Shown piece after piece: positions 1 to 64,000 of a stretch of DNA of 64,000 bases. A model generated the notes under the pieces. It had not been told where the DNA came from and did no database searches. It worked only from the letters and a program-made list of their open reading frames with translations. Position 1 is the stretch's first letter. Every line of letters begins with the position of its first letter. Location: NCBI RefSeq assembly GCF_009754915.1, contig NZ_WPIK01000004.1, positions 124,001 through 188,000 on the forward strand. The letters are read 5' to 3'. The translations under genes were made by a program, and so were the position numbers. Origin of the DNA: Mucilaginibacter arboris. Lineage in GTDB: Bacteria > Bacteroidota > Bacteroidia > Sphingobacteriales > Sphingobacteriaceae.

Positions 1-2
1 AA

Positions 3-452
3 ATAGAAATCGTATTAAAAGTAAGCAAGGAAGGCAAAAATATCAGTGAAAAGTTTGCTTCTACTTATTATGACGAGCTTGCTTTAGGGATTGATTTTAC
101 TGCACGGGACATACAACAGCGCCAGAAAGAAAAAGGCCTACCCTGGGAGTTAGCTAAAGCCTTTGATAATTCTGCACCAGTAAGCAATTTTGTGCCTAAG
201 TCTAATTTTCCTGATATCTATCAGATTAATTTTCATTTGGATATAAACCAGGAAACACGGCAGACAGGAAACACTAAAGATTTGCTTTTTTCTTTTGAAC
301 AGATCATCGTTTTTGTATCACAATACATCACTTTAAAAAAAGGGGATTTGATTTTTACAGGAACCCCGGCAGGTGTATCCCGCGTAAAAGCTGGCGACCA
401 CCTGGAAGGTTACCTGGAAAATGAAAAACTGCTTGATTTTTTTGTGCGATAA
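3..452 (+). CDS. Fumarylacetoacetate hydrolase family protein, C-terminal part
   Basis: The reading frame is open from the first bases of the window, so the start lies upstream. The visible 149 codons contain GIDFTARDIQQR, a KGLPWELAKAFDNSAP stretch and the C-terminal FTGTPAGV signature. These are typical of the FAH superfamily subgroup that includes 2-hydroxyhepta-2,4-diene-1,7-dioate isomerases, acylpyruvases and oxaloacetate tautomerases. Family members are metal-dependent C-C hydrolases, isomerases or decarboxylases of small oxo-acids; the substrate cannot be told from this part. A GTG at 192 is internal and not a credible start, because conserved sequence continues upstream of it. The M23 peptidase gene begins one base after the stop, so the two are probably co-transcribed. 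Confidence 0.85.
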   Translation: MEIVLKVSKEGKNISEKFASTYYDELALGIDFTARDIQQRQKEKGLPWELAKAFDNSAPVSNFVPKSNFPDIYQINFHLDINQETRQTGNTKDLLFSFEQIIVFVSQYITLKKGDLIFTGTPAGVSRVKAGDHLEGYLENEKLLDFFVR

Positions 453-453
453 G

Positions 454-2190
454 ATGTTTAATAAATTTTTATTGGGGTTTTGTTCGCTATTTGTTTTTTA
501 CAATCATTTAACAGCACAAATTTTAACACAAAGTACCAGTTTACCGCAAAGTATTTACCGCTATCCGCAAGATTATTTTCGTTACCCTTTAGATTTACCG
601 CCCAGTACCGCCGGTTCTTTTGGTGAGTTAAGGCCGAACCATTTTCATTCCGGCCTGGATTTTAAAACCAATCAGCGTACGGGCTACCCGATCCATGCAG
701 TTGCTGATGGTTATGTTGCACGTATTCGTGTTCAATATGGTGGTTTTGGTTTGGCTGTTTACATTGCTCATCCCAATGGCTATACTTCTGTTTATGGCCA
801 TCTGGATCATCTTACAGCAGAGTTAACCAAAATTATTAAAGATTATCAGTATAAAAACCAGACCTGGGAAGCAGATATTCTTTTAGAACCAACACAAGTT
901 CCGCTACAAAAAGGAGATGTTTTTGCCTGGTCTGGCAATGCCGGCGCTTCTGGCGGCCCGCATTTGCATTTTGAATTGCGGGACACACAAACAGAGCAAA
1001 CCATCAACGCACAATTATTTGGCTTAACTATTCCGGATCGTGTTCCGCCTACTATTTATTCTATTGCTGCTTATCATCTCAACAGAAAACCTTTCAGCGA
1101 AAACACAACAAAGCAGTTTGTTGCAGTTACAGGTTCTGCAGGAAATTACCGGTTAAAAGAAGCATCGCCAATTAAATTAAGCGGAGAATCTGCTTTTGGT
1201 ATCACCACCAATGATATGAACAGTAGTTCGTTAAACCATAATGGCATTTATTCTATTCAGCTAAATGCTGATGGAAAAGTGGTTTATGTTTTTACGGTTG
1301 ACCGTTTTGCTTTTGATCAAACCCGTGCCATTAACTCGCACATAGATTATCCTGCTTTTTTAACTTCTGGCCGGTGGGTGCAGAAAAGTTTTGTTGATCC
1401 CGGAAACCAGATCGGTTTATACAACGGCACTCAAAACCGCGGCGTTATTAATTTTAATGATGATGCATTCCATGATATGGAATATATAGTAAAAGATATT
1501 GCAGGAAATACTTCGGTACTTAAATTTCAGGTAAAATCATCGCCGCCGGCAATAACAGAAACGGTTGCTGCAAAAGGCAGTTTTTTTAAGTTCGACCAGC
1601 AAAATATTTTTTCTACAGAGCTGGTTAAAGTAATTATCCCTGCCGGAAGTTTGTATGATAACCTGAATTTTATTTACAGTACCCTACCCCGTAAAACCGG
1701 TGCTTATTCTGTTGTCCATCGCATTCATAATCGTTTTACCCAACTCAATAATAGCATTGAACTTTGGATAAAACCAGATGTTTCGCTTGGTGCCAATGCT
1801 GATAAAGCTGTTATTGTAAATACAGGCGGCGGCTGTTTTGGAGGAGTTTTTAAAGATGGTTATGTAAAAGCAAGCATCCGGGAGTTTGGGAATTATTATA
1901 TTGCGATAGATACAATTGCACCAGTTATCACACCTGTTAACATCTCCGAAGGAAAAAATATGTCTGCGACAAGTAATATGATATTTCGGATAAGCGATAA
2001 CTTATCAGGAATAAAAACTTATAAAGCTTATATTGACGGGCAGTGGGTTTTATTGGAGCATGATTATAAAACCAAAACGTTTCGTTATTTTTTTGATGAA
2101 CATTGCCCGGCCGGAAAACATAAACTGGAAATGGTAGTTACGGATTTAAAAGATAATGTAAAAAAACTGACACTGATTTTTTACCGGTAA
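454..2190 (+). CDS. Secreted M23 (LytM-type) peptidase
   Basis: A 578-residue protein. The ATG at 454 was chosen over an upstream ATG at 421 because it opens a clean signal peptide (MFNKFLLGFC...LTAQ) and avoids overlap with the preceding gene. The LytM zinc-peptidase domain spans about residues 60-185, with the HSGLD motif (H65, D69) and PHLHFELR (H170, H172), the expected metal ligands and catalytic histidine. The roughly 390 residues after it have no motif I recognise and probably form beta-rich domains. Family members cut peptidoglycan cross-bridges in the periplasm. The stop codon TAA is itself the first bases of a copy of the dispersed TAAAAGAAGCAT repeat (2188-2199). The bcp gene follows 26 bases later. 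Confidence 0.88.
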   Translation: MFNKFLLGFCSLFVFYNHLTAQILTQSTSLPQSIYRYPQDYFRYPLDLPPSTAGSFGELRPNHFHSGLDFKTNQRTGYPIHAVADGYVARIRVQYGGFGLAVYIAHPNGYTSVYGHLDHLTAELTKIIKDYQYKNQTWEADILLEPTQVPLQKGDVFAWSGNAGASGGPHLHFELRDTQTEQTINAQLFGLTIPDRVPPTIYSIAAYHLNRKPFSENTTKQFVAVTGSAGNYRLKEASPIKLSGESAFGITTNDMNSSSLNHNGIYSIQLNADGKVVYVFTVDRFAFDQTRAINSHIDYPAFLTSGRWVQKSFVDPGNQIGLYNGTQNRGVINFNDDAFHDMEYIVKDIAGNTSVLKFQVKSSPPAITETVAAKGSFFKFDQQNIFSTELVKVIIPAGSLYDNLNFIYSTLPRKTGAYSVVHRIHNRFTQLNNSIELWIKPDVSLGANADKAVIVNTGGGCFGGVFKDGYVKASIREFGNYYIAIDTIAPVITPVNISEGKNMSATSNMIFRISDNLSGIKTYKAYIDGQWVLLEHDYKTKTFRYFFDEHCPAGKHKLEMVVTDLKDNVKKLTLIFYR

Positions 2191-2216
2191 AAGAAGCATT
2201 AGAACAAATACAGCAT

Positions 2217-2684
2217 ATGAAAAACACAGTTTTAAAAGAAGGTGATAAAGCACCAGGCTTTACTGCCAAAGACCAAAACGGAAAAACAGTTTCGTTAACT
2301 GATTTTCTGAATAAAACTTTGATCCTGTATTTTTATCCGAAAGATGATACACCGGGCTGTACTGCCGAAGCTTGTGATTTCCGCGATAATTATCAATCCT
2401 TGTTACAACAGGGATACAATGTGGTTGGTGTAAGTACAGACGATGAGCAATCGCACCAAAAGTTTATCACTAAACATTCGTTGCCTTTTCCGCTCATTGC
2501 AGACGATGATAAAAAGATTGTAGAAAGTTATGGTGTTTGGGTGGAGAAAAACATGTATGGTAAAATTTATATGGGCACAGCCCGGACTACTTTTTTAATT
2601 GATAAAAATGGTATCATTCAAAAAATTATTGAAAAAGTAGATACAAAAAACGCATCGCAACAAGTATTGGAGCTGCTACCGTAA
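2217..2684 (+). CDS. bcp: Thioredoxin-dependent peroxiredoxin, Bcp/PrxQ type
   Basis: The 155 residues match the usual length of the BCP family. The motif TPGCTAEACDFRD gives the peroxidatic cysteine at C48 and a resolving cysteine at C53, the atypical 2-Cys spacing of E. coli Bcp. FYPKDDTPGC and the later YMGTARTTFLID segment are also family hallmarks. It reduces hydrogen peroxide and organic hydroperoxides in the cytoplasm using thioredoxin. It follows the M23 peptidase on the same strand and converges with the EamA gene, whose stop lies 5 bases away. Confidence 0.95.
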   Translation: MKNTVLKEGDKAPGFTAKDQNGKTVSLTDFLNKTLILYFYPKDDTPGCTAEACDFRDNYQSLLQQGYNVVGVSTDDEQSHQKFITKHSLPFPLIADDDKKIVESYGVWVEKNMYGKIYMGTARTTFLIDKNGIIQKIIEKVDTKNASQQVLELLP

Positions 2685-2688
2685 TCCT

Positions 2689-3102
2689 TTAAAAAATCAG
2701 CACGAATGTTCCGCCTATAATTAATCCGGCGCCAAGCACTGTTTTTATAGTAAGCGGTTCGCCCAAAAATATAGCTGAAAGGATAATAGCAATTGCTACG
2801 CTCAGCTTATCTACCGGTGCAACCTGCGATACTTCGCCCAACTGCAAAGCTTTAAAGTAGAAGATCCACGACAAACCAGTTGCACAACCAAAAAGCAGCA
2901 AAAAAGTCCAATTTTGTTGCGTTAGATCGTGCGCCTGCCTGCCGCTTCCTTTAAACAAAACAATCCCCCAGGCAATTAATAAAATAACAACGGTACGGAT
3001 AGCAGTGGCCAGATCAGGATTAACGTTTTTAATACCAATTTTTGCAAAAATGGCCGTAAGGGCAGCAAAAACTGCAGACAACAAAGCGTAGGTCCACCAC
3101 AT
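2689..3102 (-). CDS. Small EamA-family membrane transporter
   Basis: A 137-residue, almost wholly hydrophobic protein with about four to five membrane segments. The sequence starts MWWTYALLSAVFAALTAIF and has the EamA-like stretch IGIKNVNPDLATAIRT. Standard drug/metabolite transporters carry two EamA repeats (about 300 residues). This one has a single repeat, as in the known class of half-size members, so it is not necessarily truncated. The substrate cannot be predicted. Its upstream region carries a reverse-strand copy of the dispersed repeat at 3128-3139. Confidence 0.8.
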   Translation of the reverse strand: MWWTYALLSAVFAALTAIFAKIGIKNVNPDLATAIRTVVILLIAWGIVLFKGSGRQAHDLTQQNWTFLLLFGCATGLSWIFYFKALQLGEVSQVAPVDKLSVAIAIILSAIFLGEPLTIKTVLGAGLIIGGTFVLIF

Positions 3103-3271
3103 ATAATAAATTAATTTTGTTATTAATACTTCTTTTAAGAGTTAAAAAATTATAATCTTTATTTTATATTAATTGCAACAGTTCTTAATATTGTTTCAAC
3201 AGTAACATTAATCTGTTTAAAAGGTTAAGTTTGTATAATTAAAATCCAATAATCCAAAATATTAGTATTAG

Positions 3272-3826
3272 ATGTCCATACAGGTTGATGATAACGAGAT
3301 ACTCGCAAAATTTCAGCAGGAAAAAACCAGGAATGAAGCTTTTAATCTGTTACTAAAAAAATACCAGCAGAAAATTTACTGGCATATCCGCCGCATGGTG
3401 ATTGACCATGATGATGCAGATGATTTATCGCAGGAAGTTTTTGTAAAAGTTTGGAAAAACCTGCTTGGCTTTCGTAACGATGCACAACTGTACACCTGGA
3501 TGTACCGCATTGCTACCAATGAATGCATTACTTTTTTAAACCGTAAAAAACTTAAAAACAATATTTCTTTTGATGATGTATCTTACGAATTATCAGAATC
3601 TTTAACAGAATCTGCTTATTTTGACGGCGATAAGGCACAGCGTAAATTACAGAAAGCAATCCTTACTTTGCCCGAAAAACAAAGGCTGGTTTTTAACCTT
3701 AAATATTTCGATGAGATGAAATACGAAGAAATGTCGGATGTTTTAGGCACAAGTGTTGGCGCATTAAAATCATCTTTCCATTTAGCGGTTAAAAAAATAG
3801 AAGCGTATTTACTGGCAGAAGATTAA
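3272..3826 (+). CDS. RNA polymerase ECF sigma factor
   Basis: A 184-residue sigma-70 family protein. Region 2 lies at about residues 20-90 (DDADDLSQEVFVKVWKNL, YTWMYRIATNECITFLNR), and region 4 lies near the C-terminus (LPEKQRLVFNLKYFDEMKY followed by a helix-turn-helix ending VGALKSSFHLAVKKIE). There is no region 1 or 3, as expected for the ECF group. The next two genes follow closely on the same strand, and the first is a single-pass membrane protein, so the three probably form a sigma / regulator / envelope-response unit. The envelope role is inferred from this context only. Confidence 0.93.
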   Translation: MSIQVDDNEILAKFQQEKTRNEAFNLLLKKYQQKIYWHIRRMVIDHDDADDLSQEVFVKVWKNLLGFRNDAQLYTWMYRIATNECITFLNRKKLKNNISFDDVSYELSESLTESAYFDGDKAQRKLQKAILTLPEKQRLVFNLKYFDEMKYEEMSDVLGTSVGALKSSFHLAVKKIEAYLLAED

Positions 3827-3875
3827 TAGAAAAAGATTTTAAACCTTTTTATAAAAATTGATTCTATCCTTAGTG

Positions 3876-4589
3876 ATGAATGAGAATACTGAAAATACAG
3901 ACTGGCTAAACGATTATCCCGCTTTGAAAAACCAAAGCAGGGAAAATCCTTTCCGTGTGCCCGAAAATTTTTTCGAGGAACAACAGGAACGTATCCATGC
4001 GGCTATTTATGCAGATGAGTTGAGCAAAAAACTTCCGTCTGCTGGTTTTATCATACCGGATGGTTATTTTAAAAATATGGAAGAACAAATTCTTTCAGTT
4101 GTTAAACTGGAAGAAATACGTCCAACCGAAACTTACATTAAATCAGATCAGTTTTTTGAAGAACAGCAAAGTATTATTGCTGCCCGGATAAAAATAAATG
4201 AATACGCAGAAAACGGAAGTGGTTTTACTGTTCCGGACAATTATTTTAATGATCTTACAAACCGTATTATCCAGAAAACAGGCATAAAAGAAGTACAGCA
4301 ACCGGCAAAAGTGCGTAGTTTATTTACAAGGGCTGCCTGGAAATATGCTACTGCTGCCTGTATTGCCGTTGCTGTTGCAACCGGTTTTTTTATTAAGCAA
4401 TATCAATCTGCACACAATGTGCAAATGCAGCTATCTAATTTGCCTGATGCAGATATTGAAAACTATTTACAGATACACGCAGATACGTATGATAACCACG
4501 TTATTTTAGAAAACAGCACATTGGATACGGATGTGGATATTCAAAATAACCAAACGAGTACAGATAGCAACGAAACAAACATCCATTAA
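3876..4589 (+). CDS. Single-pass membrane protein with three internal repeats, putative anti-sigma partner
   Basis: A 237-residue protein starting at the ATG at 3876; a longer reading would need a TTG at 3858. The soluble N-terminal part repeats a pattern of F-x-x-P-x-x-[FY]-F followed by a short amphipathic helix: PFRVPENFFEEQQ, GFIIPDGYFKNMEEQI and GFTVPDNYFNDLTNRI. One membrane segment (ATAACIAVAVATGFF) lies at about residues 155-175, with a polar tail beyond it. I do not recognise a named family. Its position directly after an ECF sigma gene and its topology fit a membrane-bound anti-sigma factor, but there is no zinc-finger or FecR motif to prove it. Confidence 0.7.
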   Translation: MNENTENTDWLNDYPALKNQSRENPFRVPENFFEEQQERIHAAIYADELSKKLPSAGFIIPDGYFKNMEEQILSVVKLEEIRPTETYIKSDQFFEEQQSIIAARIKINEYAENGSGFTVPDNYFNDLTNRIIQKTGIKEVQQPAKVRSLFTRAAWKYATAACIAVAVATGFFIKQYQSAHNVQMQLSNLPDADIENYLQIHADTYDNHVILENSTLDTDVDIQNNQTSTDSNETNIH

Positions 4590-4600
4590 ACAGTTGCGGT

Positions 4601-5122
4601 ATGAATGCATATAAAGTAAAAATGATCAAAAAATTAAGCATTGGCATTGGCCTGGTCCTGATAGCGCTGTTTGGCAAAGCAGAATGGACTGTGGCACAAA
4701 GTTTTCGTGCACCCGGACGTTCTATGGATACCAGAAGCAATTTTAGCAACAGCAATATTGACAATACGGTTGGCATGCACAAAATAGAATCGATTAAGTT
4801 TAATTATTTGTCTGAAAACATGCACCTTAATTCAGATGAAGCTGATAAATTCTGGCCTTTGTACAATCAGTATCAAAAAGAATTGACTGTGCTTTTGCAT
4901 CAAAAAAGGCAAAACATGCTCAATTCGCAAAAAAACCCGCAAGATATTGTGAATGATAACCTCGATTATGATTCAAAAATTTTAGCTGTTAAAAAGCATT
5001 ATAATGAAGAGTTTTCGCGCATACTCCCTCCCGATAAATTAATGCATTTATATAAAAGCGAACGTTTGTTTAATGATGAAATGATCAAAAGGCTTAAAAA
5101 CCGAAAGGATGACAACAATTAA
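4601..5122 (+). CDS. Exported helical protein, Spy/CpxP-like in character
   Basis: A 173-residue protein with an N-terminal signal sequence (MIKKLSIGIGLVLIALFG; an alternative ATG at 4622 begins exactly there). The mature part is charged and helical, including LSENMHLNSDEADKFWPLY and LPPDKLMHLYKSERLF, a pattern seen in the Spy/CpxP-like proteins that often end ECF-sigma operons in Bacteroidota. The LTxxQ motifs of true Spy/CpxP are not evident, so the assignment is by architecture and context only. A strong bidirectional terminator follows at 5137. Confidence 0.65.
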   Translation: MNAYKVKMIKKLSIGIGLVLIALFGKAEWTVAQSFRAPGRSMDTRSNFSNSNIDNTVGMHKIESIKFNYLSENMHLNSDEADKFWPLYNQYQKELTVLLHQKRQNMLNSQKNPQDIVNDNLDYDSKILAVKKHYNEEFSRILPPDKLMHLYKSERLFNDEMIKRLKNRKDDNN

Positions 5123-5136
5123 ACCAACCGAAATTT

Positions 5137-5180
5137 TAAAACAAAAGGCTTTCAAATTGATTTGAAAGCCTTTTGTTTTA
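5137..5180. terminator. Bidirectional intrinsic terminator
   Basis: A near-perfect stem, AAAAGGCTTTCAAAT on the left and ATTTGAAAGCCTTTT on the right, flanked by A-rich DNA on one side and T-rich DNA on the other. It lies between the ends of two convergent genes (sigma operon and ispG), so it can serve both. Confidence 0.85.
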
Positions 5181-5200
5181 AACGCTAATTATCAATCTCG

Positions 5201-7294
5201 CTAAACCACTTCCGGTTCAATCCAGTTACCGTCATTTTTAATAATGTCTATTAATTCATCTAAAGCTAAAGCGGTTGATACATTTTTCTTTACCACTTCT
5301 TTGCCACGATAAAGGGTAATTTTATCAGGGCCGGCACCCACATAACCATAATCTGCATCTGCCATTTCGCCGGGACCGTTTACAATACAACCCATAATCC
5401 CAATTTTTAATCCTTTTAAATGAGAAGTACGGCTTCTTATATTCTGCGTTGTAATTTGCAGATCGAACAAAGTCCTGCCGCAACTTGGACAAGAGATATA
5501 TTCTGTTTTAGAAATCCGGGAACGTGTAGCCTGCAAAATTCCAAAAGCAGTGGAAGTGATTGTTTTAGAAGCTATTTCCTTTGCATCAATCCAAATGCCG
5601 TCACCAAAACCATCAACTAACAAAGCACCAAAATCTGTTGCGGCATAGAGTTGCAATTTGGTTGTAAGATCAGAAGAACGGGGAGCGAAGATTGAAGATA
5701 TTTCAAGCGTATCTGGAATAGCGGCAATATTTTCCGCTCCTCGTTCCCCGCTCCCCGCTCCTTCAAACCTGTAACTTCTTTTCACAATTACCGGAATATC
5801 AATATCATTTTTTTGCAGGTAAAAGAAGCATGCGCGCTGATCTGCCATACCATTTACAGCATCTGTTTCCAATACAAAAACCAGTGTTTTGTCAAAACTT
5901 AATTGTTGAAATGCATCCGTTTCTAAATCCCTGCTTTTAATCCTGACTAAATTTAACGCTGTGTCTTTTTCTGCGGAAGTATTATATTCTTCCAAAGAAA
6001 AAACTGGATGGCAGTTCTTTTTATCGATTAAAAAACTCCAGGTTTTGTAATTGTACAACTGCTTCAGGTTTCCCGGAAAAGCAAAAGAAGGCAACTCATC
6101 GGCCAGATATACAAAATCTACCGACTGATCTGCCATGTTATATTTATCCAGCAAAGGCGAATACAAATAGCCAGCATCAGCCAAAATAGCCGGATCTTTT
6201 AAGTTTTTTGCAGATAAATCAAGCACAACTCTTGGAACCATGTGACCGCCTATAAAGGCATTGGCTTCGTAGGTTTCGCGCTTTTTGTATTCGTAGGGAG
6301 AATGAGAAAAGTGCGGAGATAAAGGTTCGGAGAGCGGATTTGCAGCTTCATAAATGCTATTCCTCCGATCCTTCTTCTTCGCTCCCCGCTCTGTATAACG
6401 GTTAACTAAAGCAATTGCAACCGGCGCTTCAAATTCAGGTTCTTCTGTTAAAGATACGCGAACGGTATCGCCTAAACCATCTTCCAATAAAGTACCAATA
6501 CCTACGGCAGATTTTATCCGCCCGTCTTCGCCGTCCCCGGCTTCGGTAACGCCTAAATGTAAAGGATAATTCATGCCTTCAGCAACCATTGTTTCTACCA
6601 GCATCCGGTAAGCCTGAACCATTACCTGGGGATTACTGGATTTCATGGAGATGACGAGGTTATAGTAATTCAAACTCTCACACATCCTGATAAATTCCAT
6701 AGCCGATTCTACCATTCCGCGAGGCGTATCGCCATATTGGCTCATAATTCTATCTGATAAAGAACCATGATTTGTACCGATACGCATAGCTGTGCCATAC
6801 TCTTTACAAATATTTACCAAAGGCGTAAACTTTTTGTAAATACGTTCCAGCTCCGCCTGATATTCATTTGTAGTATAAGTTAGTTCATCAAAGCGTTTTT
6901 TATCTGCATAATTTCCAGGATTGATACGTACCTTTTCTACAATCCGCGCTGCAACTTCTGCCGCGTTTGGAGTGAAGTGAATATCAGCAACCAACGGAAC
7001 TTGATAACCTTTTTGCCTTAACTGCTTTTTAATTTCTGCCAGGTTCTGTGCTTCTTTTACGCTTGGCGCTGTAATACGGACATATTCGCAACCAGCTTCC
7101 ACCATTCGGATGGTTTGCGCTACCGTTCCTGCAGTGTCCATCGTATCCGTGGTAGTCATGCTTTGGATCCGGATCGGATTGTTTCCGCCCATATGTACAT
7201 CGCCAATAGTTACTTCGCGGGTTAACCATCGCGAATAAGAATTTAACGAATTACAGTAACGCCCCGGAAGAGCTTTAATGGTTTCAAGGTTCAT
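5201..7294 (-). CDS. ispG: 4-hydroxy-3-methylbut-2-enyl diphosphate synthase (long three-domain form)
   Basis: A 697-residue IspG/GcpE, which converts methylerythritol cyclodiphosphate to HMBPP in the MEP isoprenoid pathway using a [4Fe-4S] cluster. The N-terminal TIM-barrel part is clear (GGNNPIRIQSMTTTDTMDT, VADIHFTPNAAEVAA, KVRINPGNYADKKRF). The cluster-binding C-terminal part carries CPSCGRTLFDLQ (about C601 and C604) and GIMGCIVNGPGEMADADYG (third Cys near 634). A large insert between them is normal for Bacteroidota, Chlamydiae and plants. Unusually, two stretches of the insert (residues about 299-337 and 508-539) are coded by GC-rich, self-complementary DNA that looks like in-frame repeat insertions. 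A copy of the dispersed 12-mer lies at 5820-5831. Confidence 0.96.
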   Translation of the reverse strand: MNLETIKALPGRYCNSLNSYSRWLTREVTIGDVHMGGNNPIRIQSMTTTDTMDTAGTVAQTIRMVEAGCEYVRITAPSVKEAQNLAEIKKQLRQKGYQVPLVADIHFTPNAAEVAARIVEKVRINPGNYADKKRFDELTYTTNEYQAELERIYKKFTPLVNICKEYGTAMRIGTNHGSLSDRIMSQYGDTPRGMVESAMEFIRMCESLNYYNLVISMKSSNPQVMVQAYRMLVETMVAEGMNYPLHLGVTEAGDGEDGRIKSAVGIGTLLEDGLGDTVRVSLTEEPEFEAPVAIALVNRYTERGAKKKDRRNSIYEAANPLSEPLSPHFSHSPYEYKKRETYEANAFIGGHMVPRVVLDLSAKNLKDPAILADAGYLYSPLLDKYNMADQSVDFVYLADELPSFAFPGNLKQLYNYKTWSFLIDKKNCHPVFSLEEYNTSAEKDTALNLVRIKSRDLETDAFQQLSFDKTLVFVLETDAVNGMADQRACFFYLQKNDIDIPVIVKRSYRFEGAGSGERGAENIAAIPDTLEISSIFAPRSSDLTTKLQLYAATDFGALLVDGFGDGIWIDAKEIASKTITSTAFGILQATRSRISKTEYISCPSCGRTLFDLQITTQNIRSRTSHLKGLKIGIMGCIVNGPGEMADADYGYVGAGPDKITLYRGKEVVKKNVSTALALDELIDIIKNDGNWIEPEVV
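5677..5770. repeat. GC-rich palindromic insertion inside ispG (second)
   Basis: On the plus strand AACGGGGAGCG at 5678-5688 faces CGCTCCCCGCTC at 5749-5760, so the segment can fold into a hairpin (11 of 12 positions match). It also contains extra GCTCC/CCCCGCTC units. The frame stays open and codes low-complexity protein (EGAGSGERGAE ... FAPRSSDL). The base composition differs from the rest of the gene. Confidence 0.6.
6283..6400. repeat. GC-rich palindromic insertion inside ispG (first)
   Basis: AGAGCGG at 6331-6337 is complementary to CCGCTCT at 6386-6392, and the GCGGAG near 6314 to CTCCG near 6362. The segment codes SEPLSPHFSHSPYEYKK and RGAKKKDRRNS without breaking the frame. It shares the GAGCGGGGAGCG-type word with the second insertion. 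Confidence 0.5.
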
Positions 7295-7397
7295 GGAGCA
7301 AAATCAAAATCTAACAAAAGTATAAAATCCTGTAGTTTTACAGGTTAAGCTAATGTAAACGGGATGCAAGTTTTTATGCCATAAAAGAAGCATCTGA

Positions 7398-8600
7398 TTA
7401 TTTACGGAGAGTAAATTCAAAGGTTGTGCCTTCGTTTAGTACAGAATTTACTTTGATTTCGCCCCCTAAGCTTTCTACCAGGTTTTTTACGGTTGATAAT
7501 CCTATTTTGGCGTTTCTGTCCTGCATTTTATCCTCGTCGCTAATTAACATTTTAGATATAAAAACAGTATCTATTTCCTTCGGGGCAATCCCTTTTCCGT
7601 TATCAGTTAACTTAAACCGGTAAAATTGCTTTTCCTCCAAAAACTCCAGCTTGATCAAACCATTCTCTTTATCCGAATATTTTACCGCGTTGTTGATTAA
7701 GTTGATGAAGATCTGCTCTAAAGCAATACGAGAGGTTTTTAAGTAAACGTTACGTTCATGAAATTCAAAACGGATAGACGCAGGAATGTTAAGCAATTTT
7801 ATAATATGCTGGATTAAATCTGTTAAAAAAACCTCTTGTTTTCTTTTGGTTAAAACTGTGTTTGATTTGGAGTAATCCAACATCTGGTTTAAATAATCAA
7901 GCAGCTTTTTTGAAGAATGATTGATGGTATCCAACATATGATTGGCTTTATCATCAACCAAATCGCCATACCTCGCTTTAAGCATTTGTGCTGATAAAAT
8001 AATGCTGGTTAAAGGCGTTTTGATATCATGCGAAGCCATTACTGCAAAACGCTCCAAATACTGGTAAGATTCCTGCAGATTGGTTGCCGTTTCCTTTAAC
8101 TCGTTTACCTTCTTTCGCAGTTCCAGCTGGTTCATTACTTGTTTTGCCAGCACTTTTAATGCTTCGACCTGATTAGGTGTTAGCTGTTTAGGCTCGTGTC
8201 CGATCACACATAATGTTCCTAACGGATAACCCTCAGGATTAACTAAGGGAACACCGGCATAAAAAACAACATGAGGGGCTCCGGTAGCCAGCGGATTATT
8301 TTTAAAACGGTCATCTTTAAGCGAATCCGGCACCATCATCACCTCATCAGGGTTTAAAATAGCATGGGTGCAAAAAGCGTGGTCTTTTTGTGTTTCGTGC
8401 ACGTCTATTCCGTACCTGGATTTAAACCATTGTCTGTCTTTATCGATCAGACTGATTAAAGAAATAGGTGTTTCGCAGATTTGAGAAGCCAGCTTCGTGA
8501 TATCATCGAAACCGTTTTCGGGCAAGCTATCCAACACTTTATAAGAATCAAGCACTTTTAACCTTTCCGCTTCATTATCTTCTAAAAAAAGCTCCTTCAT
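7398..8600 (-). CDS. GAF-domain sensor histidine kinase
   Basis: A 400-residue cytoplasmic kinase with no membrane segment. A GAF domain occupies about residues 25-165 (the CTHAILNPDEVMMVPDSLKD pattern is common in GAF kinases). A short coiled coil follows, then a HisKA domain with the phospho-acceptor H191 in MASHDIKTPLTSI, and a HATPase_c domain (N box INLINNAVKYS, DNGKGIAP, then GLSTVKNLVESLGG). It has no receiver domain and no response regulator beside it, so its partner is unknown. A repeat copy at 7382-7393 lies just past the stop. Confidence 0.92.
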   Translation of the reverse strand: MKELFLEDNEAERLKVLDSYKVLDSLPENGFDDITKLASQICETPISLISLIDKDRQWFKSRYGIDVHETQKDHAFCTHAILNPDEVMMVPDSLKDDRFKNNPLATGAPHVVFYAGVPLVNPEGYPLGTLCVIGHEPKQLTPNQVEALKVLAKQVMNQLELRKKVNELKETATNLQESYQYLERFAVMASHDIKTPLTSIILSAQMLKARYGDLVDDKANHMLDTINHSSKKLLDYLNQMLDYSKSNTVLTKRKQEVFLTDLIQHIIKLLNIPASIRFEFHERNVYLKTSRIALEQIFINLINNAVKYSDKENGLIKLEFLEEKQFYRFKLTDNGKGIAPKEIDTVFISKMLISDEDKMQDRNAKIGLSTVKNLVESLGGEIKVNSVLNEGTTFEFTLRK

Positions 8601-8718
8601 AATATAGTTATCACTATATCAATATTATTTAATATAATATTGATTATAATTATATATATACATCAAACAGCCGGAAAAGTGTGATGATTTTATTTCTAAT
8701 TGAAAGAAGAAGCTGAAC

Positions 8719-9342
8719 TTAGCTTCCCATAGCATAAAGCACAATATTTACCCCAAATTTAGTATTGTCTTCTGCCAGAAAGCGTTTGTTCCTGAAATCG
8801 TAGTCCCACTCGCAGCCGTAATCTTTGTTACTGTATAAAACAGCGATACGGCCGTTTATTTCAATTGCTTTTAGGTAATCGTGGATCAGGTCATCGCCCC
8901 AGCCATTTAACTCGAAAGCCGTATTGGGTGGGCCTTTTTCAAATTTAAAAAAAGAAGAATAAATAGGATGTGTGGCGGGAATTTTCTTTAAAGCATGCGG
9001 ACCAAACAAAGCCGACATCTGCGCCTCGAAAGAACGTGCAAAAAGCCCGTCGATATCATGGTTGCAGTCATCAACAAAAATAAAACCGCCGTTTTGCACA
9101 TATTGCTTAAAGTTGCTGCGCTCGATGGCGTTAAACTGCACCAGTTTATGCCCGCTGAGGTAGCAAAAAGGAGAAGAAAAAATTTCGTTGCTGCTTAAAT
9201 CAATAATCTTTTCCTGTGTATTAACCGGAATAGTTGTATATTCTATCAGCGAATTAAGGATATTAGAAGGCATACGTTGATCGGTGTCCCAATCTCCGGA
9301 AGTATATCTTAAACGGGTAAAAGTAAACTTGGCCGCATTCAT
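8719..9342 (-). CDS. DUF4159-domain protein
   Basis: A 207-residue protein with the DUF4159 pattern: FTRLRYTSGDWDTDQRMP at the N-terminus, GGFIFVDDCNH, the HPIYSSFF segment and a C-terminal GVNIVLYAMGS. The fold is thought to be a class-I glutamine-amidotransferase-like alpha/beta domain; its function is not established. It is divergent from the MoxR operon, and the DUF4159-MoxR-DUF58-BatA neighbourhood recurs in Bacteroidota, so it is probably part of the same process. There is no signal peptide, so it is likely cytoplasmic in this organism. Confidence 0.85.
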   Translation of the reverse strand: MNAAKFTFTRLRYTSGDWDTDQRMPSNILNSLIEYTTIPVNTQEKIIDLSSNEIFSSPFCYLSGHKLVQFNAIERSNFKQYVQNGGFIFVDDCNHDIDGLFARSFEAQMSALFGPHALKKIPATHPIYSSFFKFEKGPPNTAFELNGWGDDLIHDYLKAIEINGRIAVLYSNKDYGCEWDYDFRNKRFLAEDNTKFGVNIVLYAMGS

Positions 9343-9501
9343 TGTCCTAAATTATTGCAAAAATTATTGATAACTTGTTTTATCATTATAATTTTTGTAA
9401 AGTTTCTGCTACTATTCATAAAATTTCTAAATTCCGCCATTTTATTTCTAATTTACTCCAATAACAAATACAGGCTTTGCCTATTTTAACTATAAAACGT
9501 T

Positions 9502-10503
9502 TTGGAAACTACAGAAAGTACCATAAAAAGTCTACTCTCGCAACTTTCATTGTTAAAAAATGAAATACAAAAAGTAATTATTGGCCAGGACCAGGTTTTA
9601 GATGAAATATTGGTTGCCTTATTAGCTGGCGGACACTGTTTGCTGGAAGGCGTTCCGGGATTAGCTAAAACGTTAATGGTACGTACTTTATCGCAAGCTT
9701 TGCATTTATCCTTTCACAGAATTCAGTTTACGCCAGATTTAATGCCAACAGATATTGTAGGTACAGAAATCCTGGAAGAAGACCACGTAACCGGAAAACG
9801 TTTTTTTAAGTTTAACAAAGGCCCGCTTTTTGCCAATATTGTTCTGGCTGATGAAATTAACCGTACGCCGCCAAAAACACAATCTGCTTTACTGGAAGCG
9901 ATGCAGGAGTTTGAGGTAACGTATGGCGGACAAACTTATCCTTTAGACCGTCCTTTTTTTATCCTCGCAACGCAAAATCCGATTGAACAAGCGGGAACGT
10001 ATCCTTTGCCTGAAGCACAATTAGACCGTTTTTTGTTATATGTAAAAATTGGCTATCCAACTGTACAGGAAGAGTTTGGTGTTTTAAACAGTACAACCGG
10101 AAGCAAAAAAGTAAAGGTAAACCCAATTTTAGGCGGAGAAGAAATTAAACAGCTGCAAGATTTAGTGCGAGATGTAACGATTAATGATGATTTAATACAT
10201 TATGTTAGCAGCCTGATTCGTGCAACAAGACCCGATACTACCACCGTTCCTTACGTAAAAGAATGGGTACGTTGGGGCGCTGGCCCACGTGCCGGACAGG
10301 CACTTATTTTAACCGCAAAATCGCGTGCTTTATTTAAAGGCAGATATGCAGTTTTGATGGAAGACATCCATAATATGGTTTTTCCGGTTTTGCGCCATCG
10401 TATTTTAATGAACTTTAAAGCTGATGCCGAAAATGTAAGCTCGGATATGGTTACTGCGGAGTTAATTAAAGCGATAGAACGGTCAAAGGTTGTTGGTTTG
10501 TAA
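9502..10503 (+). CDS. MoxR-family AAA+ ATPase
   Basis: A 333-residue AAA_3/AAA_lid ATPase. The modified Walker A is EGVPGLAKT, Walker B is VLADEINRTPPKTQSALLEAM, sensor 1 lies in FFILATQNPIEQAGTYPLPEAQLDRF, and the lid holds WGAGPRAGQALILTAKSRAL. MoxR proteins act as chaperone-like ATPases that work with von Willebrand A-type partners on metal or complex insertion. The first codon is TTG at 9502; no in-frame ATG precedes the conserved region. It heads a tight run of seven genes to 20260, most joined by overlaps or short gaps. Confidence 0.95.
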   Translation: METTESTIKSLLSQLSLLKNEIQKVIIGQDQVLDEILVALLAGGHCLLEGVPGLAKTLMVRTLSQALHLSFHRIQFTPDLMPTDIVGTEILEEDHVTGKRFFKFNKGPLFANIVLADEINRTPPKTQSALLEAMQEFEVTYGGQTYPLDRPFFILATQNPIEQAGTYPLPEAQLDRFLLYVKIGYPTVQEEFGVLNSTTGSKKVKVNPILGGEEIKQLQDLVRDVTINDDLIHYVSSLIRATRPDTTTVPYVKEWVRWGAGPRAGQALILTAKSRALFKGRYAVLMEDIHNMVFPVLRHRILMNFKADAENVSSDMVTAELIKAIERSKVVGL

Positions 10504-10541
10504 ATAAGCGGAATACTGCTTTTATCCACAAAAAAATTATA

Positions 10542-11426
10542 ATGCCTTCGCTCCTCGATCCGAAAGTTGTTATGTCGATCAAAAGCTTACAATTAGCTGC
10601 AAAAACAGTAATTGATGGCTTTTTAAGTGGCGTTAACAAAAGCACGATTAAAGGCCCGGGAATGGAATTTAGTCAGTATAGAAGCTACCAGCCGGGCGAT
10701 GATTTACGCTCTTTGGATTGGAAAATGTTTGCTCGTTCAGATCGGTATTATATCCGGGAATCTGAAGTAGAAACCAATATTTCTGTCCGTTTTCTGGTTG
10801 ATGCCAGCGCTTCTATGAACCATGAAGATGCCGGTTTTAAAAAGAGTACTTATGCTGCTTATTTAACGGCTTCGCTTGCTTATCTCGCTAATTTACAAAG
10901 CGATGCAACAGGTTTATATGTGTTTCAAAACGGAAGCTTATTTTCGTTAGTGCCGAGGCAAAGCATGCAGCATCTAAACCGTTTGTTTTATCAACTTGAA
11001 AATCTTAAACCAAAAGGGAAATTTACAGAACCTATAGCTTACAAAGAAATTTTCGCAGGAACGGGAAAAAGAGAACTGTTAGTTTTCGTTACTGATTTTT
11101 ATGAAGAAAGTGATGAGATTTTGGTTCTGCTGGATAAATTATCAGCCTTAAAACATGAAATCATCGTGTTCCAACTAATCGGAAAAAACGAATTGGAACT
11201 GGATTTTTCCGGTTATTCTACTTTAGAAGATTTGGAAACCGGAGAAACCATACAAGTTAATGCCACGCAAGCACGCAAAATTTATAAACAAAAATTAGAT
11301 GAACGTTTGGCTTATATTAAAACCCAATTATTGGATCGACGTATTTTTTACCGTTTAATCAGTATGGACCAACCTTTAGATCTGGCTTTACGCGATTTTT
11401 TAAACCAGCGGGCAAAAGGGTTTTAG
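10542..11426 (+). CDS. DUF58 (von Willebrand A-like) protein
   Basis: A 294-residue protein. The DUF58 hallmark is GMEFSQYRSYQPGDDLRSLDWKMFAR, split here as GMEFSQYRSYQPGDD and LRSLDWKMFAR. A MIDAS-like DASASM follows at about residue 86, so a metal-dependent adhesion-type domain is likely. DUF58 proteins are the usual partners of MoxR ATPases. The gene starts 38 bases after the MoxR stop. A 207-base repeat-rich gap separates it from the BatA-like gene, an unusual break in an otherwise compact operon. Confidence 0.92.
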   Translation: MPSLLDPKVVMSIKSLQLAAKTVIDGFLSGVNKSTIKGPGMEFSQYRSYQPGDDLRSLDWKMFARSDRYYIRESEVETNISVRFLVDASASMNHEDAGFKKSTYAAYLTASLAYLANLQSDATGLYVFQNGSLFSLVPRQSMQHLNRLFYQLENLKPKGKFTEPIAYKEIFAGTGKRELLVFVTDFYEESDEILVLLDKLSALKHEIIVFQLIGKNELELDFSGYSTLEDLETGETIQVNATQARKIYKQKLDERLAYIKTQLLDRRIFYRLISMDQPLDLALRDFLNQRAKGF

Positions 11427-11633
11427 GAGAAAGGGTATGGGGTTTAGGATTTGGGGTAGGAGGTAGGAGTTAGGAGGCAGCAGCAGGTAAATAAAAAGAA
11501 GTTTAAACAAACTAAACATAACTATATCAAAAAAGTAAGAAAAGCAGTTAACTCAAACCCCATACTCAAAACCCTACCCACATACCTCAAACCTCAAACC
11601 TCATACCCCAAACCTCATACCTTACAGCTAATT
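11427..11633. repeat. Low-complexity inverted repeat (G-rich arm, C-rich arm) within the MoxR operon
   Basis: The left part is runs of GGTATGGGG, GGATTTGGGGTAGGAGG and similar words. The right part is the complementary kind: CCCCATAC, CCCTACCCACATACC, CCTCAAACCTCATACC. Together they can form a long imperfect hairpin. Between them is AAGTTTAAACAAA, a word also found at the tips of the MITE-like elements near 43 and 47.7 kb. No gene is seen here. Confidence 0.7.
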
Positions 11634-13166
11634 ATGCTTCAACTACTAAACCCTTTATGGCTTTGGACTATCGCCGGAATCATCGTTCCGATAGTTATCC
11701 ATTTGTGGCATATTAAAACCGGTAAAACGCTTAAAATCGGAAGCATTGCTTTGTTGGGAGAAAGTGCGCGTCAAAGTTCGCGTAGTTTTCGGATAACAGA
11801 TTTAATATTACTGCTTTTGCGCTGTTTAATGCTGATCATATTGGCACTTTTATTAACAGCACCTTTCTGGCAGAAACAAGCAAAACTAACCAAAGCAAAA
11901 GGCTGGGTTTTATTAGAAAAACAACCGGTAAAAGAAGTATACGCCCGCTTTAAACCGCAAATAGATTCGTTAATAAAAGCTGGTTATGAAATCCATGAGT
12001 TTGATGCTTCTTTTAAGGCAATAAAACCTGAAGAAATTTTAAAGGATTCAACCAAATCTCAGTCTCGCTCCTACTGGTCTTTGTTAAAGTTGCTGGAGCA
12101 GCAACTGCCACAGAAAACACCCGTTTATTTATTCACTTCCAATCAGTTGCGTTACTTTAAAGACAATCGCCCGGAATTAGCTCTTGATCTTCATTGGAAA
12201 ACCCATACACCTGCTGATTCTGTTTCAACCTGGATCCAGGGCGCTTATTTAACACCAACCGATAGCATTCAATTAATTGTTGGCAACAGCAAAGCTTCCG
12301 GTACTTCTTTTAGCAAGATAAATCTGCAATCGACCGATCGTGGCAATCCGCTTTTTAACGTTTCTGTTGAAGAAGGGAAACCTGTTGCAGCTTTAAAAAA
12401 TAGTCCGCAACCACCGGTCCCTGTTGATACATCAACCTTAAAAATAACCATTTATCAAAACCAGTTTCCTGCAGACGCTGCTTATCTGGAAGCTGCATTA
12501 CAAGCGGTTAAAAAGTTTAGCGGTAGGAAAATAAAACTGATTTCTGCAACAAACTTCAACCAAATTCCGGCAAAGCAGAACTGGATTTTCTGGTTATCCA
12601 ATCAAAACTTTCCTCAAAAAAATCAAAAATTAGTTGCAGGCGGAAATTTATTTGAATATGAAACGGGCAAACAGCAAGCAATTAATTCATGGATTAACAG
12701 TTCTGAGAGTTTTGGAAGAAGTGCTTCTGAACCGATCAATTTATATCAACATTTTTTAGCCGATAAAAGAAGCATTGCTGATGAAAATAGCGAAACTGTT
12801 TGGAAGGATGGTTTTGGTGGACCGGTTTTAAGCTTACAGCAAAACGGAAATACAAATATTTATCGCTTTTACAGCCGCTTTAATCCTTCCTGGAATGATC
12901 TGCCCTGGAGCAGTGATTTTCCAAAAATGATTTTAAACCTGATTTACGAAAGTTTTCCGCCAGTAGATTTTTCTAATAATGACAGAAGAATTATGGGTGA
13001 AGATCAAAAGCAAATTTCCACAGCAATTTCATCAGATCCATCTTATAAAAACAGCAAGCAAATGGATATGATTGATTTAAAACACGCATGTTGGATTGCC
13101 TTGTTCCTGGTTTTTTTATTGGAACGGATTCTTTCTCAAACAAAAAAAGAAGAAAATTATGGTTGA
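11634..13166 (+). CDS. BatA-type membrane protein
   Basis: A 510-residue protein with the BatA N-terminal domain: MLQLLNPLWLWTIAGIIVPI and HLWHIKTGKTLKIGSI, then a second membrane segment (LLLRCLMLIILALLLTAPF). The long middle part is probably periplasmic, and a C-terminal membrane segment (ACWIALFLVFLLE) closes it. BatA-like proteins belong to the Bacteroides aerotolerance/MoxR class. No clear MIDAS motif is seen. The stop overlaps the start of the next gene by 8 bases. Exact or nearly exact dispersed-repeat copies lie at 11929, 12004 and 12764 in three different frames. Confidence 0.85.
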   Translation: MLQLLNPLWLWTIAGIIVPIVIHLWHIKTGKTLKIGSIALLGESARQSSRSFRITDLILLLLRCLMLIILALLLTAPFWQKQAKLTKAKGWVLLEKQPVKEVYARFKPQIDSLIKAGYEIHEFDASFKAIKPEEILKDSTKSQSRSYWSLLKLLEQQLPQKTPVYLFTSNQLRYFKDNRPELALDLHWKTHTPADSVSTWIQGAYLTPTDSIQLIVGNSKASGTSFSKINLQSTDRGNPLFNVSVEEGKPVAALKNSPQPPVPVDTSTLKITIYQNQFPADAAYLEAALQAVKKFSGRKIKLISATNFNQIPAKQNWIFWLSNQNFPQKNQKLVAGGNLFEYETGKQQAINSWINSSESFGRSASEPINLYQHFLADKRSIADENSETVWKDGFGGPVLSLQQNGNTNIYRFYSRFNPSWNDLPWSSDFPKMILNLIYESFPPVDFSNNDRRIMGEDQKQISTAISSDPSYKNSKQMDMIDLKHACWIALFLVFLLERILSQTKKEENYG

Positions 13167-15303
13167 GGCAAAGGGAAAATTGGTCATCAGCAACTGGCAG
13201 AAAAAGTGGAAAAACAGCAATATTTTATCACTTGCCTTATTGGCTTTAGCCGCAGCAATTTTTTTAAATGCTCTTTTTCATCTGGTTTTTGCTACTTCGT
13301 TTTGGTGGTTGTTGCCGTTGTTTTTACTTTTTGGAACTGTCTTTTTTTATTTCGATTCTTCCTGGAAAATTGGTATTGCTGATGTTGCCCGTTTTTTAAA
13401 TACTTCTTTCCCTGAACTGGAAGAAAGTACAGAACTTGCGTTAAAACCAACAGGTTCACTTAATTTACTGGAACGTTTGCAGCGGCAAAAAGTAGAAAGC
13501 ATTTTACCGCAGTTACCTCAGCCAAAAGAATTTTACAAGCGGCTAAAAGTCGGCGCTATCGTTTTTGCTGGCGCCTTAGCCATTAGTTTCTTACTTACTA
13601 AACTTCCTTTTTCTCTTCAAAACAAACATTTTAACCCGGTAAAAGAAGCATTCGACGCAACCGGAAAACCTGCAAAACCAGAAGCTATTTTGCCGGAGAT
13701 CGATCACTTCAACCTAAAAATTACGCCTCCTGCTTATACCGGAAAAAGCGCAAGGGAACAGGAAAAATTTACGATTTCTGCGGAAGATGGCGCGATGGTA
13801 AATTGGGAAATTACAACCAACAAAGCGGTTAAACAGGTTAGTTTTGTTTTTAATGACAAAGAAAAACTACCGTTAAAAGCAGCAAATGCAGAACATACTT
13901 TGTGGAAAACAGCAAAAGCAATTCGTGCGCCGGGTTTTTATCAGGTGGATTTAGATGGAAAAATGTCCGAATTGTACCAGATTGAAGTGATTAAAGATTC
14001 TCCTCCGGTGATCCGAATCCAATCGCCAAATCCAAACTCGGTAATTGATTATGGCGAGCCGCAAAAAACACTGCTAAAAACAGCATTAACAGATGATTAT
14101 GGTATCAGCGATGCGTACATCTATGCAACTATTGCAAGCGGCACCGGCGAAGCAGTAAAATTTAAGGAACAAAAAATCGCTTTCGCTGCTGCTTTTAACG
14201 GCCATCAAACTCAATATCAGTTGCAGAAACTGTTGGATTTAAAGCAATTAGGCATGCAGCCGGGAGATGAATTGTATTTTTACATCAAGGCAAAAGATAA
14301 CCATAACCAGGAAACACGTTCCGAAGTTTACATCGTTTCTATTGCTGATACAGCAAAACTGATGCAGCTTGAAGGCATGATAAACAGCCTGGATTTGAAG
14401 CCGGAATTATTCAGGAGCGAGCGGCAAATCATCATTGAAACAGAACAATTGCTAAAAGATAAAGACACGATTAAGGTTGAAGAATTTAAGAAAAGAAGCA
14501 ATAATTTAGGTTTCGACCAGAAGCTGCTTCGGCTGCGCTACGGCAAGTTTTTGGGTGAAGAAAATGAATCAGGCGGCGATCCGGAAGAAGGAAATACCTT
14601 ATCAGATCCAAAAGATTTTAGCAACGCAACAAAAATTTTAGATGCTTATACAGATAAACACGACAATGCGGAAGATGCTACTTTTATCGATCCGCAAACT
14701 AAAAACCAGTTAAAAGCAACATTAAATGAAATGTGGAGTGCAGAGCTGCGTTTGCGTACCTACAAACCGCACGAGGCGTTGCCTTTTGCTTATAAAGCTT
14801 TGCGTTTATTGAAAGATTTGCAGCAAAAATCGCGTGCTTATGTTGCCAAAACGAGCGCGAAAATAGCACCTTTAAAACCAGCAGAAAAAAGGCTGACCGG
14901 CGACCTGACTAAAATTATTGACCCCGTAAACCAACAGGATTTTAAAAAGCAAACTGATCCTTATTTGCCTTTAAGGCAATCTGCTGCCTTGCTTAATCAG
15001 CTTAAAAATGGCGCTGGTTTAGGTGCGTCCTCACTGCAAATATTGCATCAGAGCAATGTGCAGATCAGCAGTAAAGCCGTTTCGCAACCGTCGGTTTATT
15101 TGCCTGCCGTAACCGCTTTCCGTAAAATTCTGGCTAATGCTTCTCAACCAAAAAATATCAGTCAAGAGGATATTTGGACGGTTGAAAAAGCGATACAAAA
15201 GATGCTTCCGCCTGTTGCAAAATTGCCGGCGCCAGCACAAATTAATCCAGACCAGGGTTTATCAAATACTTATTTTCAAAGTTTAACCCGCACAATTAGG
15301 TAA
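13159..15303 (+). CDS. DUF4175-like membrane protein
   Basis: A 714-residue protein starting at the ATG at 13159, which overlaps the preceding gene by 8 bases; the longer reading from 13096 would overlap it by 71. Two or three N-terminal membrane segments (LALLALAAAIFLNALFHLVF, SFWWLLPLFLLFGTVFFYF, and one near residue 145) are followed by an Ig-like or beta-sandwich region (ILPEIDHFNLKITPPAYTGK) and a long helical C-terminal part. This matches the DUF4175 membrane proteins found with MoxR/BatA genes; the biochemical function is unknown. A dispersed repeat lies at 13640-13651, read as VKEA. Confidence 0.75.
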   Translation: MVEAKGKLVISNWQKKWKNSNILSLALLALAAAIFLNALFHLVFATSFWWLLPLFLLFGTVFFYFDSSWKIGIADVARFLNTSFPELEESTELALKPTGSLNLLERLQRQKVESILPQLPQPKEFYKRLKVGAIVFAGALAISFLLTKLPFSLQNKHFNPVKEAFDATGKPAKPEAILPEIDHFNLKITPPAYTGKSAREQEKFTISAEDGAMVNWEITTNKAVKQVSFVFNDKEKLPLKAANAEHTLWKTAKAIRAPGFYQVDLDGKMSELYQIEVIKDSPPVIRIQSPNPNSVIDYGEPQKTLLKTALTDDYGISDAYIYATIASGTGEAVKFKEQKIAFAAAFNGHQTQYQLQKLLDLKQLGMQPGDELYFYIKAKDNHNQETRSEVYIVSIADTAKLMQLEGMINSLDLKPELFRSERQIIIETEQLLKDKDTIKVEEFKKRSNNLGFDQKLLRLRYGKFLGEENESGGDPEEGNTLSDPKDFSNATKILDAYTDKHDNAEDATFIDPQTKNQLKATLNEMWSAELRLRTYKPHEALPFAYKALRLLKDLQQKSRAYVAKTSAKIAPLKPAEKRLTGDLTKIIDPVNQQDFKKQTDPYLPLRQSAALLNQLKNGAGLGASSLQILHQSNVQISSKAVSQPSVYLPAVTAFRKILANASQPKNISQEDIWTVEKAIQKMLPPVAKLPAPAQINPDQGLSNTYFQSLTRTIR

Positions 15304-17108
15304 TGATGACGTGGAATATCCTGGTACTTGCTGCTTCATTTTTACTGCTGGTTTACCTGTTTTGGAAAGAGATCAGTCGGACAAATCGTTTACGTTTAAG
15401 CTGGCGTTTATTAGCTTCGTTTCTGACTGTTTTGAGTTTGGTTTTTCTGGCGGTGCCACTTTCTTTTAAAGGAAAAAAGAGCAACGTTTCATCCAAAGAA
15501 ATACTGCTTTTAACGGATGGTTTTAGTAAAGACAGTTTGAATAAATACCGCAATTCTTCTTCGCAGCAACCTTTTATTTATACTGCTGATGCAGGTGTTT
15601 TTCAAACTTTAAAATCTCCTGCTGTTCATTTTATTGCTGATCTGGATTTGTGGCGAAACACAATTCCAGCTAACACGGCAATTCATATTTTAGGAGATGG
15701 TTTGGAGGAAGATGAACTGCAAAACCTGAATCAAACTCCCATTCGTTTTTATGCGCCCGAATTACCTTCCGGAATTCAAAAAGTAAACTGGACACATCGT
15801 TTAAATGCAGGAGAATTGTTCAAAGTGCAAGGAAACTTTCTCAACCAAACAGATGCTAAAGTCAAACTCGTTTTAAAAGGATTAAATACAAGTCTGGATT
15901 CGATAGAAATTGGTGCTAAAAGAAGCATTGATTTTAATTTCAGCACAATTCCAAAGCAAAGCGGACAAGCAGTTTTTCGGTTAATTGCACTTTCAGGAAA
16001 AGATACGATTGAAGATGAACCGATTCCGTTTTCGGTTGGGCCATCAAGAACATTGAAAGTATTAATGTTAAATGCTTCGCCCGATTTTGAAAGCCGCTTT
16101 CTAAAAAACTGGTTGGCCCAAAATGCTTATGCAGTTGCTTCGCGCAGTATTATCAGCAAAAACAAAACCACTTCAGATTTTGCCAATTTGAATAAGTTAT
16201 TGCTTGACAGGATTACTCCTTCCCTGCTCGAAAATTTCGACGTTTTAATTTGTGATGCAACCGCATTCGGAAGTTTAAGCAAACCAGAAGCAGCAGCAAT
16301 TCTGGCACAAACCAGCAGAAAAGGTTTAGGATTGATTTTTCGTGCCGATAGTTCTGCCAATGCTTCTTTTATCAGGGAAAAGTTTCCGGTTGAGGAATCA
16401 AATAATCCGCAGAAACAGCTCCGGTTAAAATTGAATGATAACTCAGGCATGCGTTTAACTATACAAACCGACCATCCTGCTTTCATTCGTAATCAGCCAA
16501 ATTCTCAAGCTTTGATTCAGGATGAAACTGCTCATATAGTAGTTAACAGCAAACTTTATGGCGCAGGAAAACTAATTTTATCTACTTTAAACAATACGTT
16601 TACCTGGCAGCTTTCGGGCAAACCGGCAGCATATTCTGCATTTTGGTCGATGCTGTTATCAAAAGCAGCAAGAAAAATAAGCCGGAAAGAAAACGTATTT
16701 ACTACATTTTTTGCCGGTAAAAACAGTATGGTTCCCGTTATGCTGGAGACTTCAGCAAAAACAGCGAATGTAAAAGTGGATGGAACAACAATGGCATTCA
16801 ATCAAAATCCTTCTATTCCTTTTTTACAGGAAGCTACTTTCTGGCCTAAAAAAGCAGGATGGATTTCGATAATTGAAAACGGTAACAACGCGGGTTCAAT
16901 TTATATTAATGAAAACAGAGATTGGAATCCGATAAAATCAATCAAAAAAATCAATTTAACCAAAAAATACACTAAACAATTTGCTGCAAACGAGTTAAAA
17001 AAACAGGATCAGCAAAAAAATGAAGCTATTTTTGTATCACCAATCTGGTTTTACCTGCTTTTTTTGCTCTCTTGTACATTTTTATGGTTTGAAACGAAAT
17101 TATTATAA
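15303..17108 (+). CDS. Membrane protein of the MoxR/Bat operon, function unknown
   Basis: A 601-residue protein whose start ATG shares its A with the preceding TAA stop (TAATG), so translational coupling is likely. The N-terminus carries two membrane segments (ILVLAASFLLLVYLFWKE and LLASFLTVLSLVFLAVPL), and one further segment sits at the C-terminus (WFYLLFLLSCTFLWFE), a layout like BatA proteins without the vWA domain. The middle includes a possible glutamine-amidotransferase-like stretch (NFDVLICDATAFG), which I cannot confirm. Repeat copies occur at 15917, 16360 and 16718. Confidence 0.75.
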   Translation: MMTWNILVLAASFLLLVYLFWKEISRTNRLRLSWRLLASFLTVLSLVFLAVPLSFKGKKSNVSSKEILLLTDGFSKDSLNKYRNSSSQQPFIYTADAGVFQTLKSPAVHFIADLDLWRNTIPANTAIHILGDGLEEDELQNLNQTPIRFYAPELPSGIQKVNWTHRLNAGELFKVQGNFLNQTDAKVKLVLKGLNTSLDSIEIGAKRSIDFNFSTIPKQSGQAVFRLIALSGKDTIEDEPIPFSVGPSRTLKVLMLNASPDFESRFLKNWLAQNAYAVASRSIISKNKTTSDFANLNKLLLDRITPSLLENFDVLICDATAFGSLSKPEAAAILAQTSRKGLGLIFRADSSANASFIREKFPVEESNNPQKQLRLKLNDNSGMRLTIQTDHPAFIRNQPNSQALIQDETAHIVVNSKLYGAGKLILSTLNNTFTWQLSGKPAAYSAFWSMLLSKAARKISRKENVFTTFFAGKNSMVPVMLETSAKTANVKVDGTTMAFNQNPSIPFLQEATFWPKKAGWISIIENGNNAGSIYINENRDWNPIKSIKKINLTKKYTKQFAANELKKQDQQKNEAIFVSPIWFYLLFLLSCTFLWFETKLL

Positions 17109-17179
17109 TTTTTTTTCATCTACATTAACATAAAAGAACTAAATTGGAACTTTTTATAAATTACATTAACTAAAAATTT

Positions 17180-17186
17180 GGAGGAG
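17180..17186 (+). promoter_or_regulatory. Strong Shine-Dalgarno sequence before a TTG start
   Basis: GGAGGAG lies 5 bases upstream of the TTG at 17192. Such a strong site is unusual here, because most starts in the window have no purine-rich SD. It supports the TTG as the true start of the TldD-like gene. Confidence 0.7.
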
Positions 17187-17191
17187 ATCAA

Positions 17192-18829
17192 TTGAAAAGA
17201 AGCGACTTTCTTTACCTCTCGGGCTTAGGACTTGGTTCTTTGATGTTACCCGAAATGCCTGCTTTTGCACGTCCCATTGATCCGATGGCTGCATTGTACG
17301 ATGGAATGGATGTGAAGCAAAAAAAGCAACTCGCTGATGTAGCTTTAAATGCTGCCCGCTCAAAAGGTGCTTCTTATGCGGATGTACGCATTGGCCGTTA
17401 CTTGAACCAGGCCGTAATTACGCGTGAAAACCGGATACAAAATATTGCTAATACAGAATCGCAAGGCGTTGGTATCCGTGTAATTGCAAATGGTTGCTGG
17501 GGTTTTGCGGCTTCTAACAACATGACGAAAGAAGATGTTGCCAAAACAGCAGAACGCGCCGTTGCCGTAGCCAAAGCAAACGCTAAAATACAGGCAGAAC
17601 CGGTGCAATTAGCGCCACAAAAAGGTTTTGGCGAAGTAAGCTGGAAAACACCAATAGAAATTAATGCTTTTGAAGTGCCGATAAAAGATAAAACAGATCT
17701 TTTATTATCTGTAAATGCGGCAGCAAAAGCGGGCGGCGCAAGCTTTATCAATTCTACTTGTTTTGCAGTGAACGAGCAGAAATATTTTGCTTCTACAGAT
17801 GGTTCTTACATCGATCAGGATATTCACCGCATTTTCCCAAGCTTTGTGGTTACTAAAATTGATGCTGCTTCGGGCAAGTTTCAATCCCGTAAATCCCTAA
17901 GTTCTCCGATGGGAATGGGTTATGAATATCTGAATGCGCGTCCGCAGGATAAAGTTGCAGGTGTGGTAACACGCTACAAAGGCCGTTATGATATGTTGGA
18001 AGATGTAAAAGCAGCAACGGCAGATGCCAACCAGAAAATCAAGGCAAAAACAGTAGAACCGGGAAAATATGACTTAATTCTCGATCCTTCCCACCTTTGG
18101 TTAACCATTCACGAATCTGTTGGCCACCCAACGGAATTAGACCGTGTTTTAGGTTACGAAGCCAATTATGCAGGAACCAGTTTTTTAACGTTGGATAAAT
18201 GGGAATCCAAGAAATTCCAGTTTGGCAGCAAGCTCGTTAATGTTGTTGCTGATAAAACTCAGCCTGGCTCTTTAGGCGCAGTTGGTTATGATGATGAAGG
18301 CGTAAAATGTAAAAAATGGGATTTGATTAGCGATGGTATTTTAGTGAATTATCAGGCTATTCGCGATCAGGCACATATTATCGGCCTAAAAGAATCTCAG
18401 GGCTGCTGCTACGCACAAAGCTGGGACGATGTTCAATTCCAGCGGATGGCGAACGTTTCCCTTCAACCCGGTAAAACAAAGATGAGTGTTGATGATCTGA
18501 TCAAAAATACAGAAAAAGGTATTTATATTATTGGTGACGGTTCTTTCTCGATCGATCAGCAACGGTATAATTTCCAGTTTGGCGGACAAACTTTTTACGA
18601 AATCAAAAACGGCAAGATTGTAGGAATGCTGAACGATGTTGCTTACCAGGCCAACACACGGGAGTTCTGGAATTCCTGTGCAGCAATTGCTGATGAAAGC
18701 GATTACCGTTTAGGTGGTGCTTTTAATGACGGAAAAGGACAGCCTTCGCAGTCAAACGCTGTTTCGCATGGTTCTGCAACCACTCGTTTTAATGGTGTTA
18801 ACGTTATTAACACAGCAAGAAAAATTTAA
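17192..18829 (+). CDS. tldD: TldD-like metallopeptidase (TldD/PmbA family)
   Basis: A 545-residue TldD/PmbA-family protein. The zinc motif HESVGH (residues about 307-312, in the context WLTIHESVGHPTELDRVLG) marks it as the catalytic TldD-type subunit. The N-terminus (MKRSDFLYLSGLGLGSLML) resembles a Tat-like signal with KR in place of RR, so it may be exported or anchored, unlike cytoplasmic E. coli TldD. The start is TTG with a strong SD. It forms a pair with the TldE-like gene downstream. E. coli TldD/TldE degrades unfolded peptides, processes microcin B17 and removes CcdA; the target here is unknown. Confidence 0.92.
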   Translation: MKRSDFLYLSGLGLGSLMLPEMPAFARPIDPMAALYDGMDVKQKKQLADVALNAARSKGASYADVRIGRYLNQAVITRENRIQNIANTESQGVGIRVIANGCWGFAASNNMTKEDVAKTAERAVAVAKANAKIQAEPVQLAPQKGFGEVSWKTPIEINAFEVPIKDKTDLLLSVNAAAKAGGASFINSTCFAVNEQKYFASTDGSYIDQDIHRIFPSFVVTKIDAASGKFQSRKSLSSPMGMGYEYLNARPQDKVAGVVTRYKGRYDMLEDVKAATADANQKIKAKTVEPGKYDLILDPSHLWLTIHESVGHPTELDRVLGYEANYAGTSFLTLDKWESKKFQFGSKLVNVVADKTQPGSLGAVGYDDEGVKCKKWDLISDGILVNYQAIRDQAHIIGLKESQGCCYAQSWDDVQFQRMANVSLQPGKTKMSVDDLIKNTEKGIYIIGDGSFSIDQQRYNFQFGGQTFYEIKNGKIVGMLNDVAYQANTREFWNSCAAIADESDYRLGGAFNDGKGQPSQSNAVSHGSATTRFNGVNVINTARKI

Positions 18830-18837
18830 CCAGGATT

Positions 18838-18917
18838 AAGAGAATTTAAGAATTAACAGGATGCTTTTTTTACACTATTAATTCTGTGGAATCTCTTAAA
18901 TTCTGTGAAATCACAAT
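18838..18917. repeat. Intergenic imperfect inverted repeat
   Basis: AGAATTTAAGAATTAACAGG on the left is largely complementary to ATTCTGTGGAATCTCTTAAA on the right. The hairpin lies between the two TldD/E genes and leaves the second with no SD. It belongs to a class of noncoding palindromes that is common in this window. Confidence 0.6.
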
Positions 18918-18928
18918 AAAATAAAAAA

Positions 18929-20260
18929 ATGGCGATATTAAGTAAAGAAGAAGCCCAGACGATACTCAAAAAAGTACTCAGTTTTTCTAAAGCAGATGAA
19001 TGTGAAGTTGGTTTAAGTGGCAGAGAAGGCGGAAATATCCGTTATGCCCGAAACGGCGTTTCTACCGCGGGAGATATCAGTACATTAGGGCTTGCGGTAA
19101 CTTCTACTTTTGGTAAGAAATCTGCCACTTCTACCATCGATCAGTTTGATGATTTATCTCTTCAAACAGTCGTAAAAAGAGCAGAAGAGTTAGCCAGATT
19201 AGCACCGGAAAACCCGGAACACATGCCTTTAGCTGGCCCGCAGGATTTTCCTGAAGGAATTGGTTATGTACAAGCAACTGCTGCCATGACACCTGATACA
19301 CGTGCTGAAGCGGTTTTAAAAAGCATAGAAGTTTGTAAAGCGGCTAATTTGCAGGCAGCAGGCTTTCTGGAAAACACAACTGGTTTTAATGCCTTCATGA
19401 ATTCTAAAGGCTTGTTTGGTTATGATAAAGATACCGATGTTATATTTTCGGTAACTACGCGTAATGCAGAAGGAACAGCTTCTGGTTATGCTGCGCGCGG
19501 TTTTAACGATATTAGTAAGCTTGATACTTTAACTGCTACCAAAATTGCTGCTACAAAAGCAAATGGCTCTAAAGGTGCAAAAGCCATAGAACCGGGGAAA
19601 TACACCGTTATTTTAGAACCGGTTGCTGCTACTTACATGCTCGAAAACATGTTTAGGTTTGATGCCCGTATGGCAGACGAAGGCCGTAGCTTTTTAAGCA
19701 AACCTGGCGGCGGAACGCGTTTAGGCGAGAAACTGATGGACGAAAAAGTAACCATTTATTCTGATCCTTTTAACACGGAATTGCCTGGTTCTACCTGGAA
19801 CCGCGAAGGGGAAAAGCTGGAAAAAACAACCTGGGTTGATAAAGGTGTCGTTAAAAACCTAAGCTATTCCCGTTATTGGGCGGATAAAAAAGGTGTAAAA
19901 CCAGTACCTGGGCCAAGCAATATTATTATGGAAGGCGGCACGGCTTCTATTGAAGACCTGATCAAAAGCACGGAAAGAGGAATTTTGGTTTCCAGACTTT
20001 GGTATATCCGAATGGTTGACCCACAAACGCTTCTTTTAACCGGCTTAACCCGCGATGGTACTTTTTATATTGAGAACGGAAAAATCATGTATCCGGTTAA
20101 AAACTTCCGCTTTAATGAAAGTCCTGTAATTATGCTGAACAACGTAGAAGCGTTAGGCAAACCAGAAAGAAGTATCAGTGTAGAATCTTATCGCAGTTAC
20201 TTAATCCCGCCGATGAAGATCAGGGATTTCACTTTCAGTTCCTTATCAGACGCTGTTTAA
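18929..20260 (+). CDS. TldE/PmbA-like non-catalytic peptidase subunit
   Basis: A 443-residue TldD/PmbA-family protein. The position of the TldD zinc motif reads LEPVAATYMLENMF, so the HExxxH ligands are missing, as in TldE/PmbA, which forms a heterodimer with TldD. The C-terminal GLTRDGTFYIENGKI pattern matches the family. It starts 99 bases after the TldD-like gene and ends the long MoxR-to-TldE gene run, with a terminator at 20281. Confidence 0.92.
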   Translation: MAILSKEEAQTILKKVLSFSKADECEVGLSGREGGNIRYARNGVSTAGDISTLGLAVTSTFGKKSATSTIDQFDDLSLQTVVKRAEELARLAPENPEHMPLAGPQDFPEGIGYVQATAAMTPDTRAEAVLKSIEVCKAANLQAAGFLENTTGFNAFMNSKGLFGYDKDTDVIFSVTTRNAEGTASGYAARGFNDISKLDTLTATKIAATKANGSKGAKAIEPGKYTVILEPVAATYMLENMFRFDARMADEGRSFLSKPGGGTRLGEKLMDEKVTIYSDPFNTELPGSTWNREGEKLEKTTWVDKGVVKNLSYSRYWADKKGVKPVPGPSNIIMEGGTASIEDLIKSTERGILVSRLWYIRMVDPQTLLLTGLTRDGTFYIENGKIMYPVKNFRFNESPVIMLNNVEALGKPERSISVESYRSYLIPPMKIRDFTFSSLSDAV

Positions 20261-20280
20261 TCTCGAAAGCAATAAATTTA

Positions 20281-20310
20281 AAAAGCACGATTTCGGTCGT
20301 GCTTTTGTTT
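20281..20310 (+). terminator. Intrinsic terminator of the MoxR-TldE operon
   Basis: The stem AAAAGCACGA / TCGTGCTTTT with a 6-base loop is followed by a T-rich tail (GTTTT). It lies 20 bases after the TldE stop. Confidence 0.88.
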
Positions 20311-20330
20311 TAACAACAATTTTTAACCGG

Positions 20331-20361
20331 TAAAAACAGCATCGGTACAATACTTCTTTTA
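20331..20361. repeat. Facing pair of dispersed repeats
   Basis: TAAAAACAGCAT at 20331-20342 and, on the opposite strand, the TAAAAGAAGTAT form at 20350-20361, just past the TldE terminator. The rest of the gap up to 20538 is AT-rich and holds no gene that I can see; it must contain the promoter of the AhpD-like gene. Confidence 0.75.
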
Positions 20362-20538
20362 GCAGCAAAAAAACTGCATCCTATCATCTTCAACCTAAGA
20401 ACGTTTCTTTAAAAAACCTTACTTCTTATAAAGCTTAAACACATAACTATTGTCATATTATTTAATGATGTAACTTTTTTCTAATTGCATTAGTATGAAC
20501 GACTTTAATTAATCAAACTTAAAATCCTCTTACTAAAA

Positions 20539-21102
20539 ATGAATTTCGGATTAAACATCGTTGAATATGATTCAGCTTCTGCTGAAGTCCAATCAATTTA
20601 TGATGAAACAATGAGGGAACTTGGAATTCCTTTTGTTTTAAACTGGTTTAAATGCCAGGGAAATAATGCTACGCTGCTTCGTGGCAACTGGGAAAAGTTG
20701 CGCTCAACAATGTTGGTTGGCAATGTGCCTTTCATTTTAAAGCAACTGATTATTTACAATATTTCCACTTTAAAAGGATGTAAATATTGTGCGCATACAC
20801 ATGGTGTTATTGCAGATGGCATGAGTAAAATGCTGACCGGAAATGATGCAGAAAAACTTACCGACGACCTGAACAGCAGCTATATTCCTTCGGCTTATAA
20901 AACTGCTATTAAAATTGTTACCAATCTGGCTTTATCACCAAAAAACGCAACAATAGAAGATTATGAAGATTTGCGGGACGAAGGTTTTTCGGATTTAGAG
21001 ATACAAGAACTGATGGCCCTTGCAGACCTAACCAACATGGTGAATACGATTGCCGACATTTCGGGCATTCAGATTGATAATGAACTGATGGAAGTAAAAT
21101 AA
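20539..21102 (+). CDS. Carboxymuconolactone decarboxylase / AhpD-like protein
   Basis: A 187-residue all-helical CMD-family protein. The motif GCKYCAHTHG puts the redox pair at C81 and C84 with the downstream histidine, as in AhpD-like alkylhydroperoxidases. This suggests thiol-based peroxide reduction rather than decarboxylation, but the partner is unknown. The histidine kinase gene starts 3 bases after its stop, so the two are almost certainly co-expressed. Confidence 0.88.
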   Translation: MNFGLNIVEYDSASAEVQSIYDETMRELGIPFVLNWFKCQGNNATLLRGNWEKLRSTMLVGNVPFILKQLIIYNISTLKGCKYCAHTHGVIADGMSKMLTGNDAEKLTDDLNSSYIPSAYKTAIKIVTNLALSPKNATIEDYEDLRDEGFSDLEIQELMALADLTNMVNTIADISGIQIDNELMEVK

Positions 21103-21105
21103 ACA

Positions 21106-22383
21106 ATGGCTGTTTCATTTGATAACCTGCAAAATACGCAGCGGATTCGATATGAAGCTTTTGCCAATTTTGCTACTGAAATAAACAATTGTAATACCTA
21201 CAATACTATAGCTGTTGCTCTTTCCGGCCAGGTTAAGTTTATTTTAGATTCCTTTATTTTCCGGATCTGTTATCAGTTTGATAACTCAACCTTAACTTTT
21301 GAAGTTTTTCGTGGCAACTGTACCTTCCTGGAAGGTACAGTTGATTCTGTTTTGCAATTTGAGAAGCAAGTTTTATCCCGAGGGATCCCCGTATCGGTAA
21401 CCAGGGCAGAAATCAAAGAAAACCCAACATTAAACCAAACTGTATACCATCATCCAAAAGTTCATTCCCTTTCCGTATTACCAACTGTTAACAGCCAGCA
21501 TCAAATTATCGTAACCAATGCTTTGCGACAGGAAGATTTATCGCTTGAATCTGATTTTAAGTTTTTGCGACTTATCAGTGATTTGATAGCAAGCAAACTT
21601 TCCCAGTTATTTCTAATCCGGCAAATTGAACAAAAACGGCTTGAACTTGAACAAAAAAACAAACAGATAACTATTTTAAACCAAACGCTGGAAGAAAAAG
21701 TAAGCCAGCGGACAGTTGAACTGCAAGAAGCAAACCTGGAATTACAGACCTTGTTTTACCGTACCAGCCATGATTTCAGGGCGCCTTTAGCTAATATTGT
21801 AGGGTTGGCCAACCTGGCAGAAATGGTTACTGATGATCCTGATGTTCTAAACTTGTTCGATAAGTGTAAAACAGTTGTTGGCGGTTTAGACAAAATGCTG
21901 TTTAAGTTAAATACCATGAGTTCTTTTGAGTTTGAAAAGAACTTTGAAAAAATTGATTTTAAAGATATTGTTCAGAAAATAAAACAAAAATTTCAGAACG
22001 AGATCCAGTCTAATGATATTGTTGTCCGATTTTCAGATGCAACTTTAAACAGTTTTTCATGTCACAAAGCAATGCTTTTGTGCATTTTTGAAAATTTGTT
22101 TGAAAATGCAATTTGCTTTTGTAGCGCACAACCTGAAATTGATATTCACATAGAAAATTCAGGCCCTGGCCTCCTGATCCGTTTTGCAGATAACGGAACA
22201 GGCATTCCCCCAGAAATAAAAGATAAAATATTTGCTATGTATTACCGTGGAAATGAACGTTCTACAGGCACCGGGCTTGGTTTATACATTGTTAAAAAGC
22301 TGGTAAAAATGCTTAACGGAAAAATTACTGTTGAAAGCAAAGCAGGTGTATTTACGGCATTTAACATAGGTCTTCCAGCTTAA
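21106..22383 (+). CDS. Sensor histidine kinase with GAF-like input domain
   Basis: A 425-residue soluble kinase. The N-terminal 170 residues look like a GAF domain (by pattern, weak). Residues about 172-215 form a coiled coil rich in EQKN and LEEKVSQRTVELQEANLE. HisKA has H222 in FYRTSHDFRAPLANIVG, and HATPase_c has ENLFENAICF, DNGTGIPPEIK and GTGLGLYIVKKLV. No membrane segment and no receiver domain. Its partner gene is the AhpD-like protein 3 bases upstream, which hints at a redox input (inference). Confidence 0.9.
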   Translation: MAVSFDNLQNTQRIRYEAFANFATEINNCNTYNTIAVALSGQVKFILDSFIFRICYQFDNSTLTFEVFRGNCTFLEGTVDSVLQFEKQVLSRGIPVSVTRAEIKENPTLNQTVYHHPKVHSLSVLPTVNSQHQIIVTNALRQEDLSLESDFKFLRLISDLIASKLSQLFLIRQIEQKRLELEQKNKQITILNQTLEEKVSQRTVELQEANLELQTLFYRTSHDFRAPLANIVGLANLAEMVTDDPDVLNLFDKCKTVVGGLDKMLFKLNTMSSFEFEKNFEKIDFKDIVQKIKQKFQNEIQSNDIVVRFSDATLNSFSCHKAMLLCIFENLFENAICFCSAQPEIDIHIENSGPGLLIRFADNGTGIPPEIKDKIFAMYYRGNERSTGTGLGLYIVKKLVKMLNGKITVESKAGVFTAFNIGLPA

Positions 22384-22449
22384 ACAAAGAAACGTTTCAT
22401 CATCCAATATTTATTTTAATTTCCGTCCAACATCCTTTTATCCTGATTG

Positions 22450-23775
22450 CTACTTCTTCAGCCAGCCTGTTTCATTTCCATCTTCTATCAAATAAAAAGA
22501 CTCAAAACCAGCCAGTACATTTACCGGTTTTCCGGCTGCCAGGATTGTCTTTTTTGGTGATAAAGTATCGGGTTGGTTATACAAAGGCTGTGCTGTTTTT
22601 AACGTATATTTTCTTAACGGCGCGTTTATAGTATTAACAGATTTACTGTTTAAAAAACCTGTTTGTCCGTTTGGCAGCGTTACTTTGTAATAATTTCCAA
22701 CAGCAGCATCTACATGCAAAGCTGTTCCTTCCGGCAATGCTTCTTTTACCGGTGCTTTTTCGGTAGCTTCTGTAAGTAATTTGCTGTTTCGGGTATCTGT
22801 CCGAACCATGGTATTCAGGTTTTGCAGAGGAGCGGTAACAGGTTCAGGTTTTTTAGTAACAGGTGCAACAAAAGTAAGCGGATTAACAGCGCCGCCATTG
22901 GTATAAATGCCAAAATGCAAATGTGAAGGTGTAGTTTTAGCATTGCCGGTATTGCCAACCAAACCAACGGTATCACCAACAGAAACATGCTGACCGTTGT
23001 GTACCAGTTGCGAATCCAGATGTGCGTAATACAAAGTATAGTCCGCATCGTCAGGATGCAAAAAAACTACTTTTCCGCCTAATTTATTTTCGCCTGGTTG
23101 AGCAATCCCGTTGGCTGCCGCTAAAGCTGGCGTTCCTTTTTTAGCGAAAATATCAACGCCTTCATGCTTGCGGATTCCGGCATCGCGATCAGCTCCATAA
23201 AAACTGCCAATATTTGGTTTGCCGGAAGCGGCAACTGGAAAAGCTAAAGCCGGGCCAGATTGGATTATCAACGTATATTCTCCGCTCTTCAATAATTCTG
23301 GTTGTAAACGAAGCAAATAGGTTCCGCCCTGCTTTACTTCTACAGTTAAAGGTTTCCCGGAGGTATCGGCAGAAGCCAGTAATTTGTTTTGCTGGGATTT
23401 TTGCTGCCATAAATCTATAAAAATATTAAAATTTTGTGCGGGATTTTTACTGAGGCTGATATACAGCTTCTCCCCTCTTTTGCCTTCAAACTGAAAAGTA
23501 GCGGCCTGAACACGTTCTGCAGCAAAAAAACCGGTTTCTTTATACGGAATGGTGATGTGGATTGCTTTGCCCAAACTTTGATCTGCCATTTGCAGCCACT
23601 GGCTTCCTATGGCCGTTTGCTGCAAACCAGCAGTTTTCAAACGGTTGCCATAAGTATCATGAGGAGACATTTTTTTAAATAAACCAGCAGGCCCAATACT
23701 GTTACACGAAAAAATAGTTGCTAAAAGAAGCATCCAAATTAGAGCGCTTAATTTGGATTGGGTTAGTAAATTCAT
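22450..23775 (-). CDS. Lipoprotein M23 peptidase with SH3-like domain
   Basis: A 441-residue protein with an N-terminal hydrophobic stretch ending in the lipobox-like IFSC near residue 24. A pre-peptidase beta domain lies at about residues 60-175. The LytM zinc domain follows, with HEGVDIFAKKG and HLHFGIYTNGGAVNPL, so it should cut peptidoglycan stems or bridges. The C-terminal part has one or two bacterial SH3-like repeats (LPEGTALHVDAAVGNYYKV). Repeat copies lie inside the gene at 22737 (read VKEA) and at 23722 (signal-sequence region, read LLLA on the other strand). Confidence 0.88.
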   Translation of the reverse strand: MNLLTQSKLSALIWMLLLATIFSCNSIGPAGLFKKMSPHDTYGNRLKTAGLQQTAIGSQWLQMADQSLGKAIHITIPYKETGFFAAERVQAATFQFEGKRGEKLYISLSKNPAQNFNIFIDLWQQKSQQNKLLASADTSGKPLTVEVKQGGTYLLRLQPELLKSGEYTLIIQSGPALAFPVAASGKPNIGSFYGADRDAGIRKHEGVDIFAKKGTPALAAANGIAQPGENKLGGKVVFLHPDDADYTLYYAHLDSQLVHNGQHVSVGDTVGLVGNTGNAKTTPSHLHFGIYTNGGAVNPLTFVAPVTKKPEPVTAPLQNLNTMVRTDTRNSKLLTEATEKAPVKEALPEGTALHVDAAVGNYYKVTLPNGQTGFLNSKSVNTINAPLRKYTLKTAQPLYNQPDTLSPKKTILAAGKPVNVLAGFESFYLIEDGNETGWLKK

Positions 23776-24118
23776 AAATGTAAATTGACTTTCAATTTTA
23801 ACCTTCCAGAAGTATGAATGTTTGCTGCAAACTGATGGCCGGGATGGTCCTTTATCAAAGGTTTGCTATCAGTTTTACCAACAAGAGAAACCTTCATCAA
23901 GTAATATAATATTTATTGCAAACTGCGAAAAAACAATGAGCGAAAGAATGAAACGCTGTTTGAGGTTGAGTATAAACATCAGCCGTAAAACTAAGCTTTT
24001 TATATTTTGATGCTGTTTTTATGCCGGTAAAAACAGTATTGGTTTAGGGATAAAGATGCAAAACCCTCAGCATAAAAAATTATGTCAAGAGTTTACATGA
24101 TTAAAATGGGAGGTCTTT
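23776..24118. other. Gene-free interval
   Basis: No convincing gene in 343 bases. It holds AAACTGAT/ATCAGTTT complementary words near 23829 and 23869, and the back-to-back repeat pair at 24010-24039. The promoter of the M23 lipoprotein (minus strand) must lie near 23776-23830. Confidence 0.6.
24010..24039. repeat. Back-to-back pair of dispersed repeats forming a palindrome
   Basis: ATGCTGTTTTTA, then TGCCGG, then TAAAAACAGTAT: the two copies form a 30-base near-perfect palindrome. This is the clearest example of the full dyad from which single copies could derive. Confidence 0.85.
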
Positions 24119-25096
24119 TTAGTAACGTTTCACACTAAAATCAGAAATACCGCCTTTTAAATTGAGGTATATTTTTTTAGGTGCCGCAGCAAAACCGGCC
24201 GTTTCATACTGGCTGTCGCTTTTAGATTCAAACCCATCAAAATTTTTGGAGGATAAACCTGTTTTGCTGTTGATATGGCAAGCCGCATCCTTTGGTACGC
24301 TGATGTTTACTTCGGAAACTCCGGTAGAAATATCAACCAGCATGTTGTTTACCGGCTCACCCAATTTTACATCCATTGAAGTAGCGCCGCCTTTTACATG
24401 CAAATTCCTGATCTTAAATTTACTTAAATCTAAGTTCATTTTACTTGCGCCAGATGCAACATCAATATTCCATTCGGGGTTTGTGTTAAGCTTAATAGTT
24501 GCCTTATTACCTTTATCGCTATCCCAGTTAATAGAATGCCTGGAACTTCTGGTGTTAAAGTTGATGGTTTTGCCAGAATCGGTTGCCAGGGTGTTAAAAA
24601 CAAACTTTCCGGATAACTCATGTGTAGCTGCACTAAAAAGTTCGGCGGTTGTATCCTGTAAAATATAAGTAGCGCCGCCACCTCTAATGTTTAATGTAGC
24701 AACTTTTACCTGCGGCGAGTAGGGTTCCTGGTAGGTGCTGTTCCCTTCTAATTTAGTTACACCTTTTCCCTCATGATCGTCATCGTCATCGCTGCTATCA
24801 TCATTAAAAAAAGCATTGTTGTTAAAATGATTGTTCCAGAAATGGCTATCGGCCGGCATAGCGCCGCGATACACAACCAGTGCAAAAACTGCTATAAAAA
24901 CAGCTACTTTTACAGCAGTAGCGCTGCCAGAATTTTGGTGGGAAAAAACCATGTTTACGCCAGATAAAATCAGGAACAGCGGCCAAAGCCTGATGATGTT
25001 TCCCCAGTGGAAATTGATCACATTAAAATTATCCAGTAAAAACAGTATGCCAATGCCCAGCAAAAACAAACCGGTAAATAATCTGTCGCGTTTCAT
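24119..25096 (-). CDS. LiaF-like / cell-wall-stress membrane protein
   Basis: A 325-residue protein. The N-terminus has LiaI/LiaF-type membrane segments (GLFLLGIGILFLLDNF, IIRLWPLFLILSGVNMVF, VAVFIAVFALVVY). A polar Asp-rich linker (NDDSSDDDDDHEG) and a C-terminal beta-helix 'toastrack' domain follow (ASGASKMNLDLSKFKIRN, TGVSEVNISVPKDAA). Such proteins modulate envelope-stress signalling in other bacteria. The gene follows the PspC gene on the same strand and is probably co-transcribed with it. Confidence 0.82.
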   Translation of the reverse strand: MKRDRLFTGLFLLGIGILFLLDNFNVINFHWGNIIRLWPLFLILSGVNMVFSHQNSGSATAVKVAVFIAVFALVVYRGAMPADSHFWNNHFNNNAFFNDDSSDDDDDHEGKGVTKLEGNSTYQEPYSPQVKVATLNIRGGGATYILQDTTAELFSAATHELSGKFVFNTLATDSGKTINFNTRSSRHSINWDSDKGNKATIKLNTNPEWNIDVASGASKMNLDLSKFKIRNLHVKGGATSMDVKLGEPVNNMLVDISTGVSEVNISVPKDAACHINSKTGLSSKNFDGFESKSDSQYETAGFAAAPKKIYLNLKGGISDFSVKRY

Positions 25097-25099
25097 GGT

Positions 25100-25618
25100 T
25101 TAAATATCTTTTGTGTTGTTATCATTTGGGTTGATGCCAGACCAGTCTTCTTTCTTCTCCTCGGTTTTTGGTTCTACTGTTTTATTTTTGGAACGGAGGA
25201 TTAGCCCTAAACCAATAACGACCAGGATTACCGGCCAGAACTGCTCGAAATTAAACCAGTACGGAATAAAGTCGAACTGGTCCAGCAGGAAAAAAATGCC
25301 TAATAAAATAAGTACGGCACCACCAATTTGGGCTATATCTTTATTATTGTTTGATTTGAAACTTGGCCTGAAAGGTTGAGAAGGTGGGTTTTCGCCATGA
25401 ACGGTATAATCTACTACCGGCTCATTTAAAACAACGTTTCTTCTCGGCATTACAATCCACAAAACAATATAAGCCAGCGTGCCGCCGCCATGATAAATAA
25501 GCGTTAAAACAAAAAGCAAGCGCACCAGGGTAACATCAATGCTAAAATAATCGGCCAGACCGGCACATACACCAGCTATCACTTTTCTGCTTTCATCGCG
25601 GTACAATTTCTTTTCCAT
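25100..25618 (-). CDS. PspC-domain membrane protein
   Basis: A 172-residue protein. The PspC domain is at the N-terminus (SRKVIAGVCAGLADYFSID, VRLLFVLTLIYHGGGTLAY, IVLWIVMPRR), and a pair of C-terminal segments (IGGAVLILLGIFFLLDQFDF, FWPVILVVIGLGLIL) resembles the LiaI/DUF5668 unit of the next gene. The ATG at 25618 was preferred to a TTG three codons upstream. PspC proteins sense inner-membrane stress in proteobacteria; the same role here is inferred. It sits 3 bases from the LiaF-like gene. Confidence 0.88.
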   Translation of the reverse strand: MEKKLYRDESRKVIAGVCAGLADYFSIDVTLVRLLFVLTLIYHGGGTLAYIVLWIVMPRRNVVLNEPVVDYTVHGENPPSQPFRPSFKSNNNKDIAQIGGAVLILLGIFFLLDQFDFIPYWFNFEQFWPVILVVIGLGLILRSKNKTVEPKTEEKKEDWSGINPNDNNTKDI

Positions 25619-25637
25619 GATCTTCAATTCTGTTTTT

Positions 25638-26342
25638 TTATATTTCTTCTGTTGTGGTTTGGATAATCAGCTCATCTACATTGGCGCCTGCACTCATTTT
25701 TAAACAATTAATTACGGCAGCAGCCACATCTTCAGGCATTACAAATTTTTCTGGCGGAATGGTAGTCCCAGACCAGGAACTTGTTAGCGTTGATCCCGGC
25801 AATATGGCAGTTACTTTTACCCGATGGGCTTTCATTTCCTCGCGCATAACATCATTAAGACCACGCTGTGCAAACTTTGTTACAGAATAACTTCCGGCAT
25901 TTACAACAACTTGTTTTGCTGCTACAGAACAGATATTAAAAATATGTCCGGTACGGGCAGCTATTAATTTTTTACCGAAATAACGGTACAATTCGTAACC
26001 TGCCATCAGGTTTAAATCCAATTGCTTTTGCAAGGCATTTTCTTCTTCCTCCAAAATACTTGCCGGTAAAAACAGTCCTGCATTGTTAATCAGGATTTGT
26101 ATGGATTGCAATTCTCGTTCTGCTTCTGCTGCAAAACTGATGAGTTCTTTACGTAAACTGCAATCAGTAACACGTGTAAAAACACGTATGTTAGAATTAA
26201 TTTGCAGCAATGCTTCTTTTACCAGCAATAAATCTTCATTATTTCTGGAACAAATAGCCAGATTAATTCCTTCTTTAGCCAGTGCTTTGGCAATGGCCAA
26301 TCCTATTCCTTTGGTTGCCCCTGTTATCAGTGCGTTTTGCAT
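25638..26342 (-). CDS. Short-chain dehydrogenase/reductase
   Basis: A 234-residue classical SDR: the cofactor motif TGATKGIG at residues 7-14, NNAG after strand 4, and the catalytic Ser...Tyr-x-x-x-Lys seen as ICSVAAKQ ... SYSVTKFAQRG. It lies 19 bases from the PspC gene on the same strand. The substrate is unknown. Internal repeat copies lie at 26067 (degenerate) and 26210. Confidence 0.92.
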   Translation of the reverse strand: MQNALITGATKGIGLAIAKALAKEGINLAICSRNNEDLLLVKEALLQINSNIRVFTRVTDCSLRKELISFAAEAERELQSIQILINNAGLFLPASILEEEENALQKQLDLNLMAGYELYRYFGKKLIAARTGHIFNICSVAAKQVVVNAGSYSVTKFAQRGLNDVMREEMKAHRVKVTAILPGSTLTSSWSGTTIPPEKFVMPEDVAAAVINCLKMSAGANVDELIIQTTTEEI

Positions 26343-26411
26343 GGATAAAATTAGCTAAAAACAACATGAGGTCTTAAATTGAAAAAATGTATTTTTAAAA
26401 AATTTTAAAGA

Positions 26412-27146
26412 ATGATATTTTACCACTTAGGCAAATATATTTTACTGCTAAAAGCGAGCTTTAAAAAGCCCGAAAAATTTAAGGTTTACTGGAGCGAGAT
26501 TATGCGTGAAATGGTTTCTATCGGCATTGGTTCTTTAGGAATTGTTTGTATCATTTCGGTTTTTATTGGTGCGGTTTCTACCGTACAAACTGCTTTTCAG
26601 TTAGTTAGTAATTTAATTCCGCGTTCTATTATTGGTGGTATTACACGGGATTCGGCCATTTTAGAATTCAGTCCGACGATTACTTCCTTAGTTTTGGCCG
26701 GACGTGTTGGTTCCAGTATTGCCTCGCAAATCGGAACGATGCGCGTAACCGAACAAATAGACGCTTTGGAAATTATGGGCGTAAATGCGCCCGGATATTT
26801 AATTTTACCGAAAGTAATTGGTGGTATTACCATGTTTCCCTTGCTGGTAATTATCTCCGTTTGCCTTTCTTTATTTGGCGGATATATTGCCGGCGCTGCT
26901 TCTGGCGCCGTTTCCCCTAATGATTATGTAATTGGTTTAACTACAGATTTCAATCCGCTTTTTGCACGTATTGCCTTAATAAAAGCATTGGTTTTTGCCT
27001 TTATCATCACCAGTGTTTCTGCTTATCAGGGTTATTACACTTCGGGCGGAGCTTTAGAAGTTGGACAAGCAAGTACCCGCGGCGTGGTAATGAGCTGTAT
27101 TATTATTCTTTGTGCCGATTACCTGATAGCCCAGTTGATGTTATGA
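26412..27146 (+). CDS. MlaE-family ABC permease
   Basis: A 244-residue permease with the MlaE signature: an N-terminal amphipathic part, then STVQTAFQLVSNLIPRSIIG, LVLAGRVGSSIASQIGTMRV, TEQIDALEIMGVNAP and membrane segments to the C-terminus. Family members move lipids between the membranes with MlaF ATPase and MCE proteins. The ATPase gene follows with an ATGA overlap; no MCE-domain gene is next to them here. Confidence 0.93.
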   Translation: MIFYHLGKYILLLKASFKKPEKFKVYWSEIMREMVSIGIGSLGIVCIISVFIGAVSTVQTAFQLVSNLIPRSIIGGITRDSAILEFSPTITSLVLAGRVGSSIASQIGTMRVTEQIDALEIMGVNAPGYLILPKVIGGITMFPLLVIISVCLSLFGGYIAGAASGAVSPNDYVIGLTTDFNPLFARIALIKALVFAFIITSVSAYQGYYTSGGALEVGQASTRGVVMSCIIILCADYLIAQLML

Positions 27147-27895
27147 TTGAGATTAAAGATATTAATAAAACCTTTGGAGATAAACATGTGCTGAAAGGGA
27201 TTTCTGCCATTTTTAATCAAGGTATGTCTAACCTGATTATTGGTGGTTCCGGTTCCGGAAAAACTACTTTGTTAAAATGTATTGTTGGTTTACACGAACC
27301 CGAAAAAGGCGAAGTGTTATACAGCAACCAGAATTTTACGACAATGGATTTTGAGGAACGAATTCCGATACGGAAAGAAATTGGCATGCTTTTTCAAAAT
27401 TCGGCTTTATTTGATTCGATGACTGTGGAAGAAAATATCATTTTTCCATTAAACCTCTTTACAGCAATGTCGAAAGCAGAAAAAGTTGACCGCGCCAATT
27501 ACTGCCTGGAAAGAGTAAACCTTAAAGGTACCAACAAACTATTTCCCGCAGAACTTTCCGGCGGGATGAAAAAACGTGTTGGTATTGCGCGCGCTATCAC
27601 CATGCAGCCCAAATATTTGTTTTGTGATGAGCCTAACTCTGGCCTCGACCCAAAAACATCTATCGTTATTGATGAATTAATTAAGGATATTACCGATGAA
27701 AATAACATTACAACTGTTGTAGTAACCCACGATATGAATTCTGTAATGGGAATTGGTGATAACATTTTATTTCTGCACAATGGCGAAAAATGGTGGCAGG
27801 GAACAAACAATGAAATTGCCCATACTGATAATCCAGAATTAAATAGTTTTGTATTTGCCAGCAAATTTATGCGGGCAGCAAAAGAGAAATTGTAA
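27143..27895 (+). CDS. MlaF-family ABC ATPase
   Basis: A 250-residue ATPase starting at the ATG at 27143, which overlaps the permease stop as ATGA; the longer reading from 27110 is not needed. Walker A is GGSGSGKTTLLKC, the signature is LSGGMKKRVGIARAI, Walker B is YLFCDEPNSGLDP, and the H-loop is VVTHDMNSV. It pairs with the MlaE-type permease for membrane lipid transport. Directly after it, a GAGGT-rich palindrome separates it from the methyltransferase gene. Confidence 0.95.
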   Translation: MIEIKDINKTFGDKHVLKGISAIFNQGMSNLIIGGSGSGKTTLLKCIVGLHEPEKGEVLYSNQNFTTMDFEERIPIRKEIGMLFQNSALFDSMTVEENIIFPLNLFTAMSKAEKVDRANYCLERVNLKGTNKLFPAELSGGMKKRVGIARAITMQPKYLFCDEPNSGLDPKTSIVIDELIKDITDENNITTVVVTHDMNSVMGIGDNILFLHNGEKWWQGTNNEIAHTDNPELNSFVFASKFMRAAKEKL

Positions 27896-28036
27896 AAGAA
27901 GTTTGAGGTGTGAGGTATCAGGTACGAGGTTTGAGGTGCGAGCAATTTGCTTAATACTAAGTGTCAATACCAATACCTCAAACCTGATACCTCAAACCTG
28001 ACACCTCACACCTCGAAGTTCACACCTCAACAAAAA
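27896..28036. repeat. GAGGTRTGAGGT-type inverted repeat
   Basis: The left arm repeats GAGGTGTGAGGTATCAGG and GAGGTTTGAGGTGCGAG. The right arm has CCTCAAACCTGATACCTC and CACCTCACACCTCG. The arms are complementary and can form a long cruciform or hairpin. It is the same kind of sequence as 11427-11633. An open frame runs through the right arm into the methyltransferase and would give an artificial N-terminal extension. Confidence 0.75.
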
Positions 28037-28918
28037 ATGATCCAACTCCTTACGCCAGAATACTGGAAAGATTATGACCTGATCGATTGCGGTAATTTTG
28101 AAAAACTGGAACGATTTGGCAATTTAATTTTGATCCGGCCGGAACCACAAGCAGTCTGGAGCAAAGCCTTATCAGAAAATGAGTGGCAAAAACAGCATCA
28201 TATCCGTTTTAAAGGCCGCTCTGCAACATCCGGCGAATGGCTGAAAAAGAACCAGTCGACGCCAGACCGCTGGCACGTTGAATACCAGAACCCGGAAGTT
28301 AGTATCCGTCTGCGCCTCGGTTTAACTTCTTTTAAACATGTCGGCGTTTTTCCTGAACAAGCTGTAAACTGGGATTACATCTCCTCCAACATTAAAAAAC
28401 TAAAAACACCTCAGCCTAAATTTTTAAACCTGTTTGCTTATACCGGCGCAGCTTCGCTGATTGCAAGGGCAGCCGGTGCAGAAGTTACGCATGTGGATTC
28501 GATTAAGCAGGTTGTTACCTGGTCAAACGAAAATATGCAATTATCAGGATTGGATAACATCCGCTGGGTGGTAGAAGATGCGCTAAAATTTGTAAAAAGA
28601 GAGCTTAAACGAAGCAACAAATACAATGGTATCATTCTCGATCCGCCTGCTTTTGGCCATGGCCCGAACGGCGAAAAATGGAAACTGGAAGATAATATCC
28701 TGGAAATGATGCTGGACGTAGTTAAACTGCTGGACGAGCAGGAACATTTCCTGATCCTGAATACTTACTCGCTTGGCTTTTCTTCCGTCATTGTAGAAAA
28801 CCTGATTTTAAACGCTTATCCAAAAGCAAAAAACCTGGAAACCGGAGAATTATATTTACAGGCAACAGCAGGCAGCAAGTTACCTTTGGGCGTGTTTGGA
28901 AAATTCAATAACCTTTAG
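28037..28918 (+). CDS. Class I SAM-dependent rRNA methyltransferase (RlmI/RlmK-like)
   Basis: A 293-residue protein starting at the ATG at 28037 (MIQLLTPEYWKDYDLIDCGN). An earlier in-frame ATG at 27947 was rejected because it would translate the repeat. The SAM-binding motif is FLNLFAYTGAASLIARAAGA, followed by VTHVDSIKQVVTWSNEN and the substrate-side motif ILDPPAFGHGP (NPPY-like). This fits the RlmI family of 5-methylcytosine 23S rRNA methyltransferases, but lacks an N-terminal PUA domain, so the exact target is open. Confidence 0.88.
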   Translation: MIQLLTPEYWKDYDLIDCGNFEKLERFGNLILIRPEPQAVWSKALSENEWQKQHHIRFKGRSATSGEWLKKNQSTPDRWHVEYQNPEVSIRLRLGLTSFKHVGVFPEQAVNWDYISSNIKKLKTPQPKFLNLFAYTGAASLIARAAGAEVTHVDSIKQVVTWSNENMQLSGLDNIRWVVEDALKFVKRELKRSNKYNGIILDPPAFGHGPNGEKWKLEDNILEMMLDVVKLLDEQEHFLILNTYSLGFSSVIVENLILNAYPKAKNLETGELYLQATAGSKLPLGVFGKFNNL

Positions 28919-28954
28919 TTTAAAATTAAATCTTATAAATTGCCTTAAACCTGT

Positions 28955-28962
28955 TATGTTTG
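28955..28962 (+). promoter_or_regulatory. Possible -7 box (TAnnTTTG type)
   Basis: TATGTTTG matches the Bacteroidota -7 consensus and lies upstream of the lipoprotein gene at 29092. No convincing -33 TTG at normal spacing is seen, so it is only a candidate. A similar TGTTATGTTTG is found upstream of dapD (48498). Confidence 0.35.
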
Positions 28963-29091
28963 TGCTTGCTGCTACTATATTTACATATCGTGAAACTGAC
29001 GGAGTAAAAAGACGTATGAGCACAAAACATTAATCAGCTATTAAAACACCAGGCCTACCAAAATCAGCCGAACCAACTATCACATTTTAAA

Positions 29092-30129
29092 ATGAACGTT
29101 AAACATTTACTTCTTACTTTAACACTTGCGGCTACTTCGCTTACCCTGCTTACCAATTGCAGCGAAAGCAGTAAGGCCGGAAAAATAGTTTCGGGCATAG
29201 CTGTATCAAAAAAAGATACTATTGTTGCAAAACCTGCCCCGCAGCCTATTAACACCAAAGAGTACGATTCGCTGATGAAAAAGCTGGCCAATGGTGATAC
29301 AACCGGAAAATGGCCGGTAGCAAAAACACCTTATCCGCTTACCGGCGCTATTTTACCTTATAAAAGAGTTGTGGCTTTTTACGGAAACCTGTACTCTAAA
29401 AGAATGGGGATTTTAGGCGAACTTCCTCCAAAGGAAATGTTGAAAAAACTGGATGGCGAAGTAAAAACCTGGGAAAAAGCAGATCCTAGTACACCCGTTA
29501 TCCCGGCATTGCATTATATTGCTGTTGTGGCACAAGGCGATGGCGGAAAAGATGGCAAATACCGTTACCGCATGCCTTTTAAACAAATTGATTCTGTTTT
29601 AACTTTGGCTAAAACACGTAATGCTTTGGTTTTTATTGATGTACAGGTTGCGCTAAGTACCATTCGTGCAGAGTTGCCTTTGTTTGAGAATTACCTGAAA
29701 ATGCCAAATGTCCATTTTGCCATGGACCCGGAGTTTTCTATGAAAACCGGTGCAAGGCCAGGCACTAAAATTGGTACTTATGATGCTGACGATGTAAATT
29801 ATGTATCAGATTATTTGGCCAAACTGGTTAAACAGAACAACCTTCCGCCTAAAATTTTAATTGTACACCGCTTTACACAAGGAATGGTTACTAATTATAA
29901 AAATATTAAATTGCATCCGGAAGTACAGCTGGTAATGGATATGGACGGCTGGGGCGAACCGGAATTGAAAAAAGGTACTTACCGCAACCATATTTATAAA
30001 GAACCCGTTCAATTTACCGGTTTTAAATTATTCTACAAAAACGATTTGAAGAAAGCGCCAAACCACATGATGACTCCGGGAGAAGTGCTTGCTTTAAAAC
30101 CAAAACCGATTTATATCCAGTATCAGTAA
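29092..30129 (+). CDS. Lipoprotein of unknown function
   Basis: A 345-residue protein with a lipoprotein signal (LTLLTNC, lipidated C23), so it is probably exported and lipid-anchored. The mature part has conserved-looking stretches (GAILPYKRVVAFYGNLYSK, ALVFIDVQVALSTI, LVMDMDGWGEP, KILIVHRF) that suggest a TIM-barrel-like enzyme fold, with possible acidic catalytic residues in the DMDGWGE part. I do not recognise a named family. It is not part of an obvious operon; msrA follows 72 bases later on the same strand. Confidence 0.75.
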   Translation: MNVKHLLLTLTLAATSLTLLTNCSESSKAGKIVSGIAVSKKDTIVAKPAPQPINTKEYDSLMKKLANGDTTGKWPVAKTPYPLTGAILPYKRVVAFYGNLYSKRMGILGELPPKEMLKKLDGEVKTWEKADPSTPVIPALHYIAVVAQGDGGKDGKYRYRMPFKQIDSVLTLAKTRNALVFIDVQVALSTIRAELPLFENYLKMPNVHFAMDPEFSMKTGARPGTKIGTYDADDVNYVSDYLAKLVKQNNLPPKILIVHRFTQGMVTNYKNIKLHPEVQLVMDMDGWGEPELKKGTYRNHIYKEPVQFTGFKLFYKNDLKKAPNHMMTPGEVLALKPKPIYIQYQ

Positions 30130-30201
30130 GCTGTTTTGTCAGATTGCTTCATTAAAAACAGCATACAAAATCAAAAAACGGTTATCTGCGTTTATTAAAG
30201 T

Positions 30202-30741
30202 ATGAACAAGAAAGCAACATTTGGCGCAGGATGTTTTTGGTGTACGGAAGCCGTTTTTCAAAATGTAAAAGGCGTAGTCAAATCTGTATCAGGTTACATG
30301 GGTGGACAGGTTAAAAACCCCACTTACGAACAGGTTTGCGGCGGTAATACCGGACATGCGGAAGTAATTGAAGTGGAATATAACCCGGAAATTGTTTCTT
30401 ATCAGGAATTATTGCTGATCTTTTTTAAAACACATAATCCAACTACCTTAAACCGTCAGGGAAATGATGTTGGTACGCAATATCGTTCCGTTATATTTTA
30501 TGCTGATAATGAGCAGAAAGCAGCAGCCGAAGCCATGATCAAGCAATTGGATGCAGAAGGCATTTTCGACCATAAAATTGTAACGCAGGTAGTTCCGGCA
30601 GAAACTTTTTATAAAGCAGAAGGCTATCACCAGGATTATTTTAACAACAATTCTTCGCAGCCTTACTGCGCGTTTGTAATCCAGCCTAAGCTGAACAAGT
30701 TTATCAAAGAGTTTAAAGAAAAAACGAATTTGGCCTCTTAA
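30202..30741 (+). CDS. msrA: Peptide-methionine (S)-S-oxide reductase
   Basis: A 179-residue MsrA. The catalytic motif GAGCFWCTEAVFQNVKGV, the GYMGGQVKNPTYEQVCGG segment and the YHQDYFNNN part are family signatures. It reduces the S-epimer of methionine sulfoxide in proteins and small molecules. A terminator made from two copies of the dispersed repeat follows at 30766. Confidence 0.96.
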   Translation: MNKKATFGAGCFWCTEAVFQNVKGVVKSVSGYMGGQVKNPTYEQVCGGNTGHAEVIEVEYNPEIVSYQELLLIFFKTHNPTTLNRQGNDVGTQYRSVIFYADNEQKAAAEAMIKQLDAEGIFDHKIVTQVVPAETFYKAEGYHQDYFNNNSSQPYCAFVIQPKLNKFIKEFKEKTNLAS

Positions 30742-30765
30742 AAAGCAATCCTGATTTTTTGCCGG

Positions 30766-30804
30766 TAAAAGAAGTATTTGTGTAAAGCAGGTGCTTCTTT
30801 TTAG
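30766..30804 (+). terminator. Terminator of msrA formed by two dispersed repeats
   Basis: TAAAAGAAGTAT (30766-30777), a short loop, then TGCTTCTTTTTAG (30792-30804). The stem AAAAGAAG/CTTCTTTT is followed by a T-rich tail, and it lies just after the msrA stop. Confidence 0.75.
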
Positions 30805-30815
30805 TTTTGTCGTGT

Positions 30816-30907
30816 TGTCATTCCGATGCAAGAGGAATCTTCTTCAAATAATAATAATAATAATTAAACCGCTTCGATGAAGGTCTCTCCTGTTGGTAGA
30901 AATGACA
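30816..30907. repeat. Intergenic inverted repeat TGTCATTCC...GAAATGACA
   Basis: TGTCATTCCGATGCAAGAGG at the left and a complementary GGTAGAAATGACA at the right enclose an AATAAT tract (about 30846-30863). Related outer words recur at 33373-33453. Confidence 0.65.
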
Positions 30908-30921
30908 AAAAAGCAACTCCT

Positions 30922-30994
30922 ATAAAACTTTCATGCTTCTTTTACTACCTAAAAATCCTCAAACTTAAATTTAGCAACTTTCAGGCTTTTTTAA
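30922..30994. repeat. Left copy of a 72-bp direct repeat flanking a toxin-antitoxin pair
   Basis: Matches 31561-31632 at about 85-90% of positions by hand alignment, and includes the dispersed repeat (reverse form at 30933-30944), CCTAAAAATCCTCAAAC and TTTCAGGCTTTTTT. Confidence 0.85.
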
Positions 30995-31043
30995 GTTGAT
31001 GCCAATAATTTTAAATAATTTAGTAGAACCAAGATTAGATATA

Positions 31044-31277
31044 ATGGAAGCATTAGAACTTAAATTTCATATTCATCAAATAGTAGATGCTATTCAAAAC
31101 GAGCAGGTTTTACAAACGTTATATGATTTTTTGAAATCGAAGGAAAACGAAAAGGACGGTTCACTTTGGGAATCTTTAAATGAAGAACAAAAAAAGGAAG
31201 TAATGCTTGCTTTTGAAGAATCTGAGGATGAAGGAAATCTGGTTGATGCAAAAACAGTTTTCAGAAATTTTAGATGA
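31044..31277 (+). CDS. Putative antitoxin
   Basis: A 77-residue acidic protein starting at the ATG at 31044 (MEALELKFHIHQIVD); an in-frame ATG at 30996 would add 16 residues overlapping the repeat. It is helical and rich in Glu/Lys, with no clear DNA-binding motif. Its stop overlaps the toxin start (ATGA at 31274-31277), the classic toxin-antitoxin arrangement. Small proteins with this layout (LKFHIHQIVDAIQNEQVLQ) are commonly listed as addiction-module components in Bacteroidota. The assignment rests on context. Confidence 0.75.
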   Translation: MEALELKFHIHQIVDAIQNEQVLQTLYDFLKSKENEKDGSLWESLNEEQKKEVMLAFEESEDEGNLVDAKTVFRNFR

Positions 31278-31564
31278 AGATCATTTTAACCAAGCGTGCA
31301 GAACAAAACTTCATTTCAATTAAAGAATACATCCAGCAAAATTTTGGAGAAATTGTAGCAGAAGTTTTTGAACAAAAGATTACAGATTTTCTTCACTTAT
31401 TAAAAACCTATCCTCAAATAGGATCAGTTGAGGTAAAAAGCAAGCAAATCAGGGCATTTCGATTAACAAAATTAACCACTGTTTTTTATAGAATTAAAGA
31501 TCAAAATATGATTATTCTGACCTTTTTTGATGTTAGACAAGATCCAAAAAAGAAACCTAAATAA
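31274..31564 (+). CDS. ParE/RelE-superfamily toxin
   Basis: A 96-residue basic protein of the RelE/ParE fold: ILTKRAEQNFISIKEYIQQN at the N-terminus, then IGSVEVKSKQIRAFRLTK and LTTVFYRIKDQNMIILTFFD, with a C-terminal RQDPKKKPK tail. The pattern fits ParE-like toxins, which poison gyrase or cut mRNA; which one is not decided by sequence. It is coupled to the antitoxin by a 4-base overlap. The stop codon lies inside the right-hand direct repeat. Confidence 0.88.
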   Translation: MKIILTKRAEQNFISIKEYIQQNFGEIVAEVFEQKITDFLHLLKTYPQIGSVEVKSKQIRAFRLTKLTTVFYRIKDQNMIILTFFDVRQDPKKKPK

Positions 31565-31632
31565 AAACTTCCATGCTTCTTTTACCACCTAAAAATCCTC
31601 AAACTTAACTTACCCACTTTCAGCTTTTTTAA
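31561..31632. repeat. Right copy of the direct repeat flanking the toxin-antitoxin pair
   Basis: The same 72-bp sequence as 30922-30994, 639 bases downstream, overlapping the toxin stop and lying just before aspartate kinase. Contains the repeat in reverse form at 31573-31584. Confidence 0.85.
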
Positions 31633-31697
31633 TAGCTTTGAACCCTTTAAAAACAACAACACAACATACTGTTTTTAAGGTATAAAATATTGATCTG

Positions 31698-33077
31698 ATG
31701 CTGACTGTAGAAAAAATCGGGGGCACTTCCATGACTGCCCTGCACGACGTGCTAAAAAATATCATTCTGTTTAACCGTACCGGCAATGAGTTGTATAACC
31801 GCATTTTTGTGGTTTCGGCTTTTTCGGGCGTTACTAATTTATTGTTGGAAAACAAGAAAACCGGTGCGCCAGGCGTATATCATTTAATTGCCAATTACCA
31901 GGATTTTCATACTGCTTTAGATGACCTGATTGTTAAACTACAAACTATCAATAAAAATTATGTTGAATTGGGTTTGGATTTGGCTACTGCCGACCGGTTT
32001 ATAGAAAAACGTGTCCGCGAAGCACAAAATTACCTGGAAAATTTAGTGAATATCCTGGCTTCTGGTTATGTAAGCAAAGAAGGGATTTTACAGGCTGCAC
32101 GAGAAATCCTGGCTTCTATTGGCGAAACGCATTCGGCTTTTAACTTCACCAATATCCTTCAAAACAGAAATATTAACGCAACTTGTATTGATCTGAGTGG
32201 CTTTGACGATCACAATTCTTACACTATAGATCAGCGCATAAAAGAAGCGTTTAAGAATATTGATTTCAGCAAAACCATTTGTATTGTAACTGGCTATGCC
32301 AAAGGTACGGAAGGGATTATGCGCGAATTTGACCGCGGTTACTCCGAAGTTACGTTCAGTAAAATTGCCGTTGCCGTAAAACCGCAGGAAGCAATTATCC
32401 ATAAAGAATACCATTTATGTACGGCTGACCCGGTTTTAGTTGGGATTGATAATTGTGCGCCTGTTGGTTTTACCAATTATGATGTTGCAGATCAATTGGC
32501 AGACGTGGGCATGGAAGCCATCCATCCAAAAGCATCCAAACCTTTGGAAATTAACGGGATTAACCTTCGTATCAAAAACACTTTTGAACCCGAGCACCCC
32601 GGAACATTAATTACCCAGGATTATATTTCTGAAAAGAAACGGGTTGAAGTGATCACAGGAACGGATAAAGTTTTGATTATAGATATTTACGATCCGATAA
32701 TGGTTGGCAATGTTGGTTCGGATTTACAAATTATGCAGGTATTTTTTAACCTTGGTGTGAGTTACAGTTACAAAGCTACCAGCGCAAATAGTATCTCTGT
32801 AGTTATCTGGGAGAAAGATTTCAAGGAATCCTTAATCCACGAACTGGAGGAAAAGTTCGAAAAAATCACCGTAGAAAAAGCAGCAATGGTTTGCATTATC
32901 GGCTCCAACATCGATCAGCCTGGTTTGCTGGCCAGGTCTGCTACAGGGTTGGCCAATGAAGGCATTAATATTAAAAGTTGTGGTTTTTCGTTAAGAAAAG
33001 TAAACATCCAGTTTTTAATTGACCGCGAAGATTTTGCAAAAGCAATCATCGCTTTAAATAAGGCCATGTTTTTTTAG
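31698..33077 (+). CDS. lysC: Aspartate kinase
   Basis: A 459-residue monofunctional aspartokinase. The N-terminal nucleotide-binding motif is VEKIGGTSMTA, then FVVSAFSGVTNLLL, with the substrate region VTGYAKGTEGIMREFDRGYSE; ACT-type regulatory domains fill the C-terminal 150 residues (MVCIIGSNIDQPGLLARSA, NIKSCGFSLRKVNIQFLID). It phosphorylates aspartate at the start of the Lys/Thr/Met/diaminopimelate pathway, the same pathway as dapD at 48585. Feedback control by ACT domains is expected; the effector is not identified. Confidence 0.93.
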   Translation: MLTVEKIGGTSMTALHDVLKNIILFNRTGNELYNRIFVVSAFSGVTNLLLENKKTGAPGVYHLIANYQDFHTALDDLIVKLQTINKNYVELGLDLATADRFIEKRVREAQNYLENLVNILASGYVSKEGILQAAREILASIGETHSAFNFTNILQNRNINATCIDLSGFDDHNSYTIDQRIKEAFKNIDFSKTICIVTGYAKGTEGIMREFDRGYSEVTFSKIAVAVKPQEAIIHKEYHLCTADPVLVGIDNCAPVGFTNYDVADQLADVGMEAIHPKASKPLEINGINLRIKNTFEPEHPGTLITQDYISEKKRVEVITGTDKVLIIDIYDPIMVGNVGSDLQIMQVFFNLGVSYSYKATSANSISVVIWEKDFKESLIHELEEKFEKITVEKAAMVCIIGSNIDQPGLLARSATGLANEGINIKSCGFSLRKVNIQFLIDREDFAKAIIALNKAMFF

Positions 33078-33209
33078 GGATAAAAGAAGCATTGCCCAAA
33101 CTTCCTGTTTTTAGTTTTAAGGGAATGATTATCAGCAGTAATTGTTCCCTTACTATTTTTAAACGATACGTAAATCCATTATATTAGGAAACCAATTTTA
33201 ATTTGAAAT

Positions 33210-33323
33210 ATGAAAAAACTGATACTTCTTTTACTGCCTGTTTTTTTGCTCCAGCCTTTATTTGGTCAGAAAATCTATTACGAAAAATATTTTCAGAATG
33301 CTTTGGCTAAAACAGCAGCATAA
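33210..33323 (+). pseudogene. Remnant of a small secreted protein gene (37 codons)
   Basis: A short ORF, MKKLILLLLPVFLLQ then PLFGQKIYYEKYFQNALAK, that is a good signal peptide with only about 17 residues of mature sequence. It is bounded by the dispersed repeat in both orientations: 33222-33233 inside the signal peptide, and 33321-33332, whose TAA is the stop. The layout suggests a secreted-protein gene cut off where the repeat lies. It could also be a real small peptide. Confidence 0.5.
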
Positions 33324-33372
33324 AAGAAGCATTGGGCAACCTGACGTTTTGATTTAACTTTAAGGTTTGCTC

Positions 33373-33453
33373 TGTCATTCTGAACTTGTTTCAGAATCCC
33401 TCTTTCAAGATTTAGATCTTTCTGATGGGATGCCGAAACAAGTTCTGCATGAC
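33373..33453. repeat. Intergenic inverted repeat abutting the parC stop
   Basis: TGTCATTCTGAACTTGTTTC on the left and GAAACAAGTTCTGCATGAC on the right are complementary with few mismatches and lie immediately past the parC stop codon. It may serve as its terminator. Confidence 0.7.
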
Positions 33454-36150
33454 TCAAAACAAAGGCAACTGGCCTTTACCTTTTATATCTACCTCTTCCG
33501 GGTTGGTAATTTCCAGTTCTATCTTTTTAGCTGGTTTAACCGGAGGCCCTTCTTCTTTCTGCGAGATTTCTTTTTCGGCTTCTTCTTCTTTGTGTTCTTC
33601 GGAAACGATCTCTTTTAAAGAAACTTCTGCAACCGGGTCCGGCACATCTTCTTCGTCATCATGTTCGGCAATTAGTTCGATAGTTTTAATTTCGTGCGGA
33701 GAAAGCCGGTTTCCCTGTGCTTTAATGCCTTTTACATCAATCAGATCAGCCAAATTCAGTTCTGTCGTTTCCGGCAAATGCGTTTTGCCTTTCAGCAATT
33801 CCACTTTAATTACTGGCTGTGAAGCGCCCGAAATCAGGATCATTTTAGAACCGCTTTCTTCACTAATCAGGTTTACAGGTTTGCCCAAAACCAGGTTTTC
33901 AAAAGTAAAACGCTTTACAAAATAATTCTTCAGCTTGCCTTCGTAATGAACAACCGTATAAACCTGATCGGGGTTAAACTTTTCAATCCTAATCATTTTA
34001 TCTTCAAAATGGTTCGTCAAATCGAAACTTGTCAACTCACAAACGCCGTTGCTTAATACTTTCAAAATTTTATCTTCACCGTCAAACTCTCCCAAAAAAG
34101 TACCGCGTCCGTCAACATTTAAACGTTTTAGCACCTCGTCATACCAAATTTTGCGACCAGACAACGTAGAAATACCTTTTGCTTTAAGCGTGATTTTTTT
34201 AATCGGATATTTGGTAACCATGTTGCCTTGCGAATTTCTGCCCTTGATAGCAACATCTGCAAAATTAAGATCGAAACTAAGCTTTTTAAGCTTTGAATGT
34301 GGTTTTAGCTGTACGTTTACCACTTCTGCCTCACCATTTGGATTATGGGTGAAGTACAGCGTTTTTGTGCCTTTTGATCCTTTGGTTAAATCGTATTCTT
34401 TATCGCGGGTAATGCCTTGCACAAAAAAACGTTTGATAAAAGCAGTACCGGTTTCCCCATCTTTATAAATAAAATTGTAAACCGTGCGCTCATCATTTTT
34501 TTTGAAGATGCCAGCGTAGATAATATCTTTTCCAACAAAAACCTTTTCCTGCACTTTCGTAACCAGGAAACGGCCATCTTCCCTAAAAACAATAATTTCG
34601 TCCAGATCAGAACAATCTCCTACAAACTCATCTTTTTTCAAAGCGGTGCCCACAAAACCATCGGCACGGTTCATATAAATTTTAACATTGGCTAAAGCAA
34701 CCTGTGCTGCTTCTACCCTGTCAAAAACGCGGAGTTCGGTTTTGCGTTCGCGGCCTTTACCAAACTTTTCTTTTAACTTTTGGAACCAATCGATGGCATA
34801 ATCGGTCAGGTGTTTCAGGTGCTGGCTTACTTCCTTGATCTCATTTTCCAGCGATTTCATCTGCTCGTCCGCTTTTTTTACATCAAAGCGCGTGATGCTG
34901 CTCATCGGTTTATCAATCAGCTTTTTAAAATCTTCTGGCAAAATTGCCCGGTAAAGCTGTGGTAAAAAAGGCCCAAATAATTTGTACAGCACTTTTATTA
35001 CGGCTTCAAAATTTCCGGATGATTCGTATTCCGGATGCTTGTACATTCCGTTCTGAATAAAGATCTTCAGCAATGAACTGAAAAAAATTTTCTCTTTCAG
35101 CTCATCCAACCTGATCTCCAGCTCCTGCTTCAATAATTCCCTGGTAAAAACAGTACTCTCCGTCAGGATATCGTTCACACTCATAAAGTGCGGTTTGTTA
35201 TCCTTAATTACGCAAGTATTTGGGGAGATGGAAACTTCGCAATCGGTAAAAGCATACAACGCATCAATGGTAACATCCGGCGAAATCCCGGGTGCTAAAT
35301 GAATGATAATTTCTACATCTTTTGCGGTATTATCTTCAATTTTTTTAATGCGGATTTTGCCTTTATCATTGGCTGCAATTACGCTGTCGATCAAACTTCC
35401 GGTTGTGGTAGAAAACGGAACTTCTGTAATAGCAAGTGTTTTTTTATCACGTTCTTCTATTTTAGCACGGATACGGACCTTGCCGCCACGCTGGCCTTCG
35501 TTATAAGCTGAACAATCTGCCAGTCCGCCAGTTGGAAAATCAGGTAATAAATCGGGACGGTTACCTTTTAATATTTCTATGGAAGCATCAATCAGTTCTA
35601 TAAAATTATGCGGCATTACTTTTGTCGCCAAACCAACCGCAATTCCTTCGGCACCTTGTGCCAACAAAAGCGGAAACTTTACCGGAAGTGTTACCGGCTC
35701 TTTATTACGGCCGTCGTAACTGGATTGCCATTCGGTTGTATCCGGATTAAAAACAACATCCAGCGCGAATTTAGATAAACGCGCCTCGATATAACGCGGC
35801 GCAGCAGCAGAATCTCCTGTAACCGGATCGCCCCAGTTTCCCTGGCAATCAATCAGCAGGTTTTTCTGTCCAATCTGCACCATCGCATCACCAATAGAAG
35901 CATCGCCATGCGGATGATACTTCATGGTGTTGCCAATTACGTTGGCTGCTTTGTTAAAACGGCCGTCGTCCATTTCCTTTAAAGAATGCAGGATACGGCG
36001 TTGCACAGGCTTTAACCCATCATTTATATGCGGTACGGCACGGTCCAGGATTACGTAAGAAGCATAATCCAGGAACCAGTTTTCATACAGTCCCGAAAGG
36101 GAAGTTACATTAGACAGCTGTTCATTTTGCTGACTTAAATTGTCATTCAT
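33454..36150 (-). CDS. parC: DNA topoisomerase IV subunit A (gyrase-A family)
   Basis: An 898-residue type IIA topoisomerase A subunit. The ATG at 36150 was used because the longer reading begins in the upstream region. The catalytic tyrosine is Y120 in SAAAPRYIEARLS. The region around the quinolone pocket reads HPHGDASIGDAM, the ParC-like arrangement of Bacteroidota. The C-terminal part (about residues 500-870) is the DNA-wrapping or ParC-CTD region, with a charged Glu-rich tail. ParE lies 1.7 kb upstream on the same strand, so the holoenzyme genes are near but not adjacent. Assignment to ParC rather than GyrA rests on the ParE neighbour and on this motif. Confidence 0.9.
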   Translation of the reverse strand: MNDNLSQQNEQLSNVTSLSGLYENWFLDYASYVILDRAVPHINDGLKPVQRRILHSLKEMDDGRFNKAANVIGNTMKYHPHGDASIGDAMVQIGQKNLLIDCQGNWGDPVTGDSAAAPRYIEARLSKFALDVVFNPDTTEWQSSYDGRNKEPVTLPVKFPLLLAQGAEGIAVGLATKVMPHNFIELIDASIEILKGNRPDLLPDFPTGGLADCSAYNEGQRGGKVRIRAKIEERDKKTLAITEVPFSTTTGSLIDSVIAANDKGKIRIKKIEDNTAKDVEIIIHLAPGISPDVTIDALYAFTDCEVSISPNTCVIKDNKPHFMSVNDILTESTVFTRELLKQELEIRLDELKEKIFFSSLLKIFIQNGMYKHPEYESSGNFEAVIKVLYKLFGPFLPQLYRAILPEDFKKLIDKPMSSITRFDVKKADEQMKSLENEIKEVSQHLKHLTDYAIDWFQKLKEKFGKGRERKTELRVFDRVEAAQVALANVKIYMNRADGFVGTALKKDEFVGDCSDLDEIIVFREDGRFLVTKVQEKVFVGKDIIYAGIFKKNDERTVYNFIYKDGETGTAFIKRFFVQGITRDKEYDLTKGSKGTKTLYFTHNPNGEAEVVNVQLKPHSKLKKLSFDLNFADVAIKGRNSQGNMVTKYPIKKITLKAKGISTLSGRKIWYDEVLKRLNVDGRGTFLGEFDGEDKILKVLSNGVCELTSFDLTNHFEDKMIRIEKFNPDQVYTVVHYEGKLKNYFVKRFTFENLVLGKPVNLISEESGSKMILISGASQPVIKVELLKGKTHLPETTELNLADLIDVKGIKAQGNRLSPHEIKTIELIAEHDDEEDVPDPVAEVSLKEIVSEEHKEEEAEKEISQKEEGPPVKPAKKIELEITNPEEVDIKGKGQLPLF

Positions 36151-36366
36151 TCGGTATTGGCTAAAAGATGCAAATATACTACAAACAAGAAAATTTAGAT
36201 GCAAAAGGCTAAAGCTGCTTTTACATTGCCGATGCCATTTATCACAAAAAAAAGAAATTACAATAAAATAGCATTTAACAAAATATTAATAGAAAAGCTG
36301 TAACGAATCTATACCTGGTGGCGTCTATATACCAAAACAACCACAAAAACTTAAATTTTAAATATC

Positions 36367-36795
36367 ATGAAAACTTTAAAAACAACCCTGCTCGCCTTGT
36401 TACTAACCGTAACTTACAGCATTAGCAAAGCAAACCTTCCAAACCGCAGCGAAAGGCTGACCATGCGTTATGCAATTTCTGCTTATGTTGATGCTTTTAC
36501 ACATGGCAAATGTGCCGGGCTTGCAGATGTTATTGATGACAGCGCAAAATTTTCGCATACCCGCGGCGAAAAAATAATCAGCTTCAGCAAAAACGAGATT
36601 TTAGAAAGCCTTAAGAACCAGCAAGACGTAGAACAAAATTGCACCACTACTGCCCGAATTGTTGAAAGTACAGCAAAATTGGTTGTATATAAAGTACAAA
36701 TGAAATACGAAAAATTTTCGCGCATTAACTTTGTAACCATGACTGATACTGGCAATGGCTGGAAGATTACTAACGTTTCTACCGTATTTAGCTAA
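36367..36795 (+). CDS. Secreted NTF2-like protein (lumazine-binding-like family)
   Basis: A 142-residue protein with a signal peptide (MKTLKTTLLALLLTVTYSI). The mature part has an NTF2-like pattern (RYAISAYVDAFTHGKCAGL, VKYEKFSRINF-type strand, GNGWKITNVSTVF at the end) seen in 'putative lumazine-binding' or SnoaL-like secreted proteins. No catalytic residues can be assigned, and the function is unknown. A terminator made from the repeat follows at 36813. It lies inside the parC-parE gap on the opposite strand. Confidence 0.75.
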   Translation: MKTLKTTLLALLLTVTYSISKANLPNRSERLTMRYAISAYVDAFTHGKCAGLADVIDDSAKFSHTRGEKIISFSKNEILESLKNQQDVEQNCTTTARIVESTAKLVVYKVQMKYEKFSRINFVTMTDTGNGWKITNVSTVFS

Positions 36796-36812
36796 GCCCA
36801 GTTTTTAGGTGA

Positions 36813-36852
36813 TAAAAGAAGCATTCTTGTTGACGCGGGGATGCTTTTTTTA
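36813..36852 (+). terminator. Terminator formed by dispersed repeat and its complement
   Basis: The motif TAAAAGAAGCAT (36813-36824), a GC-rich loop (TTGACGCGGGG) and ATGCTTTTTTTA (36841-36852). The stem AAGCAT/ATGCTT is followed by a T-run, 18 bases after the NTF2-like gene. Confidence 0.75.
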
Positions 36853-36926
36853 TACCTTCAATTTTGCAGTTTCAGTTATTATTAAATACTATTTATTGAA
36901 TACATATTCTTACATTTACTTATTCT

Positions 36927-37208
36927 ATGACAACAGTTAGCATCACTCAATTATATTCTCTTTTAAATGAGAAAGTAGGCAAAGAAACTGCTGAAAACTT
37001 GACTGGTTATATTGAGGAAAAAATCAAAGCTGAATTTGACAGACAATCAGATATTTTAGCTACAAAACAAGACCTGTCAAAGCTTGAGACAAAACTAACT
37101 GAAAAGTTTCTTGAAGCTAAAGCAGACACCATAAAATGGATGTTCATTTTTTGGATTGGACAAATTGCTGCTACTTTTGGTTTTATATTGTTGTTTTTGA
37201 AGAAGTGA
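36927..37208 (+). CDS. Coiled-coil, C-terminally anchored small protein (DUF1640-like)
   Basis: A 93-residue protein with an N-terminal helical part (SITQLYSLLNEKVGKETAEN), a coiled coil (LATKQDLSKLETKLTEKF, EAKADTIKW) and a C-terminal membrane helix (MFIFWIGQIAATFGFILL). The architecture resembles the DUF1640/CCDC90 group, whose members are common near toxins or phage-like islands in bacteria; the function is unknown. Two relatives lie nearby: a shorter one at 37711 and a frameshifted one at 43332. Confidence 0.8.
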   Translation: MTTVSITQLYSLLNEKVGKETAENLTGYIEEKIKAEFDRQSDILATKQDLSKLETKLTEKFLEAKADTIKWMFIFWIGQIAATFGFILLFLKK

Positions 37209-37385
37209 TATCTTATTTTCAAATTTTCAAAGTAACTTTTCTGCGAGTTGTATCCTACAATACCGTTTTTTCAATTGCAGATTTTTAAGCAAGTTATAAA
37301 TTACATCCCTTGCTTGAGCATAAAATTTAATTTTATACTGATGAAATAGCATTTGTTTGCACTCGAAGAGAAACAGACTCCTACT

Positions 37386-37408
37386 GGTCAGGATCTGCGA
37401 TACAGACC
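37386..37408. repeat. REP-like hairpin (GGTC...GACC) with a CTACT flank
   Basis: GGTCAGGATCTGCGATACAG ending in GACC, preceded by CTACT. Its complement ends in CAGTAG like the second hairpin at 37678, so the two form an inverted pair around the 37.4-37.7 kb region. Confidence 0.45.
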
Positions 37409-37449
37409 ATCGAGCTGTGGATTTCCATTCCCATTAATCAAAAACTTAC

Positions 37450-37501
37450 TTACTTCTTTTACCGCAAAAATACCTTAATTTTATACCGATAAAAACAGCA
37501 T
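37450..37501. repeat. Opposed pair of dispersed repeats
   Basis: TTACTTCTTTTACC (reverse form, first base changed) at 37450-37463 and TAAAAACAGCAT at 37490-37501, about 28 bases apart, in diverging orientation. Confidence 0.65.
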
Positions 37502-37677
37502 TAGGCTGCCTCTGCTTCTTCCGGAAGTTATGTAAATCTCTGAACATCACAAAATTGTTTCCTTACTGTTGGAAAACCTAAAGGTTTACAGCTTGTTAAT
37601 CATACTAATTTTTGTCTATAAAAGGAGTATCACTATTGGCCTAATTTTATTACAGGATTAGAAATCCCCAGCGCAAA

Positions 37678-37701
37678 GGTCGGGGTTGCAAACCCGCGAC
37701 C
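37678..37701. repeat. REP-like hairpin GGTCGGGGTT...AACCCGCGACC
   Basis: The stem GGTCGGGGTT/AACCCGCGACC around TGC is followed by AGTAGAGG, which partly matches the complement of the hairpin at 37386. It lies 10 bases before the small coiled-coil gene. Confidence 0.6.
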
Positions 37702-37710
37702 AGTAGAGGG

Positions 37711-37872
37711 ATGAATTCAAAGTATGAATCATTAGCAACTAAAGAGGATATGGCAAAGCTTGAAACTAAAATGGCAAAAAACAAAGCCGAAACAATCAAG
37801 TGGATATTCATTTTTTGGATCGGACAGATTGCTGTTACTTTTGTTTTTATCTTGCTGTTTTTAAAGAATTAA
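37711..37872 (+). CDS. Short coiled-coil/membrane protein, relative of the 36927 gene
   Basis: 53 residues beginning MNSKYESLATKEDMAKLETK, ending in a membrane helix WIFIFWIGQIAVTFVFILL. The C-terminal 40 residues are about 80% identical to the end of the 93-residue protein at 36927, so it is a partial duplication lacking the N-terminal half. It has its own ATG and stop. The upstream sequence is a REP-like hairpin, so its promoter is uncertain. The stop lies 5 bases before the end of the convergent parE gene (37878). Confidence 0.65.
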   Translation: MNSKYESLATKEDMAKLETKMAKNKAETIKWIFIFWIGQIAVTFVFILLFLKN

Positions 37873-37877
37873 AATTA

Positions 37878-39749
37878 TTAAACTGCTTCTTCCTCCAAAA
37901 TATCAACCTCAATTCTTAAATTCTGAATAATATGCTGCTGACGATCAGGCGTATTTTTCCCCATAAAATATTCCAGCAACGATTTGATGTTGGCTTCTTT
38001 TAAAAAAACAGGATCTAAACGAATATCTTTTCCGATAAACAAGCCAAATTCTTCCGGCGAAATCTCACCTAAACCTTTAAAACGTGTAATTTCCGGTTTG
38101 TTGCCCAGCTTGTTTATTGCCCGCTGTCGTTCTTCGTCACTGTAACAATAAATGGTTTCCTTTTTATTACGAACCCTAAAAAGCGGCGTTTGCAGGATAG
38201 AAACGTGGCCAGCTTTTACCAGATCAGGGAAAAATTGCAGAAAAAAGGTCATTAACAGCAACCTGATATGCATACCGTCCACATCGGCATCAGTTGCAAT
38301 TACAATGTTGTTGTAGCGCAATCCATCCAAACCATCTTCAATATTTAGTGCATGCTGCAGCAGGTTAAATTCTTCATTCTCGTAAACTACTTTTTTGGTT
38401 AGGCCGAAGCAATTCAACGGTTTTCCTTTTAAGCTGAAAACTGCCTGCGTTTGTACGTCGCGTGATTTAGTGATGGAACCGCTTGCAGAATCCCCTTCGG
38501 TAATAAACAACGTTGTATCTTGCTTGCGCTCGTGCGTATCTTCAAAATGTAATTTGCAATCACGCAGTTTTTTGTTGTGTAAAGAAGCTTTTTTTGCACG
38601 TTCATTAGCCAGTTTTTTAATACCGGCAATATCTTTACGTTCCCGTTCTGATTGTAAAATCCGTTTTAATAATCCATCAGCAGTAGCAGGGTTTTTATGC
38701 AGATGATCGTCCAGTGCTTTTTTAACAAAATCATTGATAAAAGCGCGAACGGAAGGGCCATCTTCCGCAATGTTTTGCGAACCTAATTTAGTTTTGGTTT
38801 GAGATTCAAAAACCGGTTCCTGCACGCGGATAGAAACGGCTGCAACAATAGAAGCGCGAACATCGGCTGCATCAAACTCCTTCTTGTAAAACTCGCGGAT
38901 GGTTTTTACAACCGCTTCGCGAAAAGCTGCCTGATGTGTTCCGCCTTGCGTAGTATGCTGGCCGTTTACAAAAGAATAATATTCTTCGCCGTATTGCTGT
39001 CCGTGTGTCATCGCTATTTCAATATCTTCACCTTTTAAATGGATAATTGGATAGCGAAGATTTTCGGCATCGGTATTTCGAACTAAAAGATCGTGTAACC
39101 CTTTTTCAGAAAAATATTTTTGACCGTTAAAATTGATCGTTAAACCGGCGTTCAAAAAAACATAGTTCCAGATCATGTTCTCAGCAAATTCCGGAATGAA
39201 ACGGTAATGCCTGAAAATAGTATCATCAGGCAAAAAACTGATTGCCGTACCGTTTCGCTGCGTCGTATCTTTTTCTTCTTCGCGCAACAGTTCGCCTTTG
39301 CTAAACTCGGCAATTTTAGTCCGGTTATCTCGATAAGATTGTACTATAAAATTGCTTGATAATGCATTTACCGCTTTTGTTCCAACACCGTTTAAACCAA
39401 CAGATTTCTGGAAAGCTTTGCTATCGTACTTGCCGCCGGTGTTTATTTTGGAAACGCAATCAATTACTTTTCCTAACGGAATTCCTCGTCCATAATCCCG
39501 AACAGCAACCTTATGTTCGCTTAAATTGATGTCGATGGTACGGCCAGCACCCATTACAAACTCATCGATGGAATTATCTACAATTTCTTTCAGGAGTACA
39601 TAAATGCCATCATCATAAGCAGAACCATCGCCGAGTTTTCCAATGTACATGCCCGGACGCAAGCGGATGTGCTCTTTCCAATCGAGCGAACGGATACTGT
39701 CTTCACTATAATTAACCGGATCAGTTGGAGTTGCAGTGCTTACCGCCAT
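37878..39749 (-). CDS. parE: DNA topoisomerase IV subunit B
   Basis: A 623-residue GHKL-type topoisomerase subunit. ATP-binding motifs are [15 protein letters not shown] and [11 protein letters not shown], the transducer domain follows, and the TOPRIM residues are in [20 protein letters not shown] and [12 protein letters not shown]. It has the short C-terminus of ParE. It decatenates DNA with ParC (33454), on the same strand, separated by the two short plus-strand proteins. It is distinguished from gyrB (43722) by the second, GyrB-typical gene elsewhere in the window. Confidence 0.93.
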
Positions 39750-39871
39750 AATAAATTGCTACTAATTTTAGCACAAATTTATTAAAAATCTAACTATTTT
39801 ACCTTATCCAACCGGCATTATCTTGATAATTTAAAGTAAATGTTGATAAAATTATAGCGATAAAAACAGTA

Positions 39872-40480
39872 TCAGTTAAACCTGACCGAGTAATAAGCTT
39901 TATTAACTTTTTTATAAAATTCCGGCCCGTTTTCGTTGCCTAAAAAAAGCATCAAAATATAGCCGGTCCCGTTTTTTTGCAAGCACATTAATAAGCCGTA
40001 TTGGTAATGTCCCGTTTCCGGCCTGTCGTATAAATTTAGCTGGTAAGATTTACCTTCATCTGCATGAAAAACAGTTAATAAATCTGGCGGTAAAGTTTTA
40101 GCGGTAAAATTATCTTTCCCGGCCAGTTTTGTAGCTGCTGATAAAGATTCCAGATTATAAAGTGAATCGGGATTGGTAGCTGACCGTTTAGGGTCATCTT
40201 CTGTTACTTTAAATTTTGGCCACTCTTTTTGCAAATCTTTAACTTTATACCAGACCTGAAAATTGGCATTAGGAAGTTCCATTGCATAATCCACATTAGT
40301 AGTTACTGTATGAAGCGCTTTAATCTCTTTAAAATCCTTTGGAAATGAAAATTGCAGGTTAGCTGCCGAGAGGGTTTGCTCAAAAATTTTAAACTGTGGC
40401 GAAGTTGCTGCCGTTTGTGCATAACAGGCTGCAACCGAAAATGATAACAATAACAATAAGGGCAGTATATTTTTCATCAA
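39872..40480 (-). CDS. Secreted protein of unknown function
   Basis: A 202-residue protein with a signal peptide (MKNILPLLLLLSFSVAACYA). The mature part is mixed alpha/beta with conserved-looking segments (DYAMELPNANFQVWYKVKD, LNLYDRPETGHYQYGLLMC). I do not recognise the family. The dispersed repeat at 39861-39872 ends at the stop codon, so it may form part of the 3' end. Confidence 0.65.
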   Translation of the reverse strand: MMKNILPLLLLLSFSVAACYAQTAATSPQFKIFEQTLSAANLQFSFPKDFKEIKALHTVTTNVDYAMELPNANFQVWYKVKDLQKEWPKFKVTEDDPKRSATNPDSLYNLESLSAATKLAGKDNFTAKTLPPDLLTVFHADEGKSYQLNLYDRPETGHYQYGLLMCLQKNGTGYILMLFLGNENGPEFYKKVNKAYYSVRFN

Positions 40481-40847
40481 CAGATCAGTTTAAGGTTTTT
40501 AAAGAAAAACTATTAGTTTTAATTTTAACCAACTTAATTTCGTTGCTCTATTAAATGTAATTTAATTAGTACCGGCTTAAATTTTAATAATTAAAGGACT
40601 ATTTTTCTTTTGACATAGAATTTATTAAGTGATAATTGGAGCATGTAAGTTACTATTATTATCAATATTTTATAAAAATTAATTTTTATTTCCTTCTCCA
40701 TCAATCCTGTCATTTCAATTAAAGCTGTTAACATTTTTTTACCGGTAAAAGAAGCATCAGCGTTAAGGCGTAACAAAAAATTGCTTCTATATTCGCGTTT
40801 GCATTAACTGCTGTAAACCATTTAAAGCAGATATAAATATATTTTTA
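40481..40847. other. Gene-free interval with one full repeat
   Basis: No credible gene; a short frame on the minus strand at 40591-40776 lacks support. The motif TTTTTTACCGGTAAAAG, followed by AAGCAT, at 40737-40757 is a palindrome plus the repeat; a partial ATTGCTTCTAT at about 40780 may pair with it. Confidence 0.55.
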
Positions 40848-41285
40848 ATGGCTAAAAAAAGTATTAAACTGGAAGTTATTGATTTAAACGGAAACGGTTT
40901 CCACGTACTGGTGAATATTATGCTGTTTAAAAAAACCTTTAAACTGGTTTTGGATACCGGCGCTTCTAAAACCGCTTTTGATAAAGCCCTTTTGCTGGAA
41001 CTGGTCCATGAAAATGAATTGAAAAACTCCGGACATTTAACAACCGGCCTCGGTACAAACAATATGGAATCTTTTACAACCGCCATTACAGATTTGTATA
41101 TTGGAAAGTTTCATATCCCGATGATAGAAGTTGCTGTTTTAGATTTATCTGCCATTAATACCGCTTATGGAAAATTAGAAATTGCACCTGTACTTGGCGT
41201 TTTAGGCGGAGATGTTTTGATGGAATATCAAGCGGTTATTGATTATGCTAAATGTAAAATGGTTTTGAAAAGGGCGGAACAATAA
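40848..41285 (+). CDS. Retropepsin-like aspartic protease-fold protein
   Basis: A 145-residue single-domain protein with the DTGAS motif at residues 36-40 (LVLDTGASKTAFDK) and a hydrophobic strand around ILVLGGDVLMEY. Bacterial retropepsin-like proteins of this size dimerise to give an active site with one Asp from each copy. There is no signal peptide, so it is likely cytoplasmic. The substrate is unknown. A repeat (41324-41335) follows within 40 bases of the stop. Confidence 0.8.
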   Translation: MAKKSIKLEVIDLNGNGFHVLVNIMLFKKTFKLVLDTGASKTAFDKALLLELVHENELKNSGHLTTGLGTNNMESFTTAITDLYIGKFHIPMIEVAVLDLSAINTAYGKLEIAPVLGVLGGDVLMEYQAVIDYAKCKMVLKRAEQ

Positions 41286-41370
41286 CGCTTTGGCTTTGAA
41301 GCAAGCAGTATAAATTTAGGTGATAAAAGAAGTATCTGTTGGATTAAAAAAATCCAATAATCAGGTAAGA

Positions 41371-42858
41371 TTACTGCAAGTTGGCAATTTCAATTTCTTT
41401 TATCATTGCCTGAACGTTTACAGGGTGTTGTGTTGCTGTTTTTCTGTAACTTCCATCTTTATTTATAATAATATAAGTAGGATAACCAGTTGATTTAACT
41501 TTGTCCATAATATCTTTTGTTAATGCAGGATTGGCCAAAATTTGCATTCCTTCGATTTGAAAATACGCAATCGCTTTTTTCCACTCTTTCTCCCGTCCAA
41601 CATCAAAATTGGCTATATAAATAAAATTCACATTTTTACCTTTAAAATAAGTCTCTAACTTTAAGGCATTTTTTTCTATTTCCTCTCTGCAAGGCGTGCA
41701 CCACGTTCCCCACATATCTATCAGCGCAACTTTGCCTTTGGTTAGCGCCAGCACATCCTTAAATGTATTTAGCCGGGTGCCGTTGTTTTTAACAAAAATT
41801 GTTGCTTTACTAAAGGTTTGCTGTTGTTTTTTTACCAACTCAGCGATGGTAGGACTAAATCCCTTTACATAGGCACTATGTGGATATTCTTTTTTAAAGT
41901 AATTGAATATCGAAACAACGGCCGGATAATCGGCGCGAGAGAATCTATATTTTAATGCGCGGACGTATGCATACTCAGCAGCTTTGCCTGTAAAGTATTT
42001 GTCGACAACTTTTTTAGTTATAACGCCCAAATACCAACTCTTATAAGTACTATCGCCTTTGGCAGGATTGGTATGAAACCATTGTTTATAAAACACTGCC
42101 GGTTGTTTTTGATATTCAATCTCGAGAGCTTCCGTTTCACGAAACATAAAATTATAAATCAACTCGGTATAATTATAGGCGTTCAATGCCTCATCATTGC
42201 TCAGTTTTATAGTTTTGAACAGGCTGTCCTGGATTTTCAGCCATGGTTTTAACTCTTCTTTTGACTTAAAAAGAGTATGATTATGACTAAACTCATAATA
42301 ATTTGCGGGAGCAAAATATTTTAAGTTAATCATAGCATTTTTGATAAAGGCAGTGGAAGGTTTGTTTGCTTTTATATAATTAGCCAATAGGCCTTTATTC
42401 AGCAAATACTGTTTGTTGATCGCAGCAATCACTCGTTCCGGGTTTTTGTCGTTATTAAAAGGTTGCGTATCCATATTGGTTAAGGCAAAAATTTCAGGCT
42501 GATTATTATTGCTGCCTTTACCCGTTACTTTAAATTGATTGTTTTTTTGAGCAAAATCTACTGTTAAAAAAAGCTCGTCTCCAGGCGTTAAAAAAAGGCT
42601 GTAACGAAAATACCTATCAGATAAATAGAAAATCAAATAAGTTGGCTGATCAATATCAATTGTAAAAGATGCTGATTGATGCGCATCCAATTGAAGTTCG
42701 TTTACTTTCTTTTTCGTCAAATCATAAAGCAAGACAGGATCATGTATAAAAATAGATCCTTTAAAATTTTTTATGGTGAAATGTACGGTGGCGTTTTTAG
42801 CGAAAGCACTTGTTGAAAAAACAAAGAGCAAAATACAACATGTATAAAATCTTTTCAT
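41371..42858 (-). CDS. TlpA-family thioredoxin-domain protein with N-terminal extension
   Basis: A 495-residue exported protein (MKRFYTCCILLFVFSTSAFA). The C-terminal thioredoxin domain has the redox motif WGTWCTPCREEIEK and the cis-proline loop STGYPTYIIINKDG, like TlpA/ResA disulfide reductases. The N-terminal 340 residues have no clear family but include a beta-rich segment after the signal, as in DUF4369-type proteins. It probably acts in the periplasm or at the outer membrane on disulfide reduction of a secreted partner. No neighbour suggests the partner. Confidence 0.8.
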   Translation of the reverse strand: MKRFYTCCILLFVFSTSAFAKNATVHFTIKNFKGSIFIHDPVLLYDLTKKKVNELQLDAHQSASFTIDIDQPTYLIFYLSDRYFRYSLFLTPGDELFLTVDFAQKNNQFKVTGKGSNNNQPEIFALTNMDTQPFNNDKNPERVIAAINKQYLLNKGLLANYIKANKPSTAFIKNAMINLKYFAPANYYEFSHNHTLFKSKEELKPWLKIQDSLFKTIKLSNDEALNAYNYTELIYNFMFRETEALEIEYQKQPAVFYKQWFHTNPAKGDSTYKSWYLGVITKKVVDKYFTGKAAEYAYVRALKYRFSRADYPAVVSIFNYFKKEYPHSAYVKGFSPTIAELVKKQQQTFSKATIFVKNNGTRLNTFKDVLALTKGKVALIDMWGTWCTPCREEIEKNALKLETYFKGKNVNFIYIANFDVGREKEWKKAIAYFQIEGMQILANPALTKDIMDKVKSTGYPTYIIINKDGSYRKTATQHPVNVQAMIKEIEIANLQ

Positions 42859-42958
42859 TGTGATACCTTTTATTATTTACGCAGTAGTTAAACGTTTTTT
42901 GAATAAACCTCAATCATTATTATAATAAAGATAAAGTCGTATAACTAATTAAGATAAG

Positions 42959-43188
42959 GTTGTTTAAACTTTTGGTGCCAATTAAATTTGATCCTACGGC
43001 ATGCCCAAGTTTAGTGCCATGCTTCTTTTACCGGGTAAAAATTGGTGTTTACATAACCTATAAGGTTTTGAAAACCTTATAGGTCTTTAGTGATTAAATC
43101 GATCAAAAAAATAATGGTTAACATTTTTTAGGTGATAAAAGAAGCATCGGCCCTAAAAAAAGAGGGTCAGAAAAAAAGTTTAAACAAC
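42959..43188. mobile_element. MITE-like palindromic element, copy 1
   Basis: About 230 bases bounded by inverted tips GTTGTTTAAACTTTT (left) and AAAAGTTTAAACAAC (right). Inside are a reverse copy of the dispersed repeat (43019), a centre made of a long palindrome (ATAAGGTTTTGAAAACCTTA), and a forward copy of the repeat (43136). It matches 47673-47893 in inverted orientation over most of its length. It codes no protein, so transposition would need enzyme supplied elsewhere. Confidence 0.75.
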
Positions 43189-43266
43189 TTCGATATATGC
43201 TATTTATAAAGATATACAAATAAATAGCTAATACTTCTTTTATCAACTAAATTTTTAATTATAACA

Positions 43267-43299
43267 AAAAACCCTGCTCCTAATTCAGGAACAGGGTTT
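43267..43299 (-). terminator. Minus-strand terminator of the coiled-coil pseudogene
   Basis: Read on the minus strand: stem AACCCTGTTCC / GGAGCAGGGTT with a T-run (TTTTTTG), just past the pseudogene end at 43332. Almost the same design lies behind gyrB. Confidence 0.8.
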
Positions 43300-43331
43300 C
43301 CATACTTCTTTTACCCGTTTAGGGCTTCATA

Positions 43332-43590
43332 TTATTTTTTCAGTATTGCAATTAAAAGGCCACCAAGCGGTATTAAAAGACCCATCCAAAATATGAACAT
43401 CCATTTAATGATGTCGGCTTTAGTTTCAGCCAAATCTGATTTGCTTGCCATGTGTTCAATTTTACGTTCCACAGCCGATGTAATTGCTTTTTCTTTTGTA
43501 TCCTCAAAGTAGTTAACTACTTTTTTTAGCGTCTTGTTCTGTAAAATTCCTTTTCAGGATTTCGTATATTTCCAACGTTTCCGTATTCAT
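43332..43590 (-). pseudogene. Frameshifted DUF1640-like coiled-coil membrane protein
   Basis: The minus-strand reading begins MNTETLEIYEILKRNF and then stops early because of an extra base in a run of seven A (RNA sense). After correcting by one base, it reads KVVNYFEDTKEKAITSA then VERKIEHMASKSDLAETKAD and ends in a membrane helix (WMFIFWMGLLIPLGGLLIA). The total length is 259 bases, one more than a multiple of three. It is homologous to the genes at 36927 and 37711. A sequencing error in the homopolymer would make it an intact 85-residue gene. Confidence 0.7.
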
Positions 43591-43665
43591 GTCTAAAAAT
43601 TTAAAGTTAGTAATTAAATTAATTATAAACCAGCAGGTAATTTAAGAACAAGGCCAGGTCTAAAC

Positions 43666-43697
43666 AAAAAACCCTGTCCGGCAAATGAACAGGGTTT
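43666..43697 (-). terminator. gyrB terminator
   Basis: On the minus strand: stem AACCCTGT / ACAGGGTT with a loop TCATTTGCCGG-like and a run of U (TTTTTTG), 25 bases after the gyrB stop. Adjacent on the same side is a repeat copy (43700-43711). Confidence 0.85.
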
Positions 43698-43721
43698 CCA
43701 TACTTCTTTTATCACTATAAA

Positions 43722-45698
<1,977 letters not shown>

Positions 45699-45811
45699 TC
45701 AAACATTAACCTTCAAAAGTACGATTTTTAGCCGATAAAAGAGGCTTTTATTCTCACAAAACGGGTTGTAAATGTGCTAATCAAAACATTAGGATACTTG
45801 CAGTTAAAGTT

Positions 45812-45819
45812 TATCTTTG
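45812..45819 (+). promoter_or_regulatory. Possible -7 box before the Skp-like gene
   Basis: TATCTTTG fits TAnnTTTG and lies 28 bases before the start at 45840. A -33 TTG is not at normal spacing, so it is weak evidence. Confidence 0.35.
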
Positions 45820-45839
45820 TCAAAATTTTTTGAAAAAAC

Positions 45840-46433
45840 ATGAAAATAACGGTATCCCGATTAACTTTAGGAATAGCTGTTGCCGCAATGGCAGTTGCCT
45901 GTAACCAAAAGCCGCAAACTACTAACGCCACTGCTGAAAAAACCCCAGCTACTTCAACATCAGAAAAAGCAGAAATTGTGTATGTAAACTCTGATTCTTT
46001 ACTTTCTAAATACGATTATTTTAAAGATATGAGCAGCCGCCTGGAAGATAAAGGCAAAAAGGCACAGGTAGATGTTTCCTCTAAAGGACAGGCTTTTCAG
46101 CGGGAAGTTGCAGAATACCAAAAAGGCGCAGCTACTTTAAGTGCCGACCAACGTGCTGCAACCGAACAACGTTTGGCACGTAAACAGCAGGAACTGCAAA
46201 CGTACAACCAGAATGCAAGTGCACAGATACAACAGGAACAGGCATCAGAAAATGCAAAATTATATGATAAGATTGCCGATTTTATGAAAGGTTACGCCAA
46301 AGAAAAAGGGTACAAGCTGATTTTAACTTACTCTAAAGCCAACCCAACTGTTTTGTTTGGGGATGAAAGCCTGAACGTTACGAACGATGTGGTTAAAATT
46401 TTGAACGACAACTACAAAAAAGAAAAAAAATAG
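45840..46433 (+). CDS. OmpH/Skp-family lipoprotein
   Basis: A 197-residue protein with a lipoprotein signal (MKITVSRLTLGIAVAAMAVA, lipidated C21). The mature part is an OmpH/Skp-like coiled-coil: EIVYVNSDSLLSKYDYFK, DKGKKAQVDVSSKGQAFQRE and a C-terminal strand YKLILTYSKANPTVLFG. Skp-like proteins chaperone outer-membrane proteins in the periplasm. The lipid anchor and the divergent position next to gyrB are the points to note. Confidence 0.9.
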   Translation: MKITVSRLTLGIAVAAMAVACNQKPQTTNATAEKTPATSTSEKAEIVYVNSDSLLSKYDYFKDMSSRLEDKGKKAQVDVSSKGQAFQREVAEYQKGAATLSADQRAATEQRLARKQQELQTYNQNASAQIQQEQASENAKLYDKIADFMKGYAKEKGYKLILTYSKANPTVLFGDESLNVTNDVVKILNDNYKKEKK

Positions 46434-46462
46434 CATTTATACCAATTAGAAAACTTAAGTTT

Positions 46463-46488
46463 TAACCCCGGCCAGACCGGGGTTTTTT
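46463..46488 (+). terminator. Terminator of the Skp-like gene
   Basis: Stem AACCCCGG / CCGGGGTT around CCAGA followed by TTTTTT, 30 bases after the stop. Confidence 0.92.
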
Positions 46489-46499
46489 AATGCTAAAAA

Positions 46500-46982
46500 A
46501 TGGACGGGCAACAAAATCATGAAAAATTTATGCGGATGGCCATAGAGCTTTCCGAGCAAAATGTAGAACAGCGCCTGGGCGGGCCCTTTGGGGCTGTAAT
46601 TGTAAAAAACGGAATGGTAGTTGCCCGAAGTGCTAACAGGGTAGTTCCGCAAAAAGACCCGACTGCACATGCAGAAGTTTCTGTAATCCGATTAGCATGC
46701 AAAGAATTGGATACCCATAATCTGGAAGGCTGTGTTATTTATACCAGTTGTGAGCCCTGCCCCATGTGCCTCGGCGCCATTTACTGGGCGCACTTAGATA
46801 AGATTTATTATGCCAATACAAAAGCTGATGCAGCAGCAATTGCATTTGATGACCAATTTATTTATGAAGAAATTGATCGTCCGCCTGCAGAACGTAAACT
46901 GCCCGCCATACAATTACTGCGCGACGAAGCACAAACGGCGTTTAAAAAATGGCAGGCTTCTGATTTAAATATCAGGTATTAA
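46500..46982 (+). CDS. guaD: Guanine deaminase
   Basis: A 160-residue nucleoside-deaminase-fold enzyme. Zinc motifs: HAE at residues 57-59 in DPTAHAEVSVIRLACK, and the PCxxC of TSCEPCPMCLGAIYWA (C87, C90). The stretch GGPFGAVIVKNG and the C-terminal EIDRPPAERKLPAI closely resemble Bacillus GuaD rather than TadA or CMP deaminases. It converts guanine to xanthine. It follows the Skp-like gene's terminator and stands alone. Confidence 0.88.
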   Translation: MDGQQNHEKFMRMAIELSEQNVEQRLGGPFGAVIVKNGMVVARSANRVVPQKDPTAHAEVSVIRLACKELDTHNLEGCVIYTSCEPCPMCLGAIYWAHLDKIYYANTKADAAAIAFDDQFIYEEIDRPPAERKLPAIQLLRDEAQTAFKKWQASDLNIRY

Positions 46983-47030
46983 TAGAAATATTATCAGACA
47001 AATTTTTAGATGCTAAAAGAAGCATCAGAT

Positions 47031-47435
47031 TTATTGTTTAGGCTGATCAAAAAAGCCATCCTGTAAATCATCAATTTCCCGCCGGTCTTTTTTAGTTGGC
47101 CGCCCTGCTCCCTGGTCGCGCCGGATCATAGGTGCCTGAAAAACAGATTTGTAACCATAAGTTTGTTCTACAGGCGTTAAATCCTCATAAAACTGAACTG
47201 CCGTTTTAGCATCGGTCCGGTTTTCCAGTAAGCCCGTAACTTTTAAAACTTTTTTTTCTATCCCTTTGCTCACCTGGTAGGTTTCCCCGATACGCACTTC
47301 GTGCGAGGGCTTTATATTTTGCCCGTCCAGCTTCACCTTGCCGGCCTTGCAGGCATCGGCAGCCAGAGTGCGGGTTTTAAATATCCTGATAGACCACAAA
47401 TACTTATCAATCCTTAACTTCTCTTTTTCCGGCAT
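47031..47435 (-). CDS. S4-domain RNA-binding protein (Hsp15-like)
   Basis: A 134-residue protein with an S4 domain in residues about 5-65 (RIDKYLWSIRIFKTRTLAA, DACKAGKVKLDGQNIKPSH) and a basic C-terminal part (RDQGAGRPTKKDRREIDDL). It resembles HslR/Hsp15, which rescues stalled 50S subunits. Repeats at 47014 and 47574 flank it. Confidence 0.9.
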   Translation of the reverse strand: MPEKEKLRIDKYLWSIRIFKTRTLAADACKAGKVKLDGQNIKPSHEVRIGETYQVSKGIEKKVLKVTGLLENRTDAKTAVQFYEDLTPVEQTYGYKSVFQAPMIRRDQGAGRPTKKDRREIDDLQDGFFDQPKQ

Positions 47436-48115
47436 ATTTTAAATGTATTTGTATTAAAAATGTGAACGTTGCCTGTTGTTAAAAAGTACAATTTATTATG
47501 CATTGGCTGTTAGCTATAACTTTTATTTAGCCTTTGTATAAAACCTGTTTAAGTTTTATACAAATTATTTTGAATGCTTCTTTTATCACCTAAAAATAGA
47601 GGTGTCCCATATCTTAAAAAACAAACATAAAACCATAAGCTAAAAGAAACAATAAGTTTTTTTGATATTGAAGTTGTTTAAACTTTTTTTGTGGCCTTCT
47701 TTTTTTTGGCCGATGCTTCTTTTATCCCTAAAAATGTTGGCCCTTCGCTAAAGACCTATAAGGTTTTGAAAACCTTACAGGTCTTTAGTGATTAAATGTA
47801 AACACCAATTTTACCTGGTAAAAGAAGCATGGGCACCAAAGCTGGGCATGCTGAAGGACCAAATTTAAATGGGTACCAAAAAGTTTAAACAATCTCAATC
47901 AAAAACAAATAAGTGCGATATTTTTTGAAGCATTACTTCTTTATGTTTTTTTTGTTACAAAAAAAGCAATAGACCTGCTTAAAAAATTATTTTTTTTATA
48001 AATTTTGCAATTTTATTAGCTTTTATTAATTTTATAGCAAAATAAGTGTAACCAATTGCACTTGTACAAGTATACCTAAATAACCAATATAGTTAATTTA
48101 TCAATATTAAAAATC
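47436..48115. other. Gene-free interval with MITE-like element
   Basis: 680 bases without a credible gene: the repeat at 47574, the element at 47673-47893, then very AT-rich DNA up to 48115 that includes long A and T runs (about 47936-48040). Confidence 0.7.
47673..47893. mobile_element. MITE-like palindromic element, copy 2 (inverted)
   Basis: About 221 bases with tips GTTGTTTAAACTTTTTTT (left) and AAAAAGTTTAAACAAT (right). It holds a repeat in reverse form (47713) and in forward form (47819), and the same central palindrome with flanks in the other order. The reverse complement aligns with copy 1 (42959-43188) along most of its length. Confidence 0.75.
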
Positions 48116-48328
48116 ATGAAAAACGCAGTGTTCACTTACAATGACGAACTGATTAAAATATCAGTTAAAAACGAAGTTAAAAATGCTGACATGAGTATTG
48201 AAGCCGAGATAATGATTGATGATGAGGAGAATTTTAAAATTTGTAAAAAAGACGGGGTTAGTGTACCCGTAAACAAAAATTGTGTGATAGACCCTGCACT
48301 CTTATCACTCATCAATAAGTGCATTTAG
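48116..48328 (+). CDS. Small protein of unknown function
   Basis: A 70-residue, slightly acidic protein (MKNAVFTYNDELIKISVKNE) with an alternating beta-like pattern and three Cys near the end (FKICKKDGVSVPVNKNCVID). There is no signal peptide or family I recognise. The start is an ATG with AT-rich DNA upstream. It lies on the same side as dapD, but 256 bases apart, so probably separate. Confidence 0.5.
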   Translation: MKNAVFTYNDELIKISVKNEVKNADMSIEAEIMIDDEENFKICKKDGVSVPVNKNCVIDPALLSLINKCI

Positions 48329-48497
48329 CCTTAATTTCAGAGTTGCTCAAACCTATATTGCCCCTTTTTCTGGTCATTTTCAGGTCCGTTTAATCCAGCC
48401 CAACTATCCAATTATTTACATTTATTAATAACCTGCTTTTTCTTGCGGCATTAATTGCTTTGTGTTTACTTGTCGAAATTTAAACCTCAATTTTTGT

Positions 48498-48505
48498 TAT
48501 GTTTG
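48498..48505 (+). promoter_or_regulatory. Possible -7 box before dapD
   Basis: TATGTTTG fits TAnnTTTG and is preceded by TTTTTG. It lies about 80 bases before the dapD start. The same TGTTATGTTTG is found at 28952-28962. Confidence 0.4.
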
Positions 48506-48584
48506 CCACAGCAGAACATTATTTACGTTGTGCTTGCAATAGATTTAAATCAACACCATAACAAAAAATTAGATAAATACCGAT

Positions 48585-49403
48585 ATGTACACAGATGTAA
48601 AAAACCTGATTGAAGATGCCTGGATTGACCGTACCCTTTTAGGGTCAAAAGAACATATTATTGCTATAGAAAGCGTTATTGACGATCTGGACAAAGGAAA
48701 ACTACGCGTTGCAGAATTAATTACCGGCCGCTGGCACATTAACGATTGGGTTAAGAAAGCCGTAATTATGTATTTTCCAATTCGGGAAATGGCGGAAGTT
48801 AAAGTTGGCCCTTTTGTGTTTTATGATAAAATGAAACTAAAAACCAACTTTAAAGAAGCTGGTGTTCGGGTTGTACCGCACGGAATTGCACGCTATGGGG
48901 CCTATTTAGCAAAAGGCGTTATCATGATGCCTTCTTATGTAAATATTGGTGCTTATGTTGATGAAGGCACAATGGTTGATACCTGGGCAACTGTTGGTTC
49001 TTGTGCTCAAATCGGTAAAAACGTACATTTAAGCGGCGGCGTTGGCATTGGCGGTGTTTTGGAACCGATACAAGCGGCTCCGGTTATTATTGAGGATAAT
49101 TGCTTTATCGGTTCTCGTGCTATTGTGGTGGAAGGTGTGCATTTAGAGCACGAAGTTGTTTTGGGCGCGAACGTAGTTTTAACCGCATCAACCAAAATTA
49201 TTGATGTAACCAAAGAAACGCCGACAGAATACAAAAGCTTTGTTCCTGCACGTTCTGTTGTAATTCCGGGCTCTTACACTAAAAAATTTCCTGCCGGCGA
49301 ATATCAGGTTCCTTGTGCTTTAATTATTGGCCGGAGAAAAGAATCAACCGATAAAAAAACATCGTTAAACAACGCATTGCGCGAGCATAACGTAGCGGTT
49401 TAA
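48585..49403 (+). CDS. dapD: Tetrahydrodipicolinate N-succinyltransferase
   Basis: A 272-residue left-handed beta-helix acyltransferase. The N-terminal helical domain is followed by hexapeptide repeats (GAYVDEGTMVDTWATVGSCA, VGIGGVLEPIQAAPVIIED) and a C-terminal arm (VIPGSYTKKFPAGEYQVPCA). It succinylates tetrahydrodipicolinate in the diaminopimelate/lysine route, downstream of aspartate kinase (31698). It appears to be a single-gene unit. Confidence 0.96.
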   Translation: MYTDVKNLIEDAWIDRTLLGSKEHIIAIESVIDDLDKGKLRVAELITGRWHINDWVKKAVIMYFPIREMAEVKVGPFVFYDKMKLKTNFKEAGVRVVPHGIARYGAYLAKGVIMMPSYVNIGAYVDEGTMVDTWATVGSCAQIGKNVHLSGGVGIGGVLEPIQAAPVIIEDNCFIGSRAIVVEGVHLEHEVVLGANVVLTASTKIIDVTKETPTEYKSFVPARSVVIPGSYTKKFPAGEYQVPCALIIGRRKESTDKKTSLNNALREHNVAV

Positions 49404-49411
49404 TTTTGCTG

Positions 49412-49472
49412 ATGGTTAATAGTTGATGGATAATAGCCAGAAATAGCGATCTAACTATGAACTATTAACCAT
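49412..49472. repeat. Inverted repeat overlapping a start codon
   Basis: ATGGTTAATAGTT (49412-49424) is the perfect complement of AACTATTAACCAT (49460-49472). The ATG of the following glycosyltransferase (49471) is at the tip of the right arm. Confidence 0.8.
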
Positions 49473-50613
49473 GAACCTTCAGCCTCTAAAAATTGGTTTT
49501 GATGCCAAGCGTGCTTTTCTAAATAAAACCGGTTTGGGTAATTACAGCCGCTCAGCCATTTATGCTTTAGCTGTTTATTTTCCCGAAAACGAATATTATT
49601 TATATACGCCAAAAGTTGGGACTGAAATTAGTCCTGACTTTTTGCCTGATTTAAACAATACACGAACTAAACTTCCTGCTGCCAATTTGTTTAAATCTTT
49701 TTGGCGAAGTAAAAGTATTGTTAAAGATTTAAAGCGGGACGGTATTCAACTTTATCATGGTTTAAGTCAGGAACTTCCTTTTGGTATCAAAAATTGGGAT
49801 ATAAAAACAGTAGTAACTATCCACGATTTGATCTACTTAAAATATCCTGAATATTTTAGTTTCATCAACAGAAAAATTTACGAATGGAAAGCCAGAACAG
49901 CTTGTAAAAATGCAAATCTGATTATCGCAGTAAGCGAACAAACCAAAGCAGATTTAGTGGCGGCGTTTAATCTTTCTCCGCAGAAAATAAAAGTAGTTTA
50001 CCAGGGCTGTGGTCCAATATTCAGGCAACAAAAAAATGATGCGGTAAAAGAAGCAGTCAAAGCAAAGTATCAATTACCGGGAAAATTTATTTTAAATGTT
50101 GGAACGATAGAAACCCGCAAAAATTTACTGTTGGTTGCAAAAGCTTTAAAAAATATCCCCGAAGAAGTTTCCTTAGTTGTAGTTGGCCGACAAACAAAAT
50201 ATGCAAAACAGGTAAAAAATTACCTGGTAAAAGAAGCATTACAAAACCGTGTTTTGTTTTTAACCAATGTGCCTTTTGAAGATTTGACAACTATTTATCA
50301 AATGGCAAAAGTGTTTGTTTACCCTTCCAGGTACGAAGGTTTTGGTATTCCGATTGTAGAAGCTTTATGTTCCGGAACGCCGGTAATTGCGGCAACAGGT
50401 TCGTGTTTGGAAGAAGCCGGCGGGCCGAACAGTATTTATGTTGATCCGGATGATGCTATTTCTTTGGCAAAACAAATTAATTTAATCTTGCAGGATAATC
50501 AGCTTCAATCCAAAATGAAAACAAAAGGCCTGAAATATGCAAAGCAGTTTGAAGAAAAAAATATCGCACAAAATTTAATGAACGTTTACCAGCAAGCGCT
50601 AAATTATGCTTAA
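49471..50613 (+). CDS. GT4-family glycosyltransferase
   Basis: A 380-residue GT-B enzyme of family GT4. The C-terminal donor-site pattern FVYPSRYEGFGIPIVEALCS, with EGFG and E-x7-E, is typical. The N-terminal part has KIGFDAKRAFLNKTGLGNY, the KTGLGNYSR motif seen in surface-glycan glycosyltransferases. The start at 49471 lies in an inverted repeat; no better start follows. It overlaps the tsaC-like gene by 8 bases, so the two are coupled although the functions look unrelated. Repeat copies at 50045 and 50228 are both read as VKEA. Confidence 0.88.
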   Translation: MNLQPLKIGFDAKRAFLNKTGLGNYSRSAIYALAVYFPENEYYLYTPKVGTEISPDFLPDLNNTRTKLPAANLFKSFWRSKSIVKDLKRDGIQLYHGLSQELPFGIKNWDIKTVVTIHDLIYLKYPEYFSFINRKIYEWKARTACKNANLIIAVSEQTKADLVAAFNLSPQKIKVVYQGCGPIFRQQKNDAVKEAVKAKYQLPGKFILNVGTIETRKNLLLVAKALKNIPEEVSLVVVGRQTKYAKQVKNYLVKEALQNRVLFLTNVPFEDLTTIYQMAKVFVYPSRYEGFGIPIVEALCSGTPVIAATGSCLEEAGGPNSIYVDPDDAISLAKQINLILQDNQLQSKMKTKGLKYAKQFEEKNIAQNLMNVYQQALNYA

Positions 50614-51172
50614 AGAAGAAGTTGCAAAAGCACTTAAAGTTGTACAGGAAGGCGGCATTATCCTCTATCCTACCGATACGATTTGGGGAATTGGCTGTGA
50701 TGCCGGCAATACTGAAGCTGTGAAGAAAATTTACGACCTAAAACAGCGCGAAGAAAGTAAAAGCATGATAATTTTGCTGGATAACGATAACAAGCTTTTG
50801 AGTTACGTTCGGGAAGTTCCAGATATTGCTTATGATTTAATTGAGTTTGCCGAAAATCCTTTGACGCTTATTTTATCCGGTGCCAAAAATATTTCTCCTG
50901 CTTTAATTAATGCTGATGGCAGCGTTGGCATCCGTATCGTAAAACATCCATTTTGTGAGCAATTGATCCAGCGTTTGCGCAAACCTTTGGTTTCTACTTC
51001 GGCCAACATCAGCGGAAAAGCTTCTCCAAAAAATTTTATGGATATTGATGCTGAAATTTTGGAAGGCGTAGATTACGTAGTGAACTTAGAACAGCACGAA
51101 TTGCAGGAAAAAAAGCCCTCAACCATTATGAAACTCGAACCTGATGGCCGTTTTACCTTTATCAGAAAGTAA
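50606..51172 (+). CDS. L-threonylcarbamoyladenylate synthase (TsaC/YrdC type)
   Basis: A 188-residue YrdC-domain protein. Motifs: GGIILYPTDTIWGIGCDA, LKQREESKSMIILL, FAENPLTLILSGAKNIS and LVSTSANISGKASP. It makes threonylcarbamoyl-AMP for t6A tRNA modification. The short form, without a SUA5 C-terminal domain, corresponds to TsaC. A terminator built from two repeats follows at 51193. Confidence 0.92.
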   Translation: MLKEEVAKALKVVQEGGIILYPTDTIWGIGCDAGNTEAVKKIYDLKQREESKSMIILLDNDNKLLSYVREVPDIAYDLIEFAENPLTLILSGAKNISPALINADGSVGIRIVKHPFCEQLIQRLRKPLVSTSANISGKASPKNFMDIDAEILEGVDYVVNLEQHELQEKKPSTIMKLEPDGRFTFIRK

Positions 51173-51192
51173 TAATCTTTATTTTTGTGCCT

Positions 51193-51233
51193 TAAAAACA
51201 GCATCCGGTTTAAATCGTGATACTGTTTTTACC
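51193..51233 (+). terminator. Terminator formed by two dispersed repeats
   Basis: TAAAAACAGCAT (51193-51204), a 15-base loop, then ATACTGTTTTTA (51220-51231). The stem of AAAAACAG with CTGTTTTT is followed by a short T-rich run, 20 bases after the tsaC stop. Confidence 0.8.
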
Positions 51234-51262
51234 ACCTAAAAATTGGTATTTGTCCAAAATTT

Positions 51263-52681
51263 ATGCAGCAACACCTACAACATCCGGTATTTAACGTAAT
51301 CGCAAGCGTTGCTGCAAACCGGCAGGTACAAGCTTTTGTAATTGGAGGTTACGTGCGCGATTTGTTTTTGAAACGTCCTTCTGCTGATATTGATGTGGTA
51401 GTTTTAGGCAACGGAATTGCATTTTCAGAAGAAGTTGCCCAAAAACTGAAGGTAAAAGTAGCTGTATTTAAAAACTTTGGCACGGCAAGTTTAAAATATC
51501 AAAACCTGGAACTGGAGTTTGTTGGCGCGCGGAAAGAATCTTACCGATTAGAATCGCGCAAGCCGATAGTGGAAGACGGAACTTTGGAAGATGACCAAAA
51601 CCGGCGCGATTTTACCATCAATGCCATGGCGATTGCTTTAAATAAAGAGAATTTTGGCGAGCTGCTTGATCCTTTTAATGGAATTCAGGATTTGAAAAAC
51701 AAACTCATCCGGACACCTTTAGATCCGTCGGTTACTTTTTCTGATGATCCATTGCGCATGATGCGTGCTATCCGTTTTGCTTCGCAATTAGGTTTTACCA
51801 TTGATCCGGCTGCTTTGGAAGCCATCAAAAGCAACCGCGAAAGGATAAAAATTATTTCCGGAGAAAGGATTACAGACGAACTGAATAAAATTATATCTTC
51901 TAAAAAACCTTCTGTTGGTTTTACTTATCTTTTTGATACTGGTTTGCTTCAAATCATTTTTCCGCAAATGAGTGCTTTGCAAGGCATTGATTACATCAAC
52001 GGAAAAGGGCATAAAGATAATTTTTACCATACCTTGCAGGTCCTGGATAACATCGCAGAAAACACAACTGATTTGTGGTTGCGCTGGGCAGCTATTCTTC
52101 ATGATATTGCCAAACCTGCTACCAAACGTTTTGAACCCGGGCACGGCTGGACTTTTCACGGCCATGAAGACAAAGGCGCGCGCATGGTGCCTAAAATTTT
52201 TGCACAGCTCAAACTTCCGATGAACGAAAAGATGAAACTGGTACAGAAATTAGTACAATTGCACATGCGGCCTATTGTGCTGGCACAGGAAATGGTAACA
52301 GATTCGGCAGTAAGGCGCTTATTATTTGATGCAGGCGAAGATTTGGAAGGTTTGATGCTGTTGTGCAATGCCGATGTTACCACAAAAAACGAATATAAAA
52401 TAAAAAAATACCGCAACAACTTTGAGCTGGTTAAACAAAAGCTGAAAGACGTGGAAGAGCGCGACAACATGCGCAACTGGCAACCACCTGTTAGCGGACA
52501 AGATATTATGGAAACTTTTGGCATTAATGCCGGCAGAGAAGTTGGTATCATTAAAAATAGTATCAGGGAAGCTATTCTGGAAGGAGAAATTTTTAATTCG
52601 AGAACCGAAGCTTTAAAGCTGATGATACAAAAAGGAGAAGATATTGGCTTAAAAGTTGTAGCTAAAATTGAACATAACTAA
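51263..52681 (+). CDS. CCA-adding tRNA nucleotidyltransferase with HD domain
   Basis: A 472-residue class II nucleotidyltransferase. The head domain has VIGGYVRDLFLKRPSADIDV and a later GTASLKYQNLELEFVGARK, DDQNRRDFTINAMAIAL. The C-terminal part has an HD domain (HDIAKPATKRFEPGHGWTFH). It adds or repairs the CCA end of tRNA. It lies between the tsaC and miaA genes. Confidence 0.92.
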   Translation: MQQHLQHPVFNVIASVAANRQVQAFVIGGYVRDLFLKRPSADIDVVVLGNGIAFSEEVAQKLKVKVAVFKNFGTASLKYQNLELEFVGARKESYRLESRKPIVEDGTLEDDQNRRDFTINAMAIALNKENFGELLDPFNGIQDLKNKLIRTPLDPSVTFSDDPLRMMRAIRFASQLGFTIDPAALEAIKSNRERIKIISGERITDELNKIISSKKPSVGFTYLFDTGLLQIIFPQMSALQGIDYINGKGHKDNFYHTLQVLDNIAENTTDLWLRWAAILHDIAKPATKRFEPGHGWTFHGHEDKGARMVPKIFAQLKLPMNEKMKLVQKLVQLHMRPIVLAQEMVTDSAVRRLLFDAGEDLEGLMLLCNADVTTKNEYKIKKYRNNFELVKQKLKDVEERDNMRNWQPPVSGQDIMETFGINAGREVGIIKNSIREAILEGEIFNSRTEALKLMIQKGEDIGLKVVAKIEHN

Positions 52682-52713
52682 TTACTAATTTACAAATTTA
52701 CAAATTTATAAGA

Positions 52714-53358
52714 ATGGCAGTTTACAGGTTTAAAGTTGTTTTTGAGGACTATGATGATATTTTCAGGGAAATCGAAATTCAATCTAAACAAACGTTTGAA
52801 GATTTGCACCGCGCAATACAACAATCAACCGGTTACAATCCGGAAGCATCCTCTTCATTCTATGTAAGTAACGATTACTGGATCAAAGGCGAAGAAATTG
52901 CTTTTATGCCTTCTGCCAAAAAAATTGACCGGGGCGTAGCTTTGATGGAAAAATCAAAACTCAGTAATTTTATTGACGATCCTCACCAAAAATTTTACTA
53001 TACTTATAATTTCGACCGTCCTTATGATTTCCATATCGAACTGATTAAAATTTTGCTTGATGATGTTACAGGTAAAGTTTATCCGCAAATTGTACGTTCT
53101 GTCGGCGACGCACCAAAACCATTAGGCACAACTATACCCGCACCAAGCGCAGCAATTGCAGATGAGGATTTTGACTTTTTGCATGAAGAAGGCTTAAACC
53201 CGGAAGACGGCGCAGATTTTTCTGAATTAGGCGAAGAAGAAGCAGAGGAGGATTTAATACCAACGGTTGCGGATGAACCTGATGATGAATTTGACGATGA
53301 ATTTGCGGATAACGAGCACTTGGAAGATGAAGATTTAAGTGCAAAAGACGATTACTAA
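52714..53358 (+). CDS. pRiA4b ORF-3-like (IS1096 TnpR-like) protein
   Basis: A 214-residue protein. The N-terminal two thirds match the 'plasmid pRiA4b ORF-3-like' family (YRFKVVFEDYDDIFREIEIQ, FEDLHRAIQQSTGY, FYVSNDYWIKGEE). The C-terminal third is Asp/Glu-rich (EEDLIPTVADEPDDEFDDEF). The family is named after mobile-element passengers, but this copy sits in a conserved-looking housekeeping stretch with no transposase nearby. Its function is unknown. Confidence 0.85.
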   Translation: MAVYRFKVVFEDYDDIFREIEIQSKQTFEDLHRAIQQSTGYNPEASSSFYVSNDYWIKGEEIAFMPSAKKIDRGVALMEKSKLSNFIDDPHQKFYYTYNFDRPYDFHIELIKILLDDVTGKVYPQIVRSVGDAPKPLGTTIPAPSAAIADEDFDFLHEEGLNPEDGADFSELGEEEAEEDLIPTVADEPDDEFDDEFADNEHLEDEDLSAKDDY

Positions 53359-53411
53359 TTTTCGTGCCATTTTTTATCCGGTAAAAACAGTATGCGTAAT
53401 TTGTTGAGCGT

Positions 53412-54329
53412 TTGAAGCTGAATGATCTGAAAAAAGTATTGCTTGTTGTTGCCGGCCCAACTGCTGCAGGCAAAACAGCCTTAGCTATTCAGCTGGCCAA
53501 ATATTTTAAAACAGAAATATTATCAGCAGATTCGAGGCAGTTTTATAAAGAAATGTCAATCGGCACAGCCAAGCCATCCGCAGAAGAATTGGCTGCTGTG
53601 CCGCATCATTTTATTGGTTCCCATTCTATTACAGACCGTTTTTCTGTTGCCGATTTTGAAAAAGCAGCACTTGAAAAATTAGCAGAACTTTATCAAAAAC
53701 ATGATGTTGCCATAATAGTTGGTGGTTCAGGTTTGTATTTGCAGGCTGTTGAGCAGGGATTTGATGAAATACCGGAGGCGGATTTACAGGAAAGGGAACG
53801 CTGGAACCAGCTTTACGAGCAACAAGGACTGGAATATTTACAACAGCAACTGAAAATCCTTGATCCGGAATATTATCAAAAGGTTGATGTACAGAATCCG
53901 CAGCGCATCATTCGTGCGCTGGAAGTATCATCTTCTACCGGAAAAACATTTTCTTCTTTTCTCACCAAAATAAAAAAAGAGCGTCCTTTTAAGATCATCA
54001 AAATTGGTATCAATCCAAACCGGAAAATTTTGTACGATATGATTAACCGCAGGGTTGATCTGATGGTAGAAAATGGTTTGATTGAAGAAGTAAAACAGCT
54101 TCTGCCCTATCAACATTTAAACGCTTTAAAAACAGTTGGCTATAAAGAACTTTTTGAAGCTTTTAACAATAATTTGCCGGTAAAAGAAGCATTAGAAAAG
54201 ATCAAACAGAATACCAGGCATTTTGCCAAACGGCAAATCACCTGGTTTAAAAAAGATGAGGAAATTAAATGGTTTGATTCGGCAGATGTAAAACCAGTTT
54301 TGGATTATATTTTACCTTTAATTGGATGA
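53412..54329 (+). CDS. miaA: tRNA dimethylallyltransferase
   Basis: A 305-residue MiaA. The P-loop is GPTAAGKTALAIQL; SADSRQFYKEMSIGTAKP and VGGSGLYLQAVEQG follow, and the C-terminal part has NTRHFAKRQITWFKKD. It prenylates A37 of tRNAs reading UNN codons. The start is TTG at 53412, because no ATG is placed upstream of the P-loop. A repeat copy in frame at 54181 is read as VKEA. It converges with the glycosyltransferase gene, 3 bases apart. Confidence 0.95.
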   Translation: MKLNDLKKVLLVVAGPTAAGKTALAIQLAKYFKTEILSADSRQFYKEMSIGTAKPSAEELAAVPHHFIGSHSITDRFSVADFEKAALEKLAELYQKHDVAIIVGGSGLYLQAVEQGFDEIPEADLQERERWNQLYEQQGLEYLQQQLKILDPEYYQKVDVQNPQRIIRALEVSSSTGKTFSSFLTKIKKERPFKIIKIGINPNRKILYDMINRRVDLMVENGLIEEVKQLLPYQHLNALKTVGYKELFEAFNNNLPVKEALEKIKQNTRHFAKRQITWFKKDEEIKWFDSADVKPVLDYILPLIG

Positions 54330-54332
54330 TTT

Positions 54333-55334
54333 TCAGTTTTCCGCTTCTTCGTAAAGCCGCTTATACTGCTCAACAACTTTTTCTTTAGAGAAGCGCTTGA
54401 CATTTTCAAAACCTTTTTCAATCAGCTTATTTCGTAAAGTTTCATTTTTGATTATTTCTGAAATTCCGTTTCGGATAGCAGTTGCATCAAACGGATTAAC
54501 CAGTAATGCTGCATCGCCGGCAATTTCAGGCATAGCAGAACAATTGGAAGTAATTACCGGCAAACCACAAGCATTTGCTTCCAAAATTGGCATGCCAAAA
54601 CCTTCTATGGTAGAAACAAAAGTTAATAAATCTGCATTTGCATATTCCTGATATAAAGCTTGTTCTGTTAAATTTAATTTGTTTATAAAGTCTATTTTAA
54701 ACTTTTCTAATATGGTTTTTTGTAGTTCGCTTAACTCTCCAACAATAATTAAAGTACAAGGAATACCAGCAATGGCTTCTGCCAAACGATCAATATTTTT
54801 GTTAAAAGCTGTACCAATTTGTAAAATACGGGGCAGATCAGCATTAAATTTCCGATCAGGTACCGGTTGATAAGTAGCTGAAATAAAATCAGGAATAACA
54901 TTTATTTTCTTTGGATCAACAGCAACATAACTTAACAAATCAGTTTTGGTAGCTTCGGAAATAACGGTAACCTGATGCGCAAATTTTACCGGTAACGTAA
55001 TCCAAAACCACTTTAAAATGCTTCTTTTAATGCCTTTATTTTGGTGCATAAAAGCCAAGTCGTGAATGGTTAAAATGCGGTAATTAAAACAGGCACCCAA
55101 AATTGTATAATGCACATCCCCGGTTACATGCACAATTTGATGCCGTAAACGAAGCATCGCGAGTATGTTGATGATACGATTGAAAAAGGAATTGCTGAAC
55201 CGCGGAAGAATGAACTTGTTTATTTTACAAGATGGATTGGGGGAAGATATAAGTTGATCAAAGATAAACTCAATACTATATGTTAACGGAAATTGCTTGC
55301 GATAAATCAGGGTGATATGTTTTTTATATCGCAT
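54333..55334 (-). CDS. GT4-family glycosyltransferase
   Basis: A 333-residue GT-B enzyme. The C-terminal domain has LLTFVSTIEGFGMPILEANA and a later PEIAGDAALLVNPFDATAI. The N-terminal part is shorter than in the 49471 enzyme. It opens the minus-strand polysaccharide cluster, and lies at the downstream end of the gene run that starts at 64 kb, after a 96-base gap. A copy of the dispersed repeat (55018) is read as IKRSI. Confidence 0.85.
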   Translation of the reverse strand: MRYKKHITLIYRKQFPLTYSIEFIFDQLISSPNPSCKINKFILPRFSNSFFNRIINILAMLRLRHQIVHVTGDVHYTILGACFNYRILTIHDLAFMHQNKGIKRSILKWFWITLPVKFAHQVTVISEATKTDLLSYVAVDPKKINVIPDFISATYQPVPDRKFNADLPRILQIGTAFNKNIDRLAEAIAGIPCTLIIVGELSELQKTILEKFKIDFINKLNLTEQALYQEYANADLLTFVSTIEGFGMPILEANACGLPVITSNCSAMPEIAGDAALLVNPFDATAIRNGISEIIKNETLRNKLIEKGFENVKRFSKEKVVEQYKRLYEEAEN

Positions 55335-55430
55335 ATTCCATTACATACCTAATTTGATATGATAAAAGAAGCATTGACTTCTACAAAATATAATTTTTAT
55401 AGCCTTTAGTTAAACATAATCCTTAATGAT

Positions 55431-57383
55431 TTATCTAACTTTAGATATACAATCCAACTCCTCAAAAACAGAATTTTTACTTTTAAATTCATGCACAATT
55501 TGTTTCATTACTTTCACAACTTGTAAATCGTCATTGTTTTTGGCATGATTTATTAAATCATAAATCTGACTTTCAATTTCATTAAATAAATACTCCCTTA
55601 CTTTTCCGATCATGATTTTTTCATGATGGGTAGGCATCGTATTCTCGTTATCATTCAATAACTCTTCAAACAATTTCTCACCCGGCCTTAAACCCGTATA
55701 TTCAATTTTTATATCCTGGTTAGGAATTAACCCGGCTAACCGTATCATCCGTTTGGCCAATTCAATAATTTTTACAGATTTGCCCATATCAAAAATGTAA
55801 ATCTCACCACCATTGCCCATACAACCTGCTTCCAAAACTAACCTGCAAGCTTCAGGAATGGTCATAAAATAACGCGTTATTTCCGGATGTGTTACCGTAA
55901 CCGGTCCGCCCTTTTCTATTTGTTCTTTAAACCTGGGTATAACTGAACCGTTTGAACCCAATACATTTCCAAAACGTGTAGTAATAAACCTGGTAACAGG
56001 CCTAGTTTGGTTTAATTTACTTAAACCATTGTTAAAATGGAAATCTTTACTGCTAATTGACTTATTTAATGATTGCACATAAATTTCGGCAATTCTTTTT
56101 GATGCACCCATTACGTTCGTAGGGTTTACTGCCTTATCTGTAGAGATCATTACAAACTTTTGCACCCCATGTTTTACAGAAAGGTCTGCTATGGTTTTGG
56201 TACCTAGTACATTTGTTTTTATAGCTTCGGAAGCATTGTCTTCCATTAAAGGAACATGCTTATAAGCGGCAGCATGATATACGTAATGAGGCTTGTAAGT
56301 TTCAAATAGATGCCGCATCCTATTTTCATCCTTTACATCACCAACAAAGGCATGAAAGTTTGTATTAGCATGTTTGTCTTCAATTTCAAGGTACATATGG
56401 TGCAAGGCAGTTTCAGATTGATCACACATGATAATTAACCCTATGTCAAATTTCAATAATTGCCTCACTATTTCACTACCAATAGAACCGGCTGCACCCG
56501 TAATTAATATCCTTTTTCCTTTCAATTCATTTTGGATACTGGTTATATCAATTTGAATGGCTTTTCTGTTTAAAAGGTCTTCTATATTAATTTTCTGGAT
56601 CTGCGTTGGCTGTAACTTTCCGCTTGGCCATACATTGTGTGGTGGAATATTTAATACTTTGATATCGTTTTCCAGACAAATATCCACGATCTTGTTTTTT
56701 CGTTCAAGCGGTATGGTATAAGACGCAAAAATAATTTCATCCAGTTCATGCCCTTCAATCAGTGGCAATAAATCATTAGCATCTAAGATTTTAATGCCAT
56801 CAATGGTCTTTCCTACCTTTCTCTGGTCATCATCCACAAACGCTATAATATTTTTGTTAACCTTATAATCATGGTCAAACGTTCTTTTTGCAGCTACACC
56901 AGCTTGCCCTGCACCATAAATAATAACCCTTATCTTATCTAATTTCAGGTTTTTGATATATAAAAAAAAATATTTTACCAGAATCCTGTAGGTAACCATC
57001 AATAAAAAGCATAGCAAAGCATTAATAATCAATATACTGTTGGAAATAAAAGGCTGCTTAGTTGTTGCTACTGAAAACATGTTCAGAATAAAAAATGCAC
57101 CATTGCTAATTAATACGGCAAATAAAATCCTAAAAGAATCCTGCGCACTGGTATATCTGATAATTCCCGAATAGGTTTTTGCAGCAAAAAAAACGATGGT
57201 GCTTATAACGGAGATAATTAAGACATTTTGGCTAAACTGTATATAGTTCAGGGCTGATAAATCAAAATTATATTTAATTAGATAAGCACCTGTCATTGAC
57301 AGTAAGCCAATCAATAAATCGAGCGTGAAAATTATCCAGCGGGGGACTATATTGATTTGGTTGAACAAAGCAGATGAATTCAT
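55431..57383 (-). CDS. Membrane nucleotide-sugar 4,6-dehydratase (WbpM/FlaA1/CapD type)
   Basis: A 650-residue protein. Four membrane segments at the N-terminus (residues about 15-130) are followed by a Rossmann fold (YGAGQAGVAAKRTF) and the catalytic SDR domain (ITGAAGSIGSEIVRQL, AAYKHVPLMEDNASEA, VMISTDKAVNPTNVMGASKR). The catalytic tyrosine is replaced by Met, as in WbpM, where it is MxxxK. WbpM converts UDP-GlcNAc to a 4-keto-6-deoxy sugar, the first step toward D-QuiNAc or D-FucNAc. It is the last cluster gene in Pseudomonas O-antigen loci, and here it is also near the downstream end of the run. Confidence 0.92.
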   Translation of the reverse strand: MNSSALFNQINIVPRWIIFTLDLLIGLLSMTGAYLIKYNFDLSALNYIQFSQNVLIISVISTIVFFAAKTYSGIIRYTSAQDSFRILFAVLISNGAFFILNMFSVATTKQPFISNSILIINALLCFLLMVTYRILVKYFFLYIKNLKLDKIRVIIYGAGQAGVAAKRTFDHDYKVNKNIIAFVDDDQRKVGKTIDGIKILDANDLLPLIEGHELDEIIFASYTIPLERKNKIVDICLENDIKVLNIPPHNVWPSGKLQPTQIQKINIEDLLNRKAIQIDITSIQNELKGKRILITGAAGSIGSEIVRQLLKFDIGLIIMCDQSETALHHMYLEIEDKHANTNFHAFVGDVKDENRMRHLFETYKPHYVYHAAAYKHVPLMEDNASEAIKTNVLGTKTIADLSVKHGVQKFVMISTDKAVNPTNVMGASKRIAEIYVQSLNKSISSKDFHFNNGLSKLNQTRPVTRFITTRFGNVLGSNGSVIPRFKEQIEKGGPVTVTHPEITRYFMTIPEACRLVLEAGCMGNGGEIYIFDMGKSVKIIELAKRMIRLAGLIPNQDIKIEYTGLRPGEKLFEELLNDNENTMPTHHEKIMIGKVREYLFNEIESQIYDLINHAKNNDDLQVVKVMKQIVHEFKSKNSVFEELDCISKVR

Positions 57384-57579
57384 GTCAAATTGTTATGAAA
57401 AACTTCAATCAAGTACAAAATTAACCTTTACATTAAAAAGCAACAATACTTATAATAATTGTTCCTAAAAGTCCTCATTTAAACCTTATAAAAATTTTAT
57501 TAAATAAGGCGCAAATCACTTTTAAATAAAGTTAACAAAACTACCAATTGCATTTATATAATTATACGTAAAAGCTATA

Positions 57580-58551
57580 CTATTCTGTTACATTAAATAA
57601 TCTGCGCGGCCCTTCTATAATTAATCTGACCGAAATAAATATCATTGATATAATAAGCAACGATAAAAATAGGCCATAGTTGGACTTAGGTAAACAAATT
57701 ATTAGTAAAATATTCATTACCAGCTGTACAAGGGCATAAAACGAAGCAACCCATACGTGTGGAATTTTTCGTTCATTAACTAAAAACTGGTAAAAGTGAC
57801 TTCGATGGGCTTCAAAAATATTTTCTTTCCTAATCAGCCGAAATGCAATAGTAGTAACCGCATCTAATCCGTATAATAAAAGCAGGACAATATAGCTTAG
57901 ATTTTCTGTCTTAATAATCAACTGCAATAAAAAGAAAAGAATAATAAAAGCCAGGCTTACGCTGCCTACATCTCCGGCAAAGCATTTAGCTTTTGTTCTG
58001 AAATTAAAAAAGTTAAAAACCAGTACTGCTAAAATTGCTGTTAGCAAAAAGCCAGGATCTGTAAATTTAGCTACTGAGGCGTTTATATAATATAGTGTAG
58101 CTAATGCTACCAAACCGTACCCTCCGGTAATACCGTTTATACCATCCATAAAATTAATGGCGTTGATGGTACCAATTACAAAGATGAAAGATAGAGCAAT
58201 CCAATAAACCGGGAGCATAAACAACCCGGTCTGGTAAAACAGTAACGCTACAGCTGCTAAGTGAAACAGGATACGAACTTTGCTGCTTAGTTCCTGAATA
58301 TCATCCATAAAGCTTATAAAACTGATAAGCAGTAATCCGAGCAAAAAATAAGGATAGGTTAAGCCAGCATATAACGAATAGACAAGAAGTGCAAATGCAA
58401 AAATAACTCCTCCTCCCCGTATAGTTACCTTTGTATGCGAACTGCGGTGGTTAGGCTTATCAATGATGTTATAATGATTTGCTATTTTAAAATATAGCAA
58501 TTCTGCTGAAAACAGAATAATTGTACTGATAATAACAATAGGTAAAAGCAT
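57580..58551 (-). CDS. Undecaprenyl-phosphate sugar-1-phosphate transferase (WbpL/WecA type)
   Basis: A 323-residue multi-pass membrane protein of the MraY/WecA family. Signatures are NIIDKPNHRSSHTKVTIRGG near the N-terminus, SFMDDIQELSSKVRI and FMDGINGITGGYG. The AEAHRSHFYQ-like loop (FEAHRSHFYQFLVN) is present. It attaches a sugar-phosphate to the lipid carrier that starts glycan assembly. The neighbouring 58555 gene likely supplies the sugar nucleotide. Confidence 0.9.
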   Translation of the reverse strand: MLLPIVIISTIILFSAELLYFKIANHYNIIDKPNHRSSHTKVTIRGGGVIFAFALLVYSLYAGLTYPYFLLGLLLISFISFMDDIQELSSKVRILFHLAAVALLFYQTGLFMLPVYWIALSFIFVIGTINAINFMDGINGITGGYGLVALATLYYINASVAKFTDPGFLLTAILAVLVFNFFNFRTKAKCFAGDVGSVSLAFIILFFLLQLIIKTENLSYIVLLLLYGLDAVTTIAFRLIRKENIFEAHRSHFYQFLVNERKIPHVWVASFYALVQLVMNILLIICLPKSNYGLFLSLLIISMIFISVRLIIEGPRRLFNVTE

Positions 58552-58554
58552 AAG

Positions 58555-59457
58555 TTATACTTTGCTAAAAGAAGCAGCCGTTTTCTGTAAACCTTCTTTT
58601 GCAGTTAATGGTAATTCTTTCTGGATTGCTGCTTTTATTTTAGTGTTGCTAACGATGTAACTTTCTGTTAGTTTTCCTAATCTTTCAGTAGTTAAAGGAA
58701 GATGGAGAACGTCACCAATCTTTGCAAAGAAGGCAATTAAATTTGTTGGTATATTCCACAGATGTGGTTTTCTATTTAACGAAGCCGCTAATATAGAAAC
58801 TACTTTGTTGGTAGAAAGCGCTTCATCATCTGCAACCTGGTAAATACCACTTTCGATGTCATCCCTTGAGATCAATTCTTTAATTATAAAGCATAAATTT
58901 TCTACGCTTAGAAATGAACGTTTATTTTGAAATCCTGCTAATGGATAAGGAATACCTTTTTTTACAACCTGATAAAGCAAATTTAAATTTCCTTTATTCC
59001 CTGGGCCATGGATCATGCAAGGGCGAAGGATATAATAAGATTTACCTTCGGGAAGTGGCTGGTTTTGGATATATTGTTCAGCCATAAGCTTTGATTTGCC
59101 ATAATCTGTTTTAGGATTTGGAACAACATCTTCAGTCAATACTTGAACTGCCATATCAGCGGCAGCTTTAACAGAACTTACAAAAATGAACTTCTTTGCT
59201 TTAGAAGTCAAAAAAGCATTGTACAACTTTTTGGTGAGTTCGAAATTAACCTGGTAGTATTCTTCAGGATTTGAAGTTTTCTTTAAATCGTGGGCTTTAC
59301 CAGCAAGATGAATTATCATATATATATCATCAAGACTATTTTCCTTAACACCTTTTCTTAAATGCAAGGGAACAATTTTATTTTCTTGCGTATTAAAATA
59401 TGTTGACAAATTAGATCCTACAAATCCACTAACACCTGTTACAAGAACTTTATTCAT
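58555..59457 (-). CDS. NAD-dependent nucleotide-sugar epimerase/reductase (WbpV/WbjF type)
   Basis: A 300-residue extended SDR. Cofactor motif VTGVSGFVGSNLST, then IIHLAGKAHD and the catalytic YGKSKLMAEQYI. It resembles the WbpV group, which reduces the 4-keto sugar product of WbpM to UDP-D-QuiNAc or UDP-D-FucNAc. It starts 8 bases before the preceding gene ends and is followed by the transferase 3 bases later. A repeat (58566), with one base changed, lies at its C-terminus, the only copy within the cluster. Confidence 0.85.
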   Translation of the reverse strand: MNKVLVTGVSGFVGSNLSTYFNTQENKIVPLHLRKGVKENSLDDIYMIIHLAGKAHDLKKTSNPEEYYQVNFELTKKLYNAFLTSKAKKFIFVSSVKAAADMAVQVLTEDVVPNPKTDYGKSKLMAEQYIQNQPLPEGKSYYILRPCMIHGPGNKGNLNLLYQVVKKGIPYPLAGFQNKRSFLSVENLCFIIKELISRDDIESGIYQVADDEALSTNKVVSILAASLNRKPHLWNIPTNLIAFFAKIGDVLHLPLTTERLGKLTESYIVSNTKIKAAIQKELPLTAKEGLQKTAASFSKV

Positions 59458-60661
59458 TTTTTAAAAAAATATCTTCTAATTTATCCACTAGTATTTCTCT
59501 TTCAAAATTAGATTCAAAATAAGCCCTTGCATTTTGTCCAATTTCATCTAACTCTGCAGTTGTTAAATTATAAAACTCAATAACTTTCTCAGCCAATAAT
59601 TTAGGGTTTTCACTTTCGCTAACTAATCCAGCCTTGGCTTCTTTAATTATTCTTCCCCCTTCTCCATCTAAAGAAGCTAATATTGGTTTGCCGCAGGCTA
59701 GATATGATTGTAGTTTCGATGGAATTGTCAGACTAAATATGTAATCTTTTTTTAAGCTAACCAATAAGCAATTGGCACAAGCAAAAAAATCTGGCATTTG
59801 CACAACAGGAAATTCTCCCATCAAAAAAAAACACTCTTGTAAGTCAAGTTCTACAATTCTTTTTTCCACAAACTCACGTTTTCTTCCATTACCTAAAATA
59901 ACCCATTTAATAGCTTTATTTTTTCCTTTTACTAATGCTGCTGCTGCTAAAATTGTCTCAAAATCTTGTGCTTCACCTATGTTACCGGCAAACATAATTT
60001 TAAAACCTTCGGGAAGCATTCTTATGTACTCAGGATGTGCTTTTTTTTTTTTAAATATCGCTTCGACAGAATTTGGATAAAAAATTATTTTCTCCGGATT
60101 TACACCCTGATTAAAAATAATTTCACGGAAAGCTTCTGATTGTATAAGTATTTTATCGCTTCTCTCATAAATCCAACGTGTAATTTTATCTAAGAAATTT
60201 ACGACAATCTTATTCTTTATGCCTCCCCCTGCGGTAACACTTTGAGGCCATAAATCCTGTACCCAAAAATATATAGAAGCCTTTTTTTTCCATTTTAACA
60301 GCAGAGCAGGAAACCCAACCGTTATTGGTGATGGCTCAAAAACAAATATTCTATCCACCTTACCAGGTAAAAAAAAAGCTTTTATTGAAGCAAATAATGC
60401 AAAAGATAAATAATTAATTATCAGTCTAACCTTACCTGCATTGCCTCTTGGAATTAATGAGCTTCTGTGTATTTTGATACCATTCCAAGTTTCAGACTGT
60501 TTGTTGAAAAATGAATAATTACTATAAAACCCACTTTTTCCATAGTTCGGCTTACCGGTTAATACCTCAACTATATGTCCTCGTTCTGAGAGTGCTAAAG
60601 CAAGGTCATTAATTCTAAAAGTTTCTGGCCAAAAATATTGTGTAACAATTAATATCCGCAT
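59450..60661 (-). CDS. Glycosyltransferase of the WbuB/WbjE type
   Basis: A 403-residue GT4 enzyme with MRILIVTQYFWPETFRINDL and the GKPNYGKSGFYSNY stretch that are typical of WbuB, a transferase for N-acetyl-L-fucosamine. In the C-terminal part LLVSLKKDYIFSLTIPSKLQ and YLACGKPILASLDGEGG are family hallmarks. It lies between the reductase (60669) and the epimerase (58555), in the same position as wbjE in Pseudomonas O11. Confidence 0.92.
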   Translation of the reverse strand: MRILIVTQYFWPETFRINDLALALSERGHIVEVLTGKPNYGKSGFYSNYSFFNKQSETWNGIKIHRSSLIPRGNAGKVRLIINYLSFALFASIKAFFLPGKVDRIFVFEPSPITVGFPALLLKWKKKASIYFWVQDLWPQSVTAGGGIKNKIVVNFLDKITRWIYERSDKILIQSEAFREIIFNQGVNPEKIIFYPNSVEAIFKKKKAHPEYIRMLPEGFKIMFAGNIGEAQDFETILAAAALVKGKNKAIKWVILGNGRKREFVEKRIVELDLQECFFLMGEFPVVQMPDFFACANCLLVSLKKDYIFSLTIPSKLQSYLACGKPILASLDGEGGRIIKEAKAGLVSESENPKLLAEKVIEFYNLTTAELDEIGQNARAYFESNFEREILVDKLEDIFLKNE

Positions 60662-60668
60662 TAATAAA

Positions 60669-61529
60669 TTATAAATTGTAAAGAGATGGATGTGTTTCTA
60701 TCCATAATTTCATTTCATCTATCATAAATTTATAATCTGGTATGGTATAAACAAAGCTTTGATCGGTTTTAATCAAGGATTTATCAACATGATAATCATT
60801 GAATTTATCTACTAATACGTTATCTCTTTTAAATGCATTTTTAAATAAAACCAGCAAATCATATTTATTTATCTTATAATTATTAACTAAATGATGAAGC
60901 CCTTTTACATTTTGTTCAATAGCAGCGACAATACCTTTAGCTAATTCAATGGTGGTAACACCTGTCCAATAAGCTTCTGAGTATCCTTTAATATTTCCTG
61001 ACTGTTGCATAAACCAATGAAATAGTCCAATTCCATCCTTTTTAAGTTCAGGGCCAATAATTGAAGTTCTAATTGTTAAATTATTTCCATAATTCAATTC
61101 ACCAAGAGCTTTTGTTTGCGAATAAAAACCATGTCCATCTTTAATACTATCTTCAGTATATCCGCCTTTCTTTCCATCAAACACACAATCCGTACTTATA
61201 TGAATTACTTTAAAACCAAGATTACTACCAACTTTAGCCAAGAAGTGCGGCAAATAGCTATTAAGCAAAATTGCTTTATCTGGATGCCTCTCTGCATTTT
61301 GATTTAGTATTCCAATACAATTAATTACGATACGGGGAAGTTCTTTTTTTATTACTTCTTCAAGTTTTACAAAGTCAGTAATATCCAATTGGTAATTTGG
61401 GACAAAGAAGTCTGTTCCTCGGGCAATATCAACAATACTATAAGATGTGTGTTCTTTTAAATAATAATAGATAACATGTCCCGCCATTCCTTTTGAGCCA
61501 ATTATCATTATCTTGCTTATTTGTTCCAT
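60669..61529 (-). CDS. RmlD-like nucleotide-sugar reductase (WbjC/FnlB/WbvR role)
   Basis: A 286-residue SDR: MIIGSKGMAGHVIYY, VINCIGILNQNAERHPDKA, VIHISTDCVFDGKKGGYTE and the catalytic YSQTKALGELNY. It lacks the C-terminal cupin domain of CapF/WbjC/FnlB, and its length is like RmlD or the V. cholerae WbvR. It probably reduces the 4-keto sugar made by the 63107 enzyme. The preceding gene ends 13 bases into it. Confidence 0.88.
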   Translation of the reverse strand: MEQISKIMIIGSKGMAGHVIYYYLKEHTSYSIVDIARGTDFFVPNYQLDITDFVKLEEVIKKELPRIVINCIGILNQNAERHPDKAILLNSYLPHFLAKVGSNLGFKVIHISTDCVFDGKKGGYTEDSIKDGHGFYSQTKALGELNYGNNLTIRTSIIGPELKKDGIGLFHWFMQQSGNIKGYSEAYWTGVTTIELAKGIVAAIEQNVKGLHHLVNNYKINKYDLLVLFKNAFKRDNVLVDKFNDYHVDKSLIKTDQSFVYTIPDYKFMIDEMKLWIETHPSLYNL

Positions 61530-62635
61530 GTAACCTTATTTATGATGGAAGTATAACTTTGAATTATTCTTACAATTCTATTGGATGTATTTTGTACCGT
61601 ATATTCAATGGGTAGTTCTATTTTTTCTAATTGCGTACCTTTTACTAAATTAATAGATTGTAAAATTTGCCCTTTGTTTATTCCGCCTAAAACTATTGAT
61701 CCAGTATCAATTGCTTCTGGACGTTCTGTGCTAGTTCTGATACTTATAGCTGGAAAATTCATCATTGCTGATTCTTCACTTATTGTCCCACTGTCAGACA
61801 AAACTATATAGGATTGCTTTTGCAGCATTACATAATCAAAAAAGCCTAAAGGCAATATATTTTTTATAAGTCGGTGAAATTTAATTTCTTTTTCTTTAAT
61901 CTTTTTTTGAGTACGTGGATGAGTGGAAAAAATGATTGGCATCTTATATGTTTCGGCAACAGCATTTAAGGCATCAACCAAAATATTGAAGTTATCTTTT
62001 AAGTCAAGATTTTCTTCCCGGTGTGCACTTACTACAATATATTTGCCATCTTGTAAACCCATCTTTTCTAATACACACGAATTTTGTATGTTATTTGTAT
62101 ATTTAATTAAAACTTCTTTTAGCGGTGAACCTATGACAAACACATGATCTTTTCTAAATCCCTCGCTTAATAAATATCTACGGCTATGTTCAGTATAGGC
62201 AAGGTTAATATCGCTAATATGATCTGATATTTTTCTATTAATTTCTTCGGGTACATTTTGATCAAAACATCTATTGCCCGCCTCCATATGAAAAATTGGA
62301 ATCTTCAATCTTTTAGCAGCAATTGTACTCAATACGCTATTAGTATCTCCTAATACAAGCAAGGCATCTGGCATCTCTGTTTGTAATACTTCGAATGATT
62401 TTGCAATTACATTACCAATAGTCTCCCCTAAATTACTTCCGGCAACATTTAAAAAATAATCAGGCTTTCTTAGCTCTAAATCTTCAAAGAATACTTCATT
62501 TAACTCGTAATCATAATTTTGTCCTGTATGTATTAAAATATGATTAAAAAACAAATCACATTTTTTAATACACTCAGCTAGTCTAATAATTTCTGGTCTT
62601 GTTCCAACTATTGTTGCTACTTTTAATTTCCTCAT
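61517..62635 (-). CDS. Non-hydrolysing UDP-sugar 2-epimerase (WbjD/FnlC/CapG type)
   Basis: A 372-residue WecB-family epimerase. VGTRPEIIRLAECIKKC at the N-terminus, LVLGDTNSVLSTIAAKRLKI, HMEAGNRCFDQNVPEEINRK and LSDSGTISEESAMMNFPAIS (donor site) are clear. It inverts C2 to give the final UDP-L-FucNAc or UDP-L-QuiNAc. The next gene (60669) starts inside its last 13 bases. Confidence 0.92.
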   Translation of the reverse strand: MRKLKVATIVGTRPEIIRLAECIKKCDLFFNHILIHTGQNYDYELNEVFFEDLELRKPDYFLNVAGSNLGETIGNVIAKSFEVLQTEMPDALLVLGDTNSVLSTIAAKRLKIPIFHMEAGNRCFDQNVPEEINRKISDHISDINLAYTEHSRRYLLSEGFRKDHVFVIGSPLKEVLIKYTNNIQNSCVLEKMGLQDGKYIVVSAHREENLDLKDNFNILVDALNAVAETYKMPIIFSTHPRTQKKIKEKEIKFHRLIKNILPLGFFDYVMLQKQSYIVLSDSGTISEESAMMNFPAISIRTSTERPEAIDTGSIVLGGINKGQILQSINLVKGTQLEKIELPIEYTVQNTSNRIVRIIQSYTSIINKVTWNK

Positions 62636-62660
62636 TTCTATTTTAAAGCTATATATGCTT

Positions 62661-63098
62661 TTACCATCTATACCAAAAATCTTTATTAAATTTAAAATTA
62701 TCGTTACTAGACTCTTCTACCGTTAGATTTGAAAATACCATCAATTTTGAATTAGTCTTGGTAGCCTTAATACCAGAAGCATAACCACCCGGAATATGTA
62801 AGATTTTATTTACTCCTTCTTCTAAGTTATATTCTTCATAGTCTAAATCAGTGGATGGACTATACCAGTCGTCAGGTTTAACAAATACAAGTTTAAAGGC
62901 ACCTTTTAAAACATAAAACCATTTATTTTCAATTTTATGCCCTTGCCATGCTCTTATATTATGCACATGTGAGTGTTCAATTAAATACATCCGTTTAATT
63001 GGGTACATGTTAAAATCATTGAAATAACTTAGTACTCCACGTTCATCCGTATGTTTATTACCTGTAATGAGTGTAATGTTGTTTATATTTTGTACCAT
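62661..63098 (-). CDS. Stand-alone cupin, WxcM/RmlC-like sugar epimerase
   Basis: A 145-residue cupin-fold protein: THKHTDERGVLSYFNDF-like start (ITGNKHTDERGVLSYFNDF), then the metal or substrate site NIRAWQGHKIENKWFYVLKG. The sequence resembles WxcM-like domains and sugar epimerases. It sits between the dehydratase (63107) and the 2-epimerase (61517). In CapF/FnlB the C-terminal cupin carries out C3 epimerisation, so this may be that activity on a separate polypeptide. Confidence 0.85.
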   Translation of the reverse strand: MVQNINNITLITGNKHTDERGVLSYFNDFNMYPIKRMYLIEHSHVHNIRAWQGHKIENKWFYVLKGAFKLVFVKPDDWYSPSTDLDYEEYNLEEGVNKILHIPGGYASGIKATKTNSKLMVFSNLTVEESSNDNFKFNKDFWYRW

Positions 63099-63106
63099 GT
63101 TTATTA

Positions 63107-64000
63107 CTATCCATTGTATTGAACAACTTCCTCTTTACCAAAAACTTCATTTTTAATTAGAGGAAGCTTTGATAATAATTTTTTCATCCCTTCCACTCCT
63201 TCTTGCTTAGTATTATGTGAATGGTAATCTTCAACATTGGAGATATCCTTTTTACCCTCCGAAAAATATTGATTATAATTTAAATCTCTATTATCAGCTG
63301 GTATTCTATAAAATTCGCCCATATCTTCTGCTTTCAACATTTCTTCACGGGTGCACAAAGTTTCATAAAGCTTTTCCCCATGTCGAGTTCCAATAATCTT
63401 AATTTTAGAATTAGATTTACATAATTCAATAAGTGCTTGTGCTAAATCACCTATAGTACCGGCAGGAGCTTTATTTACGAAAAGATCGCCCTGGTTACCT
63501 TTGGTAAAAGCAAACAAAACCAAATCTACGGCTTCTTCTAATGACATTAAAAAACGTGTCATAGCAGGATCTGTAATTGTTATGCTTTCTTTATTCTGTA
63601 TTTGCTTCAAAAAAAGCGGAATAACAGATCCGCGTGACCCCATTACATTACCATATCTTGTCAAACAAATTGTAGTAGTATTGTCGGTAATGTTACGAGA
63701 GGCAGCTATTGCTACTTTTTCCATTAGTGCCTTAGAAATACCCATAGCATTTATTGGATACGCAGCTTTGTCTGTACTTAAGCAAATAACCCTGTTAACT
63801 TTATTAGCAATAGCTGCATCTATTGTGTTTTGAGTACCGAAAACATTTGTTTTAGTAGCTTCTATTGGAAAGAACTCACAAGAAGGAACTTGTTTTAAAG
63901 CAGCAGCATGGAAAACATAATTGACACTATGCATAGCACGTTCTATGCTATTATAATCTCGCACATCACCAATATAAAATTTCAGCTTTGGGTTATTTAA
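63107..64000 (-). CDS. UDP-GlcNAc 4,6-dehydratase/5-epimerase (WbjB/FnlA/CapE type), incomplete
   Basis: Runs off the right end of the window; the frame continues past 63964 with FYIGDVRDYN, which is internal to FnlA. The visible 297 residues include FHAAALKQVPSCEFFPIEA, CLSTDKAAYPINAMGISKAL (MxxxK at the active site) and RHGEKLYETL. These fit the CapE/FnlA group that starts the L-FucNAc pathway. It is the most upstream visible gene in the minus-strand run. Confidence 0.92.
   Translation of the reverse strand, partial: LNNPKLKFYIGDVRDYNSIERAMHSVNYVFHAAALKQVPSCEFFPIEATKTNVFGTQNTIDAAIANKVNRVICLSTDKAAYPINAMGISKALMEKVAIAASRNITDNTTTICLTRYGNVMGSRGSVIPLFLKQIQNKESITITDPAMTRFLMSLEEAVDLVLFAFTKGNQGDLFVNKAPAGTIGDLAQALIELCKSNSKIKIIGTRHGEKLYETLCTREEMLKAEDMGEFYRIPADNRDLNYNQYFSEGKKDISNVEDYHSHNTKQEGVEGMKKLLSKLPLIKNEVFGKEEVVQYNG

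Follow-up and report, generated by a model that had tools for sequence, protein, structure and literature searches.

The window, a 64-kb stretch of DNA that was analysed as a whole, contains a 30-base sequence at 24010-24039 that reads ATGCTGTTTTTA-TGCCGG-TAAAAACAGTAT and lies between two genes of the minus strand, one encoding an M23 peptidase and the other a LiaF/LiaI-like membrane protein. The arms (24010-24021 and 24028-24039) are complementary at 11 of 12 positions and the 6-base centre is not palindromic in itself; the near-perfect palindrome of the original prediction is exact in sequence and coordinates. Two divergent copies of a word, TAAAARMAGYAT (mostly TAAAAGAAGCAT), stand back to back in it. 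The window gave no Rfam or tRNA matches. The features of the locus are:

22450-23775, minus strand: gene for an M23 peptidase with an SH3 domain, start 234 bp from the palindrome
24010-24039, both strands: back-to-back word pair with a 6-bp centre, the main finding
24010-24021, minus strand: word copy TAAAAACAGCAT
24022-24027: centre TGCCGG, which supplies the plus copy with the preferred C at -3, G at -2 and G at -1
24028-24039, plus strand: word copy TAAAAACAGTAT
24119-25096, minus strand: gene for a LiaF/LiaI-like membrane protein, stop 79 bp from the palindrome

Within the minus copy, TTTTTA (24016-24021, plus reading) is the A/T tract (-12 to -7) of the plus copy, and the reverse is also true. 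A word palindrome also adjoins the same end of the LiaF-like gene in G027, another genome of the genus. The window palindrome and that at G027:C12:76883-76912 are identical at 29 of 30 positions if one is flipped, and at clearly fewer if both are read directly; relative to the shared neighbour gene they look inverted, which may reflect flipping of short palindromes or chance drift.

The original prediction had missed that this unit recurs throughout the genome as a word with more than 3,000 copies. In the genome of 4.16 Mb, the pattern TAAAARMAGYAT has 3,246 matches (0.78 per kb), 1,626 on one strand and 1,620 on the other, and a reversed-pattern control gave 21 matches (7 + 14); TAAAAGAAGCAT had 1,947 matches in the same genome. 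An unbiased k-mer count of the window gave 28 copies of TAAAAGAAGCAT where 0.05 were expected, and TAAAAACAG was found 24 times there versus 2.3 expected. The copies in the window, including the two that had been noted before at 2181 and 40737, are distributed as follows:

1154-55374, both strands: first to last of 58 exact copies of TAAAARMAGYAT, one per 1.1 kb
2177-2199, plus strand: word copy TAAAAGAAGCAT with A/T tract and CCGG in front (the former 2181)
40735-40757, plus strand: word copy TAAAAGAAGCAT with A/T tract and CCGG in front (the former 40737)

The anatomy of the word was drawn from 353 copies in 445 kb and from 369 isolated copies in 725 kb. In the flank matrix of the 353 copies, positions -12 to -7 are mostly A or T, with C and G together at 1-3% at -10 to -8; they are followed by C or G at -4, C or T at -3, G at -2 (73%) and G or A at -1, then by TAAAAGAAGCAT, and the profile is flat outside -18 to +14. 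The full word can be written as an A/T tract (-12 to -7)-N2-(C/G)(C/T)G(G/A)-TAAAAGAAGCAT, with TAAAAACAGYAT as a second form. Core positions 5 and 6 are coupled, being GA or AC and seldom AA or GC, so that two word forms exist side by side. The half-dyad reported in front of the two other copies is indeed there, since TTTTTTACCGG directly precedes the copies at 2188 and 40746. Derivation from a longer palindrome, which had been read from it, is not supported by the flank, which is A/T and not an inverted core: in the comparison of copies proposed originally, the left side proved to be conserved, but in the form of an A/T tract with G at -2 and not as half a palindrome, and the palindrome is a special case of two sites that share their A/T tracts.

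The genome contains the arrangement ATRCTKYTTTTA-N6-TAAAARMAGYAT at 36 sites, versus about 0.63 expected by chance (1,626 x 1,620 / 4.16 Mb) and 0 in the control; back-to-back pairs with exactly 6 bp number 36, 49 and 27 in the three genomes of the genus. Among the 550 copies in 725 kb, only 10 have a full inverted left half (12/12). When the inverted core was scored on the flank matrix of isolated copies, a spacing of 6 was the clear optimum with 5.5 bits for TAAAAACAGTAT and 2.2 bits for TAAAAGAAGCAT, all other spacings giving 1.1 bits or less. The TAAAAACAG form, which gives the partner a T instead of a C at -12, makes up 52 of 72 copies in 6-bp pairs versus 109 of 369 isolated copies (p = 2e-11). 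Only at 6 bp does each core supply the A/T tract of its partner, and the optimum at this spacing together with the enrichment of TAAAAACAG identifies the palindrome as a pair of sites with reciprocal use of their A/T tracts.

Placement and orthologue comparisons bear on the proposal that the palindrome is mobile. In 725 kb, 256 copies are coding, 258 lie between genes and 36 lie on edges (n = 550; gene calls are mechanical ORFs). Coding copies occur in both orientations and in all tolerable reading frames; none lies in the frame that would read TAA. In alignments with two relatives of approximately 75-85% identity (about 100 aligned copies), divergence of the core was 0.044 for genic and 0.048 for intergenic copies versus 0.25 in the flanks, and the A/T tract was likewise conserved. 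At third codon positions, divergence amounted to 5.5% (0.055) inside the word and 41% (0.411) in the flanks; therefore, conservation of the encoded protein does not explain conservation of the word. Copies are kept at orthologous positions and are gained or lost by substitution: at 39 unshared copies the counterpart differs by substitutions or by small gaps of at most 11 bases, and an insertion of a unit was found at none of them. A mobile palindrome or REP/MITE-like element, with the single copies as decayed halves, could account for the recurrence of palindromes in all three genomes, but most copies are single, many are genic, positions are conserved, the left side of most copies is an A/T tract and the unshared copies lack unit-sized indels, so that this explanation was rejected and is barely credible. 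A protein binding site, the other possibility raised originally, is consistent with a core that has an A/T tract one helical turn away and with conservation at the DNA level both in and between genes; as a whole, the earlier interpretation of the palindrome is partly supported.

These word statistics rest on 725 kb of contigs of the genome itself, a draft assembly, and on whole-genome pattern counts. No strand or regional bias was seen in the 725 kb: two contigs of 397 and 328 kb carry 155/139 and 133/123 copies on the two strands, and neighbouring copies have the same or opposite orientation about equally often. Orienting sites of recombination or segregation such as Chi and KOPS are strand-biased along the replichore, and the known ones are shorter than 12 bases plus an A/T tract. 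The word shares with them that it is short, very frequent and conserved, but the strand balance shows no replichore bias (as judged in a draft assembly to which replication direction was not assigned) and the length of the word exceeds theirs, which makes a role of this type highly improbable.

Between genes, word density is 3-6 per kb and peaks at 5.85 per kb where the genes converge. Copies are concentrated in the first 50 bp behind a stop, and where both flanking genes have the same strand the median distance from the upstream stop is 34 bp. Convergent pairs with loops of 14-16 recur. Convergent pairs in the window are:

20331-20361: convergent word pair, weak hairpin (z -0.7)
36813-36852: convergent word pair, just after an ORF end at 36795
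51193-51231: convergent word pair, terminator-type hairpin of -15.7 kcal/mol in a 66-nt context (51180-51245), z -4.2

The strong fold of the last pair and the clustering after stops would fit a family of transcription terminators or RNA hairpins. Most copies are single, however, about half are genic, and the palindrome at 24010-24039 folds only modestly on the transcribed strand (-7.1 kcal/mol); as originally stated, it has no T tail, and the T run of an intrinsic terminator is absent after the stem on both strands. Termination as the basis of the word is quite improbable and may be at most a secondary use, by analogy with DUS and USS.

Repeats of other kinds were also seen in the window. Inverted duplicate stretches at 43056-43196 and 47665-47782 include the palindrome ACCTATAAGGTTTTGAAAACCTTATAGGT; arrays of ACCTCAA/ACCTCAT-type heptamers lie at 11548-11636 and 27898-28030, the second of which forms a 50-base inverted repeat; and related stretches of up to 93 bases with 83-88% identity at 37119-37211, 37783-37875 and 43381-43428 are probably the ends of paralogous genes for small membrane proteins.

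Each of the three genus genomes carried the word (all are draft assemblies of 92-100% completeness, and G027 at least was assembled from a metagenome), the two relatives having 3,710 and 2,655 copies. It was near control level, that is chance level, in all of 118 other genomes of the family (Sphingobacteriaceae), TAAAAGAAGCAT was found 0-11 times and so at chance level in each of 249 other genomes of the order, and among 80 named gyrB-type loci the word occurred only in the genus member. K-mer scans revealed no comparable dispersed word in samples from 17 further genera of the family or from about 19 genomes belonging to other families of Bacteroidota, the samples being of at most 20 kb, in which words below about 0.3 per kb could be missed; the repeats met there were local or, in G162, CRISPR-like. 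Viral contigs scanned with a 14-mer had one match per contig among the matches listed. Within the genus, copy-poor DNA of a mobile type was examined in one island, the 70 kb at 50-120 kb of contig C1 of G027, which has one word copy where about 50 were expected. Genes in this region (G027:C1:50000-120000, L068-L072) encode a MobF relaxase, VirD4-like pieces, Qat anti-phage defence, a protein with a Piwi domain and a lantibiotic dehydratase.

A search for competence machinery revealed ComEC, DprA and an HhH protein in the genus, but relatives without the word also have ComEC, DprA and HhH proteins, so that their presence does not discriminate. Neither an ATPase of type IV pili (T4P) or T2SS (PF00437 over the cut-off) nor a secretin (PF00263) was found in the three genus genomes; both were found in G001 and G006. 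In Neisseria and Haemophilus, it is these two components through which DUS and USS uptake proceeds. Matches to PF00437 below the cut-off occur in G000, G002 and G027, the last one inside the MobF relaxase and thus not a pilus ATPase. The DUF5689 protein, which is essential in R. anatipestifer, was not found in the genus. If the word acts in uptake, it is unlikely that its receptor belongs to the T4P minor pilins known in this role, of which ComP is an example and ComN a predicted one (PMC12616744).

The absence of T4P uptake parts in these searches would suit a word that is bound on the chromosome by an abundant protein specific to the genus, for nucleoid structure, segregation or modification; the word would then have no role in uptake and would be under selection at each site. 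Core plus A/T tract does resemble a protein site and is conserved site by site in and between genes, but about 3,200 copies, half of the sampled ones genic, would each need selection and would have to be spread without strand or regional bias; drive accounts better for the scarcity in the island and for a distribution limited to one genus. We regard this explanation as unlikely, while many marks of the word would also fit another frequent DNA-binding site.

Other short words are over-represented in bacterial genomes. HIP1 of cyanobacteria, a palindromic octamer, is over-represented genome-wide like the word, which differs in being asymmetric with an extended A/T tract. DNA-uptake self labels are, to our knowledge, restricted to two families of Proteobacteria. 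The USS of one of them, the Pasteurellaceae, lie on both strands and in and between genes, like the word. As in Haemophilus influenzae, a short core is combined with A/T tracts and present in more than 1,000 copies genome-wide (PMC7811141), and the copy number is of the same order as the 1,465 9-bp cores of H. influenzae and the 1,892 of N. meningitidis quoted in PMC7811141. Unlike USS, the word is of unrelated sequence, has one A/T tract, upstream of the core, and resides in a member of the Bacteroidota in which neither T4P ATPase nor secretin was detected, its own uptake role being putative. The DUS of Neisseriaceae form clade-level dialects, have two near-equal forms per genome in some species, and occur as inverted pairs associated with terminators (PMC3630211). 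The word is likewise clade-level, has two forms and forms convergent pairs at gene ends; it differs in its unrelated sequence, in its exact 6-bp back-to-back pairs and in that ComP, the DUS receptor, is a minor pilin of T4P, which was not found here.

Closer in phylogeny is Riemerella (Flavobacteriaceae), of the same phylum, whose non-classical transformation machinery has ComEC, DprA, ComF and an HhH protein (PMC8459023, PMC7965970), three of which (ComEC, DprA, HhH protein) are shared. R. columbina prefers its own DNA (PMC7965970), and thus self-preference exists in the phylum. Unlike here, only A/T-rich k-mers and no convincing uptake word are reported for Riemerella, and the DUF5689 protein is absent from the genus with the word. 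Literature on uptake words in Bacteroidota or Sphingobacteria was not found in a search covering mainly freely readable papers.

In sum, copy number, strand balance, location in and between genes, conservation, clade restriction, scarcity in the island and the combination of core and A/T tract are best matched by uptake sequences. Like these, the word has about 0.5-1 copies per kb equally on both strands, is genic and intergenic with intergenic enrichment, forms inverted pairs at gene ends, is conserved at the DNA level in orthologues as a clade-specific dialect, is scarce in acquired DNA (one island) and is accompanied by inner-membrane and cytoplasmic competence genes; a T4P machinery with a minor-pilin receptor, as in both known families, was not found. 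We therefore do not file the word as a T4P-dependent DUS or USS but only as working like one. It is probably a DUS/USS-like signal for DNA uptake that is maintained by a bias in natural transformation, with the palindrome being two copies back to back.

Such a function, its receptor and the molecular drive behind it are proposed from the genome data and would operate as follows. A DNA receptor at the cell surface or in the periplasm, part of the machinery for natural transformation, would prefer DNA that bears the word; DNA of the own kind would be taken up more often and recombined into the chromosome by ComEC, DprA and RecA. By this preference, copies would accumulate and be repaired at the same positions. 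Back-to-back pairs with 6 bp would be favoured because the A-run of each core is the A/T tract of the other, which places two full sites in about 30 bp, and convergent pairs would form terminator-type hairpins downstream of some genes.

With moderate confidence, this is an uptake word of the Bacteroidota, outside Neisseriaceae and Pasteurellaceae; its receptor would be something other than a type IV pilin, since the genus has no T4P ATPase or secretin in these searches, and its back-to-back sites have their A/T tracts in common. The two families in which sequence-specific uptake has been studied are both proteobacterial and rely on type IV pili; an independent case in Bacteroidota, if true, would mean that the marking of self-DNA evolved separately and with another machinery. 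The 12-base word would then be a handle on the outer-membrane DNA receptor of transformation in Bacteroidota and, having arisen in one genus, would make models of molecular drive testable against close relatives that lack it.
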